64,000 nucleotides of DNA from Humisphaera borealis (GTDB lineage Bacteria; Planctomycetota; Phycisphaerae; Tepidisphaerales; Tepidisphaeraceae): positions 3,596,001 to 3,660,000 of the forward strand of contig NZ_CP063458.1 of assembly GCF_015169395.1 (NCBI RefSeq). The letters run 5' to 3'. The translations under genes were made by a program, and so were the position numbers. This document shows, in pieces, positions 1 through 64,000 of this stretch (position 1 is the first letter of the stretch; every line of letters begins with the position of its first letter). The notes below the pieces were generated by a model. The model made no database searches. It saw nothing but the letters and a program-made list of their open reading frames with translations, and was not told where the DNA came from.

Positions 1-2
1 AC

Positions 3-2405
3 CTCTGGGAAAAGCTCGAAGCCCAGGCCAACCAGGCGAAGTACGTCGGCGCGCTCTCGGCTTACTACGAAGTGGTGTCGATCGACGCCTCGGGCAACAA
101 CAAGGCCGCGTGGGACGAGCGCAAGAAGATCGCCGACGAAGCGATCAAGTTCCTGACGGACTTCGACACGCCCGACAGTGGCGTCGGGCCGATGGTGAAG
201 ATGCGCATCGCCAAGCTGCAGATGGGCAAGGGGGATTACGACGCGGCGCTGAAGAACTTTCAGTTGATCATCGACAAGAAGATGATCGCCGACAAAAAGA
301 CCGTCGACATGGCGCCGGCACCGAGCGAGTTCCAGCAGAATGACGCAAGGTATTTCTCGGCAGTCGCACGGGTGCTGGCCAAGAAGCCGGCCGACGCCGA
401 GAAAGCCGCGAACGATCTGGAGGCATGGCAGAAGTCCACGCTAATTCCCAGCATCGATGGCGGCGCTCGCGAAGGTGCCCAGAAAATGGTGGGCGCGCAG
501 ATGACGATGCTGCGGTACCGCATCGCGTCGGCCAAGGCCGAGGCCGCCCCCGCCGGGCCGGCGCGCGACAAGCTCAATCAGGCCGCCGACACGATCCTGA
601 CCAAGCTCGGCGACGACTTCCCGCAGTTCCAGACACTGATCACCGAACTGCTCGTCACCCGCCTGCCCGAAAACGCCGACCTGAAGGCACAGGGCGCTCC
701 GGTGCTGCAGGCGCTGATCACCCGCGGCGACGGCGAGCGCAACAAGCCCGAGGGCACGCCTTACGACAAGAAGGTGCTGCTTCGCGGCTTGGAAGCCGCC
801 CGCGTGATGGCCGACAAGAAGCCCGGCCCCGGCGGCGCAAACCCCGAGGCGATCGAAACCGCCAAGCTGCTGATCCCGCTGTTCCAGCAGAAGGAAGGCC
901 AGGCGGTTGAGGCGGCCAACGGCTTCCTCGACTACGGCACCGACAAGCTCTACGCGGGCAAGCCCAATGCCGCGGCGGCGGTCGATCAGGCGGCGTATAT
1001 CGCCTTCACCCAGTACCAGAAGGCACCGCAGGACCCGGCTGTCCGCAAGCTGTACGAGCGGGCCCTGGATGTCGCCGCCAACCCGCCCTTCAACCGCAAG
1101 GAAGCCTTCTACCCCTACGCCAACTGGCTGCGCGTCATGGGCAGCCCGGACAAGGCGATCTCGTTCTATCGCAAGATTCCCAAGGGGGACAAGCTGGAGT
1201 TCAACGCGCGGTACTACGAGATGGTCTGCACCAAGATGCTGCTTGACCAGACCAAGGACGCCGCCCTGCGCAGCCAGCGGATGCGGGACCTATCGACGAT
1301 GATCAACCAGATCATCCCGCTGGCGCAGGCCGCGATCACCAGTGCCGCCAGTCCGGAACTCGCCGCGACCTTCAAATTCCGCATGATGTACGCCACGTCC
1401 GAAGGTGCCGAGCTGGCGCTGCAGCAGAAGCAGCCGAAGCAGGCGATCGCGCTGCTGCAGGGTTTCGAAGAGAAGATCAAAGGCGTCGCCAACGAAGAGG
1501 CGCTGAAGAACAAGGCGATGTTCATTCGGGCCAACGCCCTGATCAACGACGGCCAGATCGACCAGGCCATCGCGCAGGTGCAGCAGCTGGCCGGCCGGCC
1601 GGAGACGGCCGAGTTCGCGATCGGCATGGTGGGCGAAATCCTCACGCGCCTGACCGCCAGTTTCGACACCGCCAAAGGCGCCGGCGACAAAGACCAGATG
1701 GCCAAGGACGCCGCCAACAAGGCCAAGCTCACCGGCTTCCTGGTCCCCTGGGCGGCGAATCACAAAGATCCCAAGATCAAAGCCAAGGTCCCCGAGTTCA
1801 CGCTGTACGACGCCAACACCAAGCGCGAGGCCGGCCAGCTCCTGCCCGACGGGCCGGAAAAGAACAAGGTGAACGACGAAGCCCTCGCCGTCTACAAAAA
1901 GCTCAAGGAGCTGCCGGCGATGAAGGACAACTCGTCGGTCGACTTCGGCATCGCGACCTGCGAATACGAAAAGAAGAACTACGAAGGCGCATCGAGCGCA
2001 TTCGGCACGCTCATCCGCGACGGCAAGCTCGGCGGGGCCAACATCATCGAGGCCAACCTGGCCGGCGGCGACTCGGTCGTGAAGGACAACCCCGTCTTCT
2101 GGGAAGCAAATCTGAAATGGATTCGCTCCAACCTGGAAATCGCGAAGAAGCCGGAGTTCCCCAACGCGACAAAGATCAAGGAAGGCGCCGAGCGGGTCGT
2201 GAAGGACATGTTCATCAACTACAAGGACCGCACCGGAGGCGACAAGTGGCGCGACGACTGGGTGTCGCTGCGAAAAGAAGTGCTGCCCGGCTGGGAACCC
2301 GGCGTAGTGGTCGCACCGGCGACGCTGCCCGCTAGCCAACCCGCGGATGGCACGGCCACGCCCGCCCCCGCCGCCCCGACGGCAACACCGGCCGCCGCTC
2401 AATAG
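3..2405 (+). CDS. TPR-like repeat protein, 5' end outside the window
   Basis: The reading frame is open from base 3, before any usable start (the first GTG is at 69-72), so the N-terminus lies left of the window and about 800 residues are visible. The protein is rich in Ala, Lys and Asp and consists of helical segments resembling tetratricopeptide repeats, for example an 'GKGDYDAALKNFQLII' type helix pair near residues 75-95 and 'PDKAISFYRKIPKGDKLEFNARYY' spacing later on. It ends in a Pro/Ala/Thr-rich low-complexity tail. TPR proteins scaffold protein contacts; no catalytic motif is visible. A hairpin followed by a T-rich stretch lies just after the stop. The partner and cellular location cannot be told because the signal region is missing. 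Confidence 0.8.
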   Translation, partial: LWEKLEAQANQAKYVGALSAYYEVVSIDASGNNKAAWDERKKIADEAIKFLTDFDTPDSGVGPMVKMRIAKLQMGKGDYDAALKNFQLIIDKKMIADKKTVDMAPAPSEFQQNDARYFSAVARVLAKKPADAEKAANDLEAWQKSTLIPSIDGGAREGAQKMVGAQMTMLRYRIASAKAEAAPAGPARDKLNQAADTILTKLGDDFPQFQTLITELLVTRLPENADLKAQGAPVLQALITRGDGERNKPEGTPYDKKVLLRGLEAARVMADKKPGPGGANPEAIETAKLLIPLFQQKEGQAVEAANGFLDYGTDKLYAGKPNAAAAVDQAAYIAFTQYQKAPQDPAVRKLYERALDVAANPPFNRKEAFYPYANWLRVMGSPDKAISFYRKIPKGDKLEFNARYYEMVCTKMLLDQTKDAALRSQRMRDLSTMINQIIPLAQAAITSAASPELAATFKFRMMYATSEGAELALQQKQPKQAIALLQGFEEKIKGVANEEALKNKAMFIRANALINDGQIDQAIAQVQQLAGRPETAEFAIGMVGEILTRLTASFDTAKGAGDKDQMAKDAANKAKLTGFLVPWAANHKDPKIKAKVPEFTLYDANTKREAGQLLPDGPEKNKVNDEALAVYKKLKELPAMKDNSSVDFGIATCEYEKKNYEGASSAFGTLIRDGKLGGANIIEANLAGGDSVVKDNPVFWEANLKWIRSNLEIAKKPEFPNATKIKEGAERVVKDMFINYKDRTGGDKWRDDWVSLRKEVLPGWEPGVVVAPATLPASQPADGTATPAPAAPTATPAAAQ

Positions 2406-2435
2406 GCTGCCGGCCGCACAACATTGCCCCTTCCC

Positions 2436-2484
2436 GAGCCCCGTCTTACTTGCCCGTAGGCGGGGCTCACTTGTTTGTTGTTTC
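2436..2484 (+). terminator. Probable terminator of the TPR-like gene
   Basis: Arms GAGCCCCG (2436-2443) and CGGGGCTC (2461-2468) can form a stem, followed by the T-rich run ACTTGTTTGTTGTTTC. It lies 30 bases after the stop at 2405 and before the convergent toxin gene. Confidence 0.6.
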
Positions 2485-2497
2485 TCGGATCTTTGAA

Positions 2498-2929
2498 CTA
2501 CTCAAGCGTCCAGTCCTCGATGCGGAGGTCGGGCAGTGCGTCGAAATCTCGGTCCGCAGTAACCAGAATCAGGCGCTCCTCGCGAGCCAACGCGGCAAGC
2601 ATCATATCGACGGGAGAAAGCACGCGTCCGACTTGGCGACAGCTCTGATAGATACGCCCGTATTCGACGGCTGCGTCAGAATCCAGAGGCCACAGTCGCA
2701 GCAATCGCATCAGATGTCGAAGTTCTTCGAGGTAGTGCTCTCGCTTGGCTTCAGACAATCCGGCAAAGCCGGCGTGAGCCTCGCAGAGAACGGGAACGCA
2801 AACGCCAACAGCATCTCCCGCCGAGCTCACTTGGCGAATGCGTTTGACAACTGGTGATCCCCGATTAGCGGCGGCGTGTGTAAGCTGATTCGTGTCGAGC
2901 AGATATTTTCGCCTCACTCGAGCCCCCAC
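2498..2929 (-). CDS. vapC: VapC-type PIN-domain toxin
   Basis: A 143-residue PIN-domain ribonuclease, the usual VapC length. The expected acidic residues are present: D12 in LLDTNQL, E50 in LCEAH, D108 in SPVDMMLA, and D126/D128 in VTADRDFD. VapC toxins cleave tRNA or rRNA in the cytoplasm when freed from their antitoxin. The ATG start at 2929 lies inside the end of the upstream small gene (16-base overlap), the typical layout of a co-translated antitoxin-toxin pair. Its RNA target cannot be told from sequence. The PIN family call is firm; activity is inferred. Confidence 0.88.
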   Translation of the reverse strand: MGARVRRKYLLDTNQLTHAAANRGSPVVKRIRQVSSAGDAVGVCVPVLCEAHAGFAGLSEAKREHYLEELRHLMRLLRLWPLDSDAAVEYGRIYQSCRQVGRVLSPVDMMLAALAREERLILVTADRDFDALPDLRIEDWTLE

Positions 2930-3180
2930 TCGCGTCGCGTTGAACGCTTACTGTCGACCTCGACTTCCTCCATTAGAGCCTTGAGTTGCAGGTGATCCTG
3001 AACTGGTAGCTTGCTTACCAGGCGATCCATTTCGGCCTCCCACTCATCCAACTCCTGCGCAGTTAGAATCCGTTCCCCCGCCTCGATGGTCAGTTCCTGC
3101 CCCTCCACCCAATCAAATGGAATGGGTTCAACCGGCTGGATCTGTCCGTCCTTCACGATCGCTCGTATCGACATAGACAC
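2914..3180 (-). CDS. Antitoxin of the VapC-type pair
   Basis: An 88-residue acidic protein directly upstream of and overlapping the PIN toxin. The N-terminus (MSMSIRAIVKDGQIQPVEPI) resembles the small beta-rich antitoxins of the AF2212/DUF104 group, which start with 'I.A.y.nG.i.pl'. The rest is acidic helix that could mask the toxin. It begins only 15 bases after the stop of the DUF1501 gene on the same strand, so it may be read through from that operon or have its own promoter. These pairs usually repress their own promoter; no operator could be identified. Function is assigned mainly by position next to VapC. Confidence 0.75.
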   Translation of the reverse strand: MSMSIRAIVKDGQIQPVEPIPFDWVEGQELTIEAGERILTAQELDEWEAEMDRLVSKLPVQDHLQLKALMEEVEVDSKRSTRREWGLE

Positions 3181-3195
3181 CTCCGATTTCGCACT

Positions 3196-4692
<1,497 letters not shown>

Positions 4693-4754
4693 AGTGACAG
4701 CTTTTTTAGTTACGACTATCTGTTGACCTTCGTGCGTCCGGGTCGGCCATCCTA

Positions 4755-4878
4755 GTGGGGCAGGCATTCTTGCCTGTCTCGGGCGGACGTACTCGTCCGT
4801 CCGAAGCCACTCTGATCTCGGTAGGTACTTTCGGTCACGGAGTACCGTGCCCGAGGCAGACAAGAATGTCTGCCCCAC
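4755..4878. repeat. Long palindromic intergenic repeat
   Basis: Imperfect inverted repeat with 30-base arms 4755-4784 and 4849-4878 that differ at three positions. Each arm is itself a near-palindrome (GGCAGGCATTCTTGCCTGTC in the left arm). It fills most of the gap between the DUF1553 and DUF1501 genes. Confidence 0.85.
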
Positions 4879-4886
4879 CGACGCCT

Positions 4887-7800
4887 TCAATCCACGAACA
4901 CAAACTCATTACTCGACATCAGCATCTGCACGTACTTCTCCAGCGCCGACAGCTTTTCCGCCGGCGGCTGGACGTCCTTTGATCCGGTGAAATCAGCCGC
5001 GGCGTCGAACTTCTTTGACCCGCCGGCGACCTTCGGGCCGCTCAGGGTGACGACCGGGGTCCATTGGAAGCCGTCGCTGGTCGTGTTCCCGCCGCACTCG
5101 ACGACGAAGTCGATCGTGTCGCCGGCTTCGACGGGGATGCCCTTGGCGGTGGCGGCGGCCTTGCCGTTCTTCACCTGCCACTGGCCGACAATGCCCTGAC
5201 GGCTGGAGACGATCTTCCCGACGACCCCGTCGCCGCCGCTGCTGGGATGAACCAGCTCGCCGGCGATTTCCGCCGTACCGGCGGCGGGCGCGGTCCATCG
5301 GCGGATGGCGGCCTTGCCGTCTTCGCCGGCGTGACCTCCCTTGGACGACAGATAGACGAAGCCGAGCTTGGCATCCGGCAGCTTCTCGCCGCCGGCCCAG
5401 CCACGCTTGCTGTAGAACGGCAGGGCCGTGAAGGCAGCCGTCTTTTTCGCGCTGTCGTCCACCTTGCCGTAGCCGTTCAGCCAGATCGGCTTCTCGACCG
5501 CGATCTCCGCCGTCGGCAGTGCCGACTCGGTCGCGACGAACTGCTCGGCGAGCGCCAATTCGTCGGCGGCCGGCATGCGGCCGTAGAGCAGCCGGTAGAT
5601 GCGCGTCACCTTGCCGGGGATCGTCGCTTCCCGGGCGACATCTTCCCGCGTCAGCATCATCTTCGCCTGCCGCTGCGCGAACGGGCTGTTCAGGAAGAAC
5701 AGCGCCTGCTGCGGAACGGTCGTACCGCCTCGCATCGGCGTGTGCATGTCCGGGCTGGCGAAGTCGAACGAGCGGAACATGCTCGGCAGGTTCTGCCGGT
5801 CGATGAAGCCGTAGATCGTCCGACGCCCCTCGGCGGGGTTGGCGATATCAACCGGGCGACCGAAATTGCTGGGGTTCAGTTGTCCGCTCGCCGCGAGCAT
5901 CGAATCGCGAATCGCCTCGAACTCCAGCCGCTTGCTGTTCTGCCGCCAGAGCAGGACGTTGTCGGGGTCGATCGCCCGCGCCTTGGCGTTGTCGGCCGAC
6001 GACTGCTGGTAGACCGCCGACATCAGGATGCGCTTCTGAAGCTTCTTGATCGACCAGCCTTCGTTCATCAGCGTGACGGCGAGGTGATCGAGCATTTCCG
6101 GGTGCGAAGGGGGATCGCTGCGCAAACCGAAATCGCTCGGCGTGCGGACGATGCCCTGCCCGAAGTGCCACGTCCAGATTCGATTGACGATCACCCGCGC
6201 CGTCAGCGGGTTGTCCTTGCTCGCGATCGCCTGCGCCAGTTCGAGCCGGCCGGAACCGTTGGTGAACTTCTGCCGGTTCGGCCCGGCGAGGATCTCCAGG
6301 AACTGCCGCGGCGCGACCACCCCGCGATTGCCGGAGTTGCCGCGGATGAACACCTGCACGTCCTGCGGCTTGCCGTCGGTCATCACCATGGCCCGGGGCG
6401 GGGCGTCGGGATTGCCGATCTGGACTGCCTGGACCTTCTTCTCGAACTCCTGGTACTTGTTGCGGTCGTCGCGACGAAGGCCGGCACGCAGGTCGGCGAC
6501 CGACAGCGCCAGCGGCGACTGCGGCCCGCGCATCACCTGACGCAGCGATTCCTCGTCGGCGTTGGGCAGCGCCTCGGCCTTGTCGTACTTCGCCAGAAGC
6601 TGGGCATAACGCTGCGCCACTTCGGTCAGCGATTTGGGCGCATCTTTGAACGCGGCTTTCACCAGCGGGTGGACTTCGGCGGCCTTGGCGATGCGGTCGG
6701 TCACGACGGCAGATTTGGCGGCGAACTCTTCCGGGTTGACCGCCGCGAACATCCGCCAGGCGGCGAAGATGTTGTCCTTCTTCTGGGCCGATTCGGTCAG
6801 GTGTGCGCGGAAACGCGTCAGTACCGCGCGGTAGATGATCGGGTCGTCGCCGGTCAGGCCGCGCTTCTCGACGGTCAGCGATGCTTCCAGGTATTTGGCG
6901 AACAGTTCCGGCGTGCGGGCCTTGGCGATCAGCTCATCGCGACGGCCGACCAGGAAGGCCTCGGCCTCGTCCTGGCGTTTCTTCAGCTCCGCCTCGAACG
7001 CGGCCGACCCTTTGCCGTCGCCGATCAGCGGCAGGTCTTTGGGCTCTTCCGACGACGCGAAAACGCCATACAGGCTGTAGTAGTCGCGGGTGGGGATCGG
7101 TTCGAACTTGTGATCGTGGCAGCGGGCGCAGGCGACCGTCAGGCCCATCGTGCCGCGGGCGACGACGTCGATGCGGTCGTCGATGATGTCTTCCTGCCGG
7201 TTCAGGAACCGCCTGCCGACGGTGAGAAAGCCCATCGCGGCCAACGGCTTTTTGTCGGGGCCCAGATCGAGTTTGTCGGCGGCGATCTGTTCGATCAGGA
7301 ACTGGTCGTACGGCTTATCGCTGTTGAGCGACTGAATCACATAATCGCGGTAGGTATAGGCGTAGGGGTAGCGGCGTTCCTCCTGAAACACGTAACCCTT
7401 GGTGTCGGAATAGCGGGCCACGTCGAGCCAGTGACGGGCCCAGCGTTCGCCGTAACGAACATCAGCCAGCAGGCGATCGACGACCTTTTCGTAGGCGTTG
7501 GGCGCGGTGTCGGCGACGAACGCGTCGACCTCTTCCGGCGTCGGCGGCAAGCCGATCATGTCGAGCGTGACCCGGCGGATGAGCGTGCGACGGTCGGCGG
7601 GTGCCGACAGTTGCAACCCCTTGGCTTCAAGCTTCGCGAGCGCGAACCGGTCGATCTCGTTCTTTGCCGCCGCGGCATTCTGCACCGCGGGGACGGCCGG
7701 CAACACCGGTTTGGCGAATGCCCAGTGGGTCTTGGCGGCGGTGTTCGGGTCGATGTGGGCGGGAGCAACGGCCTGCGTGGCGGGGCCGGTTCCGGCGTCG

Positions 7801-8270
7801 GCCTTCGGGTCCTTCGCTTCTTTCGGCTTCTGGAAGTCGGCCGGCGCGGGAGCGCCCATCTTCACCCACTTTTCGAAGTTGGCGATCACGTCCGCCGGGA
7901 GTTTGCCACCCTTGTCCCCCTTCTTCGGGGGCATGTTCAGCGATTCATTGTCGTCTTTGTAGTCGTAGCGGATCGACTTGATCACCATGCTCGTACCGGG
8001 GTCGCCGGGCACGATGCCGGGACTTCCGGAATCGCCGCCCTTGAGCAGCGATTCCATGCTGTCGGCATAGAACTTGGCCTTGAGCTTCTTGTTGGCCTTG
8101 GCTTCGACCGAGTGGCAGCCGTAGCAGCTTTCGACAAGCACGGGACGGATTTTGGTCTCGAAGAACTCGATCCCTTCTTTGGTGGGCTCGGCCGCCCGGG
8201 CGGGCGACACCCAGAGCCCGGCCAGCAGCGCCAGTCCGCCAGCGGTCAGCCGTGGAAGGTTTCGAATCAT
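4887..8270 (-). CDS. PSCyt1/DUF1549/DUF1553 cytochrome-type protein
   Basis: A 1127-residue exported protein with the planctomycete cytochrome C domain (PSCyt1), then PSCyt2/DUF1549, then PSD1/DUF1553. The start at 8270 gives a clean signal peptide ending ARA-AEP near residue 27. A haem-binding CYGCH lies at residues 49-53, and a second cysteine pair, CARCHDHKFEPI, marks the DUF1549 part. Between the cytochrome and DUF1549 parts is a Pro/Ala-rich linker. The C-terminal part holds an inserted beta-rich stretch before the usual ending 'EKYVQMLMSSNEFVFVD'. It is the first gene of a likely operon with the DUF1501 gene. A role in periplasmic redox chemistry is commonly supposed, but no substrate is known. 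Confidence 0.93.
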   Translation of the reverse strand: MIRNLPRLTAGGLALLAGLWVSPARAAEPTKEGIEFFETKIRPVLVESCYGCHSVEAKANKKLKAKFYADSMESLLKGGDSGSPGIVPGDPGTSMVIKSIRYDYKDDNESLNMPPKKGDKGGKLPADVIANFEKWVKMGAPAPADFQKPKEAKDPKADAGTGPATQAVAPAHIDPNTAAKTHWAFAKPVLPAVPAVQNAAAAKNEIDRFALAKLEAKGLQLSAPADRRTLIRRVTLDMIGLPPTPEEVDAFVADTAPNAYEKVVDRLLADVRYGERWARHWLDVARYSDTKGYVFQEERRYPYAYTYRDYVIQSLNSDKPYDQFLIEQIAADKLDLGPDKKPLAAMGFLTVGRRFLNRQEDIIDDRIDVVARGTMGLTVACARCHDHKFEPIPTRDYYSLYGVFASSEEPKDLPLIGDGKGSAAFEAELKKRQDEAEAFLVGRRDELIAKARTPELFAKYLEASLTVEKRGLTGDDPIIYRAVLTRFRAHLTESAQKKDNIFAAWRMFAAVNPEEFAAKSAVVTDRIAKAAEVHPLVKAAFKDAPKSLTEVAQRYAQLLAKYDKAEALPNADEESLRQVMRGPQSPLALSVADLRAGLRRDDRNKYQEFEKKVQAVQIGNPDAPPRAMVMTDGKPQDVQVFIRGNSGNRGVVAPRQFLEILAGPNRQKFTNGSGRLELAQAIASKDNPLTARVIVNRIWTWHFGQGIVRTPSDFGLRSDPPSHPEMLDHLAVTLMNEGWSIKKLQKRILMSAVYQQSSADNAKARAIDPDNVLLWRQNSKRLEFEAIRDSMLAASGQLNPSNFGRPVDIANPAEGRRTIYGFIDRQNLPSMFRSFDFASPDMHTPMRGGTTVPQQALFFLNSPFAQRQAKMMLTREDVAREATIPGKVTRIYRLLYGRMPAADELALAEQFVATESALPTAEIAVEKPIWLNGYGKVDDSAKKTAAFTALPFYSKRGWAGGEKLPDAKLGFVYLSSKGGHAGEDGKAAIRRWTAPAAGTAEIAGELVHPSSGGDGVVGKIVSSRQGIVGQWQVKNGKAAATAKGIPVEAGDTIDFVVECGGNTTSDGFQWTPVVTLSGPKVAGGSKKFDAAADFTGSKDVQPPAEKLSALEKYVQMLMSSNEFVFVD

Positions 8271-8787
8271 CGGGACGACTCCTTTTCCCAGCCTGAACCG
8301 GGACTTACGTACAAGACAACCAATCAGGACGAGCAAACCCGGGGCCGAGTTCGAAGCGGGAATGACGACGCGGGCTTGTCCGGCTGATTGTACTACCGGC
8401 CGATGCGGCAAACGATGAACGTTTTTGACGCATTCCGAGGACAAAATCAGTTCACCACATCGAACCGTCGCCCGGCGGAACTTCCATCACAAGCGGGCCG
8501 AACGCATGGCAGAGGCGAGCATCACGCGAACCGAAACAAGCGTTTCATCTTCCCCATTTTTATGACAATCGGCATGAATCGAGCCGCATTTCGGGCATGT
8601 GCCGGCGATTCCGCTTTGCGTCGGAATGCGGCGCGATAATTTGCAGTTCTGTGATCGATCAAGCCGATGCACCTCGCTGGTGCGGACTCTTATAGGACTG
8701 CGCGGCTGGCCGCGCCGGCGATCGACCGCCCCCGTCGGGACTTGCCGTCCCTGCCCGCCGGTCACCTTTTCCAGTGCTGGAGGAATC
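8271..8787. other. Divergent intergenic region without a gene
   Basis: 517 bases between the divergent DUF1553 and lipoprotein genes. Open frames here lack ribosome sites and family features. It must hold promoters for both flanking genes, but no clear -35/-10 pair was identified. Confidence 0.5.
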
Positions 8788-9567
8788 ATGTCTGCTTTGG
8801 CTTTGCGCTCGTTGGTCTTGTGTCTTATCGCGATGTCCGCCGGTTGCGTGGTATCGAAGGAAGAGTTTGATGCCGTGGTCGTCGAGCGCGACGAGCTTTC
8901 AAAGAAGCTCACCCAGACCGCATCGGAGCGCGACACCGCCCAGGCCAACGCCGGCAAGACCGCCGACGAACTGAAAAGGGCGACCGCCGACGGCGAACAG
9001 GCCAAAACCGAACTGGCTGGCACGAAGGAAAGGCTGTCGGTCAGCGAGGCCAAGGCGACCGACCTGGAGAAGGCGTTCAAGACGTCGCAGCAGACGATCT
9101 CGGAGCTGAACGCCGCCAGCCAGAGCGATGCCACCGCCATGAAGAAGACGCAGGACGACCTTGCCAAGGCCAAGGCCGATGCCACCCGGCTGTCGTCCGA
9201 ACTGGAACAGGCCAAGGCCGCCGCCGACAGCGCCGACAAGGCGCTCAAGACCGCCGAAGCATCGAACAAGAAGCTCGTCGAAGAGATCGCCGTGCTGACA
9301 AAGCAGGCAAACGACAGCAAGACAGCGATCAGCGACGCCCAGGCAAAGGCGACCGCCAGCGCCCGGCAGCTCGAGACGGCCAAGTCGGCGCTGGACGCCG
9401 AGACGAAGAAGGTCGCATCGCTCGAAAAAGCCCACGCCGACGCCAGGAAGGAACTGACGACCGCGCAGCAGAAGATTTCCGACTTGGAGAAGAAGGCCGC
9501 CGACAAGACCAAGAACGCGCAGTCGGCGAAGAACGACAAGAAGACGACCGCCACCCCCGCGGAATAA
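8788..9567 (+). CDS. Coiled-coil lipoprotein
   Basis: A 259-residue protein starting at the ATG at 8788, preceded by GGAGGAATC. The leader ends with a lipobox SAGC (Cys20), so it should be lipid-anchored after export. From about residue 30 to the end it is almost entirely a heptad-rich Ala/Lys/Glu coiled coil with repeated 'DLEKA', 'KAKADA' and 'ELEQAKA' units, similar to cell-envelope coiled-coil proteins. A longer frame to 8599 is rejected because the lipoprotein leader and ribosome site mark the internal start. No enzymatic domain is seen. It is monocistronic and followed by a good terminator. A structural or spacer role in the envelope is inferred. Confidence 0.88.
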   Translation: MSALALRSLVLCLIAMSAGCVVSKEEFDAVVVERDELSKKLTQTASERDTAQANAGKTADELKRATADGEQAKTELAGTKERLSVSEAKATDLEKAFKTSQQTISELNAASQSDATAMKKTQDDLAKAKADATRLSSELEQAKAAADSADKALKTAEASNKKLVEEIAVLTKQANDSKTAISDAQAKATASARQLETAKSALDAETKKVASLEKAHADARKELTTAQQKISDLEKKAADKTKNAQSAKNDKKTTATPAE

Positions 9568-9600
9568 GACTTCGGACGACCGACGTTCGATCAACGACAA

Positions 9601-9640
9601 CGGGCGACCCGCCTTTACCGGCCGGTCGCCCGTTTCCTTT
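9601..9640 (+). terminator. Rho-independent terminator of the lipoprotein gene
   Basis: Perfect 9-base arms CGGGCGACC (9601-9609) and GGTCGCCCG (9624-9632), followed by TTTCCTTTT. It starts 33 bases after the lipoprotein stop. Confidence 0.85.
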
Positions 9641-9695
9641 TGACGCGGCACGACATCTTTGCAGCGCCGCTCGGCGTCGGTCCGATAGTGCGTCC

Positions 9696-10055
9696 ATGCG
9701 ACGCTGTTTCGGCTGTACAGACTTCTCGAGCGAAGGCTTCGCGGTACTCTCGCGCGCCGCCGCCAAAAGTGCTTCAGCGCGGCTGCGAAACATGGGGGTG
9801 CTGCGGGTTTCCAACGACTGGCGTCGCCGGCTGAACGTCTGCGGCGGATGTCCGCTTCACAGCGTCGTTAACGGGGTGGCCCACTGCGGCAAACCGCTGC
9901 TGACACAAATCCGCCGACGCCCCGAGCAAGGCTGCGGCTGCCCGGTCGAAGCCAAGGCCAGGCGGCCCGGCGAGCACTGCCCGGTCACCGCATCGCACGC
10001 ACCGAGCAGCAGCGACGGGGCGTGTGACTGCAAGTGGTGCACTGCGCAGCGATGA
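9696..10055 (+). CDS. Cysteine-rich hypothetical protein
   Basis: A 119-residue basic protein with about ten cysteines. The C-terminal two thirds carry paired Cys motifs (VCGGCP, HCGKP, GCGCP, EHCP, CDCKWC), which suggests zinc or iron-sulfur binding. No signal peptide is present. An alternative ATG at 9792 would keep all the clustered motifs except the first CFGC. No clear ribosome site is seen before either start. I do not recognise the family; small Cys-rich proteins with this spacing occur in phage and planctomycete genomes, but that is a general impression only. Confidence 0.55.
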   Translation: MRRCFGCTDFSSEGFAVLSRAAAKSASARLRNMGVLRVSNDWRRRLNVCGGCPLHSVVNGVAHCGKPLLTQIRRRPEQGCGCPVEAKARRPGEHCPVTASHAPSSSDGACDCKWCTAQR

Positions 10056-10106
10056 TCCGATGCTGTAACGCCCTACATCCCCACACCCTACGCCCCACTC
10101 TTTCCT

Positions 10107-10919
10107 TCACCCACCCAGCAACGCCTCCACCGCCCGGGCCAGACTCGTCTCCGGATTGCCCGGCGGGGCGACACGTTTGGCCGCGCGTTTCGCATTCTCG
10201 CTGGCGTGGCTCATCGCGATGCCCAGCCCGGCCCAGCCGAGCATTGGCACGTCGTTGTTGCCGTCGCCGAACGCCAGGGTCTGTGCCTGCGCGATCCCAT
10301 AGTGTTTGGCGACGGCGGCCAGGCCGGCGGCTTTGGTCGCGTCGGGGGACGTGTACTCCAGCAGGTGCGGATCGGTGATCGTCACGATCGCCCGGCCTTC
10401 GAACCGGGCCGTCATCGATTCGAACATCCCTGCCAGGCGGTCAGGCTCATCGCACCAAAGCACTTTCTCGACCACGTCCGCCGGCGATGGCGGCAGTCGA
10501 TCGACGTACACCAGATCGCCGCCGGTGTCGCGCTTCAGCTTTTCCGTCCAGTCGGTGGGTGCCGCGGAGAACGCCCCGCCGGGCGTGAACATGACCAGCC
10601 CCACGCCCATCTGCCGGCCGAGTTCGACCGTCTCGCCGGCCAGTGTGCGATCCAGCGGGGCGTGATGGATCACGTCGTCCCGGCTGGCGTGGCGGGTGAG
10701 TGCACCCTGGGCGGAAATCACGAAATCGTCGATCCCTAGGCTCTGAGCGTACCGAAGCATGTTGCCGTGCCGCCGGCCCGACGCCAGCACCACACGGCAG
10801 CCCGCGTCGCGCAGACGGTCCACCGCCAGCCGGTTGGCGTCACCGATCGCCTTGTCGGGTCCGGCGAGCGTGTCATCAATATCAATCGCAGCAAGTCGAT
10901 ACGGGAAAGGGTCAGACAT
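10107..10919 (-). CDS. Cof-type HAD hydrolase
   Basis: A 270-residue HAD superfamily phosphatase of subclass IIB (Cof/YwpJ-like). Motif I is DIDDTL near residue 12, motif II lies in VVLASGRR, and motif IV is GDGNNDVPML near residue 220, with a cap domain between. These enzymes dephosphorylate sugar phosphates or pyridoxal and flavin phosphates in the cytoplasm; the substrate cannot be inferred. The start at 10919 is chosen because motif I falls at the usual distance; a frame extending to 10991 runs into repeat sequence. The gene stands alone, beside the IS110 insertion site. Confidence 0.9.
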   Translation of the reverse strand: MSDPFPYRLAAIDIDDTLAGPDKAIGDANRLAVDRLRDAGCRVVLASGRRHGNMLRYAQSLGIDDFVISAQGALTRHASRDDVIHHAPLDRTLAGETVELGRQMGVGLVMFTPGGAFSAAPTDWTEKLKRDTGGDLVYVDRLPPSPADVVEKVLWCDEPDRLAGMFESMTARFEGRAIVTITDPHLLEYTSPDATKAAGLAAVAKHYGIAQAQTLAFGDGNNDVPMLGWAGLGIAMSHASENAKRAAKRVAPPGNPETSLARAVEALLGG

Positions 10920-11077
10920 CTGAGCGAATGATAGTCGAAAAGTGGAGGAGTGACGTAGAGACGCAGAGACACACACCCGCTGCATCTTCAATCCAGCACC
11001 GGTTCAACACGGCTGGCGCGGCAGAAGAATCACCACGGAGCGGCTGTGTGCTTTTTCAAGTGAACGCTCCAGAAAAG

Positions 11078-12070
11078 TTATGACGCGAACTTCGAGTCCC
11101 AATGGGTCTTGTTCTTCACCATCTCGTTCAGGATGACCAGCAGCTTACGCATGCAGGCGGTCATCGCGACTTGGTAATGCTTGCCACGCCCGACAAGACC
11201 ATCGAAGAAACGCCGGAACTTGTCGCAGCGTTGCCGGGCATTGAACGTCGCCATGTACAGGCAGTTTCGAACGTGATCCCGCCCCCCGCGGATATGCCGC
11301 TGGCCGCGTTGCGTGCCCGAGTCGCAGTTGAGCGGCGCCAGGCCGACGAGCTTGGCGATCTCCTGGCGGTTGAGTTTACCCAGCTCCGGCAGGCTGGAGA
11401 CCAGCTGGTTAGCCGTTTCGGGCCCGATGCCGGGCACCGAGTCGATGATCTTCGACGTATTGTGCCAGTCGTCGTCGCCTTCGATCAGCTTGGCGATCGC
11501 GCGGTCCAGATCCTCGATCTGCTGGTTGACCAGCCGCAGCAGCTTCGTGGACTGGGTGGCCGCCAGCGTGGGCAGTTGTCCCTGGCCGCGGTTGCGTTCG
11601 GCGACCCGGACCTGCACCAGGCCGCGACGCCGGGAGACCAGGTCGGCCAGAACCGTCTGTTTCTCCGGCGTTTTGGCGGTAATCCGCGGGTTGAGCGCCC
11701 GTCCGAACGAGGCGATGACCTGGGCGTCGATCGCGTCGGTCTTCTCGAGCCTGCCGTCGGCGACGGCGAAGGCGCGGACGTTCTTGGGGTTGACGACCGA
11801 GACGTTGACGCCGGCCTGAAGCAACGCGGCGGCCGCGGCGCGGTGGTACCGGCCGGTGGACTCCAGGACAACCAGGCGAACCTTGTGCTGACGCAGCGTG
11901 GCGACGAGGCGTGCGACCCCCTCGTCGTTGTTGCTGACTCGCAGCCGCTGGGCGACGACATCAATGAAGACGTCGAGCTGATCCTTGGCGACGTCGATGC
12001 CGGCGACCGGCAACGAGACATCGGACACCGCGGCGGACGGAACGGCGTTGCTGTTGGCTTCGTGCTGCAT
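11078..12070 (-). CDS. IS110-family DEDD transposase
   Basis: A 330-residue recombinase. The N-terminal RuvC-like domain carries D26 (GIDVAKDQLDV), E70 (VVLESTGRYH), D112 and D115 (KTDAIDAQVIA). The C-terminal Transposase_20 domain includes a helix-hairpin-helix-like VPGIGPETANQL and the nucleophile candidate S251 in CDSGTQRGQR. All four acidic residues and the serine are intact, so the enzyme may be active. In this family it cuts and rejoins target and donor DNA guided by a bridge RNA. The ATG at 12070 is chosen because the conserved N-terminus begins about 25 residues later; the frame beyond it overlaps the predicted RNA. Confidence 0.95.
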   Translation of the reverse strand: MQHEANSNAVPSAAVSDVSLPVAGIDVAKDQLDVFIDVVAQRLRVSNNDEGVARLVATLRQHKVRLVVLESTGRYHRAAAAALLQAGVNVSVVNPKNVRAFAVADGRLEKTDAIDAQVIASFGRALNPRITAKTPEKQTVLADLVSRRRGLVQVRVAERNRGQGQLPTLAATQSTKLLRLVNQQIEDLDRAIAKLIEGDDDWHNTSKIIDSVPGIGPETANQLVSSLPELGKLNRQEIAKLVGLAPLNCDSGTQRGQRHIRGGRDHVRNCLYMATFNARQRCDKFRRFFDGLVGRGKHYQVAMTACMRKLLVILNEMVKNKTHWDSKFAS

Positions 12071-12077
12071 GGTGGCT

Positions 12078-12270
12078 TCCCTGCCTTGCGAATACGAACT
12101 CCGCCGCCGGGGCGACGGGTTCAGTCGGCTGTTCGGGTTAGTCGCACGCGACGAACGACGATCAGGCTCCGTGACGACGTCCATGACGGCGTCTGGGCAC
12201 GAACGATCTGTCGTCCGCCGCCGCTTCGCGGGCTTCTCGCTACGCTTCGAAGCCCGCGAAGCGGCATGCG
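12078..12270 (-). ncRNA. Predicted IS110 bridge RNA
   Basis: Reading the minus strand 5' to 3': a 16-bp hairpin (12249-12264 with 12221-12236), then a target loop, then a donor loop. Target loop: lower stem 12205-12214/12155-12163 (9 bp, one bulge), apical stem 12188-12193/12176-12181. The internal loop carries CGUGCC (12201-12196), equal to the left target, and CACGGAG (12173-12167), complementary to CT plus the right target. Donor loop: apical hairpin 12096-12122, flanked by ACAGCCG (12132-12126), identical to the right-end terminus, and GCAAG (12089-12085), pairing with CTTG at the left-end junction plus one wobble. The lower stem of the donor loop is weak by eye. The exact RNA ends are unknown. 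Confidence 0.72.
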
Positions 12271-12309
12271 GCATTGAACCATCAGACGGTACGGAATCCA
12301 ACATACAAG

Positions 12310-12447
12310 GCACGGAGACACGGAGGGGTGCCCGGCGGCCTTAAAATGCCCGCAAGATCCGAAGGCCGGGCTTCTGTACTGAGCTTTCCCATATCAGTTA
12401 AAACGCGGAAGAGTCAAGTTGTCCTCCGTGTCTCCGTGCCTCCGTGG
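12310..12447. repeat. Palindromic CACGGAG repeat, left arm split by IS110
   Basis: Right arm 12423-12447 is perfectly complementary to the left arm, which is now divided into 11033-11040 and 12310-12326 by the IS110 element. The spacer holds a smaller imperfect inverted repeat, GCCCGGCGGCC/GGCCGGGC. The intact right arm still contains a complete copy of the IS110 target CCGTGC-CT-CCGTGG at 12434-12447. Confidence 0.88.
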
Positions 12448-12539
12448 CGCTTTCGTTTTCCCCGGCGCACGACAGGTTGCACACGCCTCCGCATCGCTTC
12501 ATCTCCCCACCTCTGTTTCTCTGCTATTATCCCCCGCCC

Positions 12540-13451
12540 ATGGACCGCGTCCTCATTTTCGCCAACCCGATCGCCGGACGTGGTCTGGGCGAAGCGATCG
12601 CGTATCGCATCCGCGAAGGCCTCGCGGCCGGCGGTTATGACGCCCGCATGTGGCTCCTGCCGCCGACCGAGCTGACCGAAGACGACCTGCCGACCGGCGT
12701 CACCGCGGCGGTGGCGATCGGCGGCGATGGCACCGTGCGCGCCGTCGCCGAACGCCTGTACGTGCTGGCGACCGCCGCCGGCCGCGAAACCCCCCCGCTG
12801 CTGATCATTCCGCTGGGGACGGCCAACCTGATGGTGCGGCATCTGGGCATCGACTGGGACGACGACCACTTGGAATCGCAGGTCGTCAGCGCCATCCGCG
12901 ACGGGCAGATCGTCTGGGTCGATGCCGCCCGCTGCAACGGGTCGCTCTTTCTGCTGATGGTCGGCGTCGGCTTCGACGCCGCCGTCGTCCACGAATTGAG
13001 CCGCGTCCGCCGCGGGCCCATCAGCTACGCCAGCTACGTTCTGCCGGCGGCGACGGTCGCGGCCAGCTACCGGTTCCCGCCCGTCCGCGTGGAGGTGGAC
13101 GGCAAGATGGTCTTCGGCCCGGAAGACGGCGTCGTATTCGTCGGCAACGTGCGGGAGTACGGCACCGGCTTCCCCTTCCTGCCGCAGGCCCGCCCCGACG
13201 ACGGATTGCTCGACATCTGCGCCATGCCCTGCTCGAACCTCCTCGACGCGGCCCGGCTGTTTCTGCTCGCCGCCGCCGGGGAACACATCCATGAGGAAGG
13301 CGTCGTCTACCTCAAGGGCAGGCGCGTCCGCATCGACAGCCCGCTGACCCCCGCAGGCGTCCCCGTCCAGATCGACGGCGACGCCGCCGGCCACACGCCC
13401 GTTGAGATCGACCTGATGCCCGTCCGCATGCGGCTGATCGTGCCGCGGTAG
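12540..13451 (+). CDS. Diacylglycerol/sphingosine kinase-family lipid kinase
   Basis: A 303-residue DAGK_cat/YegS-type kinase. The nucleotide-binding region shows IFANPIAGRG at the N-terminus, then IGGDGTVRAVAERL near residue 60 and PLGTANLMVRHLG near residue 90. The C-terminal beta-sandwich part has GVGFDAAVVHE and ends 'TPVEIDLMPVRMRLIVPR', also typical. Such enzymes phosphorylate diacylglycerol or related lipids at the inner membrane face; the lipid here is unknown. The ATG at 12540 starts directly at the conserved strand. Stop at 13451 is 45 bases before kdsA on the same strand, so the two may share a transcript, which would place it near envelope lipid metabolism. Confidence 0.88.
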   Translation: MDRVLIFANPIAGRGLGEAIAYRIREGLAAGGYDARMWLLPPTELTEDDLPTGVTAAVAIGGDGTVRAVAERLYVLATAAGRETPPLLIIPLGTANLMVRHLGIDWDDDHLESQVVSAIRDGQIVWVDAARCNGSLFLLMVGVGFDAAVVHELSRVRRGPISYASYVLPAATVAASYRFPPVRVEVDGKMVFGPEDGVVFVGNVREYGTGFPFLPQARPDDGLLDICAMPCSNLLDAARLFLLAAAGEHIHEEGVVYLKGRRVRIDSPLTPAGVPVQIDGDAAGHTPVEIDLMPVRMRLIVPR

Positions 13452-13496
13452 CCATTAAACCGTGACAAGTCACAACCCAAAGTGGACAATCCGGCG

Positions 13497-14303
13497 ATGG
13501 ACCTCCAGATCAACCCCGCGCGCCCGTTCGTCATCGCCGGCCCTTGTGTTATCGAGTCGGCCGAGCTTTGCCTGACGATCGCTTCCCACGTCAAAAGCGT
13601 CTGCGACAAGCTCGGCCTGACTTACATCTTCAAGGCGAGCTTCGACAAGGCGAACCGGTCGGCGAACGCGAGCTTTCGCGGGCCGGGACTGACCGACGGG
13701 CTTGTCGTGCTGGCGCGGATCAAGAAAGACCTCGGACTTCCGGTGCTTACCGACGTCCACGAGCCCGACCAGGTGCCGGTCGCGGCGAAGGTGGTGGACA
13801 TCCTGCAGGTGCCGGCGTTTCTAGCGCGGCAGACCGATCTGCTGATGGCGTGCGGGCACACCTCGTGCTGGGTCAACATCAAGAAGGGGCAGTTCATGAG
13901 CCCCCAGGAGATGACCAACGCCGCCGACAAGGTTCGCGCCGCCGGCAACAGCCGCATCATGCTCACCGAGCGGGGCACGTTCTTCGGTTACAACCGGCTG
14001 GTGAACGATTTCACCGGGCTGGACGTGATGAAGAAGATCGGCTGCCCGGTCGTGTTCGACATCACGCACAGCACGCAGCAGCCGGCCGGGCTGGGCAGCT
14101 CGTCAGGCGGAAACCCGCAGTATTCCCCTCTGCTGGCCCGCGCCGCGATCGCCGCCGGCGTGGACGGCCTGTTCCTCGAGTGCCACCCCGATCCCAGGAA
14201 CGCCAAGAGCGACGCGGCGACCATGCTCGGCCTGGACGCGGTCGAGCCGCTGCTGAAGTCGTGCGTGCAGATCGCGGAGTTGCGCAAGCAGTGGGAGCAG
14301 TGA
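13497..14303 (+). CDS. kdsA: 3-deoxy-8-phosphooctulonate (Kdo-8-P) synthase
   Basis: A 268-residue DAHP/KDO8P synthase-family TIM barrel that condenses phosphoenolpyruvate and arabinose-5-phosphate to Kdo-8-phosphate, the first committed step of Kdo for the LPS inner core. Family segments include IAGPCVIES, FKASFDKANRSA, VLTDVHEPDQ, WVNIKKGQFMSP and LTERGTFFGYN. The Cys in AGPC points to the metal-dependent class, since the metal-free E. coli type has Asn there. A GTG at 13482 is a possible alternative start. It follows the lipid kinase gene closely. Together with the WaaF-type transferase at 35-36 kb it implies LPS synthesis in this organism. Confidence 0.95.
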   Translation: MDLQINPARPFVIAGPCVIESAELCLTIASHVKSVCDKLGLTYIFKASFDKANRSANASFRGPGLTDGLVVLARIKKDLGLPVLTDVHEPDQVPVAAKVVDILQVPAFLARQTDLLMACGHTSCWVNIKKGQFMSPQEMTNAADKVRAAGNSRIMLTERGTFFGYNRLVNDFTGLDVMKKIGCPVVFDITHSTQQPAGLGSSSGGNPQYSPLLARAAIAAGVDGLFLECHPDPRNAKSDAATMLGLDAVEPLLKSCVQIAELRKQWEQ

Positions 14304-14356
14304 TGGTCCGGGGGGCTGGCCCAAGAACACTCGCTGCACTCCAAGCCTGCCACGCA

Positions 14357-14857
14357 TCACGCTGGAGGCGGAATCAAGATTATCCTCGGTGGCACCTCGG
14401 TCCCCGGCGGGCTTGGCCGCCACTCCGCAACGTCACGATACAACTTGGCGAGAGCCGACTCGAACTGACGCCGGTCAAACGACACCGGTTCCACGGCGGC
14501 GACGATCCGCCGGCCATGACGCCACGTGGAGAAGTTGGAGAATGTTATCGTCTCGGCGTTGGCGACGACGTCGGCACTGACGCCGCTGCATGCGAAATGC
14601 CCGCAGCCGCAAGCGAGCATGATGGCGTTTTGCACGCCGTCCTGCCGGGCGGCGTCGCCCAGAACCGTGTCTTTGATCTGGTAGTCGCCGCCGAACCAGG
14701 GAAGTACGTCGTCAAACCCCTCATCGCCAAGGTCGGCCATGATTCGCGCGCCGAGATCTTCCCCGTCGACGTGAAACTCAACGAACACCTCCCCGCAGCC
14801 TTCCCTAATCTTTAGAACCAGTGTGGCCACAGGGACCTCTGCGTGAGCGAACCGCAC
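14357..14857 (-). CDS. Conserved hypothetical protein with a CxCG motif
   Basis: A 166-residue protein with a GTG start. Mid-protein it has ACGCGHFACSGVSADV, followed by a W-containing strand and 'PVSFDRRQFESALAKLY'. This arrangement (Cys-x-Cys-Gly...Cys, then Trp, then Phe-Asp-x-x-x-Tyr-like) recurs in small uncharacterised soluble proteins of actinobacteria and other soil bacteria, from memory. The Cys group could bind a metal. It is convergent with kdsA and has no obvious operon partner. No function is proposed. The first 20 residues are less certain because the start is GTG without a clear ribosome site. Confidence 0.65.
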   Translation of the reverse strand: MRFAHAEVPVATLVLKIREGCGEVFVEFHVDGEDLGARIMADLGDEGFDDVLPWFGGDYQIKDTVLGDAARQDGVQNAIMLACGCGHFACSGVSADVVANAETITFSNFSTWRHGRRIVAAVEPVSFDRRQFESALAKLYRDVAEWRPSPPGTEVPPRIILIPPPA

Positions 14858-14876
14858 GTTCTACCCGACCGGGCTA

Positions 14877-14925
14877 CACGGGCAAGCGTACTTGCCCATG
14901 CCACACGACGGTCGTCTTGCCCGTG
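14877..14925. repeat. Short inverted repeat upstream of the 15110 gene
   Basis: Arms CACGGGCAAG (14877-14886) and CTTGCCCGTG (14916-14925). The left arm is part of a smaller near-palindrome, GGGCAAGCGTACTTGCCC. It resembles the other intergenic palindromes of this window but is shorter. Confidence 0.6.
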
Positions 14926-15109
14926 CGTCGTCGGGGCTGTTGCGGCAGAAACGAACGTGACAGATTCTTCTTGAACGCCAAACCTACACCCGTACAATAT
15001 ACGAACATTCTAACGCCAACGACGCGGGTGGTCAACTCCGAAATATCGGGTGCTCGCGTCCGGCGGGTCGGTCATTCGCCGCGGCTTCCCGGCCGCGAAA
15101 GGGGTCTTT

Positions 15110-16294
15110 ATGGAATCCGTGGAAACGAACCTGGGCGCGCCTGTTGGCGTTGCGGTCATGGATAGCCCGGTGGATCCGGACGTCGGCAACCTGCCACCGG
15201 CGTCGCCGGTCGGTGCCGGGGACAACACGGCTTGCGCCGACAACAACCCGGCTAGCGCAGACGGCAACGCGGCTACTGCCGATGGCAACGCGGATGGTGC
15301 CAACAGCAACGAGACCGCCGCGGCGCGTCGCTCGCGGGCCGAGCAGTCGCGCATCAACGGGGCCAGGTCGCGAGGGCCGACCACCGATGCGGGTAAGTCC
15401 GTCGCGGCGCAGAACGCCTGGAAACATGGGCTGCGCGCCCGGGGCCAGTTGCTCCCTGATGAAGACCCCGCGGTGTTCGACGCGTTCGTCGCCTCCTTTC
15501 GCGACGACCTCGGCGCCGTCGGGCCGTGCCAGGTCATCCTCGCCGAGCGCGTCGCGGAAATGGCGTGGAAGCTCCAGCGGATGCCCGTCGTCCGGTCGGC
15601 GGTGCTCTGCTCGCGGCGCGACAAGCAGCATGCTGCCGACGGCGGTTTCGGCGGAATGGATACGCTCGGCGATGTGATCGCCGAGCTGCGAATGGCCGAC
15701 GCCAACGGCGGAATCGTCATGCTGCTGCAACGCTACGAATCGCAGATCGAGCGGTCGATGCAGGCGGCGCTGCGCGAGTTGCGAATCCTGCAGGGCGGGA
15801 CGCGCAACAGCCGGGCGGTGGAACGGCAACGAGATTCGACGGCAGCCGTGGCTGCGGAGGTGCCGGCGGGTGGAATGCCCGATGATCGCAGAATGCCCGA
15901 CGGGGGCGGAATGCCTGATGTAGCGCCGGCGGTAGCAGGGGTGACCGAGCATGCGCCGGCAACCATCCGAGCCGGCGAACCGGCAATCGCCGGTGACGAC
16001 TGTCGGTCGGCTGCCGATTCTCGGGTTCGTTCGGCGAAGTCGGCTCGGGTTCGTTCGGCGGAATCGGATGAAACCCCGACGAGAACCGTCGCACCAGCGT
16101 CCTTGGTCATCGCTGGAGGTGTGGCGGGCGCGAACCTGACTTCTTCCACCGGGGCGGCGACTTTCCACCCCGACGACCTTTTGCCGGCGGATGGCATTTC
16201 TCGGGTTCGTTTGGCGGAAGGATTGCGCGGTCGGATCGCTCCGGATCGGTGCGACCACTACGGCAGGGGACGCTCCGCTCCGCGTCGCGGCTAA
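15110..16294 (+). CDS. Hypothetical protein with SRINGARSRGPTT core
   Basis: A 394-residue protein. Residues about 75-210 form the only conserved part: SRINGARSRGPTTDAGK, then NAWKHGLRARGQLLPDEDP, and a helical region with VAEMAWKLQRMP. Many bacteria carry proteins with this 'N.ARSRGP.T..GK..S..NA.KHGL' signature; their role is unknown, though they are often near mobile elements. The N-terminal 70 residues are low-complexity Asn/Ala/Asp repeats. The C-terminal 180 residues are low complexity and contain repeated RVRSAKSARVRSAESD-like units. Start ATG 15110 is preferred over 15050. The TAA stop falls within one arm of a palindromic repeat. Confidence 0.7.
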   Translation: MESVETNLGAPVGVAVMDSPVDPDVGNLPPASPVGAGDNTACADNNPASADGNAATADGNADGANSNETAAARRSRAEQSRINGARSRGPTTDAGKSVAAQNAWKHGLRARGQLLPDEDPAVFDAFVASFRDDLGAVGPCQVILAERVAEMAWKLQRMPVVRSAVLCSRRDKQHAADGGFGGMDTLGDVIAELRMADANGGIVMLLQRYESQIERSMQAALRELRILQGGTRNSRAVERQRDSTAAVAAEVPAGGMPDDRRMPDGGGMPDVAPAVAGVTEHAPATIRAGEPAIAGDDCRSAADSRVRSAKSARVRSAESDETPTRTVAPASLVIAGGVAGANLTSSTGAATFHPDDLLPADGISRVRLAEGLRGRIAPDRCDHYGRGRSAPRRG

Positions 16295-16388
16295 CCCCGT
16301 GATCGTATTGCTAACCGGTTGCTTGTGGTGCAAACCGTTTGCTCAAGGTGCAGCGATGCGCGCTTCCGGACCGGTTAGCCGCGACGCG
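16281..16388. repeat. Palindromic repeat overlapping a stop codon
   Basis: Perfect 16-base arms, CGCGTCGCGGCTAACC at 16281-16296 and its reverse complement at 16373-16388. The TAA in the left arm is the stop codon of the preceding gene. Confidence 0.85.
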
Positions 16389-16497
16389 CAGCAGAGCGCG
16401 TGGGAACGTCGGACTTCGGGACGGGGAACCGAGCCGGAGCGTCCGGAGCATCGGTGGTCCCGAGATGCGCGTACGGAATGACTGGCGTCTGCGGAGG

Positions 16498-16719
16498 TTA
16501 CTTCTGACGGAAGACGATGCGACCCTTGGTCAGGTCGTACGGCGAGAGCTCGACCTTGACGCGGTCGCCGGGAAGGATGCGGATGAAATGCTTGCGCATT
16601 TTGCCCGAGACGATGCCGAGGATTTCCTGCTCGGAACCGTCCAATTTGAGCTTGAACATCGCGTTGGGCAACGCGAGGGTGATTGTGCCTTCGACTTCAA
16701 TAGGCTCAGACTTAGCCAT
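16498..16719 (-). CDS. infA: Translation initiation factor IF-1
   Basis: A 73-residue S1/OB-fold protein that binds the ribosomal A site during initiation. The sequence [42 protein letters not shown] and [21 protein letters not shown] match IF-1 throughout, with the expected length. The ATG at 16719 is the standard start; a longer frame is an artefact. It stands alone: no rpmJ was found next to it, and the upstream side is occupied by an IS3 element about 250 bases away, which may lie just beyond its promoter region. Confidence 0.96.
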
Positions 16720-17035
16720 GACCTGCTCCGCTTTTGGGGCGCCGCCGGGTGGCTCACGCCCTCCATTTGCTGTCGCCTGGGTAGACCCATCATAGTACGC
16801 TTCCCGAGGGATGGGTACAAGGACGGCGAATCGGCGAAGCCCGAGACGGGTGCGACACATTCCGCGCGGTCGAAAGAGGGATCACCACGAAGTGCATCAT
16901 GAGGCCTCGGGCCTCACACCGAGATGATGAAAAGTGACGCCGATACCCAACAGGCCCGAAGGGTCGAGATTTGGCCTTCCCCACGTTTGGTGGGCGCTCA
17001 CTGGGCAGGATACCCTCCTGCCGAAGGAGCTGGCC

Positions 17036-17311
17036 ATGCGTCGTAGGAAGTTCACTCGTGAGTTCAAGCTGGGTGCCGTCAAGCTGGTGCACCAGCAGGG
17101 CCGATCGGTAATGCAGGCGGCTAAGGACCTCGGCGTCGATCCCAAGTGCATCCGCGAATGGATCGAGAAGTACACGGCCGATCCCGACTCGGCCTCGCCG
17201 GCGGCGATGGCCAAAGAGCTGCAGCAGCTGCGCACCGAAAACGCGCGTTTGCGAATGGAGCGTGAGATCCTAAAAAAAGCGACGGCGTTCTTTGCCAGCC
17301 AGCAGGAGTGA
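17036..17311 (+). CDS. IS3-family transposase OrfA
   Basis: A 91-residue DNA-binding protein: N-terminal helix-turn-helix (FTREFKLGAVKLVHQQGRS, then AAKDLGVDPKCIREWI) followed by a leucine-zipper-like helix ending 'LKKATAFFASQQE'. It binds the element ends. The ATG at 17036 has CCGAAGGAGCTGG just upstream. Its last codons contain the A7 run at 17272-17278 where ribosomes may slip into orfB; orfB also begins with a GTG overlapping its stop (GTGA). Confidence 0.95.
   Translation: MRRRKFTREFKLGAVKLVHQQGRSVMQAAKDLGVDPKCIREWIEKYTADPDSASPAAMAKELQQLRTENARLRMEREILKKATAFFASQQE
17272..17279 (+). promoter_or_regulatory. Likely -1 frameshift site (A7G) of the IS3 element
   Basis: Seven A residues followed by G, read in the orfA frame as ctA-AAA-AAA-G. 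The orfB frame (-1) is open from here through 17308, so slippage would give an OrfAB fusion, as is usual in IS3 elements. Confidence 0.8.
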
Positions 17312-18168
17312 GGTTCGCCTTCATTGCCAGCACGCTCGACGACTATCCGCTGGCAGCGTGTTGCCGGGTGTTGTCGGTCACGCGCTCGGGCTTCTACGCC
17401 TGGAGGTGTCGTGCCGACAGCGAGCGACAGCGTCGGCGTCAGGAACTGCTCGTGCGGATCCGCGACGTGCACGAGGCCAACCGCCAGGTGTACGGCAGCC
17501 CGCGGATCTACCAGGTGCTCAAAAGCGAGGGGCAAAGCGTGTGTGAGAACACGGTCGCTGCCATCATGAAGCAGGCGCAGATCCGAGCCAAAGGTCGGCG
17601 TCGTTTCGTGCCGCGTACGACCGACAGCGGGCACGGGCAGCCGGTGGCGACGAACGTACTGGACCGGCAGTTCGCCGCCGAGGGTCCGGACCGCAAGTGG
17701 GTGGCGGACATCACCTACATCGAAACCGCTGAGGGCTGGCTTTACCTGGCGGGCGTGCTGGATCTGTACTCGCGGAAGATCGTCGGCTGGTCGATGACGC
17801 AGCACATGCGTACGGAGCTGGTGGCCGAGGCGTTGCAGATGGCGATCGCGCAGCGGCAGCCTTGCAAGGGCCTGCTGCACCATAGCGACCGAGGAGTACA
17901 GTACGCGTCGGAGGACTACCAGCATTTGTTACAATCGCACGGGATGGTGGTGAGCATGAGCGATCCGGGCGAGTGCTGGGACAATGCGACGATGGAGAGC
18001 TTCTGGAGCACGCTCAAGAGCGAGCTGATGGAAGGGACGAGGTATGCGACGCGGGCGGAGGCCCGGCAGTCGATCTTTGAGTACATCGAGGTGTTCTACA
18101 ATCGAAAGCGGCTGCATAGCACGTTAGGCTATCAGAGCCCCGAATCGTTCGAGGCGAGCCGCAGTTAA
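17308..18168 (+). CDS. IS3-family transposase OrfB (DDE)
   Basis: A 286-residue catalytic subunit with HTH_21 and rve integrase domains. The DDE triad is intact: D134 (WVADITYIE), D194 (HHSDRGVQYAS) and E230 (WDNATMESFWSTLK), with the typical 35-residue second spacing, and the ending YNRKRLHSTLGYQSPESFE. It is in frame -1 relative to orfA. It can be made either from the overlapping GTG at 17308 or as the OrfAB fusion through the A7 run. It performs strand cleavage and transfer of the element. Confidence 0.96.
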   Translation: MRFAFIASTLDDYPLAACCRVLSVTRSGFYAWRCRADSERQRRRQELLVRIRDVHEANRQVYGSPRIYQVLKSEGQSVCENTVAAIMKQAQIRAKGRRRFVPRTTDSGHGQPVATNVLDRQFAAEGPDRKWVADITYIETAEGWLYLAGVLDLYSRKIVGWSMTQHMRTELVAEALQMAIAQRQPCKGLLHHSDRGVQYASEDYQHLLQSHGMVVSMSDPGECWDNATMESFWSTLKSELMEGTRYATRAEARQSIFEYIEVFYNRKRLHSTLGYQSPESFEASRS

Positions 18169-18403
18169 CCCAACCCGCGCCCACCAAACGTGGGGAAGGC
18201 CAATTCTATAGCCCAGGGCAACGCCCTGGGTTTGCTGGGCCGAGTGGTCAAAGGCCTGAAGGGCCGGAGTATCGAACGGCGTATCGCGGCCCTTCAGGCC
18301 TTAAGCGCATGGGCGTCTAGTCGTCCCAGGGCGTTGCCCTGGGCTATAGGATTACGGCCCGTTGGGCCTGCGTACCCGGCCGTCGAGCGCTATGTTCGGA
18401 GCA

Positions 18404-18557
18404 GGCACGGAGACGCGGAGGGCAACTCGAAGCGTCGGCGTTTTATCTCAGACGGAATCAGACTCGATGTGCATCGAAGCGCGGATTGTCAGCCTCTTGT
18501 CGCGGAGACACCCTGGGTCGCCGGATGCCCCTCCGTGTCTCCGGGCCTCCGTGGCGG
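18404..18557. repeat. Second CACGGAG-family palindromic repeat
   Basis: Left arm 18404-18421 (GGCACGGAGACGCGGAGG) and right arm 18530-18557, imperfectly complementary. It belongs to the same family as the repeat at 12310-12447 and its right arm keeps CCTCCGTGG, with one change from the IS110 target (CCGGGC for CCGTGC). Confidence 0.8.
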
Positions 18558-18679
18558 CTTCTCTGCCGGATCCGATATCGAACGACTGCGCGCAAAAATG
18601 GAGGAGGCGGACCCACGACCGCCTCCTCCGGCACAACGCACTAAGGATTGTTGCAATAAGTTGTGTTCAGGCGCGGCGA

Positions 18680-19072
18680 TCAGGCGGCGCTGGGAAGGTT
18701 TTCGAACTCGACCGCCACCCGGTAGCCAAGGGCGGCCGGCTCGCAGCGGACGACCCGGCCTCGGGCGCCCCAGCCGGACTGAAGCCCGGACGGCGGAAAG
18801 GTGACGGCGATCAGCTCGCCGGGGAAAAGAGCCGTGTCACTGAGGGCCGACAGCCCACCGGCCGACACGTCTCGCACCGCCAAGGCCAGCATCGGCTGGC
18901 GACGGGCGGGAATGGAGTGATCCAGGCGTTTGCCGGAGATGGTGATGTGCATCTCACGGCGAGGGAAGACGCGTCGCTCGCGGGCCTGACGGGCCAGCTC
19001 GACCTCGTCATCGCGAACCAGCCGCATGATCGGTCTGTAAACATCCGCCGACTTCTGCTTGAGCGCGACCAT
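18680..19072 (-). CDS. PilZ-domain protein
   Basis: A 130-residue single-domain protein. The PilZ signature for cyclic di-GMP binding is present: R34-VFP-R38 (RxxxR) and D68-V-S70-AG-G73 (DxSxxG), spaced as usual, followed by beta strands ending 'GYRVAVEFENLPSAA'. Such proteins relay c-di-GMP levels to motility, polysaccharide or transcription machinery. No effector domain is fused and no partner gene is adjacent, so the output is unknown. The ATG at 19072 is chosen; the frame upstream to 19312 has no family features. Both binding motifs are intact, so it should bind the ligand. Confidence 0.88.
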   Translation of the reverse strand: MVALKQKSADVYRPIMRLVRDDEVELARQARERRVFPRREMHITISGKRLDHSIPARRQPMLALAVRDVSAGGLSALSDTALFPGELIAVTFPPSGLQSGWGARGRVVRCEPAALGYRVAVEFENLPSAA

Positions 19073-19625
19073 TCTTGCTCCCGTACGTGGACATGGGCGG
19101 TTTCGGATCGGCTTGGCTCCACGAAGAAGGCGCTGTTGCCCGTGCGGCCGACTTTGTGGATGCTCGCAGGTGTTGTCGACGTTGCCCGTCGTCGGACACC
19201 CGGGAAGCTCAAACTGCCGATCGTCGATCCCGTCCCGCGGCCGGCCCGTTGCCAACCGCTTTTTTCCGCTGCCCCATTTAGGGCACGCCCAAACCATCGG
19301 ACGACTTGACATGGGGGTTTACGGCGATTCGGTCGGGTTGAGTCGGTGGATCACGGTCGATCGGGGCAAGGGAAGACGGAGGTTACCGGAGGACTTGCTT
19401 ATCGGGCGGGGCTGTCAATACTGCCGCCGCCGCTGTTTCGGGCCGCCCCGGCAATTTGGCCCTACAGTCGATGCCAATTGACAACTTCCGACCCTTGGTT
19501 TGGCGTGAAGAAGACCTCATACTCCGGACGTTGCAATCGCGAAAGTATGTCCATACCTATGGTTATGGCCACTTGGAAGCACCGCGTTTTGATGTGAGTT
19601 CGGTTACCGCACGGATTGTCCCCCT
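19073..19625. other. Divergent intergenic region without a gene
   Basis: 553 bases between the PilZ gene and the cobA/hemD fusion. No supported open frame, no hairpin with a T-run, and no recognisable B12-box. A TTGACA hexamer lies near 19479 but has no convincing -10 partner. Confidence 0.5.
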
Positions 19626-21176
19626 ATGTCGCACCTTTCTCCTGGAATCGTCTATCTCGTCGGGGCTGGTCCTGGCGATGTCGGGCTTATCACCGTCCGC
19701 GGGCGCGACCTGCTCGAGCAGGCGGATGTCGTCGTCTACGACTATCTGTCCAACCCGCTGCTGCTCGGCCACGCGCCGCAGGCCCGGGCGATCTACGTGG
19801 GCAAGAAAGCGGCACAGCATTCCATGACGCAGGACGAGATCAACGCCCTGCTCGTCCGCGAAGGACTGGCCGGCCACAAAGTGGTGCGGCTGAAAGGGGG
19901 CGATCCGTTTGTCTTCGGGCGCGGCGGGGAAGAGTGCGAGGCGCTGCACAACGCCGGCGTGCCGTTCGAAGTGGTTCCCGGCATCACCGCCGCCATCGCC
20001 GCGCCGGCGTATGCGGGCATTCCGGTCACGCATCGCGACTTCAACTCCAGCTTCACCTTCATCACCGGCCACGAGAAGGAAGAACAATATAAGGAAGACG
20101 AAGCCCGCACCCGCGAAGGCGGCGCGGCGAGCGATGTCGATTGGCCGAGCCTGGCGAAGCTGCCTTGCCTGGCGTTTTACATGGGCGTGAAATCGCTGCC
20201 GCGGATTTGCCAGCGGCTGATCGAAAACGGCATGCCGCCGGACATGCCCGCGGCGACGATCCGCTGGGGCACCCATCCGAAACAGCGGACGGTCGTCGGC
20301 ACGATCGCCGACCTGCCGCAGAAGATCGCCGAGGCCAAGCTCGGCCCGCCGGCGATGACGATCATCGGCCGGGTGGTTTCGCTCCGCCCGGTCATGAACT
20401 GGTTCGAGAGCCGTCCGCTTTTCGGGCAGACGGTGGTCGTCACGCGGACGCGGCAGCAGGCGAGCGATCTTTCGAAGCAACTGTCGGCGCTGGGCGCGAA
20501 CGTGCTGGAAGCGCCGACGATCGAACTCGCTCCGCCGGCCGACCTGATTCCTGTGGACGCGGCCCTGAAGTCGATCGGCACGTACGACTGGACGGTGTTC
20601 ACCAGCGCCAATGGCGTGCGATATGTGAAGCAGCGACTGCTAGAGATCGGCCTGGACGCCCGCGCGTTCGGCAGATCGAAGCTTGCCGCGATCGGCGACG
20701 CGACGGCGGCAGCGATTCGGGAAGAGCTGTCACTGAAGGTCGATCTGTGTCCGCAGGCGTTCGTCGCCGAGGCGCTGGCCGACGCGCTGCGCGACGCCAA
20801 TGAAGTAAAGGGTAAACGCCACCTGCTGCTGCGGGCCGACATCGCCCGGCCGGTGTTGCGGCAACGGCTGTCGGCGGACGGGTCGCTGGAAGTCAGCGAC
20901 GTCGCCGTCTACGAAACCCGACCCGCCGCCGCCCTGCCGCCGACGCTCATCGACGCGCTCGCCGCCGGCGATGTGCAGTGGGTGACCTTCACCAGCAGCA
21001 GCACGGCGAAGAACTTCGTGGCGTTACTGGGCGATGACTACAAGGCAAAGCTGGCCGGCGTGAAGATCGCCAGCATCGGCCCGATCACGACCGCAACACT
21101 GAAAGACCTCGGACTGGAACCGACGGTGCAGGCGGAGACGTTTAACTTGCAGGGGCTGCTATCGGCCCTCAAGTAG
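19626..21176 (+). CDS. cobA/hemD: Uroporphyrinogen-III C-methyltransferase / uroporphyrinogen-III synthase fusion
   Basis: A 516-residue bifunctional enzyme. Residues 1 to about 255 are a SUMT-type SAM methyltransferase: VYLVGAGPGDVGLITVRG, DVVVYDYL, VRLKGGDPFVFGRGGEE, VVPGITAAIAAPAYAGIPVTHR. Residues about 265-516 are HemD: VVVTRTRQQASDLS near the start, DWTVFTSANGV, and VTFTSSSTAKNF. HemD closes the tetrapyrrole ring to uroporphyrinogen III; SUMT methylates C2 and C7 to precorrin-2, towards sirohaem or cobalamin. The fusion is known in several bacterial groups. The HemD part has a conserved fold but low sequence identity. An insertion of charged residues (KEEQYKEDEARTREGG) lies inside the SUMT part. 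The TAG stop lies in a palindrome. Confidence 0.95.
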   Translation: MSHLSPGIVYLVGAGPGDVGLITVRGRDLLEQADVVVYDYLSNPLLLGHAPQARAIYVGKKAAQHSMTQDEINALLVREGLAGHKVVRLKGGDPFVFGRGGEECEALHNAGVPFEVVPGITAAIAAPAYAGIPVTHRDFNSSFTFITGHEKEEQYKEDEARTREGGAASDVDWPSLAKLPCLAFYMGVKSLPRICQRLIENGMPPDMPAATIRWGTHPKQRTVVGTIADLPQKIAEAKLGPPAMTIIGRVVSLRPVMNWFESRPLFGQTVVVTRTRQQASDLSKQLSALGANVLEAPTIELAPPADLIPVDAALKSIGTYDWTVFTSANGVRYVKQRLLEIGLDARAFGRSKLAAIGDATAAAIREELSLKVDLCPQAFVAEALADALRDANEVKGKRHLLLRADIARPVLRQRLSADGSLEVSDVAVYETRPAAALPPTLIDALAAGDVQWVTFTSSSTAKNFVALLGDDYKAKLAGVKIASIGPITTATLKDLGLEPTVQAETFNLQGLLSALK

Positions 21177-21270
21177 GGCGGGCACTGCCCGCCGAAGAGA
21201 CCGTTCCATGACCTTCGGCAAGGAGGAATGGTGGTGCCGGGCATGCCTTCCGGCGGACAGTGCCCGCCCT
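21173..21270. repeat. GTAGGG-family palindromic repeat
   Basis: Arms 21175-21198 and 21247-21270 are inverted with few mismatches (AGGGCGGGCACTG at the left end). The left arm is itself a hairpin (GGCGGGCACTGCCCGCC). It begins GTAGGG, where TAG (21174-21176) is the stop codon of cobA/hemD. Confidence 0.82.
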
Positions 21271-21279
21271 GCACGCGCT

Positions 21280-22185
21280 CTACGCTGCGAAGACTTCGCT
21301 GGCGTAAACAAGACCCTGTCGGTGCGCGTCGATCGCGGACATCGTCGCCGGCGAGCCTTTTTCGATCGCCTGCTCCAGCACCAGGTGAGGGCTGACGTCC
21401 ATCGACTTGAGCGTCGCGTGCAGTCGCTTGTAATCGATATCCCCGGGGCCGAACGCCTCGGACCAGATGCCGTTCTTTGACTGACGGATGTGCAGTTCCA
21501 CCACGCGTTTGCCATAGAGCTTGACGGCATCGAACAGCGCGACCTGCGAGTTACCCGAACCACGGTAAATCCAATGCGCATCGAGACAGAACTTGACCAA
21601 CTCCGGATCGGTGCCGGCGAGCATGTGGTGAAACTCGCGGGCGGCGTTTCGCAGCTCGATGTCGTGGTTGTGATACGCGAGCACCATGCCACGCTCGCGC
21701 AGTGCCGTGCCGAGCTTGTCGAGGGACTTGGCCTGATGGATCAGTTGATCGTCGGACTTGTTTTCCGGCCCGCCCCAGCGAATCGGCGCGGGATTGGTGA
21801 CGATGATGCGGCACCCATGAGGCTTGGCGGCGTCGGCGATCGCGAGCGCTTCGCGAATGCTGGCGTCGCTTTGCGCCGGGTCGTTCAGGGTGCTGTTGAC
21901 GTAAAGCGAACGCAACGCCAGCTTGCTGGACGCCATCAACGCCGCCAGGTTTGTCGGCGCGCCGGTCGATTCGATGCCTTCGAACCCCGCCTTGGCGACG
22001 TCCGCCCAGAGGTCGGCCGAAGCACCGTCGAAGGGCTTGCCGTCGCGCTTGGCGAACGTGCTCCAGGGGTAGAGGTTGGTCGCGAAATGTGCCGCAGGCG
22101 CCCGCACCGCAGCCGATGCCAGCCGGGACGACGCAGGCGCGGCCAGCAGTACGGCGGACAGGGCAAGAAAGTTGCGACGATTCAT
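21280..22185 (-). CDS. Sugar phosphate isomerase/epimerase-type TIM barrel, exported
   Basis: A 301-residue AP endonuclease family 2 (xylose isomerase-like) protein. The ATG at 22185 yields a twin-Arg-like leader, MNRRNFLALSAVLLAAPASSRLASA. The barrel shows WADVAKAGFEGIES, RSLYVNSTLND, GMVLAYHNHDIEL and VKFCLDAHWIYRGSG, with the usual His/Asp/Glu metal residues. Planctomycetes hold many exported copies of this family with unknown sugars or inositols as substrates. It is transcribed towards cobA/hemD and separated from the GH13 gene by about 200 bases. The substrate is not inferable. Confidence 0.88.
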   Translation of the reverse strand: MNRRNFLALSAVLLAAPASSRLASAAVRAPAAHFATNLYPWSTFAKRDGKPFDGASADLWADVAKAGFEGIESTGAPTNLAALMASSKLALRSLYVNSTLNDPAQSDASIREALAIADAAKPHGCRIIVTNPAPIRWGGPENKSDDQLIHQAKSLDKLGTALRERGMVLAYHNHDIELRNAAREFHHMLAGTDPELVKFCLDAHWIYRGSGNSQVALFDAVKLYGKRVVELHIRQSKNGIWSEAFGPGDIDYKRLHATLKSMDVSPHLVLEQAIEKGSPATMSAIDAHRQGLVYASEVFAA

Positions 22186-22349
22186 GGGGTGTCCCGAAGC
22201 TGCAACAAGCCTGATGGGCAACCACGCCGGCGACAAACGCCGACGCTCGATCCCGGGAACGCGGACGTCCAGCTTAACACGAACCATGCTACCAGCGGAG
22301 CCGGGACTTCGCGTTTCCACGACGCCCGACGTCCGGCCCCTCGCCCCAT

Positions 22350-22378
22350 CCCTCTCCCCCGCGTACGGGGGAGAGGGG
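22350..22378. repeat. Short CCCTCTCCC palindrome
   Basis: Near-perfect palindrome: CCCTCTCCCCCG, centre CGTA, CGGGGGAGAGGG. It sits just beyond the stop of the GH13 gene (minus strand) and could be a stem, but no T-run follows on either strand. Confidence 0.7.
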
Positions 22379-22383
22379 GCAGA

Positions 22384-24114
22384 TTACTTCTTGAAGTACA
22401 CCTTCACTTCGCTCTCGGCGAGGGTGTCTTTCAGGACGCCGCCTTCGACTTTGACGTCGAAGTCATGGACGTGTTCGTGCCAGTCGCCGTCTTCGAGGCC
22501 GCAACCGCCGATGACGACTTCGCCGGCGTGGGTGTCGCGCAGGTTGATGACGACGAGGATCACGTTGCCGGCTTCGTTCCAGCGCTTGTACGCCAGCAGT
22601 TGCCGCTCCTGATCCTTCAGCACGACTTCCATGTTGTCGGTCATCATGCCGGGATGATTGCGACGGAGCTTGACCAGGCCGGCGGTATACCGGAGCAGGT
22701 CGGCGTTGTTCTCGTTCTGCAGGAGCGTCCAGTCGAGCGGGCGCGGGTCGAGGCTCTTCTCGTTGGACTGCCCGAACTCCTGGCCCATAAAGAGCATCGG
22801 CAAGCCCGGGATCGTCAGCAGGATTCCGGCCGCGAGCTTCATGCGACGAAACGCGGCGGCATCGAAGATCTTGCCCTGCTCGCCGATGATGCGCATGAGA
22901 CGCACCTGGTCGTGCGAACTGGCGTAGTTGACGGTGCGCGATCCGCTGCCGTAGCCGTTTGTCTTAGGGTCGATCTTGCGGGCGAGTTCCTCGACGTCGA
23001 ACGGCTTTGCGCCGTCGCGCTCGATGCCGGCGGCGTTGGCCTGCAGCACCTTGGCGAGCGACTCGTGCCACGCCGCGTGCATCGGCCCGCCGTTGGGGTA
23101 GCCGGTGATCGCCGGGTCCTCGGCGATGTGCTCGCAGATGTTGATGAAGTGCTTCAGGCCGCCGACTTCCTTCAGGCCGGTCTCGGCGAGTTCGCGCATG
23201 ACGTCGAAATGGGCGATCGCGCGGGTGGCATCGAAGCGGATGCCGTCGATGTGGAACCACTGCACCATGCGCCGGATCGACTCGAGCGCGTACTTGCGTG
23301 CGGGGAACAACTCCAGGTGCGGGTCCCAGTGCATGTAGTTGTACTTGGGGCCCCAGTCCATCTCCGGCGGATCGGGGTTCGGATGGTAGAACCAGTACTG
23401 GTAATCAATCTTGGCGAGCGGACAGTCGGCGTCGGCGTGGTTATAGACGCCGTCCATCACGACGCGCATGCCACGGGCGTGACATTCGTCGATGAACTTG
23501 CAGAAGTCGGCCGCCGAGCCGTAGGTGTTTTCGATCGCGAACAGGCTGCGGAGGTTGTAGCCCCAGCTTTTACCCGGGAATTCCTTGACGGGCATCAGTT
23601 CGACGCAGTTGATGCCGAGATCGACCAGGTGGTCGAGCTTTTCGATCGCGTCGAGAAACTTGCCCTTCTCCCACTTGTCGCCGACCTTCTTGCCCAGGTT
23701 GCGGGTGAAGTCGCCGATGTGCATCTCGTAGATGACAAGCTGGTCGTTGGGCGGAAGCGGAACGTCGTCGTGCTGCCACACATACTCGAACTCATTACGG
23801 CGACCGTCTTTGACGTGCAGGATCGAGTTCTCCTGGCCGTCGTCGGTGACGCTGATGCAGTAGGGGTCGAAGACATCAAGGTCCTGACCGACCGCGAAAT
23901 AGCTGTTGGACTTGACGCGGAACTTGTAGCGGTAGTCGCCGTCTTCAAGCGCGATCCGATGCCGCCACCAGCCGTACTTGTCCTTGGCGAGCGGGATGGG
24001 CTTGAAGTCGTTCCAACTCCCCAGGAGAGAGCAGGATTCGTTGTAGGGAGCGAAGAGACCGAGTTCGATACCGTCCTCGGCGGGACGGGAAGTGGGGTTT
24101 GCCTTGCGGGCCAT
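22384..24114 (-). CDS. GH13 alpha-glucan enzyme with CBM48 (branching-enzyme-like)
   Basis: A 576-residue protein. Residues about 12-105 form a CBM48/E-set domain (FAPYNESCSLLGSWNDFKP); the GH13 barrel starts near LVIYEMHIGDFTRN. Catalytic candidates are the nucleophile Asp in GIRFDATRAIAHF, the acid Glu in NICEHIAED, and the stabilising Asp in YASSHDQVR. The C-terminal domain follows 'GLPMLFMGQEFGQ', typical of branching and trehalohydrolase-type enzymes. It is shorter than usual GlgB (about 630-730 residues). It likely makes or trims alpha-1,6 branches in glycogen in the cytoplasm; no signal peptide is seen. The exact GH13 subfamily is uncertain. The gene stands alone. Confidence 0.88.
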   Translation of the reverse strand: MARKANPTSRPAEDGIELGLFAPYNESCSLLGSWNDFKPIPLAKDKYGWWRHRIALEDGDYRYKFRVKSNSYFAVGQDLDVFDPYCISVTDDGQENSILHVKDGRRNEFEYVWQHDDVPLPPNDQLVIYEMHIGDFTRNLGKKVGDKWEKGKFLDAIEKLDHLVDLGINCVELMPVKEFPGKSWGYNLRSLFAIENTYGSAADFCKFIDECHARGMRVVMDGVYNHADADCPLAKIDYQYWFYHPNPDPPEMDWGPKYNYMHWDPHLELFPARKYALESIRRMVQWFHIDGIRFDATRAIAHFDVMRELAETGLKEVGGLKHFINICEHIAEDPAITGYPNGGPMHAAWHESLAKVLQANAAGIERDGAKPFDVEELARKIDPKTNGYGSGSRTVNYASSHDQVRLMRIIGEQGKIFDAAAFRRMKLAAGILLTIPGLPMLFMGQEFGQSNEKSLDPRPLDWTLLQNENNADLLRYTAGLVKLRRNHPGMMTDNMEVVLKDQERQLLAYKRWNEAGNVILVVINLRDTHAGEVVIGGCGLEDGDWHEHVHDFDVKVEGGVLKDTLAESEVKVYFKK

Positions 24115-24284
24115 AGATAAGACTCCGCTGGGGAGGGTCGGATGCTTCAAAGTGAAGCGTCCCCAGCGGTGGCATCATTGGAGTGGCGTTCTGATGGAAG
24201 AATGAGACGGGGATGAAATCAGATTTAAGCAGTCTTCTCTTCCGACCCTTCGGACGACGCGATTGAACGCGACGGTGAAACGAG

Positions 24285-24320
24285 TCGCCCCGGAATCGAC
24301 GGGGTGTCGTTCCGGGGCGA
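24285..24320 (-). terminator. Hairpin after the small PEP-CTERM gene
   Basis: Perfect 11-base arms TCGCCCCGGAA (24285-24295) and TTCCGGGGCGA (24310-24320), 50 bases past the stop of the minus-strand gene. The following T-run on the minus strand is weak (CTCGTTTC). Confidence 0.6.
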
Positions 24321-24370
24321 GCTTAACTTCGATGAGCTGCTATCCGAAGTCGTTGTCGAACGATGAACGC

Positions 24371-25120
24371 TCAGGCGAGCGTGCGGCTGCGGCGGCGAAG
24401 CAAAAGGCCAACCACGAGCGACGCCGTGACGGCGAGCGTGCCCGGTTCGGGAACCGGAGTGGTCGCCGGGATGACACTGACGGCCGCTTCAACGTTGCCG
24501 GGACCGGTCCACTGCAGGCCGCTGGCGGCGCTGGTGTCCTGGAGCAGGTTGAAGAAGTTACCCGAGGTGACGCGTGCCGTGATGGAGCCGGTGCCGCCGG
24601 AGTAGGAACCGTCGGCAAGAAGCACGGGATTGGCGAAGGTGGAGGTGGTGCCGCCAATGGGGGCGTAGCTCCCTGCGGCGCGCCCCACGCCCAGGACGAC
24701 GAAGGCATCCTGGGCCGGATCGTTGCCGCCGGCGTAAGCCGTCTTCTGACCCGCGGCCAGACCGGCCACAGAGCCACCGGCCAAAGTACCGTTGCTGGGG
24801 AACTGAACGAAGCCGTAGCTCGAAAGGAAGTCGTTGGTATCGAGAAGACCCGTCGGCATGCGGCGCGCCCGCGTTGTGATGGACGTGCCGCCGTTACCTA
24901 GGATATCGATCGAGAAGCTCGAGATGCCCGCGACCTGACCACCCAGGGCACCCGCGATGGAGTTCGGGTTGCTGATCGTTCCGAACACGGCATAAGTGCC
25001 GGCGGAGGCAGACGTCGGGTTGACGACGACCGAGAGCGTTACGTCAGCGGCACGCGCCACATTCGACCCGACCAGCGACGCGCCGAGCGCGACGGCAAAC
25101 AAAACGGTCAACTTACGCAT
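24371..25120 (-). CDS. PEP-CTERM sorting-domain protein
   Basis: A 249-residue exported protein. The ATG at 25120 gives a signal peptide ending near NVARA-ADV. The middle is beta-rich with many Ser/Thr/Gly. The C-terminus is a classic PEP-CTERM tail: VPEPGTLAVTASLVVGLLL followed by RRRSR, i.e. motif, membrane helix, basic end. Such proteins are cut and anchored or released by an exosortase as part of the extracellular matrix. No exosortase is present in the window. It lies downstream of and on the same strand as the large dockerin-like PEP-CTERM gene. Its own ligand is unknown. Confidence 0.88.
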   Translation of the reverse strand: MRKLTVLFAVALGASLVGSNVARAADVTLSVVVNPTSASAGTYAVFGTISNPNSIAGALGGQVAGISSFSIDILGNGGTSITTRARRMPTGLLDTNDFLSSYGFVQFPSNGTLAGGSVAGLAAGQKTAYAGGNDPAQDAFVVLGVGRAAGSYAPIGGTTSTFANPVLLADGSYSGGTGSITARVTSGNFFNLLQDTSAASGLQWTGPGNVEAAVSVIPATTPVPEPGTLAVTASLVVGLLLRRRSRTLA

Positions 25121-25225
25121 AAATCCCACTCCAGTAGGTAGAAACTTGCAATGCTTACGTAGCCCAGCCAGAGAAATCACCGGCAGGCCGAGGCCGGGAA
25201 CCGGCCCGCCGGTGACTGATCTCAG

Positions 25226-28200
25226 TTAGCGACGACGACGGCGACCCAGCAGCCCGAGGCCGGCGATACCGGCGACACACAGCGAGGTCGGCTCGGGAAC
25301 CGCGGCCGCTTCGAATGCCTGCATGTAGGCCCACTGGTCGGGCGTGAATCCGACCGCGCCGGCACCGATGTTCTGGCCGAACTTCGCTTCCAAAAGCTGG
25401 TAGTCGGTGAAGTTCACCAGCCCGTTAGAATCGAAGTCGCCTTCGAGCCACTTGCCGGCCTGACCGAACTTGGCTTCCAGCCGCTGGAAGTCGGAGAAGT
25501 CAACCTTGCCGTCGAAGTTGGCGTCGCCGTCGAGCAGACCGGCGTTGCCAAGGGCATCGCGAACAAGCTTGAAGTCGCCGGTGTTGGTGATGTCGCCGGT
25601 GTCGTTCAGCTCGACGTCCACCAGGCTGATGGGGACGCGGTTGATCAGGTCGTTTGACGAAGACTTCGGATCGAGCGGGTTACCGAAGTCGTCGACGAAC
25701 GCGGTGAGCTGGCCGGTCGCCGAAACCCTGGCGACGGCGTCGAGCTGGTTGTCGAGGTTGCGGTAGTCCTTGGTGACGAAGTTGTCGACGAGCTGGGCAT
25801 CCAGCTTGCTGACCTTGCCGTCGCGGTTGACGTCGAACTTGTTGAACGCGTTGGTGCCGTTGGCGTCGTCGAAGGTGTAGGTCTGAACGAGCGTGGGGCC
25901 GGAACCGGTGGTGCTGAGCACCGTCGAGCCGCCCGGCGCCGCGGTGCCGGTGGGAGTCGTCACCTTCGCGATGGCCTGCTGCTTCTGGAGAGTGCTCGCC
26001 GCAAGACCGCCGCTATTGAGCTGGTCCAGGGCGGCGTTCTTACGGAGCACGCCGCTGCGGACCTTGTCGCCGAAGGCAGCCGCTCCACCGCTGAGGGTGG
26101 TCGAGGATGTGTTATCGGCCAGCGCCGTGCCGCGGGCCATGCGGCGCAGGTCTTCGCCGTCGAAGTCGCCGTCGGAATCGAAGTCGCCCATGACGATCAG
26201 GTCGCCCTTCGACGCTGTGAAGCCCAGGGCGGCGGGTGTCGTCTGAAGGTTGACGCCGGCAGACCCGTCCAGAAGCGTGCCGTTGTTGGCGTTCAATGTC
26301 GTGCCGGTCGAGAACATTGAGTTCCCGAGGCCGCTGGCTCCCAGGGCGCTCTGAGCCAGGCGGGCGTGATTCAGATCGCTGAAGTCGCGAACGCCGCTGG
26401 AATTGACGGCTGTCTTGTTGAAGTCGCCGAAAAGGTAGTTGTTCGAAGTAATCGCGATCTGACCGGTGCCCGTTCGCGAACCATAGAAGCTCGAGCTACC
26501 GGCGGTCACCGTTGAAGGCTTGTTGGTGCCGTTGCCGGTATCGACATCAACCTGCTTACCCAGCGCGCCAGTGATGTTGCCGCCTACAGCAAACCTCGAC
26601 GTCAGATTGGCATCGCCGAGGAACGCTGTCGTGAGCGCCTCTTGCTGGGGCGTCTGGCTGTTCACGGTCACGGCACCGCCGTCAACATCCTTCTCTGCCC
26701 GCATGAGCTGCGGGATGATGAAGCTGGTGCGGATCAACTGGTCGGCAGGCGTTTCATCGGTTGACTGCGGGAACTGAGCCACCGAGTTGGTGATATTGTC
26801 GCGGAAGTCGCGAACGTCGTTGCCGCTGTTGTCACCCAGGATGCCCGTCTCGGCATCGGTCCGCGCCGACCAGGTAGCCACGGAGTCGCCAGTGAAGGAT
26901 GCGCCGGGCTTCTTCACCGTGACATACGTCTGATTCTGAAACAGGGGATACGTGCCGTTGACGATGTTTTCGGCACCGGCCCGCACGAAGGTCGGGCTCG
27001 CGACCGAATCGTCGACGTTCGCAATATCCAGCCCGCGAAGCGGAGCGTTTGAACCATTGTTTGTCGAGCCGATCGCGTCCGAGATGCTCAGGTGGCCGAG
27101 CGACATACGGCTGTTCTGAATCGTCGGACGCAGGGCGCTTCCGCCGGACAGCTTTCCGGAGAACTTGATGCCAGGGCCAATCAGGTTTTCTGCCGAGCTC
27201 GTGGACCCATTGTTACCGTTGTCCAGCTCGCCCATTGCAAAGGACGGGTCCAAGCCAAGGTTCAATGCCGCCACGTTACGGGTGCCGGAGTTGGCGTCAC
27301 GGGTTGCGACGTTGAAGTCGGCACCGTTCTTGAGCCGCCCGACAGCCTGGAGCCATTGACCATCGGTTCGATTGATGCGTTCGAGCCCGGTACCCGGGTT
27401 AGCCGCGATAAGCGTCGCCGTGATGGCAATGGTGGTGTTATGCAGATTGCCGACGCCTGCAGTGTTCCAAGGCCCGGCAGTGTGGTTTGCGGCACCATCG
27501 ACATTGAGGGGGCTGTTGCTCGACGGGCCGGTGCGCAAGTTGCGCATCGACGTCGTCATGTTCAGCTCCTCCTGATCCTCCAGCGCCTGCCGCGCGCCGG
27601 CGATACCTACGCCGCTGATCTTCAGAGCGTTTGAGCCCAACGCAGGATTGCCTTTGCCGAAGCCGTCCATGCCCGGGGCCTTGCTGAACGCTCCGTTGGC
27701 GCCGCTCTTCGAGAAGCCCTGCCGGGCATTCACGTCCGAGATCGCCATTTGAATGGCGTTCTGGCCGCCATTGGGATTCACACCAATGCCGTCGCGGTTA
27801 TCGAAGACCGCCAAACCGCTCGTCGCACCGGCAGTGGCATAGAACTCGTTGAGAACGTGGCCATTGGTCGCCGTGGCCGACTGCGGACGATTGACGGCAG
27901 AAGCCGCACTCCACTGCGTGGTATTGATCCAGACCGGCGTAAATCCGGTTCCGCTGGGGTTGCGATTGGTCGCAGTGACGCTGCCGAGCACGCCGATCTG
28001 ATCGTTGACAAGTTCCAGAATACCTTCGACCGAACCCTGCTCATGCCATTCGAAACGGATTGCACTGTGCTGCTGGATGGGCTGAGCAGTTTGCGGCCAA
28101 GGACCGTTGATTTCCGGATTGCCCGTCCCGGTCTTATAGAAATCGCCCTGGGTGAAGTTGGGGCTGGCGAGCTGGAACTGCGTGCCAACCTGGTCGTCCA

Positions 28201-28525
28201 CGGAGTAGAGCACCGGGGCGCGGGTCTGGAGGTGAACGGGAGCGGCCGGATTCACGATCGCGCCATTGTTAAACGACAGTGGCGACCCCGGCGTCAGGAA
28301 CGTGATGCCCGACGACACGGTAAAGTTTCTCATCGCGGTCGATCCGCTCAACGAGATGGTCACCGCCGGGTTGTGGGAGCCGCCGGAGTCGTTCATGCCG
28401 GGGAACGTCGCTACCGGCGTCTTGGAGTTGGTCGAGCTACCGGCCCTAACCCAGGACGGCATGACGGCGATCGCCGCCAGCGCCGCTGCGACAACAACAC
28501 GATTGCATTTTCCCTGATCAGCCAC
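25226..28525 (-). CDS. Large dockerin-like PEP-CTERM protein
   Basis: A 1099-residue exported protein. It starts at a GTG (28525) with a strong ribosome site, GGAGAGGAG, and has a signal peptide ending near WVRAG. Residues about 50-130 contain a SLSGSTAMRNFTVSSGITF segment reminiscent of phosphate-binding periplasmic proteins (tentative). Near residues 820-850 and 960-1075 are calcium-loop EF-hand/dockerin-like units such as MGDFDSDGDFDGEDL, DVNRDGKVSKLDAQL, DGDANFDGKVDFSDF and GDFDSNGLVNFTDY. The end is VPEPTSLCVAGIAGLGLLGRRRRR, a PEP-CTERM tail. It shares its strand with the pseudopilin upstream and the small PEP-CTERM gene downstream. Likely surface adhesin or substrate-binding protein. 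Confidence 0.87.
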   Translation of the reverse strand: MADQGKCNRVVVAAALAAIAVMPSWVRAGSSTNSKTPVATFPGMNDSGGSHNPAVTISLSGSTAMRNFTVSSGITFLTPGSPLSFNNGAIVNPAAPVHLQTRAPVLYSVDDQVGTQFQLASPNFTQGDFYKTGTGNPEINGPWPQTAQPIQQHSAIRFEWHEQGSVEGILELVNDQIGVLGSVTATNRNPSGTGFTPVWINTTQWSAASAVNRPQSATATNGHVLNEFYATAGATSGLAVFDNRDGIGVNPNGGQNAIQMAISDVNARQGFSKSGANGAFSKAPGMDGFGKGNPALGSNALKISGVGIAGARQALEDQEELNMTTSMRNLRTGPSSNSPLNVDGAANHTAGPWNTAGVGNLHNTTIAITATLIAANPGTGLERINRTDGQWLQAVGRLKNGADFNVATRDANSGTRNVAALNLGLDPSFAMGELDNGNNGSTSSAENLIGPGIKFSGKLSGGSALRPTIQNSRMSLGHLSISDAIGSTNNGSNAPLRGLDIANVDDSVASPTFVRAGAENIVNGTYPLFQNQTYVTVKKPGASFTGDSVATWSARTDAETGILGDNSGNDVRDFRDNITNSVAQFPQSTDETPADQLIRTSFIIPQLMRAEKDVDGGAVTVNSQTPQQEALTTAFLGDANLTSRFAVGGNITGALGKQVDVDTGNGTNKPSTVTAGSSSFYGSRTGTGQIAITSNNYLFGDFNKTAVNSSGVRDFSDLNHARLAQSALGASGLGNSMFSTGTTLNANNGTLLDGSAGVNLQTTPAALGFTASKGDLIVMGDFDSDGDFDGEDLRRMARGTALADNTSSTTLSGGAAAFGDKVRSGVLRKNAALDQLNSGGLAASTLQKQQAIAKVTTPTGTAAPGGSTVLSTTGSGPTLVQTYTFDDANGTNAFNKFDVNRDGKVSKLDAQLVDNFVTKDYRNLDNQLDAVARVSATGQLTAFVDDFGNPLDPKSSSNDLINRVPISLVDVELNDTGDITNTGDFKLVRDALGNAGLLDGDANFDGKVDFSDFQRLEAKFGQAGKWLEGDFDSNGLVNFTDYQLLEAKFGQNIGAGAVGFTPDQWAYMQAFEAAAVPEPTSLCVAGIAGLGLLGRRRRR

Positions 28526-28605
28526 TTGATCTCCTCTCCTTTGATTACAACATGGCGCGCCGAACCCTTCGGTCGGCGCGACAATGCACGTCCGGAATCA
28601 GTGAA

Positions 28606-29592
28606 CTACTCCAACGAATAGACTGCTTTGCCCCACTGGAACGGGTTCAACGTATCCCTTATGTGTTTGGTTTCTACGTGCCCATCTACATAGAGGAAGT
28701 TAGTGCTCTTCACGTTCCAGTCCCCCTGCTTGTTCTGCTTCCCATGGTTCCGCCCAACCCAGTCAAGTCGAGTGCGCGAGGAACCGCCCGCCTTGGGGTC
28801 GGGGTCCAACTGCGTTTCAGATACAGGCGTATAGACGCTGGTCGTGGCAGGTCGGAATGGATCATCGCCTACGGAAGAAAGATCCAGGGTACCGCCCTTG
28901 CTGACAAAACCGTGCACGGGTCGATGGCTCTTACAAACCGTATCGGTGTCGTTGGATCGGCCAGTATCGGCGACGATTCGCCAATCATGATTCCATTCGG
29001 TTGCGAGAATCACATTCGATGAGTCTTTGATCTTTCCCGCATTCACGTACCGATATGGCCGAGCAGCACCCTGAAAGCCGATGACCCACTTGTTTCGGGG
29101 CATGATGGCTTCGTTCACTGTGAACGCGCAGCGCGGTGCCTGCTGATCGACAACGCCAGCGTTATCTGCAGCCTGACCGGGATCGAAGTTGCCTGGCTCC
29201 GGGTTCGTTGGCGGCAACCCGCCCTGCTCAAATGACGGACAGGTAAACGCCTCAGCCGCAACCCCTTTTCCAGCCTTGGTCTGCCCATACAGATAGCTGG
29301 ACCAGTGGACATACCCGTTCACCGCGGCTGCCGGCGTCTGCGTGTTGCCTACGATTTTCTGCCCTTCATAGATGTACGCCGGCGGGAAAATCTGCTTGTT
29401 CTCAGCGAGATAAATGGCCAGGCCGTTGCCGATGTTGCGCAAATTTGACGCACACTTGATCGTGCGGGCCTGCTCCTGCGCCGCCGACAATGATGGCAGC
29501 AGAATGCCTATCAAAACTGCGATAATTCCAATAACAACCAGAAGTTCGACGAGTGTGAACGCTTGCCGTCTTGGCATTTGGACCCGTTGCAT
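28606..29592 (-). CDS. Prepilin-type H-X9-DG pseudopilin
   Basis: A 328-residue pseudopilin-like protein of the planctomycete DUF1559/H-X9-DG group. The type IV prepilin leader is clear: MPRRQAFTLVELLVVIGIIAVLIGILLPSLSAAQ, cleaved before F. The C-terminal signature is NFLYVDGHVET. The start at 29592 has GGGGAG upstream; ATG at 29577 is possible. After processing by a prepilin peptidase such proteins assemble in a pseudopilus or act as secretion-linked surface proteins. Dozens of paralogues occur per planctomycete genome. It lies upstream of the large PEP-CTERM gene (81-base gap) and may be co-transcribed. Confidence 0.9.
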   Translation of the reverse strand: MQRVQMPRRQAFTLVELLVVIGIIAVLIGILLPSLSAAQEQARTIKCASNLRNIGNGLAIYLAENKQIFPPAYIYEGQKIVGNTQTPAAAVNGYVHWSSYLYGQTKAGKGVAAEAFTCPSFEQGGLPPTNPEPGNFDPGQAADNAGVVDQQAPRCAFTVNEAIMPRNKWVIGFQGAARPYRYVNAGKIKDSSNVILATEWNHDWRIVADTGRSNDTDTVCKSHRPVHGFVSKGGTLDLSSVGDDPFRPATTSVYTPVSETQLDPDPKAGGSSRTRLDWVGRNHGKQNKQGDWNVKSTNFLYVDGHVETKHIRDTLNPFQWGKAVYSLE

Positions 29593-30883
29593 AGAAACTC
29601 CCCATGCGGCAGCCACGCTTCATGCGCGAACCGTCACACAGCTTAGGAATACACTAAATAATGATTGAGAAGCACCAGATCACTCCAACGTCCCACACAC
29701 GCTGAAGGACTGGATTAGTTGAACGTACAAAGTTCAATAACACTCAGTCCGCCCGGACTGAGCGACTACTCGATTGGCATCCTACCGACTGGCGCACGCA
29801 GGATTATTGCTACCTCCGTAAGATTCAGACAAAACAGCACTAGTTTTGCGCTATGAAAGCGAGGGCTCATGTTGTGAAGATACTGGCTCTGACGCTCTCT
29901 TGTGATACGTGCTACATCGCAACTGACGCGCGAGGCTTTCTGGCGCTTCGTCGCTTCATGAACTCCTAACGCAGTCTTCGATAAGCAGTCGCAAGGACCG
30001 CGTGCACTCGGCGCGCACACTCGCCCTCTTCGACTTCACACGCCTCGATGAAGTTCGGCGGCACCTCGGGGCGAGGATCGCTTGAGCGTTCGAGCGGTCG
30101 ACGATCGCCCTAAACATGTTCGTTCCATACCTGATTGATCCGGCGACAGCATCTCGCCGTGGGACAGTTGTGAAGTGATCGCGTGCGTTGCCGGTGGCCG
30201 CGATATCGGTCGTTGCGCGCGAGGACAGGCTCAAGGTGATTCGCTACCAGATTGTCGTGCAAAGCTGGCGCCTGGCGGCCCAGCCGCACCAAGTGAAAGG
30301 CAGACGAAGCGAGAGTTCGCGCTGCCACGACACCTGAAGCATTGGCGGCGTGCTGCTGCAGGTCGTCTCGGTCATTCGAGGGTCTGCAAGCGAGGCGCTC
30401 GAAAGAGACTTTTATCGAGGCGGGATGAGCTTGTCGGAAGTGAGTAGTGCGTGAACTCGGCTGCGGCCTGGCCGCGGGATCTTCATCCGTAGTTCGATCA
30501 CTGCCGATGCGTGTTCCCAATGCGAGGCCGCTCGGCAGCCTCCAGCAAGATCTTCCCGTGGGGAGGCTGGGTCATCGCGGCGAGCATTCCAAAAAAAACC
30601 GCCCGGTCCGACAGAGGTGAACGTCGGACCGGGCGGAGTTGTATCGTGATGCCGATGCTTCGCGAGGAACGCATGGCCGTCTGGTTCACGGCCGAGCGAC
30701 GTCGGGATCGAAGTACGACACACACGCAGGGGCAGCGCGCCGCCGGGTGCTCATTCCGGCGTGACCGCCAATAACGTCGTGGGGAAAAAATCTTGGGACG
30801 AGTGGGTCCCGAAACTAATGTTAGAGAAACCGATCAGGTATCTGATTCGCGCAAACGCGAGGATCAGAGGTGCCGATCAGCGG
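29593..30883. other. Gene-poor region
   Basis: 1291 bases with no convincing gene. Several frames of 75-136 codons are open on both strands but overlap each other, lack ribosome sites and have no recognisable domains. The stretch 30000-30500 looks like decayed coding sequence by base composition only. A strong minus-strand terminator lies at 30591-30636. Confidence 0.5.
30591..30636 (-). terminator. Strong minus-strand Rho-independent terminator
   Basis: Perfect 14-base arms CCGCCCGGTCCGAC (30599-30612) and its complement (30623-30636), followed on the minus strand by eight T residues (A8 at 30591-30598). The nearest upstream gene ends at 30884, leaving about 250 transcribed but untranslated bases. 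Confidence 0.85.
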
Positions 30884-31108
30884 TTATTCCGCGAACGCCG
30901 GCTCGCGGGATTCGACCTGCGAGAAGACGTCGGCGAGGACTTGATCCAGCTGGCGTTCGGCGTTGCGGATGTCGTACGAAGCGACGCCGGTAACGCGGTG
31001 TGCGACCAAACGACCGAGACCGCCGGGCTTGCCCAGGGCGTCATGAAGCTTGGCATTGATGAGGTTCTCGATCGCCTTGCGAAGCGATTCGGCTTGCTCT
31101 GAAGCCAT
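30884..31108 (-). CDS. Small conserved-looking hypothetical protein
   Basis: A 74-residue soluble helical protein starting MASEQAESLRKAIENLINAK and ending 'VLADVFSQVESREPAFAE'. The ATG at 31108 has AAGGAG at a proper distance, so translation is likely. No signal peptide, membrane segment or known motif is seen. A strong terminator lies about 250 bases downstream on the same strand. I do not recognise the family. A regulatory or adaptor role would be guesswork. Confidence 0.6.
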   Translation of the reverse strand: MASEQAESLRKAIENLINAKLHDALGKPGGLGRLVAHRVTGVASYDIRNAERQLDQVLADVFSQVESREPAFAE

Positions 31109-31726
31109 GGAGATACTCCTTGCGCCGAGAGACGCAGTTTGAGACTTCGGTTGAGAATCCCGGAGGCGACAGAGGATCGACCGGTCGGCTAACAAAACCG
31201 AGGCGGAAGCCTGGCGTCGGAAAACCCAACACTCGGATATAGGAGGATCGAAACGCTTGAGGGGGAGCGTTGATCCCTTTCACATGCCTGCGGAGTTAGC
31301 TGACGGGCTGGGAGTTGAAAGGTCTCCCTCGGTTGCTGCCGAGATCCATCCGGTGGAAGGGTCTCCGACACAGGTTCCGATTAGCCCCTGCCGGTTCGCG
31401 AACTGCCTTGCGGCAATTCCAACCGACTCAACGACTCTCTTTAATTGCGAGGCTTGCTCGCCAGAGGATCGCTGTGGGTTCTCCGTGTGGCCCATTGTGA
31501 TTGGGCTCACTTCGGCGGTAACGTCGGACAGAGTTTACCCCATGGGTGACACCGGTCAAGCATTGTTTTCCATCCCCTTCCAAAATCTGACCAAAATGCA
31601 CCCCGATCGTCCACCTAAGTCCATGCGACAGAAACAATTAAGAAAATTTCATGTTTTCGACGCAGAACCCGTCTTCTGTGCATCAAAGGACAGTAGGATC
31701 AACGGAACGTTGCTCAGGAGGCTGCC
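31109..31726. other. Intergenic region upstream of the phosphatase gene
   Basis: 618 bases. An open frame of 157 codons on the plus strand (31257-31730) lacks a ribosome site and family features and is not accepted. An A/T-rich stretch at 31630-31660 may hold the promoter of the following gene. Confidence 0.45.
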
Positions 31727-32716
31727 TTGACCGCCGAATCCCAAAACCTCGACCCCGCCGCGGGCCAGCATGTCATGCAGTGCATGGAGGTGTGGGGAGG
31801 AAACCAGGTGTTCGACAGCAGCCTGGCGTTGCCCGGCCTTGACGCCTGGGTCTACAGTCGCCCCTATGCCCAGGCGGCGGTGGGTGGCGACGTCTACTAC
31901 GTTTCGTCCTGCGCCACCGGTCGCATCACCCGGCTGCTGGTCGCCGATGTCACCGGCCACGGCAAAGCCGTCGGCGATCTGGCCGTCGGACTGCGCACGC
32001 TGATGCGGCGATTCGTCAATTACATTGATCAGGGCCGGTTTGTCCGCGAAATGAACGGACAGTTCGCGGAGCTGTCGAGGCGGGGTAATTTCGCGACGGC
32101 GGTCGTGACGACGTTCTTCGGCCCCACCCGCAAGCTGTCGATCTGCAATGCCGGACATCCGCCGCCCCTCATCTATCGGGCCGCAACCGGGCGATGGAGC
32201 TTCCTGGAAAACTCGGCGCGCGACGACGACCCCAACCCCGCCAACCTTCCGCTAGGCATCCTCGAACTCTCTGATTACGACGTGTTTGATACCGACCTCG
32301 ACGTCGGCGACCTCGTCGTGTGCTACACCGATTCGCTGCCCGAATCGTTCGACGAAGAGGGCAAGATGCTCGGTCAGGCGGGGCTTCTCCGGGAAGTCGC
32401 GGAAGTCCCGGTCGGGGAGCCAGCGACGCTCGTCGGCCGCATTCTCGAGCACATCCGCTCGCTTTACGCGAGCAACCTCGACGGGGACGACGTCACGGTG
32501 CTGCTGTTTCGTCCGAACGGCACCGCCAATTCGACGCCGCTGTCCGAACGCCTGCTCGCGCCGTTCCGGATCGCCAAGGCGATGGTGCGATCGATCACCC
32601 ACAAGGACGAGCCGATCCCCTGGCCGGAAGTCAGCGTCGCGAACGTGGGCGGTGCGGTTATCCCTTCTTTGAGCAAGCCCGGGGCAACTTCTGACCCAAC
32701 CCAGTCAACCACTTGA
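31727..32716 (+). CDS. SpoIIE/RsbU-type PPM serine phosphatase
   Basis: A 329-residue PP2C-like phosphatase. It starts at a TTG (31727) preceded by CAGGAGG; the fold begins around residue 35. Motifs include AVGGDVYYV, LLVADVTGHGKAVGDLA, CNAGHPPPLIY, LPLGILE, VVCYTDSLPES and DDVTVLLFR, covering the metal-binding Asp/Gly residues of the family. These enzymes dephosphorylate anti-sigma antagonists in partner-switching signalling or other phosphoserine proteins. No sensor domain, anti-sigma or STAS gene is adjacent, so the target is unknown. A basic tail of about 60 residues follows the domain. Confidence 0.92.
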   Translation: MTAESQNLDPAAGQHVMQCMEVWGGNQVFDSSLALPGLDAWVYSRPYAQAAVGGDVYYVSSCATGRITRLLVADVTGHGKAVGDLAVGLRTLMRRFVNYIDQGRFVREMNGQFAELSRRGNFATAVVTTFFGPTRKLSICNAGHPPPLIYRAATGRWSFLENSARDDDPNPANLPLGILELSDYDVFDTDLDVGDLVVCYTDSLPESFDEEGKMLGQAGLLREVAEVPVGEPATLVGRILEHIRSLYASNLDGDDVTVLLFRPNGTANSTPLSERLLAPFRIAKAMVRSITHKDEPIPWPEVSVANVGGAVIPSLSKPGATSDPTQSTT

Positions 32717-32925
32717 CCGGCTTTTCGCTGCTTGGGACGCCGTCAGGGTGCAACTGGGGTGCGACCGCCAGGCAGGCGGCCCGCGAGAATCGCGGAGAAT
32801 CCGGACCGGGGCGCCGCGGGAAGCAGTGGCGATGGCAACCACTTCGAGTCGCACGGGTAGTAGGACTGCCAACCGCCGCTGGTGCGTCGGTGGCGAATCT
32901 CGAGTTTACGTTTGAGGAGGAGTTT

Positions 32926-33726
32926 ATGTCGGATCGTCTGTTGCGCATTCTGGGTCGTTCCGTGGTCGCCGCCCTGCTGGCGATGAACTTTGCCGCCGTG
33001 CCGTCGTTCGCCCAGACGAAGGCCCCCGCAAAGCCTGAAGCAAAGCCCGCAGCGGCCCCGGCCGTGAAGGAAGCCGCCGACAAGCCCGCCATCAAGATGG
33101 GCAAGGACGAAGGCAAGGGCTTCCTGGCCCGGCACGAAGGCTTCCTGGCCGACCTGAAGGCAACCAACGGCAAGGTCGACGTGCTCTTCGTCGGCGACTC
33201 GATCACCGACGGCTGGCGTCGCGGCGGCAAGAAAGTGTTCGATGCCAATTACGGCTCGCAGGCCCCGCTGAACATCGGCATCGGCGGCGACCGCACGCAG
33301 CACGTCATCTGGCGTCTGCAGAACGGCGAAGTCGAAGGCATCAGCCCGAAGGTCGCGATGCTGATGATCGGCACCAACAACCTCAGCGCCAACACCGACG
33401 AAGAAATCGTCGCCGGAATCACCAAGTGCGTGACGACGCTTCGCGAGAAGCTCCCGAAGACCAAGGTTCTGCTCCTGGGCGTCTTCCCGCGCTCGGCCAA
33501 GCCGACCGACGCCGCCCGCGCCCGCATCAAGACCATCAACGCCGCGATCGCCAAGCTCGACGACGCCGGCAAGACCGTGAAGTATCTCGACATCGGCGAG
33601 AAGTTCCTCGACAAGGAAGGCAACCTGACGAAGGAAATCATGCCCGACGCCCTGCACCCCAACGAAAAGGGCTATGAGATCTGGGCCGAGGCCGTCAAGT
33701 CGACGCTCGCGGACCTGATGAAGTGA
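32926..33726 (+). CDS. Exported SGNH/GDSL hydrolase
   Basis: A 266-residue exported esterase-type protein. ATG 32926 follows GAGGAGGAGTTT; the signal peptide ends near SFAQ, then an Ala/Pro/Lys linker to residue 60. The SGNH blocks are present: GDSITDG (Ser92, nucleophile), the Gly block NIGIGGDRTQ, GTNN, and DALHPNEKGYEIW with the catalytic Asp-x-x-His. The closest general type is the platelet-activating-factor acetylhydrolase-like group common in planctomycetes, where it probably deacetylates polysaccharides. It is followed by a palindromic repeat and then a Fur gene. Substrate is inferred only. Confidence 0.92.
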   Translation: MSDRLLRILGRSVVAALLAMNFAAVPSFAQTKAPAKPEAKPAAAPAVKEAADKPAIKMGKDEGKGFLARHEGFLADLKATNGKVDVLFVGDSITDGWRRGGKKVFDANYGSQAPLNIGIGGDRTQHVIWRLQNGEVEGISPKVAMLMIGTNNLSANTDEEIVAGITKCVTTLREKLPKTKVLLLGVFPRSAKPTDAARARIKTINAAIAKLDDAGKTVKYLDIGEKFLDKEGNLTKEIMPDALHPNEKGYEIWAEAVKSTLADLMK

Positions 33727-33732
33727 AGAAGT

Positions 33733-33850
33733 AGGCACGAAGGCAAAAGGCAAGAAGGCACGGAGTGACCTACTCCGTGCCTTCTTGCGTGATTGCCCAC
33801 GTGGCCGTTCCTCCGCGCCTTCCTGCCTGCCCCTTACTGCCTTCGTGCCT
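33733..33850. repeat. Nested palindromic repeat
   Basis: Inner perfect 17-base arms 33750-33766 and 33772-33788 (GCAAGAAGGCACGGAGT) and outer perfect 13-base arms 33733-33745 and 33838-33850 (AGGCACGAAGGCA). It starts 7 bases after the SGNH stop; the inner stem may serve as a terminator although no T-run follows. Confidence 0.85.
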
Positions 33851-33872
33851 TCCTCAGGCTATACTCCCTTCC

Positions 33873-34328
33873 GTGCGAAACGCAGCACCCGCCGCTCCAA
33901 CATCTTCGCCGTCCGACGTGCTGAAGCGGATCGGCCTGCGCCGAACGCCGGTGCGGCTGGGCGTATTGAAGGTTCTTGCCGACTCCCCGCAGCCGCTGGG
34001 CGTGCAGCAGGTTCTGGAACTGCTTCCCGAACACACCGACACCGTCACCGTCTACCGCACGCTGAACACCTTCACGACCAAGAAGGTCGTCCACCGCGTT
34101 CGCGGGGAAGATCGCACCTGGCGATACGCCTTGGGCGGGAGCGAGAAATCGAGCGCCCAGCCCCACGCCCACCCGCATTTCGTGTGCGAAACCTGTGGCG
34201 TGGTCGAATGCCTGGAGGCGTCGCAGATCCCGCCGACCTTCGTACGGTCTTTGAAGGTCGCCGAAACGTACGAAGTCCACTACCCTGAGGTCACCCTGCA
34301 CGGCGTGTGCCCGAAGTGCCACGCGTAG
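33873..34328 (+). CDS. Fur-family metal-responsive repressor
   Basis: A 151-residue Fur/Zur/PerR-type regulator. The winged helix spans LKRIGLRRTPVRLGVLKVLAD to TVYRTLNTF; the dimer domain holds metal ligands HAHPHFVCETCGVVEC and the C-terminal CPKC pair, giving the two Cys pairs of the structural zinc site. It binds operator DNA when loaded with metal. A GTG at 33873 is chosen because the domain starts 18 residues later; longer frames read through repeat sequence. Its metal cannot be read safely from the sequence and no operator or target gene is adjacent. Its TAG stop is formed by a palindromic repeat. Confidence 0.92.
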   Translation: MRNAAPAAPTSSPSDVLKRIGLRRTPVRLGVLKVLADSPQPLGVQQVLELLPEHTDTVTVYRTLNTFTTKKVVHRVRGEDRTWRYALGGSEKSSAQPHAHPHFVCETCGVVECLEASQIPPTFVRSLKVAETYEVHYPEVTLHGVCPKCHA

Positions 34329-34443
34329 GGTCCGCCTTGGCGGACGCGGGCGTCGCCGCTCGCGGTGATGCAACTGCCGCCAGGCAAAGTCGCGGCGACG
34401 TCTCAACACCAAACACCCACGCGTCCGCCAAGGCGGACCCTAC
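34325..34443. repeat. GTAGGG-family palindromic repeat
   Basis: Perfect 24-base arms at 34325-34348 and 34420-34443, starting GTAGGGTCCGCC. Each arm folds as a hairpin (TCCGCCTTGGCGGA). The TAG at 34326-34328 is the Fur stop, and the next gene starts 3 bases after the right arm. Confidence 0.9.
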
Positions 34444-34446
34444 GAC

Positions 34447-34965
34447 ATGCGAATCCAATTTTCCGCCGACGATATCAAGCTCGACGTCACCAAGGCCGCC
34501 GGGGGCAAGTTTGAACCGGTGCTCTCCACCGCCCGCAACGGCTCGGTCCTGATCGAATTCACCCGCCCCGAACTTCAAGGCGTGCTGATGGCGTTTGCCC
34601 AGGCCGCCGCCGAGGAACAGAAAGCCAAGATCGAATCGGCCGACCTCGTCCTGACACAAGCCGGCGGCAAAGCCGTGCTCGCCATGTTGCGCGTGAAGGC
34701 CAGGAAGATGATGATGGGCGTCGCCGTGACGGTCGAAGGCCGGGCCGATTTCAGCGATCGGTTGAGCGTGACGCTGTCCAACCTGAAGGCAACTGGCGAA
34801 GGCATGGTCGGCAGCATGGTCGCCGGGCTGCTGGGTGGTAAGCTGAAGGAGCACGAAGGCAAGGCATTCGACCTTGCACCCCCCGCCCTGAAAAACGTCC
34901 GCCTGCATGGCTTGAAGGTGGACGCCGGCGACCCACTTCGCATCACGGCGGCGTTCGAGAGTTGA
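34447..34965 (+). CDS. Hypothetical protein
   Basis: A 172-residue soluble protein without a leader. Start MRIQFSADDIKLDVTKAAGG, middle LVLTQAGGKAVLAMLRVKARKMMMGVAVTVEGRADF, end 'RLHGLKVDAGDPLRITAAFES'. The alternating strands and a central Gly-rich turn (GMVGSMVAGLLGGKL) resemble small lipid-binding-like beta proteins, but no family is recognised. Start ATG 34447 lies only 3 bases past a palindrome, so its ribosome site must lie inside the repeat arm. Lone gene. Confidence 0.65.
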   Translation: MRIQFSADDIKLDVTKAAGGKFEPVLSTARNGSVLIEFTRPELQGVLMAFAQAAAEEQKAKIESADLVLTQAGGKAVLAMLRVKARKMMMGVAVTVEGRADFSDRLSVTLSNLKATGEGMVGSMVAGLLGGKLKEHEGKAFDLAPPALKNVRLHGLKVDAGDPLRITAAFES

Positions 34966-35039
34966 ACGCCGAGAGGCGTGCGCCGCACGCCGCAAGAAGC
35001 GCCATCCGACGTACGACGCCGCCCTGCTAGATGCCACGC

Positions 35040-35375
35040 CTACAGATAGGGCAACCCGCCTTCACCAAGCACGGCTTTGTCGAAAACTGCCCTGTAACTT
35101 GTTGTTAAGAATTCCGGATGCTCTCGCTCAATGTCGTCGAACTGCTGCCAGAATCGGTCCTCATCGAAACTTTGAAAGTCCCGAGCAGCAAACGCCGCGA
35201 GGTTGTGCAACCATTCCGCAATCTCGCCGGCCCTCCTGATACGGATCAGATCTCGACGCCATGCAACCGGGTTGATCCGCAGGAGGAGGCCAAGTGGCAT
35301 CCAGCGGAGCGAGCGCATGTCCAACATCGCACGATAGAGCAATGTGCGGTAGGCATTCTTTCGGCGATCGTCCAT
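35040..35375 (-). CDS. Hypothetical protein next to the heptosyltransferase
   Basis: A 111-residue protein, MDDRRKNAYRTLLYRAMLD at the start, with several Arg/Trp residues (LRWMPLGLLLRINPVAWRRDL) and an acidic helix FDEDRFWQQFDDIEREH. It begins 8 bases after the stop of the heptosyltransferase gene on the same strand, so the two are probably co-transcribed. No domain is recognised. It may be a small accessory of envelope sugar synthesis, by position only. Confidence 0.65.
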   Translation of the reverse strand: MDDRRKNAYRTLLYRAMLDMRSLRWMPLGLLLRINPVAWRRDLIRIRRAGEIAEWLHNLAAFAARDFQSFDEDRFWQQFDDIEREHPEFLTTSYRAVFDKAVLGEGGLPYL

Positions 35376-35382
35376 CGACTGG

Positions 35383-36516
35383 TCACGAGCCAGCGCCTGC
35401 CACGACGGTGGTCTGTGGCTCAGAAGCTGACCCGGCCTTCAGTAGTTCAACGGACTTATCCCAGACCATCGCCGGCGTCACCCGCGTGATGCAGCGATGG
35501 TCCAACGGGCAGGTCTTCTTCTGGCACGGCCCGCAGAAGACCTTCACCGCCACCTGCCGTTCCTTCGGGTAATAGATCTCGGTCCATTCCGGATGCGTCG
35601 GCCCGAAGATCGTCACCACCGGTACGTCCATCGCCGCGGCGATGTGCCGCGGGCCGGTGTCGTTGGTCACCATCAGGTCGCACCGGCGGATGATTTCCTT
35701 CAGGTTGCCCAAGTCGGTCCCCTTGTTCGAGAGATCGACCGGTGCCCGCTTCATGTGCCGCTTGATCTGCTCGACAATCGGGCGTTCCTTCGGGGCAGCG
35801 GAGATCAGGACCGTCGCACCCAGCTCTTCGATGAACCGGTCGGCCAACTCTGCAAAGTACTCTGCTTTCCAGAGCTTGGCGGCACCGTAGTTGGCACCGG
35901 GGTTGAGCAGGATCATCGGCGGCTGCCCGTGCGAGCCGGGCCGATCGATGTCACGCGGCAATCCACCCCGCTCCAGCACGGCCTCCGCTTCGCGCTTCTC
36001 GGCGGGGGTGACGAACAGCTCCATCTTCAGGTCGCCCGAAGCACCTCCACGGCCCGCGCCCAGATAATGCGCCAACCCGAGGTAGTACTTGATGATCGGG
36101 TTCGGCACGAACTTGCCGGCTTCCTTCGGTGCCAGCAGGCGGTCCGACAGCAGGAACCCACGGCCGTCACGGTCGTAGCCGACGACCTTCTTGATCTTCG
36201 CCATCCGGCAGACGAGCGCACTCTTGAAGGAGTTGGGCAGCAGGACCGCCATGTCGAAGTCGGCCGACCGCAGCCGGGCAGCCAGATCAAAGAACTGCCC
36301 TTTGCCGGCCTTGGCTTTGGTCTTACCGGTGCGGTAGGTGATGAGCCGATCCGCCCAGGGCATGCCGGCGTAGAGCGGCTTGACGTACCGCTTCATCAGG
36401 TAGCTGATTTCAGCGTTCGGGTACCGCAGGCGCAGCGAACGGAGAGTGGGGGTAGCCATCACAGCGTCGCCCACCCAGCTCGGTTGGACGACCAGAATCT
36501 TCGCGGGATCGGACAT
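35383..36516 (-). CDS. waaF: Glycosyltransferase family 9, lipopolysaccharide heptosyltransferase II type
   Basis: A 377-residue GT9 enzyme. N-terminal ILVVQPSWVGDAVMATPTLRSL, donor-binding part LLNPGANYGAAKLWK, then VTNDTGPRHIAAAMDVPVVTIFGPTHPEWT, and a C-terminal Cys cluster CGPCQKKTCPLDHRC typical of WaaF. It transfers ADP-heptose to the LPS inner core at the cytoplasmic membrane. ATG at 36516 is chosen, as the conserved strand starts 5 residues later. A small hypothetical gene follows. With kdsA at 13.5 kb it supports Kdo/heptose-type LPS in this organism. Confidence 0.9.
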   Translation of the reverse strand: MSDPAKILVVQPSWVGDAVMATPTLRSLRLRYPNAEISYLMKRYVKPLYAGMPWADRLITYRTGKTKAKAGKGQFFDLAARLRSADFDMAVLLPNSFKSALVCRMAKIKKVVGYDRDGRGFLLSDRLLAPKEAGKFVPNPIIKYYLGLAHYLGAGRGGASGDLKMELFVTPAEKREAEAVLERGGLPRDIDRPGSHGQPPMILLNPGANYGAAKLWKAEYFAELADRFIEELGATVLISAAPKERPIVEQIKRHMKRAPVDLSNKGTDLGNLKEIIRRCDLMVTNDTGPRHIAAAMDVPVVTIFGPTHPEWTEIYYPKERQVAVKVFCGPCQKKTCPLDHRCITRVTPAMVWDKSVELLKAGSASEPQTTVVAGAGS

Positions 36517-36561
36517 TGTTGCGGAGTATAGCGACGAGCGCGGCACCTGTCGTTAATAGCG

Positions 36562-36665
36562 ACTTGTCACTGGTCGCTGGTCACTGGTCGCTGGTCGCTG
36601 GTCGCTCGCTAATGGTTACGGAGACATCGCGTTGAATGACAAGTGACGAGTGACCAATGACAAGT
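36562..36665. repeat. Palindrome with five tandem heptamers TGGTCRC
   Basis: Arms 36562-36575 (ACTTGTCACTGGTC) and 36652-36665 are inverted with one mismatch. Inside, 36571-36605 holds five copies of TGGTCRC in tandem. The element fills the divergent gap between waaF and hisA. Confidence 0.85.
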
Positions 36666-36695
36666 AACAACAAACCTCGTACGCTTTCCCGCCCT

Positions 36696-37421
36696 ATGTC
36701 ATTCGTCATCGTCCCCAGCATCGATCTCCGCAACGGCAAGGTTGTCCGTCTTCGCCAGGGCGACTACGCCGACCAGTTGAACTACGCCGTCGATCCCATC
36801 GCGACAGCTATTTCGTTTCGCGAAGCCGGGGCGGAATGGATGCACATCGTCGATCTCGACGGCGCCAAGGAAGGCCATCCGGTACAGAGCGCGCTGGTTG
36901 GCAAAATCATCGCCGCGTCGGGCCTGAAGGTGCAGACTGGCGGCGGGGTGCGGTCGACCGATGACATACGCAAGCTGATCGACGCCGGCGCAAACCGCGT
37001 GGTGGTCGGCACCAAGGCGATCGAGGATTGGCCCTGGTTCGAATCGCTGATGCAGGACGCCGCCTTCGCACACAGGGTCGTCCTGGCGCTCGACGCCAAA
37101 GACGGCATGGTCGCCACCCGCGGCTGGACGGAGACGTCGACGCTCCGCGCGGTCGATGTCGCAAAGAAAGTCGCCGCGTGGCCCGTCGGCGCGATCCTGT
37201 ACACCGACGTCGCCAAGGACGGCATGATGAGCGGCCCGAATGTCGAGCAGACGCAGAAGCTCGCCGAGGCCGGGCCGATTCCGGTGATCGCCTCCGGCGG
37301 CGTCGGGAACATCGATCACATCAAAGGCCTGCTCGGCCGAGGCATCTGGGGCGTGATCGTCGGGCGATCGCTGTACGAGGGGACACTGGATTTGCGGCAA
37401 GCCATTACGCTGGCGAAGTAA
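36696..37421 (+). CDS. hisA: Phosphoribosylformimino-AICAR-P isomerase
   Basis: A 241-residue HisA/HisF-family TIM barrel. It catalyses the Amadori rearrangement of ProFAR to PRFAR in histidine synthesis. Catalytic Asp residues are in VPSIDLRNGKVV (near residue 9) and LALDAKDGMV (near residue 130); phosphate-binding loops are TGGGVRST and ASGGVGNIDH. ATG at 36696 starts directly at the first strand; a start at 36657 would be in a repeat. No other his genes are nearby, as common in planctomycetes, where the pathway genes are scattered. Confidence 0.94.
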   Translation: MSFVIVPSIDLRNGKVVRLRQGDYADQLNYAVDPIATAISFREAGAEWMHIVDLDGAKEGHPVQSALVGKIIAASGLKVQTGGGVRSTDDIRKLIDAGANRVVVGTKAIEDWPWFESLMQDAAFAHRVVLALDAKDGMVATRGWTETSTLRAVDVAKKVAAWPVGAILYTDVAKDGMMSGPNVEQTQKLAEAGPIPVIASGGVGNIDHIKGLLGRGIWGVIVGRSLYEGTLDLRQAITLAK

Positions 37422-37575
37422 TCGCAACGCGGAGAATCGAGTCTCACCGGTTCGATGGCGGGTGCCGAATTCTCGAAATCTCGATGCAGAATCTTGTCGA
37501 CCCGATGCATTCCACCAGTTAAACTCCGATTGCCACGGAGCGACCGTGGTCACTTCTTTCCTTCGGAGACAGGTT

Positions 37576-38643
37576 ATGCCTCGCACTTCTGCGCATCATG
37601 CGCTGGCGTCTTTTGCTGCGGTATTGCTGTTGGTTACGTCGTCGGTTTTCGCCAACGCCGCACCCGAAATCACCCTCAGGACGGGCGACCCTGCGCCCAA
37701 GCTGTCGATCAAGAAATGGGTGAAGGGCGAACCCGTGAAAGAGTTCGAGAAGGGGAAGGTCTACGTGATTGAGTTCTGGGCGACCTGGTGCGGCCCGTGC
37801 GTCGCTGCCATGCCTCACGTGAGCGAACTCCAGGCGAAGTACAAGGAGAAGGGGGTTGTTGTCATCGGCGTGAACATCTGGGAGCGCGACCTGACCAAGG
37901 TCGAGCCCTTCGTCGAAAAACAGGGGGACAAGATGGCCTATGCCGTCGCCATGGAAGAACCGATCGCCGGCTCTCCGACGCGCGGCCGGATGGCGACCGA
38001 CTGGATGGCGGCGGCGGGCCGGAACGGCATCCCGTCCAGCTTCATCGTGGATCAGAAAGGCATCGTCGCCTGGATGGGGCATCCGATGAAGATGGAAAAG
38101 CCGCTGGCGGCGATCGTCGCCGGCACGTACGACCCCAAGGCGCAGGCCGCGTTCGATACGAAGGTCGAAGAGCTGAGCAAGCAGGCGTCCGAGGCAACCC
38201 GGGCAAAGGAGTACGACAAGGCGATCGCGATCCGTGATTCGCTGGCCGCCCTCGATCCCGATACGGCGGGCATTCAGAAGCTCTACAAGGTCTCGCTTTA
38301 CATGCAGAAGGGCGACAGTCAGGCAGCGGGCGCGCTGGCCGACGAGCTCCTGGCAGCGGCTGAAAAGAATAAGGATGGCCGGCTCGCGGCAAATCTCGCG
38401 ATGACCATGCTCTCTATGCCCGGAAGCGAAAAGAGCGATCCGGCCCGCGCCCTCAAGGCGGCCACGCTCGCGTACGACCTGAGCGAGAAGTCCGTCGCGT
38501 ACCAACGACTGCTCGCACAGGCGTTTGCCCGAAACGGCAAGTTCGACAAGGCGATCGAACTCCAGCAGAAGGTGGTCGAGGCGACGAACCCGCCATTGAA
38601 GGAACGCGAGCAGAAGGTGCTCGACGAATACAGGAAGTCGTAG
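37576..38643 (+). CDS. Exported TlpA-like thioredoxin with helical repeat tail
   Basis: A 355-residue protein. Signal peptide (MPRTSAHHALASFAAVLLLVTSSVFANA), then a thioredoxin/TlpA domain (residues 30-195) with the redox motif WCGPC at 71-75 and the cis-Pro region GIPSSFIVDQKG. Residues 200-355 are helical TPR-like pairs (AKEYDKAIAIRDSLAALDPD, NGKFDKAIELQQKVVE). It probably reduces disulfides, e.g. in cytochrome c maturation, with a helper protein bound by the tail. ATG 37576 follows GGAGACAGGTT. Single gene. Confidence 0.9.
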   Translation: MPRTSAHHALASFAAVLLLVTSSVFANAAPEITLRTGDPAPKLSIKKWVKGEPVKEFEKGKVYVIEFWATWCGPCVAAMPHVSELQAKYKEKGVVVIGVNIWERDLTKVEPFVEKQGDKMAYAVAMEEPIAGSPTRGRMATDWMAAAGRNGIPSSFIVDQKGIVAWMGHPMKMEKPLAAIVAGTYDPKAQAAFDTKVEELSKQASEATRAKEYDKAIAIRDSLAALDPDTAGIQKLYKVSLYMQKGDSQAAGALADELLAAAEKNKDGRLAANLAMTMLSMPGSEKSDPARALKAATLAYDLSEKSVAYQRLLAQAFARNGKFDKAIELQQKVVEATNPPLKEREQKVLDEYRKS

Positions 38644-38671
38644 CCCCCCTTTAGCTTGGAGAATGCAGGAC

Positions 38672-38807
38672 CACCACGAAGGACAATGAGAACACGGAGA
38701 AGCCGTCTGAATTGGTTAGGCGCAACCTGCAAGTCGAATGAATCGCTCAAGTCGTTCATCCGCCACTTCTCCGTCTCCATCTCCGTGAACTCCGTGTCCT
38801 CCGTGGT
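38672..38807. repeat. Degenerate CACGGAG palindrome
   Basis: Imperfect arms 38672-38698 and 38781-38807 with ACCACGAAGG/CCTCCGTGGT ends and repeated CTCCGTG units. Same word type as the repeats at 12.3 and 18.4 kb, more diverged. Confidence 0.6.
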
Positions 38808-38880
38808 AAATTGTCCGGGTTAGCGATTTGCAACCCCCTGCCCCGCCGTCTGGATTGCGGCGTCAACCAGAAACACACAG

Positions 38881-38910
38881 ACCTCGAAGCGTCGCAAGGC
38901 GCTTCGAGGT
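38881..38910. terminator. Hairpin between convergent genes
   Basis: Perfect 11-base arms ACCTCGAAGCG (38881-38891) and CGCTTCGAGGT (38900-38910) between the TlpA-like gene and the convergent TadG-like gene. Tails are weakly T-rich on both strands (CCTGTTCTTT on plus). Confidence 0.65.
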
Positions 38911-38943
38911 CCTGTTCTTTACAGTGCTGGAGCCTGGTTAGTC

Positions 38944-40035
38944 TTACTTCACCGTGATGATCTGCTGCGGACGCTTCACCTTCACCGTTCGCGTGCCGCT
39001 GTTGTTGTTCCATTCGTAGAAGTCCCACGTCGCCAGATACAGCCGGGTCGCACCCTGGGGGACGATGAACTCCTGGCGGTTGCCCCTGGAATCGAGCCCG
39101 TCGCCGATGAAGAAGATCTGCTTGAGCTGCGGCTGGAGAGTCGTGAAATCGCGGCTGGCGGCGGTTGAGAAGTCGAGGCTCGCCGGGGCCGGGGTCAGGT
39201 TCGGGGCCGCGTCGCTCAGGAACACGCCGACCAGGGCGTTGATCGGACCATTCAGCGTAGCAATACCGTTTTCATTGCCGGCGGTGTTGTCGTCGATCGA
39301 CGTATCCTGCCCGTCGGGGTTGTAGTCGGCCAGGTTCGGGTCGTGGCGGGCAACGCCGTCGATCGAGTCGAACGTCAACGCCATGCCCCTGCTGATGGGC
39401 ATATTGACGGCGATCGGCGACTGCTTGGGGTTGGCGGCGGTGCCGGCGTAGTCCGGGCTGTTGTGGGGGTTGTTCACGCTCGCAACCGACCCGGCGGGCA
39501 TGCCGGCCAGGAACGGATTGGCCGTCGCCGGCACGGGCTGATCCACATCGACCGCCGCAATCTGCATCGCAATGCATTCGGAAGTGATGTCTTTGTACCT
39601 GTTGCCGAACACGCTGGCGAACGACAGCGGAACCGCCGAGGTGCGGCTGGTGTTGCGACGGCCGAGGACGCGAACCGCATTGGCCTGGTACTGGTCGGCA
39701 CCAAAAAGCTGCGTGAAGGTCTGGTTCGCGACGCTCCAAGTGCCGATCTGGACGTCGGCGTTCCGGATGTCCAGCGCGGTGCCTTCGACCAGGTTCACGG
39801 TACCCGTCCAGCGGGCGCGGTCGACAGCGTCGGCCGGGCTGGTTGCAAGGGCACCGGCGCCGGCGCGGGCCGCCGCGTCGGTCGATCCGGCGAGCTGGGT
39901 CTTGGCGAGCTGGATGTGGCCGTAATCAATCGCCAGGATTCCGACCGCCAACATCATGACAAGCGCCACGGTCGAGTAGACCAGGACAGCGCCCTTGCGA
40001 CGACTCAGAATGACAGTCTTGCGATCCGACATCAT
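38944..40035 (-). CDS. TadG-like pilus-assembly protein
   Basis: A 363-residue protein with one N-terminal membrane helix: SRRKGAVLVYSTVALVMMLAVGILAIDYGHIQLAKTQLAGSTDAAARAG, the start pattern of TadG/TadE-like 'putative Flp pilus assembly' proteins. The remainder is periplasmic, with a D/N-rich beta region and 'TKVKRPQQIITVK'-like end. A longer frame upstream is not used because the helix defines the start (ATG 40035, or 40032). A terminator of the upstream DUF4159 gene separates the two. Other tad genes are not in the window. Confidence 0.85.
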   Translation of the reverse strand: MMSDRKTVILSRRKGAVLVYSTVALVMMLAVGILAIDYGHIQLAKTQLAGSTDAAARAGAGALATSPADAVDRARWTGTVNLVEGTALDIRNADVQIGTWSVANQTFTQLFGADQYQANAVRVLGRRNTSRTSAVPLSFASVFGNRYKDITSECIAMQIAAVDVDQPVPATANPFLAGMPAGSVASVNNPHNSPDYAGTAANPKQSPIAVNMPISRGMALTFDSIDGVARHDPNLADYNPDGQDTSIDDNTAGNENGIATLNGPINALVGVFLSDAAPNLTPAPASLDFSTAASRDFTTLQPQLKQIFFIGDGLDSRGNRQEFIVPQGATRLYLATWDFYEWNNNSGTRTVKVKRPQQIITVK

Positions 40036-40319
40036 ATTGCAGTGCTCCAGTGTCGAGGCTCGGCTGATTTCACGGCAGGCCGAATCGACACCCAAACTTT
40101 GCCCTGTAACAACAAGGGTGCAAGTCGGACCGCCGCACATGTGACCGAAAACGGAGCACTTCCGGCGGACTCGGTTGTGAAGGTGGGGACAACCTGCGAC
40201 CGATACGGTTGCCGCGTCTGATAAGCCGCAATGAAACGCGGACCGCTCCACATTCCCTATTTGCGGTGCTCCAGAAATAGAGAGCGATTGGCGAGCGGGG
40301 AAGTAGCCGTCGCGACTGC
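40036..40319. other. Intergenic region upstream of the TadG-like gene
   Basis: 284 bases between the DUF4159 terminator and the TadG-like start. It should carry the TadG-like promoter; no clear hexamers were seen. Confidence 0.45.
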
Positions 40320-40356
40320 AAAAAGACGCCCGCCCCATTTTTGGGAAGCGGGCGTC
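40320..40356 (-). terminator. Terminator of the DUF4159 gene
   Basis: Arms GACGCCCGC (40325-40333) and GCGGGCGTC (40348-40356); on the minus strand the stem is followed by TTTTT (40324-40320). Lies 38 bases past the stop. Confidence 0.85.
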
Positions 40357-40393
40357 GCAGGCCGTTGTGAAGGTTGTCGGACGTTGTTGAGGC

Positions 40394-43072
40394 TTACTTG
40401 GCTTCGGCGGCCGCGGCTGCGGCGGCGGGTGCCGGGGCAGCGTCCCCTTTGGCACCATCCTGAGCCCATAGAATGATGTTCCGCATGAGGTCTTGCGAGT
40501 ACTTGGCCTCGTAGCCGTAGATGCCGCCGGTATTGGTTCCCAGCAGGCCGCTGGAGACGTCGATCGGGCTGAAGACGACGGCACCCTTGCCGGCCTGGAG
40601 CATCATCAGCAGGCCGTGCTGACGGCCGAGCTTCTCCACCACGACGGGCCGCAGCACGCGTTTTTCGGAGATATCGACCATGCCCGGAGCGCCGCCTGCG
40701 AGGATCGGGTGGCTCGTCGGAACCGGCCGCAGCGCCGTTTCAGGGAACGCTTCTTTGAGAAGGCCCTGAACCGAATCGTCAAAGGGATTGGAACCCCCGG
40801 CGATATCAATCAGAAGCACGCCGCCCGATTCGACAAACGCCTTCACAGCCGCCACGGCTTCGGGCTTGAACCCTTGCTTGACGGTACCCGTGAGGTGGGC
40901 GAAACGAATGTTGGCCGGATCGTTCTTCCTGGCTGCGTCGAACGGCTTGAGATCGTTGATCTTTACTTCGGTCGGGGTGAGCTTGTAGCCGGTGGCCCGC
41001 CAGAAGACGTTGCTGAAGCGTTTCCAGGCGCCGGGCTCGGGATCCCACTCTGCCGGATAGCTGAGACGCGCGACCCCGAAAGTGGCGACCGGAGGCGTTT
41101 TCGGCTCGGCGACGTAGAGCGTCTCGAGGCGGTTTCGGAATCCCATTTTGCCGGCGGCATAGTAGAAGAGGTTCGCTGCAACCTCGTAGTAAGGCCGAGC
41201 CTTGGGGCTGTTGTCCCGGGCCTGCCAGAAACGGGCCATGTCGATGCTGCTGTACACCATCAGGATGCGCGAGCCGTTGGTGGCCATCTTCAGCGGGACC
41301 GGCGGAGAAATCTTGTAAACCGATTCGTTGCTGTAGATGGGGTGGTTCGGCGGAACGTTCAGCAGTTCGCGCTTGAACAGGTCCGCGCAAAGCTGCGTGG
41401 CCCATTTATCCATGTTCGAAGACGACCCGTCCGCCTGCACGTAAAGAATCCCGCCGGCCTCAACATAGTTGCGGATTTTCGCGAGGTCCTCCGGCGAGAA
41501 CTTATAGGGCTGGTGGCTGGCGATCGTCATGATCGGCGAGTCGAGCCATTCCTCCCAGTGCGTCGCGACGTTGATGACCTGCCAGTTCAGCGGACGTTCG
41601 ATCTTCTTGGAGATGGTCTTGGCGAGGTTCGCAGCGTCGCGCGGACGGTTGGCCCAGAAGCCGGGGGTCTTGGCGTCGCCGTCAAACCGCAGCTTGTTCA
41701 TCAGGATGGGGTGGCGACCGCGGGAGAGGAACAGCAGGTAGTAGCAGGTATCAACCACGCCGCCACCCAGCCCGCCGCCGCTCCATCCGCCTGAAGGCTG
41801 CTGCGCCTTGAGGATTCTTTGGGCGTAGACCCGGTACCAGTCGTGTTGTCCGAAGAACTTGAACCCGCTGGCCAGGCCGACACGTTCCACGCCGTACATG
41901 CCGTAGCCGCCGCCGGCACTGATGCCGTTGTTGGCAGTTTCGAACCAGGACAGTCCCTTCTTGATGGGGATGTTGTACGGTTCGCGGCCGACCGAGCCGC
42001 TCATCAACGCCGGTTCGATGTACTCGTGCGTCACCAGCATGGAAGCCAGGCCGGCCGCGGTCATGTTGACCGTACCGCCCCGCTCATTGCCGTCGCTGTA
42101 AGGCCACTGGCCGTTGGGCAGCTGCTTGGCCATCCAGTGGTTCGCGACCAGGTACCAGTACAGCGAGGGGATTTCGATTTCCGCTTCGGCAGCCGACCAG
42201 GCGCCGAGCAGGCCGTACTGGGCGTTGGAGTTGTCGTAGCCGCCGTCGGCGACGGGAAGCTTCTTCTCCCGCTTGAGCTTCAGGTAGTAGGCCTCCAAGT
42301 CCTTAATGTTCTTGGGGCTACCTGGCATCTTCGGGTAGGTGTACCCGCCGTTGTTCGTCCCCATGACGCACCAGGCAGCATCCTTCATCAGCAGCGCTTT
42401 GGCGGCGTCGCGTTTATCCTGAAGGGTGCTCCGCTCTTTCTGGTTGCTGAGGTCGGGAAGGTTTGTGATGTACAGTGCCAGGGCCGTCGCCCGCAGCCCG
42501 TACGCGTACGTGGCATGGCGACCCTTGTCGAGATCGAACTTGCACATCGCATCGATCTTGGCAGTCATCCCCGGGCCCTTGAGATCGAGCTCCTTGTGAA
42601 GGTCGTCCCCGGGCGGCAGAGCCAGTCCACTCTGCATCAGGGCGTAAACCGCCAGGGAATCGAGCCCGCCGGCGTACCCCTCATCCTCTTTGATCTTCTC
42701 GGCGACGCCGTCGACCCAGTGCTTGGCGTCGAACTTGGACAGCAGGAACTTGGCCCCTTTTCGGATGGCGTCGTCGACCATCTTGTCGGTCAGGACGTTC
42801 GGGTCGTCAGCAACGGGCCGCGGAGCAGGCCGGGCGGCGGCGGTCACTGCCGGTGCGGTAGCAGGAGCGCCCGGCGTCTTGGCCGAGGCCGGTTGCGCGG
42901 CTGGGGCCGATTGCGTGGCCGGAGCAGTCGCCTGGCCGACGGCCAGAGCGGCAAGCGCCAACAGGCAGCCCGAGGAAGCGATCGCCCCACGAACCCAAGC
43001 CCGCGATCCACGCGACTGCCGGAACGACGCGTTCGGGGCCGACGAGTGCTTTGCCCGAATGATTTCGATCAT
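40394..43072 (-). CDS. Squalene-cyclase-like repeat protein with DUF4159 domain
   Basis: An 892-residue exported protein. A membrane or signal helix lies at residues 28-47 (GAIASSGCLLALAALAVGQA), then a Pro/Ala linker. Residues about 90-450 resemble the alpha/alpha barrel of prenyltransferase/terpene-cyclase repeats (LNGQWPYSDG, QQPSGGWSGGGLGGG). Two DUF4159-type segments follow (near 510-650 and 700-880: FVESGGVLLIDIAGGSNPF). In planctomycetes such genes often occur with MoxR/DUF58/VWA envelope clusters; here no such neighbours are adjacent. Function unknown. ATG 43072 is used. Confidence 0.85.
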   Translation of the reverse strand: MIEIIRAKHSSAPNASFRQSRGSRAWVRGAIASSGCLLALAALAVGQATAPATQSAPAAQPASAKTPGAPATAPAVTAAARPAPRPVADDPNVLTDKMVDDAIRKGAKFLLSKFDAKHWVDGVAEKIKEDEGYAGGLDSLAVYALMQSGLALPPGDDLHKELDLKGPGMTAKIDAMCKFDLDKGRHATYAYGLRATALALYITNLPDLSNQKERSTLQDKRDAAKALLMKDAAWCVMGTNNGGYTYPKMPGSPKNIKDLEAYYLKLKREKKLPVADGGYDNSNAQYGLLGAWSAAEAEIEIPSLYWYLVANHWMAKQLPNGQWPYSDGNERGGTVNMTAAGLASMLVTHEYIEPALMSGSVGREPYNIPIKKGLSWFETANNGISAGGGYGMYGVERVGLASGFKFFGQHDWYRVYAQRILKAQQPSGGWSGGGLGGGVVDTCYYLLFLSRGRHPILMNKLRFDGDAKTPGFWANRPRDAANLAKTISKKIERPLNWQVINVATHWEEWLDSPIMTIASHQPYKFSPEDLAKIRNYVEAGGILYVQADGSSSNMDKWATQLCADLFKRELLNVPPNHPIYSNESVYKISPPVPLKMATNGSRILMVYSSIDMARFWQARDNSPKARPYYEVAANLFYYAAGKMGFRNRLETLYVAEPKTPPVATFGVARLSYPAEWDPEPGAWKRFSNVFWRATGYKLTPTEVKINDLKPFDAARKNDPANIRFAHLTGTVKQGFKPEAVAAVKAFVESGGVLLIDIAGGSNPFDDSVQGLLKEAFPETALRPVPTSHPILAGGAPGMVDISEKRVLRPVVVEKLGRQHGLLMMLQAGKGAVVFSPIDVSSGLLGTNTGGIYGYEAKYSQDLMRNIILWAQDGAKGDAAPAPAAAAAAAEAK

Positions 43073-43657
43073 GAGTGATCCTCTTTATCCCACAGGAACT
43101 GGCAGGCATTACGCCGCGTGCGACGACCCGACGGCCGCTAGAATGTACGCAGGCCTTCACTCGCCGTGGCATTCACGCGGCCCGGCTTCTGCGCGACCGG
43201 GGGTGCTTACGGGGAAAGCACCAGCGTATTAGGCTGGATTCGGCTCCGTCCGAGGCCAGTCGTCCGACGAAAGCGAAACTCGGCAGCGGGCGACGAAACT
43301 TTCCACGGCCGGGCGCGTCTGAACGTCCATCCGCACGACCGCTTTAGCCCGGCCAGCGACTGCCGCCAACGCCTGTTCGCCAACTCCTAGCCAGGCCGCT
43401 CAGCCTCGCCGGGAAAGTGCTGTCGGGTGACAGGCCATGGCGACGGCACTACCGCCGTCCGCATGTGACATGCGACAATCGCAACCTCGCACGTGCAGAT
43501 TTTACCCGACTTCATAGAAACGCAAGCTTTTTCTGCCCCGCAGCTCACACGGGCAACGTCTCAATACGGTCGTCCGGCCCCGCAGCCCGCTCCAGGCACC
43601 TGCGGCAACTACCTCTGATTGGCAAACTTGCGACGTTGACGTATCGTTTTCTGGGAC
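43073..43657. other. Divergent intergenic region without a gene
   Basis: 585 bases between the DUF4159 gene and the M42 peptidase gene. Short frames here have no support. TTGACG at 43636 with TATCGT just after could belong to a promoter of the peptidase gene but is unproven. Confidence 0.45.
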
Positions 43658-44701
43658 ATGCCCCACACCAGCCTGAACCTGCCGTTACTCAAGACCCTGT
43701 CCGAAGCGCCCGGCGTTCCCGGCCGGGAAGAGCGCATCCGCCAGATCCTCGAACGCGAAGCCGCCGGCCTCTTTGACGACGTCCGAACCGACGCCATGGG
43801 CAACCTGCTGGCGACCAAGCGATCATCGAGCCCGGATGCGAAGCGGGTGACGATCGCCTGTCATATGGATGAAATCGGCTTCTATGTACGGCACATCGAC
43901 GACCGTGGGTTCCTCCGCCTGCAGGCCGTCGGCGGGTTTGACACCAAGAACCTCTGTTCGCGGCGCGTGCTGGTCCAGGCATCGTCCGGCGGCGATCTGG
44001 TCGGACTTCTGAATCCCAGCGGCCGGCCGATCCATATCGCCAAGGAAGAAGACAAGAAGAAGATCCCCGAGATCGGCGACTTCTTCGTCGACCTGTGCCT
44101 GTCGGCCGACGACGTAAAGCAAAAAGTCCGCATCGGCGACCCGGTCACCCTCATCCAGCAGTTCGACCAGATCGGGCATTGCGTGACCGGCAAGTGCATG
44201 GACAACCGGGTGGCGGGTTTCGTGGCGATCGAGGCCGTCCGCAAGGCGACCAACATCAAGTACGAAGTCGTATTCGCCGCAACCGTGCAGGAGGAAGTCG
44301 GCTGCCGTGGGGCAGGGCCGGCGGCGTTCGCGACGAACCCGCACATCGCGATCGCCATCGACACCACCCTTTGCGTCGATCTCCCGGGCGTCCCCGACGA
44401 CGAACGGGTGACCAAGCAGGGCGACGGCGTGGCTCTGACGATCGCCGATTCCATGAGCATCTCCGACCGCGGACTGATCGACGCGTTCGAAGCCGTCGCC
44501 AGGGCACGCAAGATCCCCTGCCAGCTCAGCATTCTGCCCCGTGGCGGCACCGACGCCGCCCCCATGCAGCGCAGCGGTAGCGGTATCCGCGCGATGACCC
44601 TGTCGGTCCCGACACGCTACATCCATACCACCAGCGAATGCATCCAACTGAACGACCTTCAGGCGGCAATCGACCTACTGGCGGCATGGCTGGAAACCTA
44701 G
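43658..44701 (+). CDS. M42-family aminopeptidase/cellulase-type hydrolase
   Basis: A 347-residue M42 metallopeptidase, a cytoplasmic two-metal aminopeptidase group (also mis-annotated as endoglucanase M). Metal ligands and catalytic residues are present: His-Asp-Glu in ACHMDEIGF, Asp in CMDNRVAGF, Glu-Glu in QEEVGCRG, Asp in AIDTT and His in RYIHTTSE. Start ATG 43658 gives the conserved LKTLSEAPGVPGREERIR start. No leader. It probably releases N-terminal residues from peptides. A small lipoprotein gene follows 99 bases later on the same strand, perhaps unrelated. Confidence 0.93.
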   Translation: MPHTSLNLPLLKTLSEAPGVPGREERIRQILEREAAGLFDDVRTDAMGNLLATKRSSSPDAKRVTIACHMDEIGFYVRHIDDRGFLRLQAVGGFDTKNLCSRRVLVQASSGGDLVGLLNPSGRPIHIAKEEDKKKIPEIGDFFVDLCLSADDVKQKVRIGDPVTLIQQFDQIGHCVTGKCMDNRVAGFVAIEAVRKATNIKYEVVFAATVQEEVGCRGAGPAAFATNPHIAIAIDTTLCVDLPGVPDDERVTKQGDGVALTIADSMSISDRGLIDAFEAVARARKIPCQLSILPRGGTDAAPMQRSGSGIRAMTLSVPTRYIHTTSECIQLNDLQAAIDLLAAWLET

Positions 44702-44800
44702 TTCGGTGCCCCGCCACCGAAACCGCAAGGCGGGCAGGCCCGTAGACGGCCGGTCGCAATCGCCGGTCTGAGGCAAGTTGCAACGCGAGGGAGACTTCGA

Positions 44801-45286
44801 ATGTCGAATACAGCAAACTCTGGACGGATGGGTGTCGCCGTTGTGGCTCTTCTGGCGCTCGCCATCGCGGGCTGCCAGCCGGCCGAGAAGCCTTCGGAAA
44901 TGACCCGCCTGACAGGCAAAGAATCGATTCCGGTCAGGGATGACTGGCGGCAGTTCGCGCTATCGCACTACGCCGGCGAATTGCTGGTCGAGTTGACGAC
45001 CTCCAATGACATTCGCTTCCTGGAGCCGGTCATGGTGTCGGCAACGCGGGATGTGAAAACCGGCGCGATTGAGTTGATCGTTTTCGGTGAAGTCGATCAG
45101 ACCAACATTCGGGGCAATCGGCTTCGGAATCCGTACGCCGTCGCCTGGCGGCAGACGGGCAGTGGCTGGCAGGTCATTGACCGCGACGTACAGGCCGGTC
45201 GCACGGCACCGCCACCCCCCAAGCCATTCGAACCGGCACCGGTGATCAAGCCCGCCACCGCGCCGGCGACAATGCCCACGCCCTGA
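44801..45286 (+). CDS. Small lipoprotein
   Basis: A 161-residue lipoprotein. GCGAGGGAGACTTCG precedes the ATG at 44801. The leader VAVVALLALAIAGC gives the lipidated Cys25. The mature part is a small beta domain (DDWRQFALSHYAGELLVELTT...VAWRQTGSGWQVIDRDV) followed by a Pro/Ala-rich tail. No family recognised. It converges with the long helicase gene (21-base gap). Confidence 0.8.
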   Translation: MSNTANSGRMGVAVVALLALAIAGCQPAEKPSEMTRLTGKESIPVRDDWRQFALSHYAGELLVELTTSNDIRFLEPVMVSATRDVKTGAIELIVFGEVDQTNIRGNRLRNPYAVAWRQTGSGWQVIDRDVQAGRTAPPPPKPFEPAPVIKPATAPATMPTP

Positions 45287-45306
45287 GAGAGCCGAGTCGC
45301 CTCAAA

Positions 45307-48300
45307 CTAAATCGCCCTGCCGGCGTCCCGGAGGATTGCCGAAGTGCGCCCCGCCGGATCGCGGAAGAAATGTGGCGTCCAGATCCGATGCAGCTTCCAA
45401 CCCTGGGCTTCGAGGATGCCGGTGCGGAAGACGTCCCACTCCATGAGATCGTCGGCCGGCGCGAAGCGGGCGGCGTCGCACAGCACACCGATCGGCACGG
45501 CATCGTCGCCACCCGAGCGAAGGGCCAGATCGACACAGAATCCGTCGTTCCCCCAGTAAACTTCCGTCGTCGCGCCATGCGCCGCCGCCAGCTTGTGTGC
45601 CAGCGACTCGGCGAAGGACGACGGGGTGCGAGTCGGGCGGATGCGAACGGGCGGCATCGGCGGGAGCGATGATTGCTCGACGTCTGATGGCAGTTCGATG
45701 TCGAACCACTCCGACGCGTCGGCATCCAGGGGTTGCTTCGGTCCGCTCTCGGCGGGCGCTCCTTCGATCTCCCGCGTCAGTTCGTCCGCGAACTTCAGGT
45801 ACGAGAACAGCAGCCAGCCCCCGCCGGGCGTTTGGCCCTCGGCCGGTTCGGGTAGCGATCGATACGCCTGCTCGGGGATTGAAGTGACCAGGTGCACCTG
45901 CTGGCGGGCCCGGGTGACAAGCACGTTCAGTCGTCGTCCGCCGCCGGGCATCGCGAGCGGTCCGAACCGCCTGTAGAACCGACCGCCAGCGTCGGGGCCG
46001 TAAGTGGTGCTAATGATCATGTGGTCGCGCTCGTCGCCCTGGACGTTTTCCAGGTTCTTGACGAACAGACCTTCGAACGTGCCCTCGCCGACACGGTCGC
46101 GGGCGTCGCTCAGCTTCTTGGCGAACTTCGAATCCTCCGCCGCCAGGTCGTCGAGTTTTTCGACAATCAGGTCCCGCTGCGACATGTTGAAGCAGGCGAT
46201 GCCGATGCTCGGCGGCTTTTTCTCGGCCAGCAAGTCTCTCACCACCGCCACAACGGCGTCGGCTTCGATCTCATTCTTCCGCTTCTCGTAAACGCCATTG
46301 GCGCGGATCAGGCGGATCGGCGCGATCTCCGGGCGGTTGCCGGGATGGCCGGGAATTGGCTGCAGCCGGCTGCCGTAGAAATGCGTGTTGCTGAACTCGA
46401 TCAGCGCCGCGTTGCGCGAGCGATAGTGGACGTCGAGGTAGCTCTGCTGGGCTTCGAGCCCGAGTGCCGCCGTCAGCAGATCTTCGACTTCGCCCTGCTG
46501 CTGCTCGAACCATTCCTGGTCGCTGGTGGGGTCTTCGTCGTCGTCGCTCGCGGCAAACGCCGACTCGAAGAACCGCGTCGGCGGAAGCTGTTTGGGGTCG
46601 CCGGCGACAACCACCCGCCGGCCGCGCACCAGCACCGGCAACGCCTCTTCCAGCCGGCACTGACTGGCTTCGTCGAAGACGACGACATCGAAAATCGGCT
46701 CCAGCGGAAAGACCTGCGCCGCCGTCTCCGGCGACACCATCCAGACCGGGCAAATGTCGAACAGCGGATCGCCGCCGGCGATCTGCCGACCGCGGGCCAC
46801 GACCTGCCGCAGCCGCATTGCTCGTTCACCGCGCAGCAGCAGCCGGCGTTTGAGTTCCGCGCCGGCGGTGTTCAGGCGTTCGCCGTTGGCCGACAGCATC
46901 CGGTGCTGCTGCTCGCTCAGCCAGCGGTTGTAGATGACATCGCATACGAGCTGCCGCTTCTTGGACTGCAACTCGCGATATCGCTCGAAGGCTGAAGACA
47001 GTCGATGCCCGTCAACGCTCTGGAGTTGCGGGTCGGCCCCGATGCGCCGGCGGATCTCGCCGGCGATGATGTCCCGCCGCAGCACGTCCCAGGCCTCGGC
47101 TGGCTCGGCAGATTGCAGCAACAGCGCCTCAGCCGCAGGCCGAACCATCGGCGGCACGGCGGCCAGGGCGTCTTTAGCGCGGATGACGTCTTCCAACGTC
47201 GGCAGTTGGTCGCGCAGGGCAACCACCGCCGGCAAGACGGGCTCGCCTTTGCACAAAGACAGATCGATGCCGCGGAGCCACGCAACGGCGAACAGTTCGG
47301 CATCGACCATCGCCTGTTCGACGGCGGTGATGTCTGCCGCCCGTTTCGGCGACTGCGTGATCGCCTGGATCAGCGGGAGAAGCTTTGTCCGATCGACCAG
47401 CGCCTCGGCGATGACAGGCCAGACATCTTTCGTCAGCGGCTCGGCCGTCGTTGAAAGCGCCACGTCAAAGAGTGCGGCATGCCCGCGAATGCTGACCTCG
47501 AGGTCGTGGTCGTCCATCAGGTCGTCGGGCGTAGGCGCGTTCAGAACGCTTTCATTGAGGTTCTGCAGGTAGACGCGGACAACCAGCGCGTTGATCAGCG
47601 CCGTGATACGCGTGGCGTTCTGCGGCAACGGGGCAAGCTCGAGCAACTCGAACACCGGCGCGGCCATGCTGTACTCGGCCCAGACCATCTGGTTGACCAG
47701 CTCCGTCGCGTCCGCGGCGACGGAACCCTCCAGCAAGGCCGGACGGTGCAGGTCGGACGCGGCACGCAAGACCGTGCGATTGCTGGCGTAGACGCCGAAC
47801 AGTTCTGCATCGTCGGGCAGCGTTGTTGCGCCGCCGAAAGCCTTGGGGCCGATCGCCTTGGCGGTGGCATCCCAGGTTTCGAGCCGGGCCCGCAGCCCAC
47901 CGAGAAAGTCTCGCACCCGCGATGCACTTTCAAAGCTCAGGCCGAGGCCGAAGAATTCGACCACCGGCGATGCCGCCTTCTTCTTCGAACCGTGCAGGAA
48001 TCCAAGGAATGACTTGGCGATCGGCAGATAGGTTTCCAGCGCCGACTGCCATCGAAGCACCTGCGCGATATCGAACGGCTGCCGGCGATACTGGGCGAGC
48101 AGTTCGGCATCGAGCGGCGTTTTCGACGCCCGCTCCGCCAGCGGGCCGGCTACCTCCAGCTTCTTCAGCACCGCCTCGGCGGCCGACGTCTCGGTGCTCA
48201 TCCAGCGGGCGACCGTCGGCCAGGGTGCCTGCGGCGCTTTCTGGCGGATCTGCTCGACCCACTGCATCGACATGCCGAACGCCTCGGCGTACTTCTGTAC

Positions 48301-50913
48301 AAGCGTCCGCTGCTGGGTGAGGTCCTTGACGGCAGGCAGGTCGCGACCGTGAACGGCGACCCAGCGTGCCCGCAGCTCGGGTTCGGGGATCTGCTGCTTG
48401 AACGCCGACAAGTAAGGCAGCGCTTCGGTGATCTTCGATCGCGCCGTCTTGATGGACGCCAGGTCCTTCTTCGCCCACCGGTCAAGAACTTCGGGCGGCG
48501 TCTGGTTCAGCATCGTGTCGAGCCGCTCCAGCAGGGCCAGCCTTGCCGTGGCCTGCGCGGTGACATCAAGCCCCTGCGTGAACGGCGGGAGCAGCGGCTG
48601 CTTTTCGACCGATGTCTCATCCGCCGTCGCCGCCGTAGCGACAACGGCTTCCAATGCCGACTTGTTCTGCTCGACCGACCGGCCCAGAAAGTTTTGCAGC
48701 GTGGTACCGACCGCGACCGACCACGGGTTCTTCGCGTACGCCACTTTCAGTCCGCGGGTAAACATCTCGCGTAACGGGTGTTCCAGCGGCGACAGTTCCT
48801 GGAGCCGTGTCTTGGCCAGCTCCGCCGCGGCTTTCCCTTCCACGGTGACGCGCCAGCCCAGGTGCGCGTTGTCCTCGCCGCCGCCGGTCAATAGCGCCGC
48901 CGGCGACGCCGACAGCCATTGCCCCATCAGCTCGTGGAACGAGTACCCCGTCTCGGCGTCCTGCCGGGCCAGGGCCATTCGATAGTTGGTCAGCTCGGCG
49001 TGAAGCGACTGCAGTTCCTGGTCGAGCTCTTCCAGCTTCTTGTGCGAACGCGCCCGCTCCTTGGCTTCGGCAAGATTATCGAGCTGGTCGCGAATCTTCT
49101 TGTACAACTCGCGCTGGTCGCGCTGCGGGTCGTGAACGACGCCGGTCAGTGCTCCGAGGCCCATGTGCTCCAGCCGGTCGGCGACGACATCCAGCGCGGT
49201 GCGCTTCTCGCAGACGAACAGCACCCGCTGCCCGCGCGACAGGTGATCGCCGATGATGTTCGCGATCGTCTGGCTTTTGCCGGTGCCCGGCGGGCCGTGG
49301 ATGACCAGCGCCGTGCTTTGGCGCGCCTGGCGGACGGCCCGCGCCTGGCAGGGGTCGGCGGCGGCGACGAGGCGCTCATCGGCGAACTCGCGCTTGCCAT
49401 TCGATGCCGCGGGCTTGGCGGCCTGCACGGCGGCGTCGGCCTTTTCCAGCAGCGCCGGCGCGCCGACATCGAGCAGATCGCCGACACGGATGAAACCCGC
49501 AATCGGCCCGCGCAGCTCGCCGGGGTTGTCCACCATCTCCTGCATGTCGCGCAGGAGCCCCTGGTTGGCCATCGGGAACAGACCGAGCACCGCCGACATC
49601 ACGATCTGGGGGCTGCTCTCCAGATCATCGGTGCGCGGGGCGGCTTGCAGTTCAACCACCGGCGTTGCCGGCTGCGGTGGACTAACGGGCTCGGGTGCCG
49701 GGGCCTTGCCGGTATCGGTCACCGCAGCCGTTGTGACCGCCGCATCCTCCGGCGCGTCTTCGGTGGTCTCTTCTTCGGGCAGCTTGTCGAACAAATCTTC
49801 CGATTCGTCGCCTGGCGCGGCTGCAGTGTCTTTCGGCGGCGTGCCGAGCAAACCCTCGGCGACCGGCGGCTTGTCCGCGGCGGCCGGCGCGACGGCCTTG
49901 GGCGCGAACGCCTCCGGAATCTCCAGGTCTACCATCTCGCAGACGCGGGTGACCAGGTCGGTCAGCTCCCGCCACGGGTCTTCACCCTTCTCGTCGGCGT
50001 AGAGATCGGCAACGCCGTCGAGCGAGCGGCCGGTCTGCCGTTGCAGCCAGGCGAGCAGCGCCGTGTTTGGCTGGACTAGGTCGACGCCATCGCCGCGGCA
50101 GGCGACTTCGACGCTGCGGGTCGCGCCCCGGCGGAGCGTGAGCGAGACGGGAATGAATGCGATCGGCGCCAGGATCCGCCGGCTCGATTGCCGCCCCGTC
50201 GCCGTCGCGGCGAAGCTCGGCGGCAGGCTTAGCAGCGGAAAGCCGACGTTCAACACATGAACGCCGGTGTCCTGCTCATAGGTTCGGGCATCGTCGGCGA
50301 TGATGTGGAGCTTCTGCAGGAGCGTGTTCTGCTCGTCGAGCGGATCGCGGGCGTCGGTTGCGCCGCGGCCGAACCTCTTCGGCTTCTGAACGACGTCTTC
50401 TGAGGGCGCTGCGACAGCGACATCTTCCGCGTTTTCGTGCGAATCGGCTTTCCCGACCGGGGTAGCCATGCCTGCATCTACATTAGGGTTTTCGTCCCTC
50501 AACGCTTCATCCACCGGTTGATCGACCAGCGGTTCGACGTGCTCCCCTTGGGGCCTTGGCGCAGTCGGGTGGTTCGCGGCGGATTTCGGCGCCCGCGCCC
50601 TCAGTACGGCCTTGCGCCCGTCACCCAGCAGGTCGCGCAACGCCTCAGCAGGTGCGATGTCGTTCATCGCCGAGAGACTGTGCCAGTCGATCCGCTGACG
50701 GCTGCGATGGGGACGGCAGTTGACGCTGGGGCCATTCACCAGGGCGGCAAAAAGCCGATCGAGCATCCGCTCGAGCACTTTACGTCCGGCGGCGGCGTTG
50801 ACCGGGGGTGGAGGAGCGGTGCCGACGGGCAGCGCGGCCGGTGCGGAAGGCGGGGCCGCCGTTGGGCTTGTAACAGGTGCGGCGGACGAAGGAGAAGACG
50901 TCGGTTCGGTCAT
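45307..50913 (-). CDS. Giant SF1 helicase with DUF4011 start and Vsr/MTES_1575-type nuclease-like end
   Basis: An 1868-residue protein. After a Pro/Ala-rich leader, residues about 55-90 match the DUF4011 type (VLERMLDRLFAALVNGPS). The AAA_11/AAA_12 (UvrD/SF1B, DnaA-like Upf1 group) helicase shows Walker A VIHGPPGTGKSQT near residue 540, Walker B FDEASQCRLEEALP near 1410, then AGDPKQLPPTRFF, VHYRSRN and VTRARQQVHLV. The last ~100 residues (LAHKLAAAHGATTEVYWGNDGFCVDLALR, WDVFRTGILEAQGWKLHRIWTPHFFRDP) resemble the REase_MTES_1575 domain. ATG 50913 is preferred to 50961. Such fusions often occur in genome-defence loci; here it stands alone. Role inferred only. Confidence 0.9.
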   Translation of the reverse strand: MTEPTSSPSSAAPVTSPTAAPPSAPAALPVGTAPPPPVNAAAGRKVLERMLDRLFAALVNGPSVNCRPHRSRQRIDWHSLSAMNDIAPAEALRDLLGDGRKAVLRARAPKSAANHPTAPRPQGEHVEPLVDQPVDEALRDENPNVDAGMATPVGKADSHENAEDVAVAAPSEDVVQKPKRFGRGATDARDPLDEQNTLLQKLHIIADDARTYEQDTGVHVLNVGFPLLSLPPSFAATATGRQSSRRILAPIAFIPVSLTLRRGATRSVEVACRGDGVDLVQPNTALLAWLQRQTGRSLDGVADLYADEKGEDPWRELTDLVTRVCEMVDLEIPEAFAPKAVAPAAADKPPVAEGLLGTPPKDTAAAPGDESEDLFDKLPEEETTEDAPEDAAVTTAAVTDTGKAPAPEPVSPPQPATPVVELQAAPRTDDLESSPQIVMSAVLGLFPMANQGLLRDMQEMVDNPGELRGPIAGFIRVGDLLDVGAPALLEKADAAVQAAKPAASNGKREFADERLVAAADPCQARAVRQARQSTALVIHGPPGTGKSQTIANIIGDHLSRGQRVLFVCEKRTALDVVADRLEHMGLGALTGVVHDPQRDQRELYKKIRDQLDNLAEAKERARSHKKLEELDQELQSLHAELTNYRMALARQDAETGYSFHELMGQWLSASPAALLTGGGEDNAHLGWRVTVEGKAAAELAKTRLQELSPLEHPLREMFTRGLKVAYAKNPWSVAVGTTLQNFLGRSVEQNKSALEAVVATAATADETSVEKQPLLPPFTQGLDVTAQATARLALLERLDTMLNQTPPEVLDRWAKKDLASIKTARSKITEALPYLSAFKQQIPEPELRARWVAVHGRDLPAVKDLTQQRTLVQKYAEAFGMSMQWVEQIRQKAPQAPWPTVARWMSTETSAAEAVLKKLEVAGPLAERASKTPLDAELLAQYRRQPFDIAQVLRWQSALETYLPIAKSFLGFLHGSKKKAASPVVEFFGLGLSFESASRVRDFLGGLRARLETWDATAKAIGPKAFGGATTLPDDAELFGVYASNRTVLRAASDLHRPALLEGSVAADATELVNQMVWAEYSMAAPVFELLELAPLPQNATRITALINALVVRVYLQNLNESVLNAPTPDDLMDDHDLEVSIRGHAALFDVALSTTAEPLTKDVWPVIAEALVDRTKLLPLIQAITQSPKRAADITAVEQAMVDAELFAVAWLRGIDLSLCKGEPVLPAVVALRDQLPTLEDVIRAKDALAAVPPMVRPAAEALLLQSAEPAEAWDVLRRDIIAGEIRRRIGADPQLQSVDGHRLSSAFERYRELQSKKRQLVCDVIYNRWLSEQQHRMLSANGERLNTAGAELKRRLLLRGERAMRLRQVVARGRQIAGGDPLFDICPVWMVSPETAAQVFPLEPIFDVVVFDEASQCRLEEALPVLVRGRRVVVAGDPKQLPPTRFFESAFAASDDDEDPTSDQEWFEQQQGEVEDLLTAALGLEAQQSYLDVHYRSRNAALIEFSNTHFYGSRLQPIPGHPGNRPEIAPIRLIRANGVYEKRKNEIEADAVVAVVRDLLAEKKPPSIGIACFNMSQRDLIVEKLDDLAAEDSKFAKKLSDARDRVGEGTFEGLFVKNLENVQGDERDHMIISTTYGPDAGGRFYRRFGPLAMPGGGRRLNVLVTRARQQVHLVTSIPEQAYRSLPEPAEGQTPGGGWLLFSYLKFADELTREIEGAPAESGPKQPLDADASEWFDIELPSDVEQSSLPPMPPVRIRPTRTPSSFAESLAHKLAAAHGATTEVYWGNDGFCVDLALRSGGDDAVPIGVLCDAARFAPADDLMEWDVFRTGILEAQGWKLHRIWTPHFFRDPAGRTSAILRDAGRAI

Positions 50914-51043
50914 CGCTCGGCTCGCTGTGGGTGAAACTCCAGAGCCGAGCATTGTCAGCATGTGATTCGCCGCATCAACCGCGGGAACCCGTTCCGGTGA
51001 ACAATCCTCCCGAAGGAGAGGCGCGGTTCAGAAGGCAAAGCAG

Positions 51044-51072
51044 GCGGGGCAGGTCGATATGACCTGCCCCGC
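51044..51072 (-). terminator. Hairpin after the VPLPA-CTERM gene
   Basis: Perfect 12-base arms GCGGGGCAGGTC (51044-51055) and GACCTGCCCCGC (51061-51072), 32 bases past the minus-strand stop, with CTGCTTTG following on the minus strand. Between this gene and the divergent-facing helicase start. Confidence 0.7.
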
Positions 51073-51103
51073 CGCTCGCATCGCAATGCAATCGTTGTTT
51101 CGA

Positions 51104-51841
51104 CTACGCCGTTTGAAGTTGCTTGCGCTTCTTGTGGTACATGGCGCCGGCCATGCCACCAAGGACAATGAGCCCGCCCCAGACGGCCGGGGGCAGGGGA
51201 ACGGCCGTCGGGCCGCCGTTGCCGGCGAAGCTCGCTTCGACGATCAGGTCGTTGTAGTCCTGGTCGCTGTTGCCGATGGGCGCGTCTTCCCAGAACAACA
51301 GGTAACGCGACGGACCTTTACCCAGCCCGTCGATCTGGTAGGTGACAAGCTGGTCGCCGAACGGGTTTTCGGTGGTCAGCGACGACGATCGAAGGTTGGT
51401 ACCGCCGTTGTCGAGCACGAAGCGGAAGAAGTCGCCGCTGGTATCGACGGTTGTCGACGCCGCCGGCAGATAGCCGAACTGATTGACGGCGAACAGATGT
51501 TCGTAGCCGCCGCCGCTCTTGCCGAGCAACAAGCCCACGCTCTGCTGCGATCGCGAGAAGCTTGCGATCGCGTTGAGGGTCATCAGGTCGCCTTTCCACG
51601 CGACGTCGTTGAGGTCGTCTATGCGGGTGGCGGTGACGGAACCGTTGGTGAACCCGTTGCCCAGCGCAGTGAACGAGCCGCCGTATTGGTGCGAAAGAAT
51701 TTGCTCGGTGGTCGCCTCGCTGGCGTGAGGCGTGGGTGCGACAATTGTGATGCCTGCATGTGCATTCGAAGCGGCCAGCAACGCGACAGCGCCGAGGCCC
51801 AGGGTACGAATCGAAGCAAACGACTTGAGGAACGAGAACAT
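51104..51841 (-). CDS. DUF4114-like VPLPA-CTERM surface protein
   Basis: A 245-residue exported protein. AAGGAGCGCTTT precedes the ATG at 51841. Signal peptide ends AHA near residue 29. A DUF4114-type calcium motif, NSDQDYNDLIVEASF, lies near residue 205, and the C-terminus is a VPLPA-like sorting tail: AVPLPPAVWGGLIVLGG, then KKRK. It should be sorted by an exosortase system and reach the cell surface or matrix. Single gene with its own terminator hairpin. Ligand unknown. Confidence 0.87.
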   Translation of the reverse strand: MFSFLKSFASIRTLGLGAVALLAASNAHAGITIVAPTPHASEATTEQILSHQYGGSFTALGNGFTNGSVTATRIDDLNDVAWKGDLMTLNAIASFSRSQQSVGLLLGKSGGGYEHLFAVNQFGYLPAASTTVDTSGDFFRFVLDNGGTNLRSSSLTTENPFGDQLVTYQIDGLGKGPSRYLLFWEDAPIGNSDQDYNDLIVEASFAGNGGPTAVPLPPAVWGGLIVLGGMAGAMYHKKRKQLQTA

Positions 51842-52308
51842 AAAGCGCTCCTTTCAAAGCGATCATCGCAATCACAACAGAAACACGCGCGACCACCCAC
51901 CGATCGATGGCTCAGGTCATCTGATGTCGTGGGAAAAGTTCGCGGGGCTTGCGTTGTGTGGCTGAAAGAACCCTAGCATTCAAAAATCGAGCGAGGGGTG
52001 ACCGGTTTAGGTTAGTGGACGTTTCCTGAACCCTTAATAGGTGGGTTTAAGCCGGATATCGGGCTACCGACGGGTGGGTAACCCACCCGGGTGGAGGTGT
52101 GGGTAAAAGAGCCGGCAGAAACGCTGTGTTTATAGGCCTTTGCGGTGCGGTCATCACCGAAGATTGCCCCGGTTAGCGGTCGCACCGCAGGTGCACTCTT
52201 TCACTGCATTCTTCAATTCTCTGCCAGTGCAATCTGTCCGAATCCTGCGTTACAGAAGACGTGCACCGGCGGTGCGACCGCTAATCGGCTTAAGCTTCCC
52301 TGGTGACA
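51842..52308. other. Intergenic region between the VPLPA-CTERM and VWA genes
   Basis: 467 bases. Holds the promoter of the VPLPA-CTERM gene (minus), a small GGGTGGGTAACCCACCC palindrome near 52070, and the palindromic repeat at 52173-52284, which lies just beyond the stop of the VWA gene. Confidence 0.6.
52173..52284. repeat. Palindromic repeat after the VWA gene
   Basis: Perfect 15-base arms TTAGCGGTCGCACCG (52173-52187) and complement (52270-52284), extended inward by GTGCAC pairs (52191-52196, 52261-52266). Each arm includes a small hairpin (GCGGTCGCACCGC). It ends 25 bases beyond the VWA stop. Confidence 0.85.
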
Positions 52309-53508
52309 CTACGGGCGACCGCCCGAAACGGAGATCCCATGCCCCGCCGCCCATTCGGCCATCGGACGGCGGCCAATGGCGGCGGCGATCAGGTCGGGGA
52401 ACAGGTCTGGGGTACACGCGAACGCCGGTGAACCCAGCGCGGCCAAATCGGCGGCGTTCTCGTGGTCGTACATCGGAGCGCCGTCGTCGCTCAGCGCCAA
52501 TAGCGTGATCATGCTCACGCCGGAACTGATGATCGAAGCCGCCCGTTTCATCAGGTTCTCGCGCACGCCCCCTTCGATCAGGTCGCTGATGAGCACGAAA
52601 ATCGTCTGCTCCGGCCGGCTCATCAGCGACTGGCAGTACGTCAGGGCGCGGTTGATGTCCGTCCCGCCGCCGAGCTGCGTGCCAAAAAGCACCTCGACCG
52701 GGTCGTCGAGCTTGTCGGACAGATCGACAACAGCGGTGTCGAACACGACGACCTGCGTCTTGACCGCCGGCATCGACGCCAACACCGCGCCGAAGATGCC
52801 AGAGTAGACGACGCTGGTCGCCATCGACCCCGACTGGTCGATGCAGAGCACGATGTCGCGCAACGCGCTGCGCTTGCGGCCGTAGCCGATGCGCGTCTCG
52901 GGGACGACCGTCTTGTAGTCCGGCTGGTAGTTCTTCAGGTTCGCGCGGATGGTGCGGTTCCAGTCGATTTCGCGGTGCCGCGGCCGGCGGTTGCGGACGG
53001 AACGGTTCAGCGCGCCCGCGACTGCCGACCGCATCGGCTCGGCGAGCTTGCGCTCGATGTCTTCCACGCACTTGCGGACGACGACGCGTGCGGTGGCCTT
53101 GGTTTTGGCGGGCATGACGCCGCTGAGTGAAAGCAGGTCAGCGACCAGGTGCACATCGGGCTCGACGGTCGCGAGCATTTCCGGTTCCAGCAGCATCTGC
53201 TTGAGGTTCAATCGCTCCATCGCGTCCTGCTGCATGACGCGGACGACGGACGTGGGGAAGAACAACCGGATATCGCCGAGCCACCGCGCCACCGACGGCG
53301 ACGACCCGCCCAGCCCGCCGCGGCGTTGCCGCTCTTTTGGTTGGCTGTCGTAGAGGGCGGCGAGGCACTGGTCGATCGCGGCGGCCCGCTTGTCGAGCGG
53401 AACGCCGATGCCGTCGGCCTCGTTCCCGCCGAGCATGAGCCGCCAGCGACGGAGGGTCTCGGCGTCGTTGGCGTCTTTGGCATCGCTGGGGGTGGTGATG
53501 TCGCTCAT
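52309..53508 (-). CDS. VWA-domain protein of the MoxR/DUF5682 operon
   Basis: A 399-residue soluble protein, last gene of the operon. Residues 1-215 are helical; from about 218 to the end is a von Willebrand A domain with an intact MIDAS: DQSGS at 224-228, the Thr in LGGGTDINRAL, and the Asp in LISDLIEGG. VWA proteins of this kind are bound or remodelled by MoxR AAA+ ATPases. Its start codon overlaps the DUF5682 stop by 4 bases (ATGA at 53505-53508), so translation is coupled. No signal peptide. Partner and target unknown. Confidence 0.92.
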   Translation of the reverse strand: MSDITTPSDAKDANDAETLRRWRLMLGGNEADGIGVPLDKRAAAIDQCLAALYDSQPKERQRRGGLGGSSPSVARWLGDIRLFFPTSVVRVMQQDAMERLNLKQMLLEPEMLATVEPDVHLVADLLSLSGVMPAKTKATARVVVRKCVEDIERKLAEPMRSAVAGALNRSVRNRRPRHREIDWNRTIRANLKNYQPDYKTVVPETRIGYGRKRSALRDIVLCIDQSGSMATSVVYSGIFGAVLASMPAVKTQVVVFDTAVVDLSDKLDDPVEVLFGTQLGGGTDINRALTYCQSLMSRPEQTIFVLISDLIEGGVRENLMKRAASIISSGVSMITLLALSDDGAPMYDHENAADLAALGSPAFACTPDLFPDLIAAAIGRRPMAEWAAGHGISVSGGRP

Positions 53509-55994
53509 ACGCCCTCCTTCAGGATCGTCAGCAATAGAGGCAACGCCCGGGCGGCACGCTCGTGATTCAGATCGCCTTGCAGGGCAACGCCGCGCGAGCT
53601 TCCGCTCGCGGCCTTCCCTTTGCCGATCATTTGCCCGATTTGCCGTCGTTCGGGCGCGGGGAAGGTGGTGAACGTCCGCCGCAGCAGCGGCAGCAACTCG
53701 TCAAAGATGTCGGGATTGATCTGCCGCACCCAAGCGTCGATCAGGCCGAGAAGCTTGGGATCATGAATCAGCAGCAGGCCACTGCCGCTGAGGAAGCCCT
53801 CCAGCCAGCGGGCGGCCTGCCCGGGGTCGGATCCGCGCGACAGTGTCTGGCTCAGCCGCAGGCCGACGTCGTCGGTGGAAAGCTTGCCGCCGTCGAGCAA
53901 CAGCCGGGCGGCGCGGCCGCGCACCAGGCCGTGGACAGTGTCCTGCCCCAGGATGCGGTTCAGCGCCGTCTGCCAGTCGGCGGTGTGATCGGCCGCATCG
54001 AGCTGCTCCAGGGCGGCGTTGGTCGATTTCAGGTGCCCGTCCATCGCGGCGGCGGCGTCGTCATTCAGGCTGCCGACCGCGCCGCCCAGGCCGACCGTAA
54101 TGCGGGGGACGATGCCGTCGACAATCTCCCGCACCATGCCCTCGTCGGTCTTGCGGACGTTGCCGTACCGCAGCAGCGACGTCAGCGACGGCAGCGTTTC
54201 CATCAGCAGCGTGATGTCGGTGGCGACGGCGGCGACGTTTTCGATCTGCTTCACCAGCGCCGTCGCCGCGTCGCCCAGCGACGCGAGCATCGCATCCTGC
54301 AACCGGGCCGCGAGCGACCGCAGGTCGTTCGTGTCGGCCGCCGCCTTGGCGACGGCGGCACCGGCGGCCTGCTCGATCGTCGTGCCGAGCGTGCCGGCTT
54401 CGATCAGCTTTACCGCATACTCCGGCTGCCACCGGAGCTGCCACAGCTCGTGGAAGGTGCCCTTGCCCCGGCCATGCTCGTGGGGCGTACCCCAATCGAT
54501 CCCCAGCAGCCGCAGGCGGTGTAGAAGAATGCTCCGCTCGCGGTCGGTGTCGCCGCGAAGATCGAGGTCGAGCTCTTTCTCCAGAGCTTCGGCCTTAAGC
54601 CGCAGACGTTTCTGCTCCCGCATCAAGTCCTGCTGAAGCGGGACCGTCGGCGTGTCTTCGGGCACTTGACCGATGCGATGGCCGACGAGCAGTTCCCGAT
54701 CGATCAGCCGCATGACCACGTCGGAGTCGAAGCAGAAGATCGATCGCGTGGCGTCGGCGATGTCGGACAGATCGGCCAGTGGCCGCCCGCGGATCGTCGC
54801 CAGTGTTTCGCTCAGCCGGACGGCTTCGATCACGTGGGCACTGGAACAGTCGATGTCCTTCTCGCGCAACAGCCCGGCGACGCGGGACATCCACGCTTCG
54901 AGTATCGAATCCTTCCGCCGCCAGAGGTGGTCGTACCACCCCGGCGAATGCACGCCGGCACCGTAGCCGCTGGCGAAGGTCAGGCGGTCGTAGGTCCAGG
55001 GAATCCAGGTGGCGGCGGTCTTGGTTTTGGGAAGACCCTTGAGCAGATCGGCGTCAGCCTTCTTCGTGAACTTCTCGACATCCAGCACCGGCGCGTGCCA
55101 CGCGCCGCAGACGACGGCGATGTTCTTTGCGCCGCCTTTGATCGCGTCGCGAATGGTCTGCCGCATCCAAGCCTCGCGGAGAAGTTCGTCTTCGTCGCGC
55201 GGGGATATCGGCGTTCCGGGAGCGCGGGCATCCCCGCCCGCATCGGCATTGTCGGTATCCGACGCCGTTTCGCCGGCCGCGGGCACACGGCCGTGTGCCC
55301 CTACGGCAGCGGTCGCGGCATCGCGATCCTTCCGCAGTTCGGCCATCGCATCGCGGATCGCGGCGAACAGCGCCACGCCTTCCTCCCGTCGATGCTCGAC
55401 GACGTGTTCCCACCAGCGTTCTCCGTCGTCAAACCCTGCGGCCTCGGCGAGCCGTTGCAGCGGGTCGCGCTCGATCCGCCGGCCGGCGAGAAGAAGCGCC
55501 GCCGCAGCCGCGTCTTCGGCTTCGTCACTGTCCGTGTCAGCGTCGCCAACGTCATCACCCGCGGCATCTACATCGTCGTCACCCGAAATCTTCCCCGCCG
55601 CCTCGTCCGCCGCCTTCTTCTCGGCGATCGCTTTGAGCTGGTCGAGGAGCGCCTTCCGCCGATTGGCGTCGATCGCCAACCGATGCGACTGCGGCAAATC
55701 CATAAACCGCACGGCGACGTTGTTCGCCAGCGCCCACCGAATCGCCTGCCACTCCGGCGAAAACGCCGCGAATGGGTAGTACACCGCGTCCGAAGGCTCG
55801 GCGACGTCATGCACCAGAATCGCCACCGGCGGATGCATCTCCTCTCGGGCAGCGAACGGGATCATCTCATCCGCATCCGGCGGGCCTTCAATGAGAACGC
55901 AGTCAGGCTTGAGTTCGTCGAGGGCGCGCAGAACCGATTGCGCCGAGCCGGGGCCGTGATGGCGGATGCCGAGGATATGTAGGTTATCCGGCAT
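53505..55994 (-). CDS. DUF5682-family protein
   Basis: An 829-residue soluble protein. The N-terminus, NLHILGIRHHGPGSAQSVLRALDELKPDCVLIEGPPDADEMI, is the DUF5682 hallmark; a second block, IAVVCGAWHAPVLDVEKF, lies near residue 300. A low-complexity acidic insertion (DDDVDAAGDDVGDADTDSDEAED) is at about 145-170. The N-terminal fold recalls TraB/ChaN-type alpha/beta domains with conserved His and Glu, so catalysis is possible (tentative). The C-terminal half is helical. It is coupled to the VWA gene by ATGA; its stop side is intact, and a VOC gene lies between it and MoxR. Confidence 0.88.
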   Translation of the reverse strand: MPDNLHILGIRHHGPGSAQSVLRALDELKPDCVLIEGPPDADEMIPFAAREEMHPPVAILVHDVAEPSDAVYYPFAAFSPEWQAIRWALANNVAVRFMDLPQSHRLAIDANRRKALLDQLKAIAEKKAADEAAGKISGDDDVDAAGDDVGDADTDSDEAEDAAAAALLLAGRRIERDPLQRLAEAAGFDDGERWWEHVVEHRREEGVALFAAIRDAMAELRKDRDAATAAVGAHGRVPAAGETASDTDNADAGGDARAPGTPISPRDEDELLREAWMRQTIRDAIKGGAKNIAVVCGAWHAPVLDVEKFTKKADADLLKGLPKTKTAATWIPWTYDRLTFASGYGAGVHSPGWYDHLWRRKDSILEAWMSRVAGLLREKDIDCSSAHVIEAVRLSETLATIRGRPLADLSDIADATRSIFCFDSDVVMRLIDRELLVGHRIGQVPEDTPTVPLQQDLMREQKRLRLKAEALEKELDLDLRGDTDRERSILLHRLRLLGIDWGTPHEHGRGKGTFHELWQLRWQPEYAVKLIEAGTLGTTIEQAAGAAVAKAAADTNDLRSLAARLQDAMLASLGDAATALVKQIENVAAVATDITLLMETLPSLTSLLRYGNVRKTDEGMVREIVDGIVPRITVGLGGAVGSLNDDAAAAMDGHLKSTNAALEQLDAADHTADWQTALNRILGQDTVHGLVRGRAARLLLDGGKLSTDDVGLRLSQTLSRGSDPGQAARWLEGFLSGSGLLLIHDPKLLGLIDAWVRQINPDIFDELLPLLRRTFTTFPAPERRQIGQMIGKGKAASGSSRGVALQGDLNHERAARALPLLLTILKEGV

Positions 55995-55999
55995 GATCC

Positions 56000-56344
56000 T
56001 TACCGTTGTTTGAGTTCCACGCGTCGGCCATCCGGATCACGCACTACAAACGTTCGTCCCCACGGCTCGTCCCGAATGTCACCGGGGTTTCTGCCCTCAT
56101 TCGCAAGTCTTTGTCGCACGTTGTCGAGTTCATCTACCGCAAACCCCAATCCCAATGTGTCGGTCTTGTCGTCGGTCGAGGGATAAAGCTCCAGAACGAA
56201 TGAGTCGCTCTCGCTAGCCAGGTGTTCCGGCCCCTTTCCATGCTGATGCATCGAAAACTCAAAGTTCAGCTGCGCGTAGAACGCGGCCGTAGCCCGCATG
56301 TCGGCACAGCGCAGAACGAGCAAATTGAGTCGAGAAGGTGTCAT
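56000..56344 (-). CDS. VOC-superfamily protein (glyoxalase/bleomycin-resistance type)
   Basis: A 114-residue VOC domain, one beta-alpha-beta-beta-beta pair: LNLLVLRCADMRATAAFYAQLNFEF, then a metal-ligand-bearing strand SFVLELYPS, and GLGFAVDELDNVRQRLANEG...RTFVVRDPDGRRVELKQ. These act as dimers on small molecules (metal-dependent isomerases, dioxygenases) or bind antibiotics; the substrate is unknown. It lies between the MoxR and DUF5682 genes, 5 bases before DUF5682 on the same strand, and is flanked upstream by a palindromic repeat, which suggests it is a later insert in the operon. Confidence 0.88.
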   Translation of the reverse strand: MTPSRLNLLVLRCADMRATAAFYAQLNFEFSMHQHGKGPEHLASESDSFVLELYPSTDDKTDTLGLGFAVDELDNVRQRLANEGRNPGDIRDEPWGRTFVVRDPDGRRVELKQR

Positions 56345-56352
56345 CGGGCCTT

Positions 56353-56489
56353 GTAGGGTGGGCTTCAGCCCACCGGTTGCGATTGAAGTCGTGTTGTGTC
56401 AATTGCGGAGCCGCTCGGACGTCAACGCGATCAAAAGGTCAACAAGACAGGTTTTCGAACGGGTCTTGGTGGGCTGAAGCCCACCCTAC
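56353..56489. repeat. GTAGGG-family palindromic repeat inside the operon
   Basis: Perfect 22-base arms at 56353-56374 and 56468-56489, beginning GTAGGGTGGGCTTCAG. Each arm is a hairpin (GGTGGGCTTCAGCCCACC). It fills the gap between the MoxR stop (56495) and the VOC gene start (56344). Confidence 0.9.
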
Positions 56490-56494
56490 GTTTC

Positions 56495-57646
56495 CTACAA
56501 GGTCTCCCGACAAGCCCGATACAGGTCCTTCCACCCGTCCCTCTCTTTGACCACCGTCTCCAAGTACTCCTGCCACACCACACGATCCTGCACCGGATCT
56601 TTGATCACCGCACCAACCAGCCCCGACGCAATATCACTCGCCTTGATCGACCCATCGCCGAAGTGCGCCGCCAGCGCCAGACCGTTGTTCATCACACTAA
56701 TCGCCTCGGCGGTGCTCAGGGTGCCGGTGGACTGTTTGAGCTTGCTCTTGCCGTCTTCGGTCTGGCCGTTCCGCAGCTCGCGGAAGATCGTCACCACCCG
56801 GCGGATCTCGTCGAGGCCGGTCAGCTCGGCGGGGATCTCCAGTGCCTTGCCGAGCGACTTCACCCGCTGCTGGACGATCGTGATCTCTTCGTCGGCCGTG
56901 TCGGGGACGGGGAGGATGACGGTGTTGAACCGCCGCTTGAGGGCGCTGCTCAGCTCGTTGACGCCTTTGTCGCGGTTGTTGGCCGTCGCGATGACGTTGA
57001 AGCCCTTGGCGGCCTGGACTTCTTCGCCGAGCTCGGGAATCGGCAGCGACTTTTCCGACAGGATGGTGATGAGCGAGTCCTGGACGTCGGCGGGAATGCG
57101 CGTCAGTTCTTCAATGCGGGCGATGGTGCCGGTGGCCATCGCTTTCATGAGCGGGCTCGACACCATTGCCTCGCGGCTGGGGCCCTTGGACAGCAGCAGC
57201 GCGTAGTTCCAGCCGTAGCGGATCTGCTCCTCGGCGGTCCCCGCCGTGCCCTGGACGACCTGCGTCGAATCGCCGCTGATCGCCGCCGCCAGGTGTTCGC
57301 TGAGCCAGCTCTTGGCGGTGCCCGGCACGCCGAGCAGCAGCAGCGCGCGGTCAGTGGCGAGCGTGGCGATCGCGACTTCGATCAGCCGGCGTTTGCCGAT
57401 GTACTTGGCGGTGATCTCCATCCCGCCGGCCTTGCCGCCCAGGACGTACGTCGCCACGGCCCAAGGCGACAGCTTCCACTTGGGCGGGCGCTGCTTGTCA
57501 TCGACTTCCTGCAACGCAGCCAGCTCGGCGGCAAACTGGTCCTCGGCGTGACGACGCAACACGCTTTCGACCCCCGATGAACTGGTGGCCGTACTGGCTG
57601 CGCCGTTCCCCTTCGCGGCCGGCGTTTCCTTCGCTTTTGTGCTCAT
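56495..57646 (-). CDS. MoxR-type AAA+ ATPase
   Basis: A 383-residue AAA+ ATPase. Walker A GVPGTAKS at 106-113, Walker B-like IARIEEL near 175-181, sensor 1 ATANNRDKG near 220-228, arginine region ALKRRF near 235-240. ATP-driven chaperone-like remodelling of partner proteins, typically VWA proteins. A residues 1-70 segment precedes the domain (TKAKETPAAKGNG...). ATG 57646 overlaps the stop of DUF5691 by 4 bases, so translation is coupled; the stop is followed by a palindrome. The VWA and DUF5682 genes later in the operon are the expected partners. Confidence 0.93.
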   Translation of the reverse strand: MSTKAKETPAAKGNGAASTATSSSGVESVLRRHAEDQFAAELAALQEVDDKQRPPKWKLSPWAVATYVLGGKAGGMEITAKYIGKRRLIEVAIATLATDRALLLLGVPGTAKSWLSEHLAAAISGDSTQVVQGTAGTAEEQIRYGWNYALLLSKGPSREAMVSSPLMKAMATGTIARIEELTRIPADVQDSLITILSEKSLPIPELGEEVQAAKGFNVIATANNRDKGVNELSSALKRRFNTVILPVPDTADEEITIVQQRVKSLGKALEIPAELTGLDEIRRVVTIFRELRNGQTEDGKSKLKQSTGTLSTAEAISVMNNGLALAAHFGDGSIKASDIASGLVGAVIKDPVQDRVVWQEYLETVVKERDGWKDLYRACRETL

Positions 57647-59154
57647 GATGCGAACTCCGCTTGAATGTCGTGTCTCAGTTGCAGCGTCTGAAGGCAGGCG
57701 TCGAGCGCCTTGCGATTGGTCTCCCACGCCGGCTGGTTGGCGGCCGTCCAGCGGGACGACAGCTCGGGATATAGCGCCGGCGGAAATCGAAGGGCGATGC
57801 TCTCGAGTATCCAGGCCAGTCGATAGTCGTAATTGTTGTTCACGGATGCCGCGTGCCGGTCGATCTGCCCGGCGATCGCTTTGGCATTGGCGACATCGAA
57901 CGAGAATTGCGACTGCTGCAGCAGTTGCGAGGTCAGCTCGATCGACGGCTGTGCTGTCGAAAAATACTCGGCCACGATCATCTGCCGATCCGTCGGCGCA
58001 AGCGCGTTCAGCAGGTCGAATTGCGGCGACCGCTTTGCAACCGGGTGCAGGACCAGCGCACGGATCCACGCGGCGTCCGGGTTACGTTTAGCGGCGTCGG
58101 TCCATGCGGCGGTGACGACGCCGGCAAAGTCTTTCGATAGTCCGATGACGCACGCCGATGGCTCTTCCTTCCAGAGCGATGACCAGTGCGTCGGTGGAAC
58201 CGCCGATAGAATCTGCTGTGCCCACCATTGCTTCATGCCGGTGCCCTGAACGGCCTTCTCATTTACGCCGTCTCGCTGCCATGCCGGATCAAACGCAGCC
58301 GGCAAGTTGACATCGATGTTCCCGGTCTTGGAGCCTTTGGCGAATGTCAGTATTGCGGCCCCGCGTTCGGCCATGCGTTGAACGAACGCCGACGTCGGCA
58401 GTCGGGACAGCAATTCGGTCGTGGCGGCGCGGACCTGCTTGCTCTTGTCGTCCAGGGTCGATTCCAGGAACAGCTCGTCGGCGGCCGTCAGGCCGACCGC
58501 CAGCGTTTCGACGAACGCGGCCCGCTCGTCGGCGCCGTCTTCCTTCCAGGTGCCTTTGATGAGGTCGATCGCCCTGGCCGGGTCGACGGCGCGGAGCCGC
58601 CGAAGGGCCGAGATGCGTTGCTCTTTGCTGCCGGTGCCCCAGATCGCGGCGAAGTCTTCGGATTCGCCGACGGCGACCTGCCAGCGCGGGTTCATCGCCA
58701 TCAGCCAGCCGGCGCGGGCGTCGCCGGCGGCGACGATCTTGTCGCGCAGGGGGCGGTACGATGCGGCGTAATCGAGCAATGACGGCAGCAAAGCGTGCGG
58801 CACGCGCTGTTTCGCGGTCGCGGCTGCCGTCAGCCATTCGTCCAGCAACTGCTGCTTGGCGGGCGTGTTGGTCATCGCCAGGATGCGGTCGAGCAGTTCC
58901 CCGACGCGGCGCGAGCAAGCCGGAAGCGCGTCCGGCGGGGCGGATGGGGGAAGCGCTTCGACCGCTGCCGGCGACCGGCCGCACGATTCATACCTTGCCG
59001 CGATCGCAACCGCGGACAGCAACTTCGCTTCGGGCGTCGCTGCCGTTGTATTCACCGAAGTGATCGCTTCGGCCAGCGGGCCGGTCGCCTCGGGCATTGC
59101 CGTGCCGCGGGCGGTGCCGATCAGCGCCGTCTTGACCAGTTCATCGACGATCAT
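57643..59154 (-). CDS. DUF5691-family protein
   Basis: A 503-residue alpha-helical protein. It starts 'IVDELVKTALIGTARG', the typical DUF5691 start, and continues with HEAT-like helices (SKEQRISALRRLRAVDPARAIDLI, DDKSKQVRAATTELLSRLP). Repeats of this type form curved scaffolds for protein binding. Overlaps SWIM upstream (59151-59154) and MoxR downstream (57643-57646) by ATGA each. Enzymatic residues are not seen. It probably holds the substrate of, or docks on, the MoxR-VWA machine. Confidence 0.88.
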   Translation of the reverse strand: MIVDELVKTALIGTARGTAMPEATGPLAEAITSVNTTAATPEAKLLSAVAIAARYESCGRSPAAVEALPPSAPPDALPACSRRVGELLDRILAMTNTPAKQQLLDEWLTAAATAKQRVPHALLPSLLDYAASYRPLRDKIVAAGDARAGWLMAMNPRWQVAVGESEDFAAIWGTGSKEQRISALRRLRAVDPARAIDLIKGTWKEDGADERAAFVETLAVGLTAADELFLESTLDDKSKQVRAATTELLSRLPTSAFVQRMAERGAAILTFAKGSKTGNIDVNLPAAFDPAWQRDGVNEKAVQGTGMKQWWAQQILSAVPPTHWSSLWKEEPSACVIGLSKDFAGVVTAAWTDAAKRNPDAAWIRALVLHPVAKRSPQFDLLNALAPTDRQMIVAEYFSTAQPSIELTSQLLQQSQFSFDVANAKAIAGQIDRHAASVNNNYDYRLAWILESIALRFPPALYPELSSRWTAANQPAWETNRKALDACLQTLQLRHDIQAEFAS

Positions 59155-60497
59155 GCGGCGGCCTCCCCCGACACGGATTCACCTTGTACGACCAGAGCCC
59201 GGAACTCACCGCCTTGCATGACCGCTTGCGGGCGCAATCGGCTGCCGTCGAAGCCGGCGGCCACATCAACCGGCGCTCCGCCGGACATTGCCAGCAGCGT
59301 CCAGCCGGCCGAATCGGTCAGGACGGCGGGGAGGGTTCGACGGTCTGAGTCGATGAGCGACCAGCCGTTGCCGGTTCTCGCCGGGACGACTTGTCGCAGA
59401 GGGAGAACGACCTCGCCCAGCCAGGGCTGCTGAGCGCGAAGGAGCGAGATCGCATCACAGAGTGAATCAAGCTTGTCAAAGCCGTCGAGAGATGGGATGG
59501 CGGTCATGTCGCCACGCGTCTTGATCGCCGCCCGTACGCCGTTGCCGGGGAAATAACAGAGTTCCCCTTCGATGCTGAAGCCGGCGACCAGCGGCATTGT
59601 GAAAGGTGCGCTGCCATGGGCAAATGCCAGCACCAGCGCCGGCCTGCGCGAGGCGACGCCGAACAGCCAGGTGCGCGACACGCGCAGCCGATCCTCCTGC
59701 GTCACTTCCTGCGAGATGACCTGCCAGCGGTCCTTCACCGGAGGCAATGCCAGCACATCATCCTGCGAGATCGGCAAGCCGAGCGTGGCAAAGATGTCCT
59801 GTCGGGTGGGCTCGGGGAGCTGGTCGGCGCGTTCGTAGGCGCGGATGAGCAGTTCGAGCGAGGCGAGCTCTTCGACGAACGGCTTTTCCCACCCCGCGCC
59901 GGACGACGCGATCGTGCCGAGCGATTGAATGCGGCCCGAAGCGCCGGTCGCCTGGGCGTCGATCATCCGGCGGGCGGGCTCGTCGAAGAAAGCATAGCCA
60001 CGGCTGGGCGCGGTCGCGATGCCGTTGCGCACCAGGTCGTGAATCCAGAGCCGTAGCGACGCCAAGCCCTCGGCGACGCGCTCCAGTCGTTTCTCGCGGC
60101 GTTTGGCCTGCGCAGCTTCGTCGACCGGTTTGGGGGGCGCTTCGGCCTTGGCCTTGGCTTTCTCGGCGCGCTCGGATCGGGTGGCGAGCCACTCGGTCAC
60201 CCACGCGGGCTTCTCTGTCGCGGCGGCGACCTGATCGCCGGCGTAGAGCAGCATCAAACCAAGGCCGTGCTTGCACGGGAACTTTCGACTCGGGCAGGAA
60301 CACTTGAACGCGGGTTCGGAAAGGTCGACCTGGGTTTGATAAGGCTTGGACCCGCTCCCCTGGCACTCGCCCCAGACGGCTTGCGCATCGGCACCGGACG
60401 TCACCCATTTGCGGGGCGACGCCAATCCCTGGCCGGCCTTGGCGCTGGCCGGGTCGGGGGCCAGTTGCAGGACGCGTTGCGTGGTCCACCCTTCCAT
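59151..60497 (-). CDS. SWIM zinc-finger protein, first gene of the operon
   Basis: A 448-residue protein with an N-terminal SWIM zinc finger CxCx6CxH at C66, C68, C75 and H77 (FKCSCPSRKFPCKHGLGL), then an Ala/Lys/Glu-rich helix and a C-terminal part of ~290 residues with strands and helices. SWIM fingers bind DNA or proteins. ATG 60497 is followed by LQLAPDPASAKAGQGLASP, a common SWIM-gene start. It overlaps DUF5691 by ATGA. It opens the five-gene set SWIM-DUF5691-MoxR-DUF5682-VWA, so its promoter would lie in the 186-base gap upstream. Confidence 0.9.
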   Translation of the reverse strand: MEGWTTQRVLQLAPDPASAKAGQGLASPRKWVTSGADAQAVWGECQGSGSKPYQTQVDLSEPAFKCSCPSRKFPCKHGLGLMLLYAGDQVAAATEKPAWVTEWLATRSERAEKAKAKAEAPPKPVDEAAQAKRREKRLERVAEGLASLRLWIHDLVRNGIATAPSRGYAFFDEPARRMIDAQATGASGRIQSLGTIASSGAGWEKPFVEELASLELLIRAYERADQLPEPTRQDIFATLGLPISQDDVLALPPVKDRWQVISQEVTQEDRLRVSRTWLFGVASRRPALVLAFAHGSAPFTMPLVAGFSIEGELCYFPGNGVRAAIKTRGDMTAIPSLDGFDKLDSLCDAISLLRAQQPWLGEVVLPLRQVVPARTGNGWSLIDSDRRTLPAVLTDSAGWTLLAMSGGAPVDVAAGFDGSRLRPQAVMQGGEFRALVVQGESVSGEAAA

Positions 60498-60683
60498 GCG
60501 CCGGGAATTGGAGTGTCGGGCAGCGGGGATGTCAATGATTTAACGGCATCGTGACGAACTCACGCGGCGGCAGCGATGAGTCCGCTTGCCTCAACGACGG
60601 GGTGGGGTTTGAGTAGATGGATGTGTCCCCGGCGATTGAACCCGCCGTCGCCGCGCGTCGCCGTGATTCCCCGAAGGACCGTT

Positions 60684-61148
60684 ATGCTGTCTGTTTGGCC
60701 GTTTGCCTCGCGCTCGATGCGTCATCGCACGTTCGGGAAGTTGAAGTCCGTGCGGAACGGGAAATTCTGGCAGGCACGGGTGGCGATGTCGCAAAGCCGC
60801 AAGCCCGTGAATCTGCACATCAGCGCAGGCGTTTCCGGCCCGACACCGGAGCAGGAAGGGTTGTTTCTCAGCCTGGCCGAGCAGTACCCGACCGTCCTCG
60901 GCACCGCCTTGAAAGCCGTTCACCAGGAGTACCAGCGCGTCCGCCTGAGTAAACCCCAGCTGAAGTGGCCCGCCGTCGGCGAGCTGGCCGACTTCGAACA
61001 CCTCACGCCCCTAGATCGCATCTGGCTCGACGATCACGGCGGCCAGCAGTTCGTCTTCTCCTTCAACCACCGCGACGACAAAGACCACTCGTTTCACGTC
61101 TTCTTCGAAGGCGGGCGGGTGAAGTCGGTGGCGTCGGAACGGGAATGA
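60684..61148 (+). CDS. Hypothetical protein, DUF6985-like
   Basis: A 154-residue soluble protein with CGAAGGACC before the ATG at 60684. It starts MLSVWPFASRSMRHRTFGKLKSVRNGKFW, then a helix FLSLAEQYPTVLGTALKAVHQEYQRV, and ends in beta strands (QQFVFSFNHRDDKDHSFHVFFEGGRV). The pattern with W and helical YxxV recalls DUF6985/DUF2262-type immunity-like proteins, tentative. It is divergent from the SWIM operon. Its end overlaps the convergent small membrane gene by about 55 bases. Confidence 0.7.
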   Translation: MLSVWPFASRSMRHRTFGKLKSVRNGKFWQARVAMSQSRKPVNLHISAGVSGPTPEQEGLFLSLAEQYPTVLGTALKAVHQEYQRVRLSKPQLKWPAVGELADFEHLTPLDRIWLDDHGGQQFVFSFNHRDDKDHSFHVFFEGGRVKSVASERE

Positions 61149-61432
61149 CGCGTTAATGAACACAAGTGGCGTGCCCGAGCGCCGGCAGCTAGCCAGACGA
61201 TGGTCGCGATGACGATCACAGTGGCGCTCCCCTTCCGCTCCACTGAATTGGATCCGCCCCCCATGGCGCCCTCGCTATTGACCGCAACAAGGACTGCACC
61301 TGTCGCGACAAGCACGGCGGCACATCGAATGTACAAACAAAGACGATCGGGCTTTCGCAACACCCGACGCGTCGCATAGTCCAGTCGGAGCGGCGGACTG
61401 TTTCCCCTTTCAGGTGTTGGGTCGTTTTTCAT
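61094..61432 (-). CDS. Small two-helix membrane protein
   Basis: A 112-residue protein with two membrane helices, IRCAAVLVATGAVLVAVNS and ATVIVIATIVWLAAGA, joined by a Gly/Ser-rich loop. The stop of the upstream large gene and its own ATG share a base (TGATG at 61434-61430), which points to translational coupling. The C-terminal end overlaps the convergent 60684 gene. No family recognised. Confidence 0.6.
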   Translation of the reverse strand: MKNDPTPERGNSPPLRLDYATRRVLRKPDRLCLYIRCAAVLVATGAVLVAVNSEGAMGGGSNSVERKGSATVIVIATIVWLAAGARARHLCSLTRHSRSDATDFTRPPSKKT

Positions 61433-64000
61433 CACTCCCCCGCCTTCAGCGCCACCACTTCTCCGTCCGACAGCCCGACGATCAGCTTCCCATCCAGCCA
61501 CAGCAAATCGGCAACGCCCGATGGCATGACCTGCTCGGTCCGCGCGGCGCCGTCGGGGCCGAAGATCTGCACCATACCGCCCCAGTAGCAGACCGCCGTC
61601 AGGCCGGCTTCGGTGGCGCTGCGCTTGATCCGGCGGTCCTTCAGTACGTGGTCTGCCACGGTTTTGGGCAGCGGCTCAGACGGCCGGGGCGAGGCGATGA
61701 CCGGCGCGGGGTCCTGCGACAGCACTTTGCCGCCGGGGTCGATCTGCGTTGCGGTGCCGTCGTGCGAGAAGACGGTCAGCTTCTGCTGCACTTCCTGCAA
61801 CGACACCACGCGATCGGGCATCGACGCCCGCCAGAGCAGGGTCGCTTCGCCGGGGCGGGTCGCCTTGCTCGCCGGGGCGATACTGGTTGATGCCGGCCGT
61901 TCGCGCCTGGGCCGGCCGCCGGGCAGGTCGAAACCGGTCGAGAGTTCGGCGATGACGCCCGTCTGCGTTGGCGGGCGGTAGTCGAACGCGGACTGCCCCG
62001 CCGTCATCGACAGCAGTTCCTGCACGCTGACAGTCCAGCGGCCAGCGGGATCATTGACGGCCAGCGGAAGGTCCAACCGAAGCATTCCGCGCTCGGTGGA
62101 TCGCCAAAGGTCGTATCGCACAACGCCGAGGGAATCGATCACACGGACGCGGAGCGGGATGGCACCGTTGAGCGTTCGGCCGTCGGTATCGGCGACCGAC
62201 GCGCCCAGCTCCAGGCGGATCGGCAGCGGGCCCTGGTAGTGGCTGACGACCTGTGGCGACGACACCTGCACCCCGCCGATCGGCCTGGCGGTGCGGGCGA
62301 AGGCGCGGAGCTGACCGGCACCGAGGCGAAGAGTCGCGGCGACGCGCACGCCGTCCGACTTGAATCCCGCCGGCTGCCCGCTGATCGCGTCGTACACCGG
62401 CCCGCCGGCCAGCGGCAGGCTCAGCGTGGCCCGCGATGCCTTCGCCGCCAGCGGCTCACTGCCGGCGGCATCGTCCGGCGTGGCATTCACGACGAAGAAG
62501 TACTCGACGTCGCCGTAGGCGTGCCGGGTGACCAGCACCGTCGGCTGGTCGCACTCCATCGCCGGTCGAACGCCTGCCACTTCGAGCTTTGTTTTCATCG
62601 CCCGCGCCAGCGGCTCGGCGGCACGAAGGAGCGCCGCGGGCCTGCGCAGGCGGATGGCGTCGGCCGACTTTCCGTCGGTGAGGAGCTTGTCGATCGCGGC
62701 GAAGTGCGCGGTGTCGATCGCCGTGCCGAGCCTGGTCGCGCCGGGGATGTCGGCGGCGATATCGTCCGGCAAAAGCACCACGCCACCCGATTCAGCGTAG
62801 CGACCCAGCGTTCCGGCAAGCGCCGAGTCCGCAGGATCGGCCGACACCACCACCGCCGCGCGGTAGTGCCGTGCCAACGTGCCGTCGATCACGTCGGCCG
62901 GCGTAAGGATGTCCATCGGCTGGTGGATGGTCTGTCCCGCGATCCAGGCGATCAGGGCACGGTGGTGTTCGCCGGGGTCGCCGGGCGACGGTGAAACAAG
63001 CAGTGCGACGTTACAGCGCGTGGCCGGCATTGCCGTGAAGACCGTTCCCAGCCGCGCGGCGAGCTTGTTGGCCGCGGTCACCGCCTCCATCAATCGGGGT
63101 GAAGCGGCCGGTTCGTCGGCGGGCGCCGATCCAGCGAGGGGGCCGGCTGCTACGGCATGCTGACCGGCGACGAATGCGAGGTTTCGTTCCAACTGCCATG
63201 CGACGGGGTCGCGCGGCGACGTGCGCGCCAGGACGACTGCCGGGCGATCGCGGTCGCGGTCGCGGGCGTAGCTCAGCTCGAACTCGAATGAAGGCGCGAA
63301 CCAGGCGGCGGAACTCGCTTCCGAGCTGCTGTCGGAAACTCCCTTCGCCCGCCGCAACGGATCGGTGATCGGCGGTAGCCACAAGCCCGGGAGCGCGGCG
63401 TCGCCGGGGGGCGTGGCGACGATCAGCGGCTCGGCCGCCTTCGACCACGCCGCCGAAACGTTCGGGCGGTCCGCCTGCGGAAGCAGCACGTTGAAACCCA
63501 GGCCGTCCTGTCCCCGCGGCGACAACTCGAGGGCAGAGCCATCGAAACCGGCGTCGATGATCTGGAAGCTGCTTCGGCGGATCGACGAATGCAGCTCAAC
63601 GCCGAACGAACTGTTTGCCGCACCAACGGTCGTTGTGATGGCATACCGCCCGGGCCGCAGCACCCAAGGAGCGATCGTGGGACCCTGGGGATCGGGCTTT
63701 TCGCTGGGCGTCATCGCGCGCGAAATCGGTCGAAACGCCAGGCGAATTCTGGAGCCGTCGTCGCCGGCCAGCTGAACCTGGAGGTCAGGGGAAGTCGGAT
63801 CGACCGCATTCCACGCGCCGGCGCGAAGAGGAATGGCTGAGGCGGTGTAGCGTTCCTCGCGGCCTGGTGCGACAACCGCCGGGCGGAGTTCTGCCGGCGG
63901 TAGCGCGGGAGAAGTAGCGGGCCCTGCCCCACTCGCAATCGCCAGCAGAGATGGCCCGCCCAGACCCAATGCCAGAACGGCGCTGGGCTTCCAAAGTCGC
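61432..64000 (-). CDS. Large exported protein, N-terminus outside the window
   Basis: Frame is open to the window edge, and the residues before the first TTG (PSAVLALGLGGPSLLAIAS) read as part of a signal peptide, so the true start lies beyond 64000. About 855 residues are visible. The middle contains an alpha/beta region like glutamine-amidotransferase-type beta-galactosidase domains (RHYRAAVVVSADPADSALAGTLGRYAESGGVVLLPDD). The C-terminal part has strands like a PQQ/WD propeller tail (LWLDGKLIVGLSDGEVVALKAGE). A trimerisation/galactosidase-like or sensor role is possible; no motif decides. It is coupled to a small membrane protein by TGATG. Confidence 0.7.
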   Translation of the reverse strand, partial: RLWKPSAVLALGLGGPSLLAIASGAGPATSPALPPAELRPAVVAPGREERYTASAIPLRAGAWNAVDPTSPDLQVQLAGDDGSRIRLAFRPISRAMTPSEKPDPQGPTIAPWVLRPGRYAITTTVGAANSSFGVELHSSIRRSSFQIIDAGFDGSALELSPRGQDGLGFNVLLPQADRPNVSAAWSKAAEPLIVATPPGDAALPGLWLPPITDPLRRAKGVSDSSSEASSAAWFAPSFEFELSYARDRDRDRPAVVLARTSPRDPVAWQLERNLAFVAGQHAVAAGPLAGSAPADEPAASPRLMEAVTAANKLAARLGTVFTAMPATRCNVALLVSPSPGDPGEHHRALIAWIAGQTIHQPMDILTPADVIDGTLARHYRAAVVVSADPADSALAGTLGRYAESGGVVLLPDDIAADIPGATRLGTAIDTAHFAAIDKLLTDGKSADAIRLRRPAALLRAAEPLARAMKTKLEVAGVRPAMECDQPTVLVTRHAYGDVEYFFVVNATPDDAAGSEPLAAKASRATLSLPLAGGPVYDAISGQPAGFKSDGVRVAATLRLGAGQLRAFARTARPIGGVQVSSPQVVSHYQGPLPIRLELGASVADTDGRTLNGAIPLRVRVIDSLGVVRYDLWRSTERGMLRLDLPLAVNDPAGRWTVSVQELLSMTAGQSAFDYRPPTQTGVIAELSTGFDLPGGRPRRERPASTSIAPASKATRPGEATLLWRASMPDRVVSLQEVQQKLTVFSHDGTATQIDPGGKVLSQDPAPVIASPRPSEPLPKTVADHVLKDRRIKRSATEAGLTAVCYWGGMVQIFGPDGAARTEQVMPSGVADLLWLDGKLIVGLSDGEVVALKAGE

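Follow-up and report, generated by a model that had tools for sequence, protein, structure and literature searches.

Escherichia coli K-12 encodes two MoxR ATPases, YehL among them. Seven subfamilies of MoxR are recognised, YehL being one that lacks an assigned function (PMC3893208), and our literature search likewise found no function for YehL. In E. coli, yehL opens a set of four consecutive, overlapping genes, yehL-yehM-yehP-yehQ (b2119-b2122), the fourth of which encodes a SWIM protein; YehI, a DUF4132 protein, and YehK are encoded upstream. A copy of yehM covering at least 80% of the gene was detected in 5166 of 5426 E. coli genomes (95%), almost always a single one on the chromosome. Other MoxR AAA+ motors paired with a MIDAS-bearing VWA partner are NorQ-NorD, CbbQ-CbbO, RavA-ViaA and CoxD-CoxE, the targets of which are metalloenzymes or respiratory complexes. 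For NorQ-NorD, it has been proposed from data that the VWA protein is lodged within the MoxR ring pore, gripping the target through its MIDAS (PMC9976466).

The window, i.e. the whole 64,000-nucleotide stretch of the Humisphaera borealis genome analysed here, carries five genes on the minus strand, transcribed in the order SWIM, DUF5691, MoxR, DUF5682 and VWA. The first gene encodes a SWIM protein of 448 aa (59151..60497; Pfam SWIM, PF04434, 22.6 bits against a cut-off of 19.6). It is followed by genes for a DUF5691 protein of 503 aa, a HEAT-like scaffold (57643..59154; PF18944, 398 bits, E 1e-118), a MoxR AAA+ ATPase of the YehL type with 383 aa (56495..57646; AAA_5, 136 bits), a YehM-like DUF5682 protein of 829 aa (53505..55994; PF18934, 862 bits, E 5e-259) and a YehP-like VWA protein of 399 aa (52309..53508; VWA_CoxE, 169 bits). 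All five open reading frames that an initial annotation had placed here were recovered on this strand, Pfam agreed with it on the domains, and the coordinates confirmed its three 4-bp overlaps (59151-59154, 57643-57646 and 53505-53508, with ATGA read directly at 57643-57646). Its five-gene run held for the genes themselves but not for the adjacency of MoxR and DUF5682, which are separated by a 500-nt gap with a glyoxalase/VOC gene and a repeat pair that had been overlooked. A promoter and terminator scan of the operon region gave no signal exceeding that of shuffled sequences.

The VOC gene (114 aa, 56000..56344, minus strand; PF00903, E 4e-10) ends 5 nt ahead of DUF5682 and is preceded by the repeat pair. 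This REP/REPIN-like element (56353..56489), inserted between MoxR and the VOC gene, consists of inverted copies of the 22-bp repeat GTAGGGTGGGCTTCAGCCCACC at 56353-56374 and 56468-56489, and the repeat had 26 copies in the single-contig, 7.19-Mb genome compared with 0 for a reversed-pattern control. Several of these copies were paired about 115-155 bp apart, resembling a REPIN family in a planctomycete. The GC3 of the VOC gene was 0.61, versus 0.79-0.89 for the five operon genes, and the VOC/repeat insert was absent from both loci (L003 and L008) of a genome from the same family. Hence, the VOC gene is probably a late, foreign-looking insertion that lies outside the conserved system. At another locus (L027:9231-9998), a gene for an IS200-like (Y1) transposase occupied the same gap between MoxR and DUF5682. 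An inverted repeat around AGCGGTCGCACCG...CGGTGCGACCGCT was also observed directly past the VWA gene (52170-52285) and is possibly another mobile or repeat element.

The window MoxR was 41% identical to E. coli YehL (E 8e-75), and the best match of YehL in the whole window genome was this same protein (237 vs 21 bits); the N-terminal 364 residues of RavA gave no match to it. DUF5682 was 26% identical to YehM (E 2e-30 over 641 columns, with PF18934 in both), and the VWA protein was 35% identical to YehP (E 3e-70). The window SWIM protein and YehQ share the PF04434 finger, and no full-length BLAST match was found between them. Based on the homology of these three proteins and on the SWIM finger in YehQ, the operon is a longer version of the known, uncharacterised yehL-yehM-yehP-yehQ set. 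It differs from the E. coli set in having DUF5691, in the position of the SWIM gene, which is first in the window and last in E. coli, and in the length of the SWIM protein, YehQ having 614 aa. The initial annotation had called the machine undescribed, which does not apply to its core, since this corresponds to the E. coli set and the MoxR subfamilies already include YehL by name (PMC3893208). Its statement that no function has been assigned was in good agreement with our literature search, which gave none for this gene set, no experimental phenotype for the system and no paper on DUF5682 or DUF5691.

The Walker A motif of the window MoxR is intact (GVPGTAKS), and its Walker B motif reads ARIEELTR, with Glu at the usual Asp position, as in nearly all relatives. 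This Glu-Glu (hARxEELTR) in place of Asp-Glu is matched in YehL by VRFEEITR. In the VWA protein, all parts of the MIDAS (DQSGS, GGGTD and ISDLIEGG) were found, as had been claimed from the letters alone, and DQSGSM was present in 66 of 69 VWA relatives.

A DUF5682 profile identified 80 loci in one-genome-per-species data, spanning planctomycetes, cyanobacteria, Deinococcales, Chloroflexi, Acidobacteria, Verrucomicrobia and Proteobacteria, and annotated records extended this distribution to Rhizobium and Hymenobacter. Enough flanking DNA was available at 38 loci, most of the others being interrupted by contig ends. All five genes stood in the same order and on the same strand in 35 of these 38, across many phyla, with SWIM and DUF5691 fused in 2 of the 35 and incomplete sets at L012, L064 and L071. 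The whole set in fixed order and strand at so many loci shows that the operon is not accidental. Exact 4-bp overlaps were observed at the four junctions in 27/50, 24/56, 6/74 and 35/66 cases, and the five families co-diverged with r values of 0.82-0.93 (45 loci). Full-length DUF5691 occurred in 11 of 294 genomes of the phylum, all 11 within the 30 genomes that also encode DUF5682 (Fisher p 2e-12). We also considered that these are independently expressed housekeeping neighbours without joint function. One genome (G043) has MoxR-DUF5682-VWA 340 kb away from SWIM-DUF5691, and the insertion parts MoxR from DUF5682 in the window, but the conserved order, the overlaps, the fusions and the co-divergence leave this explanation close to refuted and, in our judgement, extremely improbable. 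The initial annotation had itself proposed such a neighbourhood survey as its test; the genes were conserved together, and its view of one functional unit that contains a MoxR-VWA pair and occurs in other bacteria was borne out. We regard the identity of the operon and its conservation as near certain.

Three versions of the operon could be distinguished. The first is that of the window, SWIM-DUF5691-MoxR-DUF5682-VWA. In the second, a HEAT protein takes the place of DUF5691 (L118 and L121), the slot being filled by an unassigned protein at L120; DUF5691 itself had a weak profile match to the HEAT protein in this slot. The third version consists of DUF4132 or WGR-DUF4132, MoxR, DUF5682, VWA and SWIM (E. 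coli, L126, L128 and L129), with L127 showing the same arrangement without an evident SWIM match. The comparison of gene orders points to MoxR-DUF5682-VWA as the core of the system, with SWIM as its usual companion and a scaffold (DUF5691, HEAT or WGR-DUF4132) that is exchangeable. SWIM and DUF5691 are fused at L019, L029 and in Hymenobacter, and DUF5682 and VWA are fused at L118, L122 and L124 as single open reading frames of 1130-1220 aa. These two kinds of fusion suggest that there may be two sub-assemblies within the machine. On one planctomycete contig (L118), two versions stand in tandem, SWIM-HEAT-MoxR-DUF5682-VWA and DUF4132-MoxR-(DUF5682-VWA fusion)-SWIM.

The SWIM zinc finger of the window protein comprises C66-x-C68...C75-x-H77. 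Its AF2 model (pLDDT 92) shows the finger, a helical region at residues 98-240 and two beta-rich domains, which are predicted to be tandem OB domains at about 246-339 and 338-432, i.e. at the C-terminus. With VIA, residues 246-432 matched the OB domains of RPA70, SSB, RMI1-RMI2 and telomere proteins with Z of about 6, and a single RPA70 chain (1jmc) aligned over 164 residues that span both SWIM OB domains. Independently, Foldseek ranked tandem-OB proteins first (LEF-3, HIN domains, Teb1 and RPA70; E about 0.01), tandem OB folds being at or close to the top with both aligners, and a PDB profile search with the SWIM protein found nothing. As neither the Foldseek E near 0.01 nor the Z of about 6 is strong enough to establish a fold, the match is a good lead and not proof. 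We consider it fairly likely, going by the model, that the SWIM C-terminus consists of two OB folds resembling single-stranded DNA-binding proteins. The earlier idea of SWIM as a nucleic-acid-binding arm gains support from these predicted folds.

In DUF5682, residues G9, H12, E36, D99, G297 and H300 were invariant in 59 of 59 relatives, giving the pattern GxxH...E...GxxH. The initial annotation had described this N-terminus as catalytic-looking, and the two invariant GxxH motifs and the Glu are consistent with that description. The AF2 model (pLDDT 88) shows an N-terminal alpha/beta domain with a helical insert, and a long helical-repeat region at about 540-800 within a C-terminus of about 300 residues. 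The GxxH...E...GxxH layout is that of TIKI/TraB enzymes. The active site of the TIKI/TraB superfamily is made up of two His and two Glu (PMC6254334), and DUF5682 has a clear equivalent for just one of these Glu. The likeness to the TIKI/TraB/EreA superfamily lies in the two GxxH motifs and the conserved Glu within an alpha/beta domain, whereas the sequence match is sub-threshold and the long helical-repeat C-terminus of DUF5682 is additional. One DUF5682 relative had a co-linear Pfam TraB match, below the cut-off (E 8e-4), while comparing profiles of this N-terminus and proteobacterial TraB gave a probability of 0.2%, though the second GxxH was aligned. PDB profile searches with DUF5682 found nothing, and in a fold search with the full protein the C-terminus took up all matches, which were to generic helical repeats (Foldseek E >0.01), so that the N-terminal fold was barely probed. 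The chances that this modelled N-terminal domain is a TIKI/TraB-like hydrolase appear about even.

Several observations hint at a connection with DNA. ung, encoding uracil-DNA glycosylase, was located between DUF5682 and VWA in five genomes, two from Deinococcales and three from Chloroflexi (L027, L051, L054, L059 and L064), with a 4-bp overlap between ung and VWA at L064. Together with a planctomycete locus (L016), where ung stands downstream, beside the operon, the association amounted to 6 of 80 loci. The scaffold of the third version carries a WGR domain, which is known from PARPs. In D. radiodurans, WGR and DUF4132 genes, which may belong to this system, were upregulated on depletion of the DNA-damage repressor DdrO, and moeA and moeB were not (PMC8533742). 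LexA-type and related boxes were sought ahead of the operon and its SWIM gene at 63 loci, and none exceeded chance.

The expression data from D. radiodurans also bear on a role as a metalloenzyme-maturation chaperone, as in CoxD-CoxE, NorQ-NorD and MoxR, in which the remaining proteins would recognise an apo-enzyme and MoxR-VWA would open it so that the cofactor can be inserted. The window VWA belongs to the VWA_CoxE family. We take molR at 47.3 min in E. coli to be the yehF-yehI region, which encodes WGR and DUF4132 proteins and adjoins yehL. molR has been linked to molybdate use at this map position (PMC4245954), and most MoxR relatives of known role act as such chaperones (PMC3893208). However, DdrO depletion left moeA and moeB unaffected, no recurrent metalloenzyme gene was found beside the operon in the 80 loci, and systems of this kind are not known to include SWIM or OB domains. 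We consider a chaperone of this kind unlikely.

A defence or conflict system was also weighed, in which SWIM and HEAT or WGR proteins would sense invader nucleic acid and trigger a MoxR-VWA-DUF5682 effector. Type XIII retrons (PADLOC RT_XIII, HEAT-ARM_XIII, WGR_XIII and SWIM_XIII) similarly pair SWIM with a HEAT or WGR protein, but have a reverse transcriptase in place of MoxR-DUF5682-VWA, and none of the window operon genes encodes a reverse transcriptase. At one locus of Pirellulales (L082:272-5766), type XIII retron genes for HEAT-ARM, SWIM and the reverse transcriptase immediately precede the operon and share its strand. In the window, the operon is followed on its own minus strand by the gene for a helicase-like protein of 1884 aa (45307-50961; PADLOC PDC-S37, E 8e-153, and Hhe, E 7e-87), and the distribution of DUF5682 is patchy (30 of 294 genomes of the phylum). 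In contrast, nearly every E. coli chromosome carries yehM, DUF5682 was found in one phage record and 36 plasmid records, and the strong defence matches listed for 90 sampled flanking proteins were the three genes of one retron only. Moreover, no homologue of the window helicase was found beside other operons, SWIM_XIII and the window SWIM protein share little beyond the zinc finger, and PADLOC gave no match for MoxR, DUF5682, VWA or DUF5691. The window operon has the MoxR-vWA core of the published ternary conflict systems, and its MoxR partially matches bpMoxR (28.6 bits against a cut-off of 27), but a Pfam scan of the operon proteins detected none of the VMAP, iSTAND, FtsH and beta-propeller components that belong to the definition of these systems (PMC7159879). 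The conflict-system link drawn by the initial annotation is weak in view of these missing third components and the near-universal yehM. A role in phage defence is possible, weakly supported and, by our estimate, rather improbable.

SWIM_XIII occurred in 10 of 30 genomes with DUF5682 and in 13 of 264 others; this co-occurrence was set aside as evidence because genome size confounds it, adjacency having been seen only at L082. In the window genome itself, a SWIM_XIII gene and a HEAT-ARM_XIII-like gene lie about 340 kb apart (L172, G000:C1:3424000-3442000, and L173, G000:C1:3762000-3778000). No match to the L082 retron reverse transcriptase was seen in these two stretches.

The reading we prefer, with somewhat less than even confidence, is a cytoplasmic MoxR-VWA remodelling machine of the YehL type, equipped with a hydrolase and an arm that binds nucleic acid. 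A MoxR hexamer would act as the motor, with the VWA protein plugging its pore and gripping an acidic residue of the target via the MIDAS metal. The SWIM-OB protein, mounted on the HEAT-like DUF5691 scaffold, would form the recognition arm and bind DNA that is single-stranded or damaged (or RNA), either on the target or close to it. DUF5682, attached to VWA, may then use its candidate TIKI/TraB-like N-terminal hydrolase to cleave or process what the motor has opened. In this scheme, the contacts between the proteins, the sequence of steps and the link to DNA are our inference. The likely job of such a machine would be the upkeep or clearance of a nucleoprotein complex, a role to which we give less than an even chance. 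A bolder form of the model, which we regard as quite improbable, is a nucleic-acid-guided, ATP-driven protein cutter unlike known AAA+ proteases, where the SWIM-OB/HEAT (or WGR) arm, of a kind common to type XIII retrons, locates a protein trapped on DNA or RNA, MoxR-VWA opens it and the TIKI-type domain of DUF5682 cuts it.

If the DNA link is true, the operon would represent an unrecognised pathway for remodelling DNA- or RNA-associated proteins, shared by many phyla and by about 95% of E. coli genomes. More generally, an orphan operon in the most thoroughly studied bacterium becomes a concrete, testable machine with a predicted nucleic-acid arm and a candidate hydrolase. Compared with NorQ-NorD, CbbQ-CbbO, RavA-ViaA and CoxD-CoxE, the operon shares the pairing of motor and VWA partner but differs in that those systems have no DUF5682, DUF5691 or SWIM protein and belong to other MoxR subfamilies. 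What is new here is the exchangeable scaffold alongside the core trio and SWIM, the fusions, the predicted SWIM OB folds, the GxxH...E...GxxH pattern of DUF5682 and the presence of ung in the operon.
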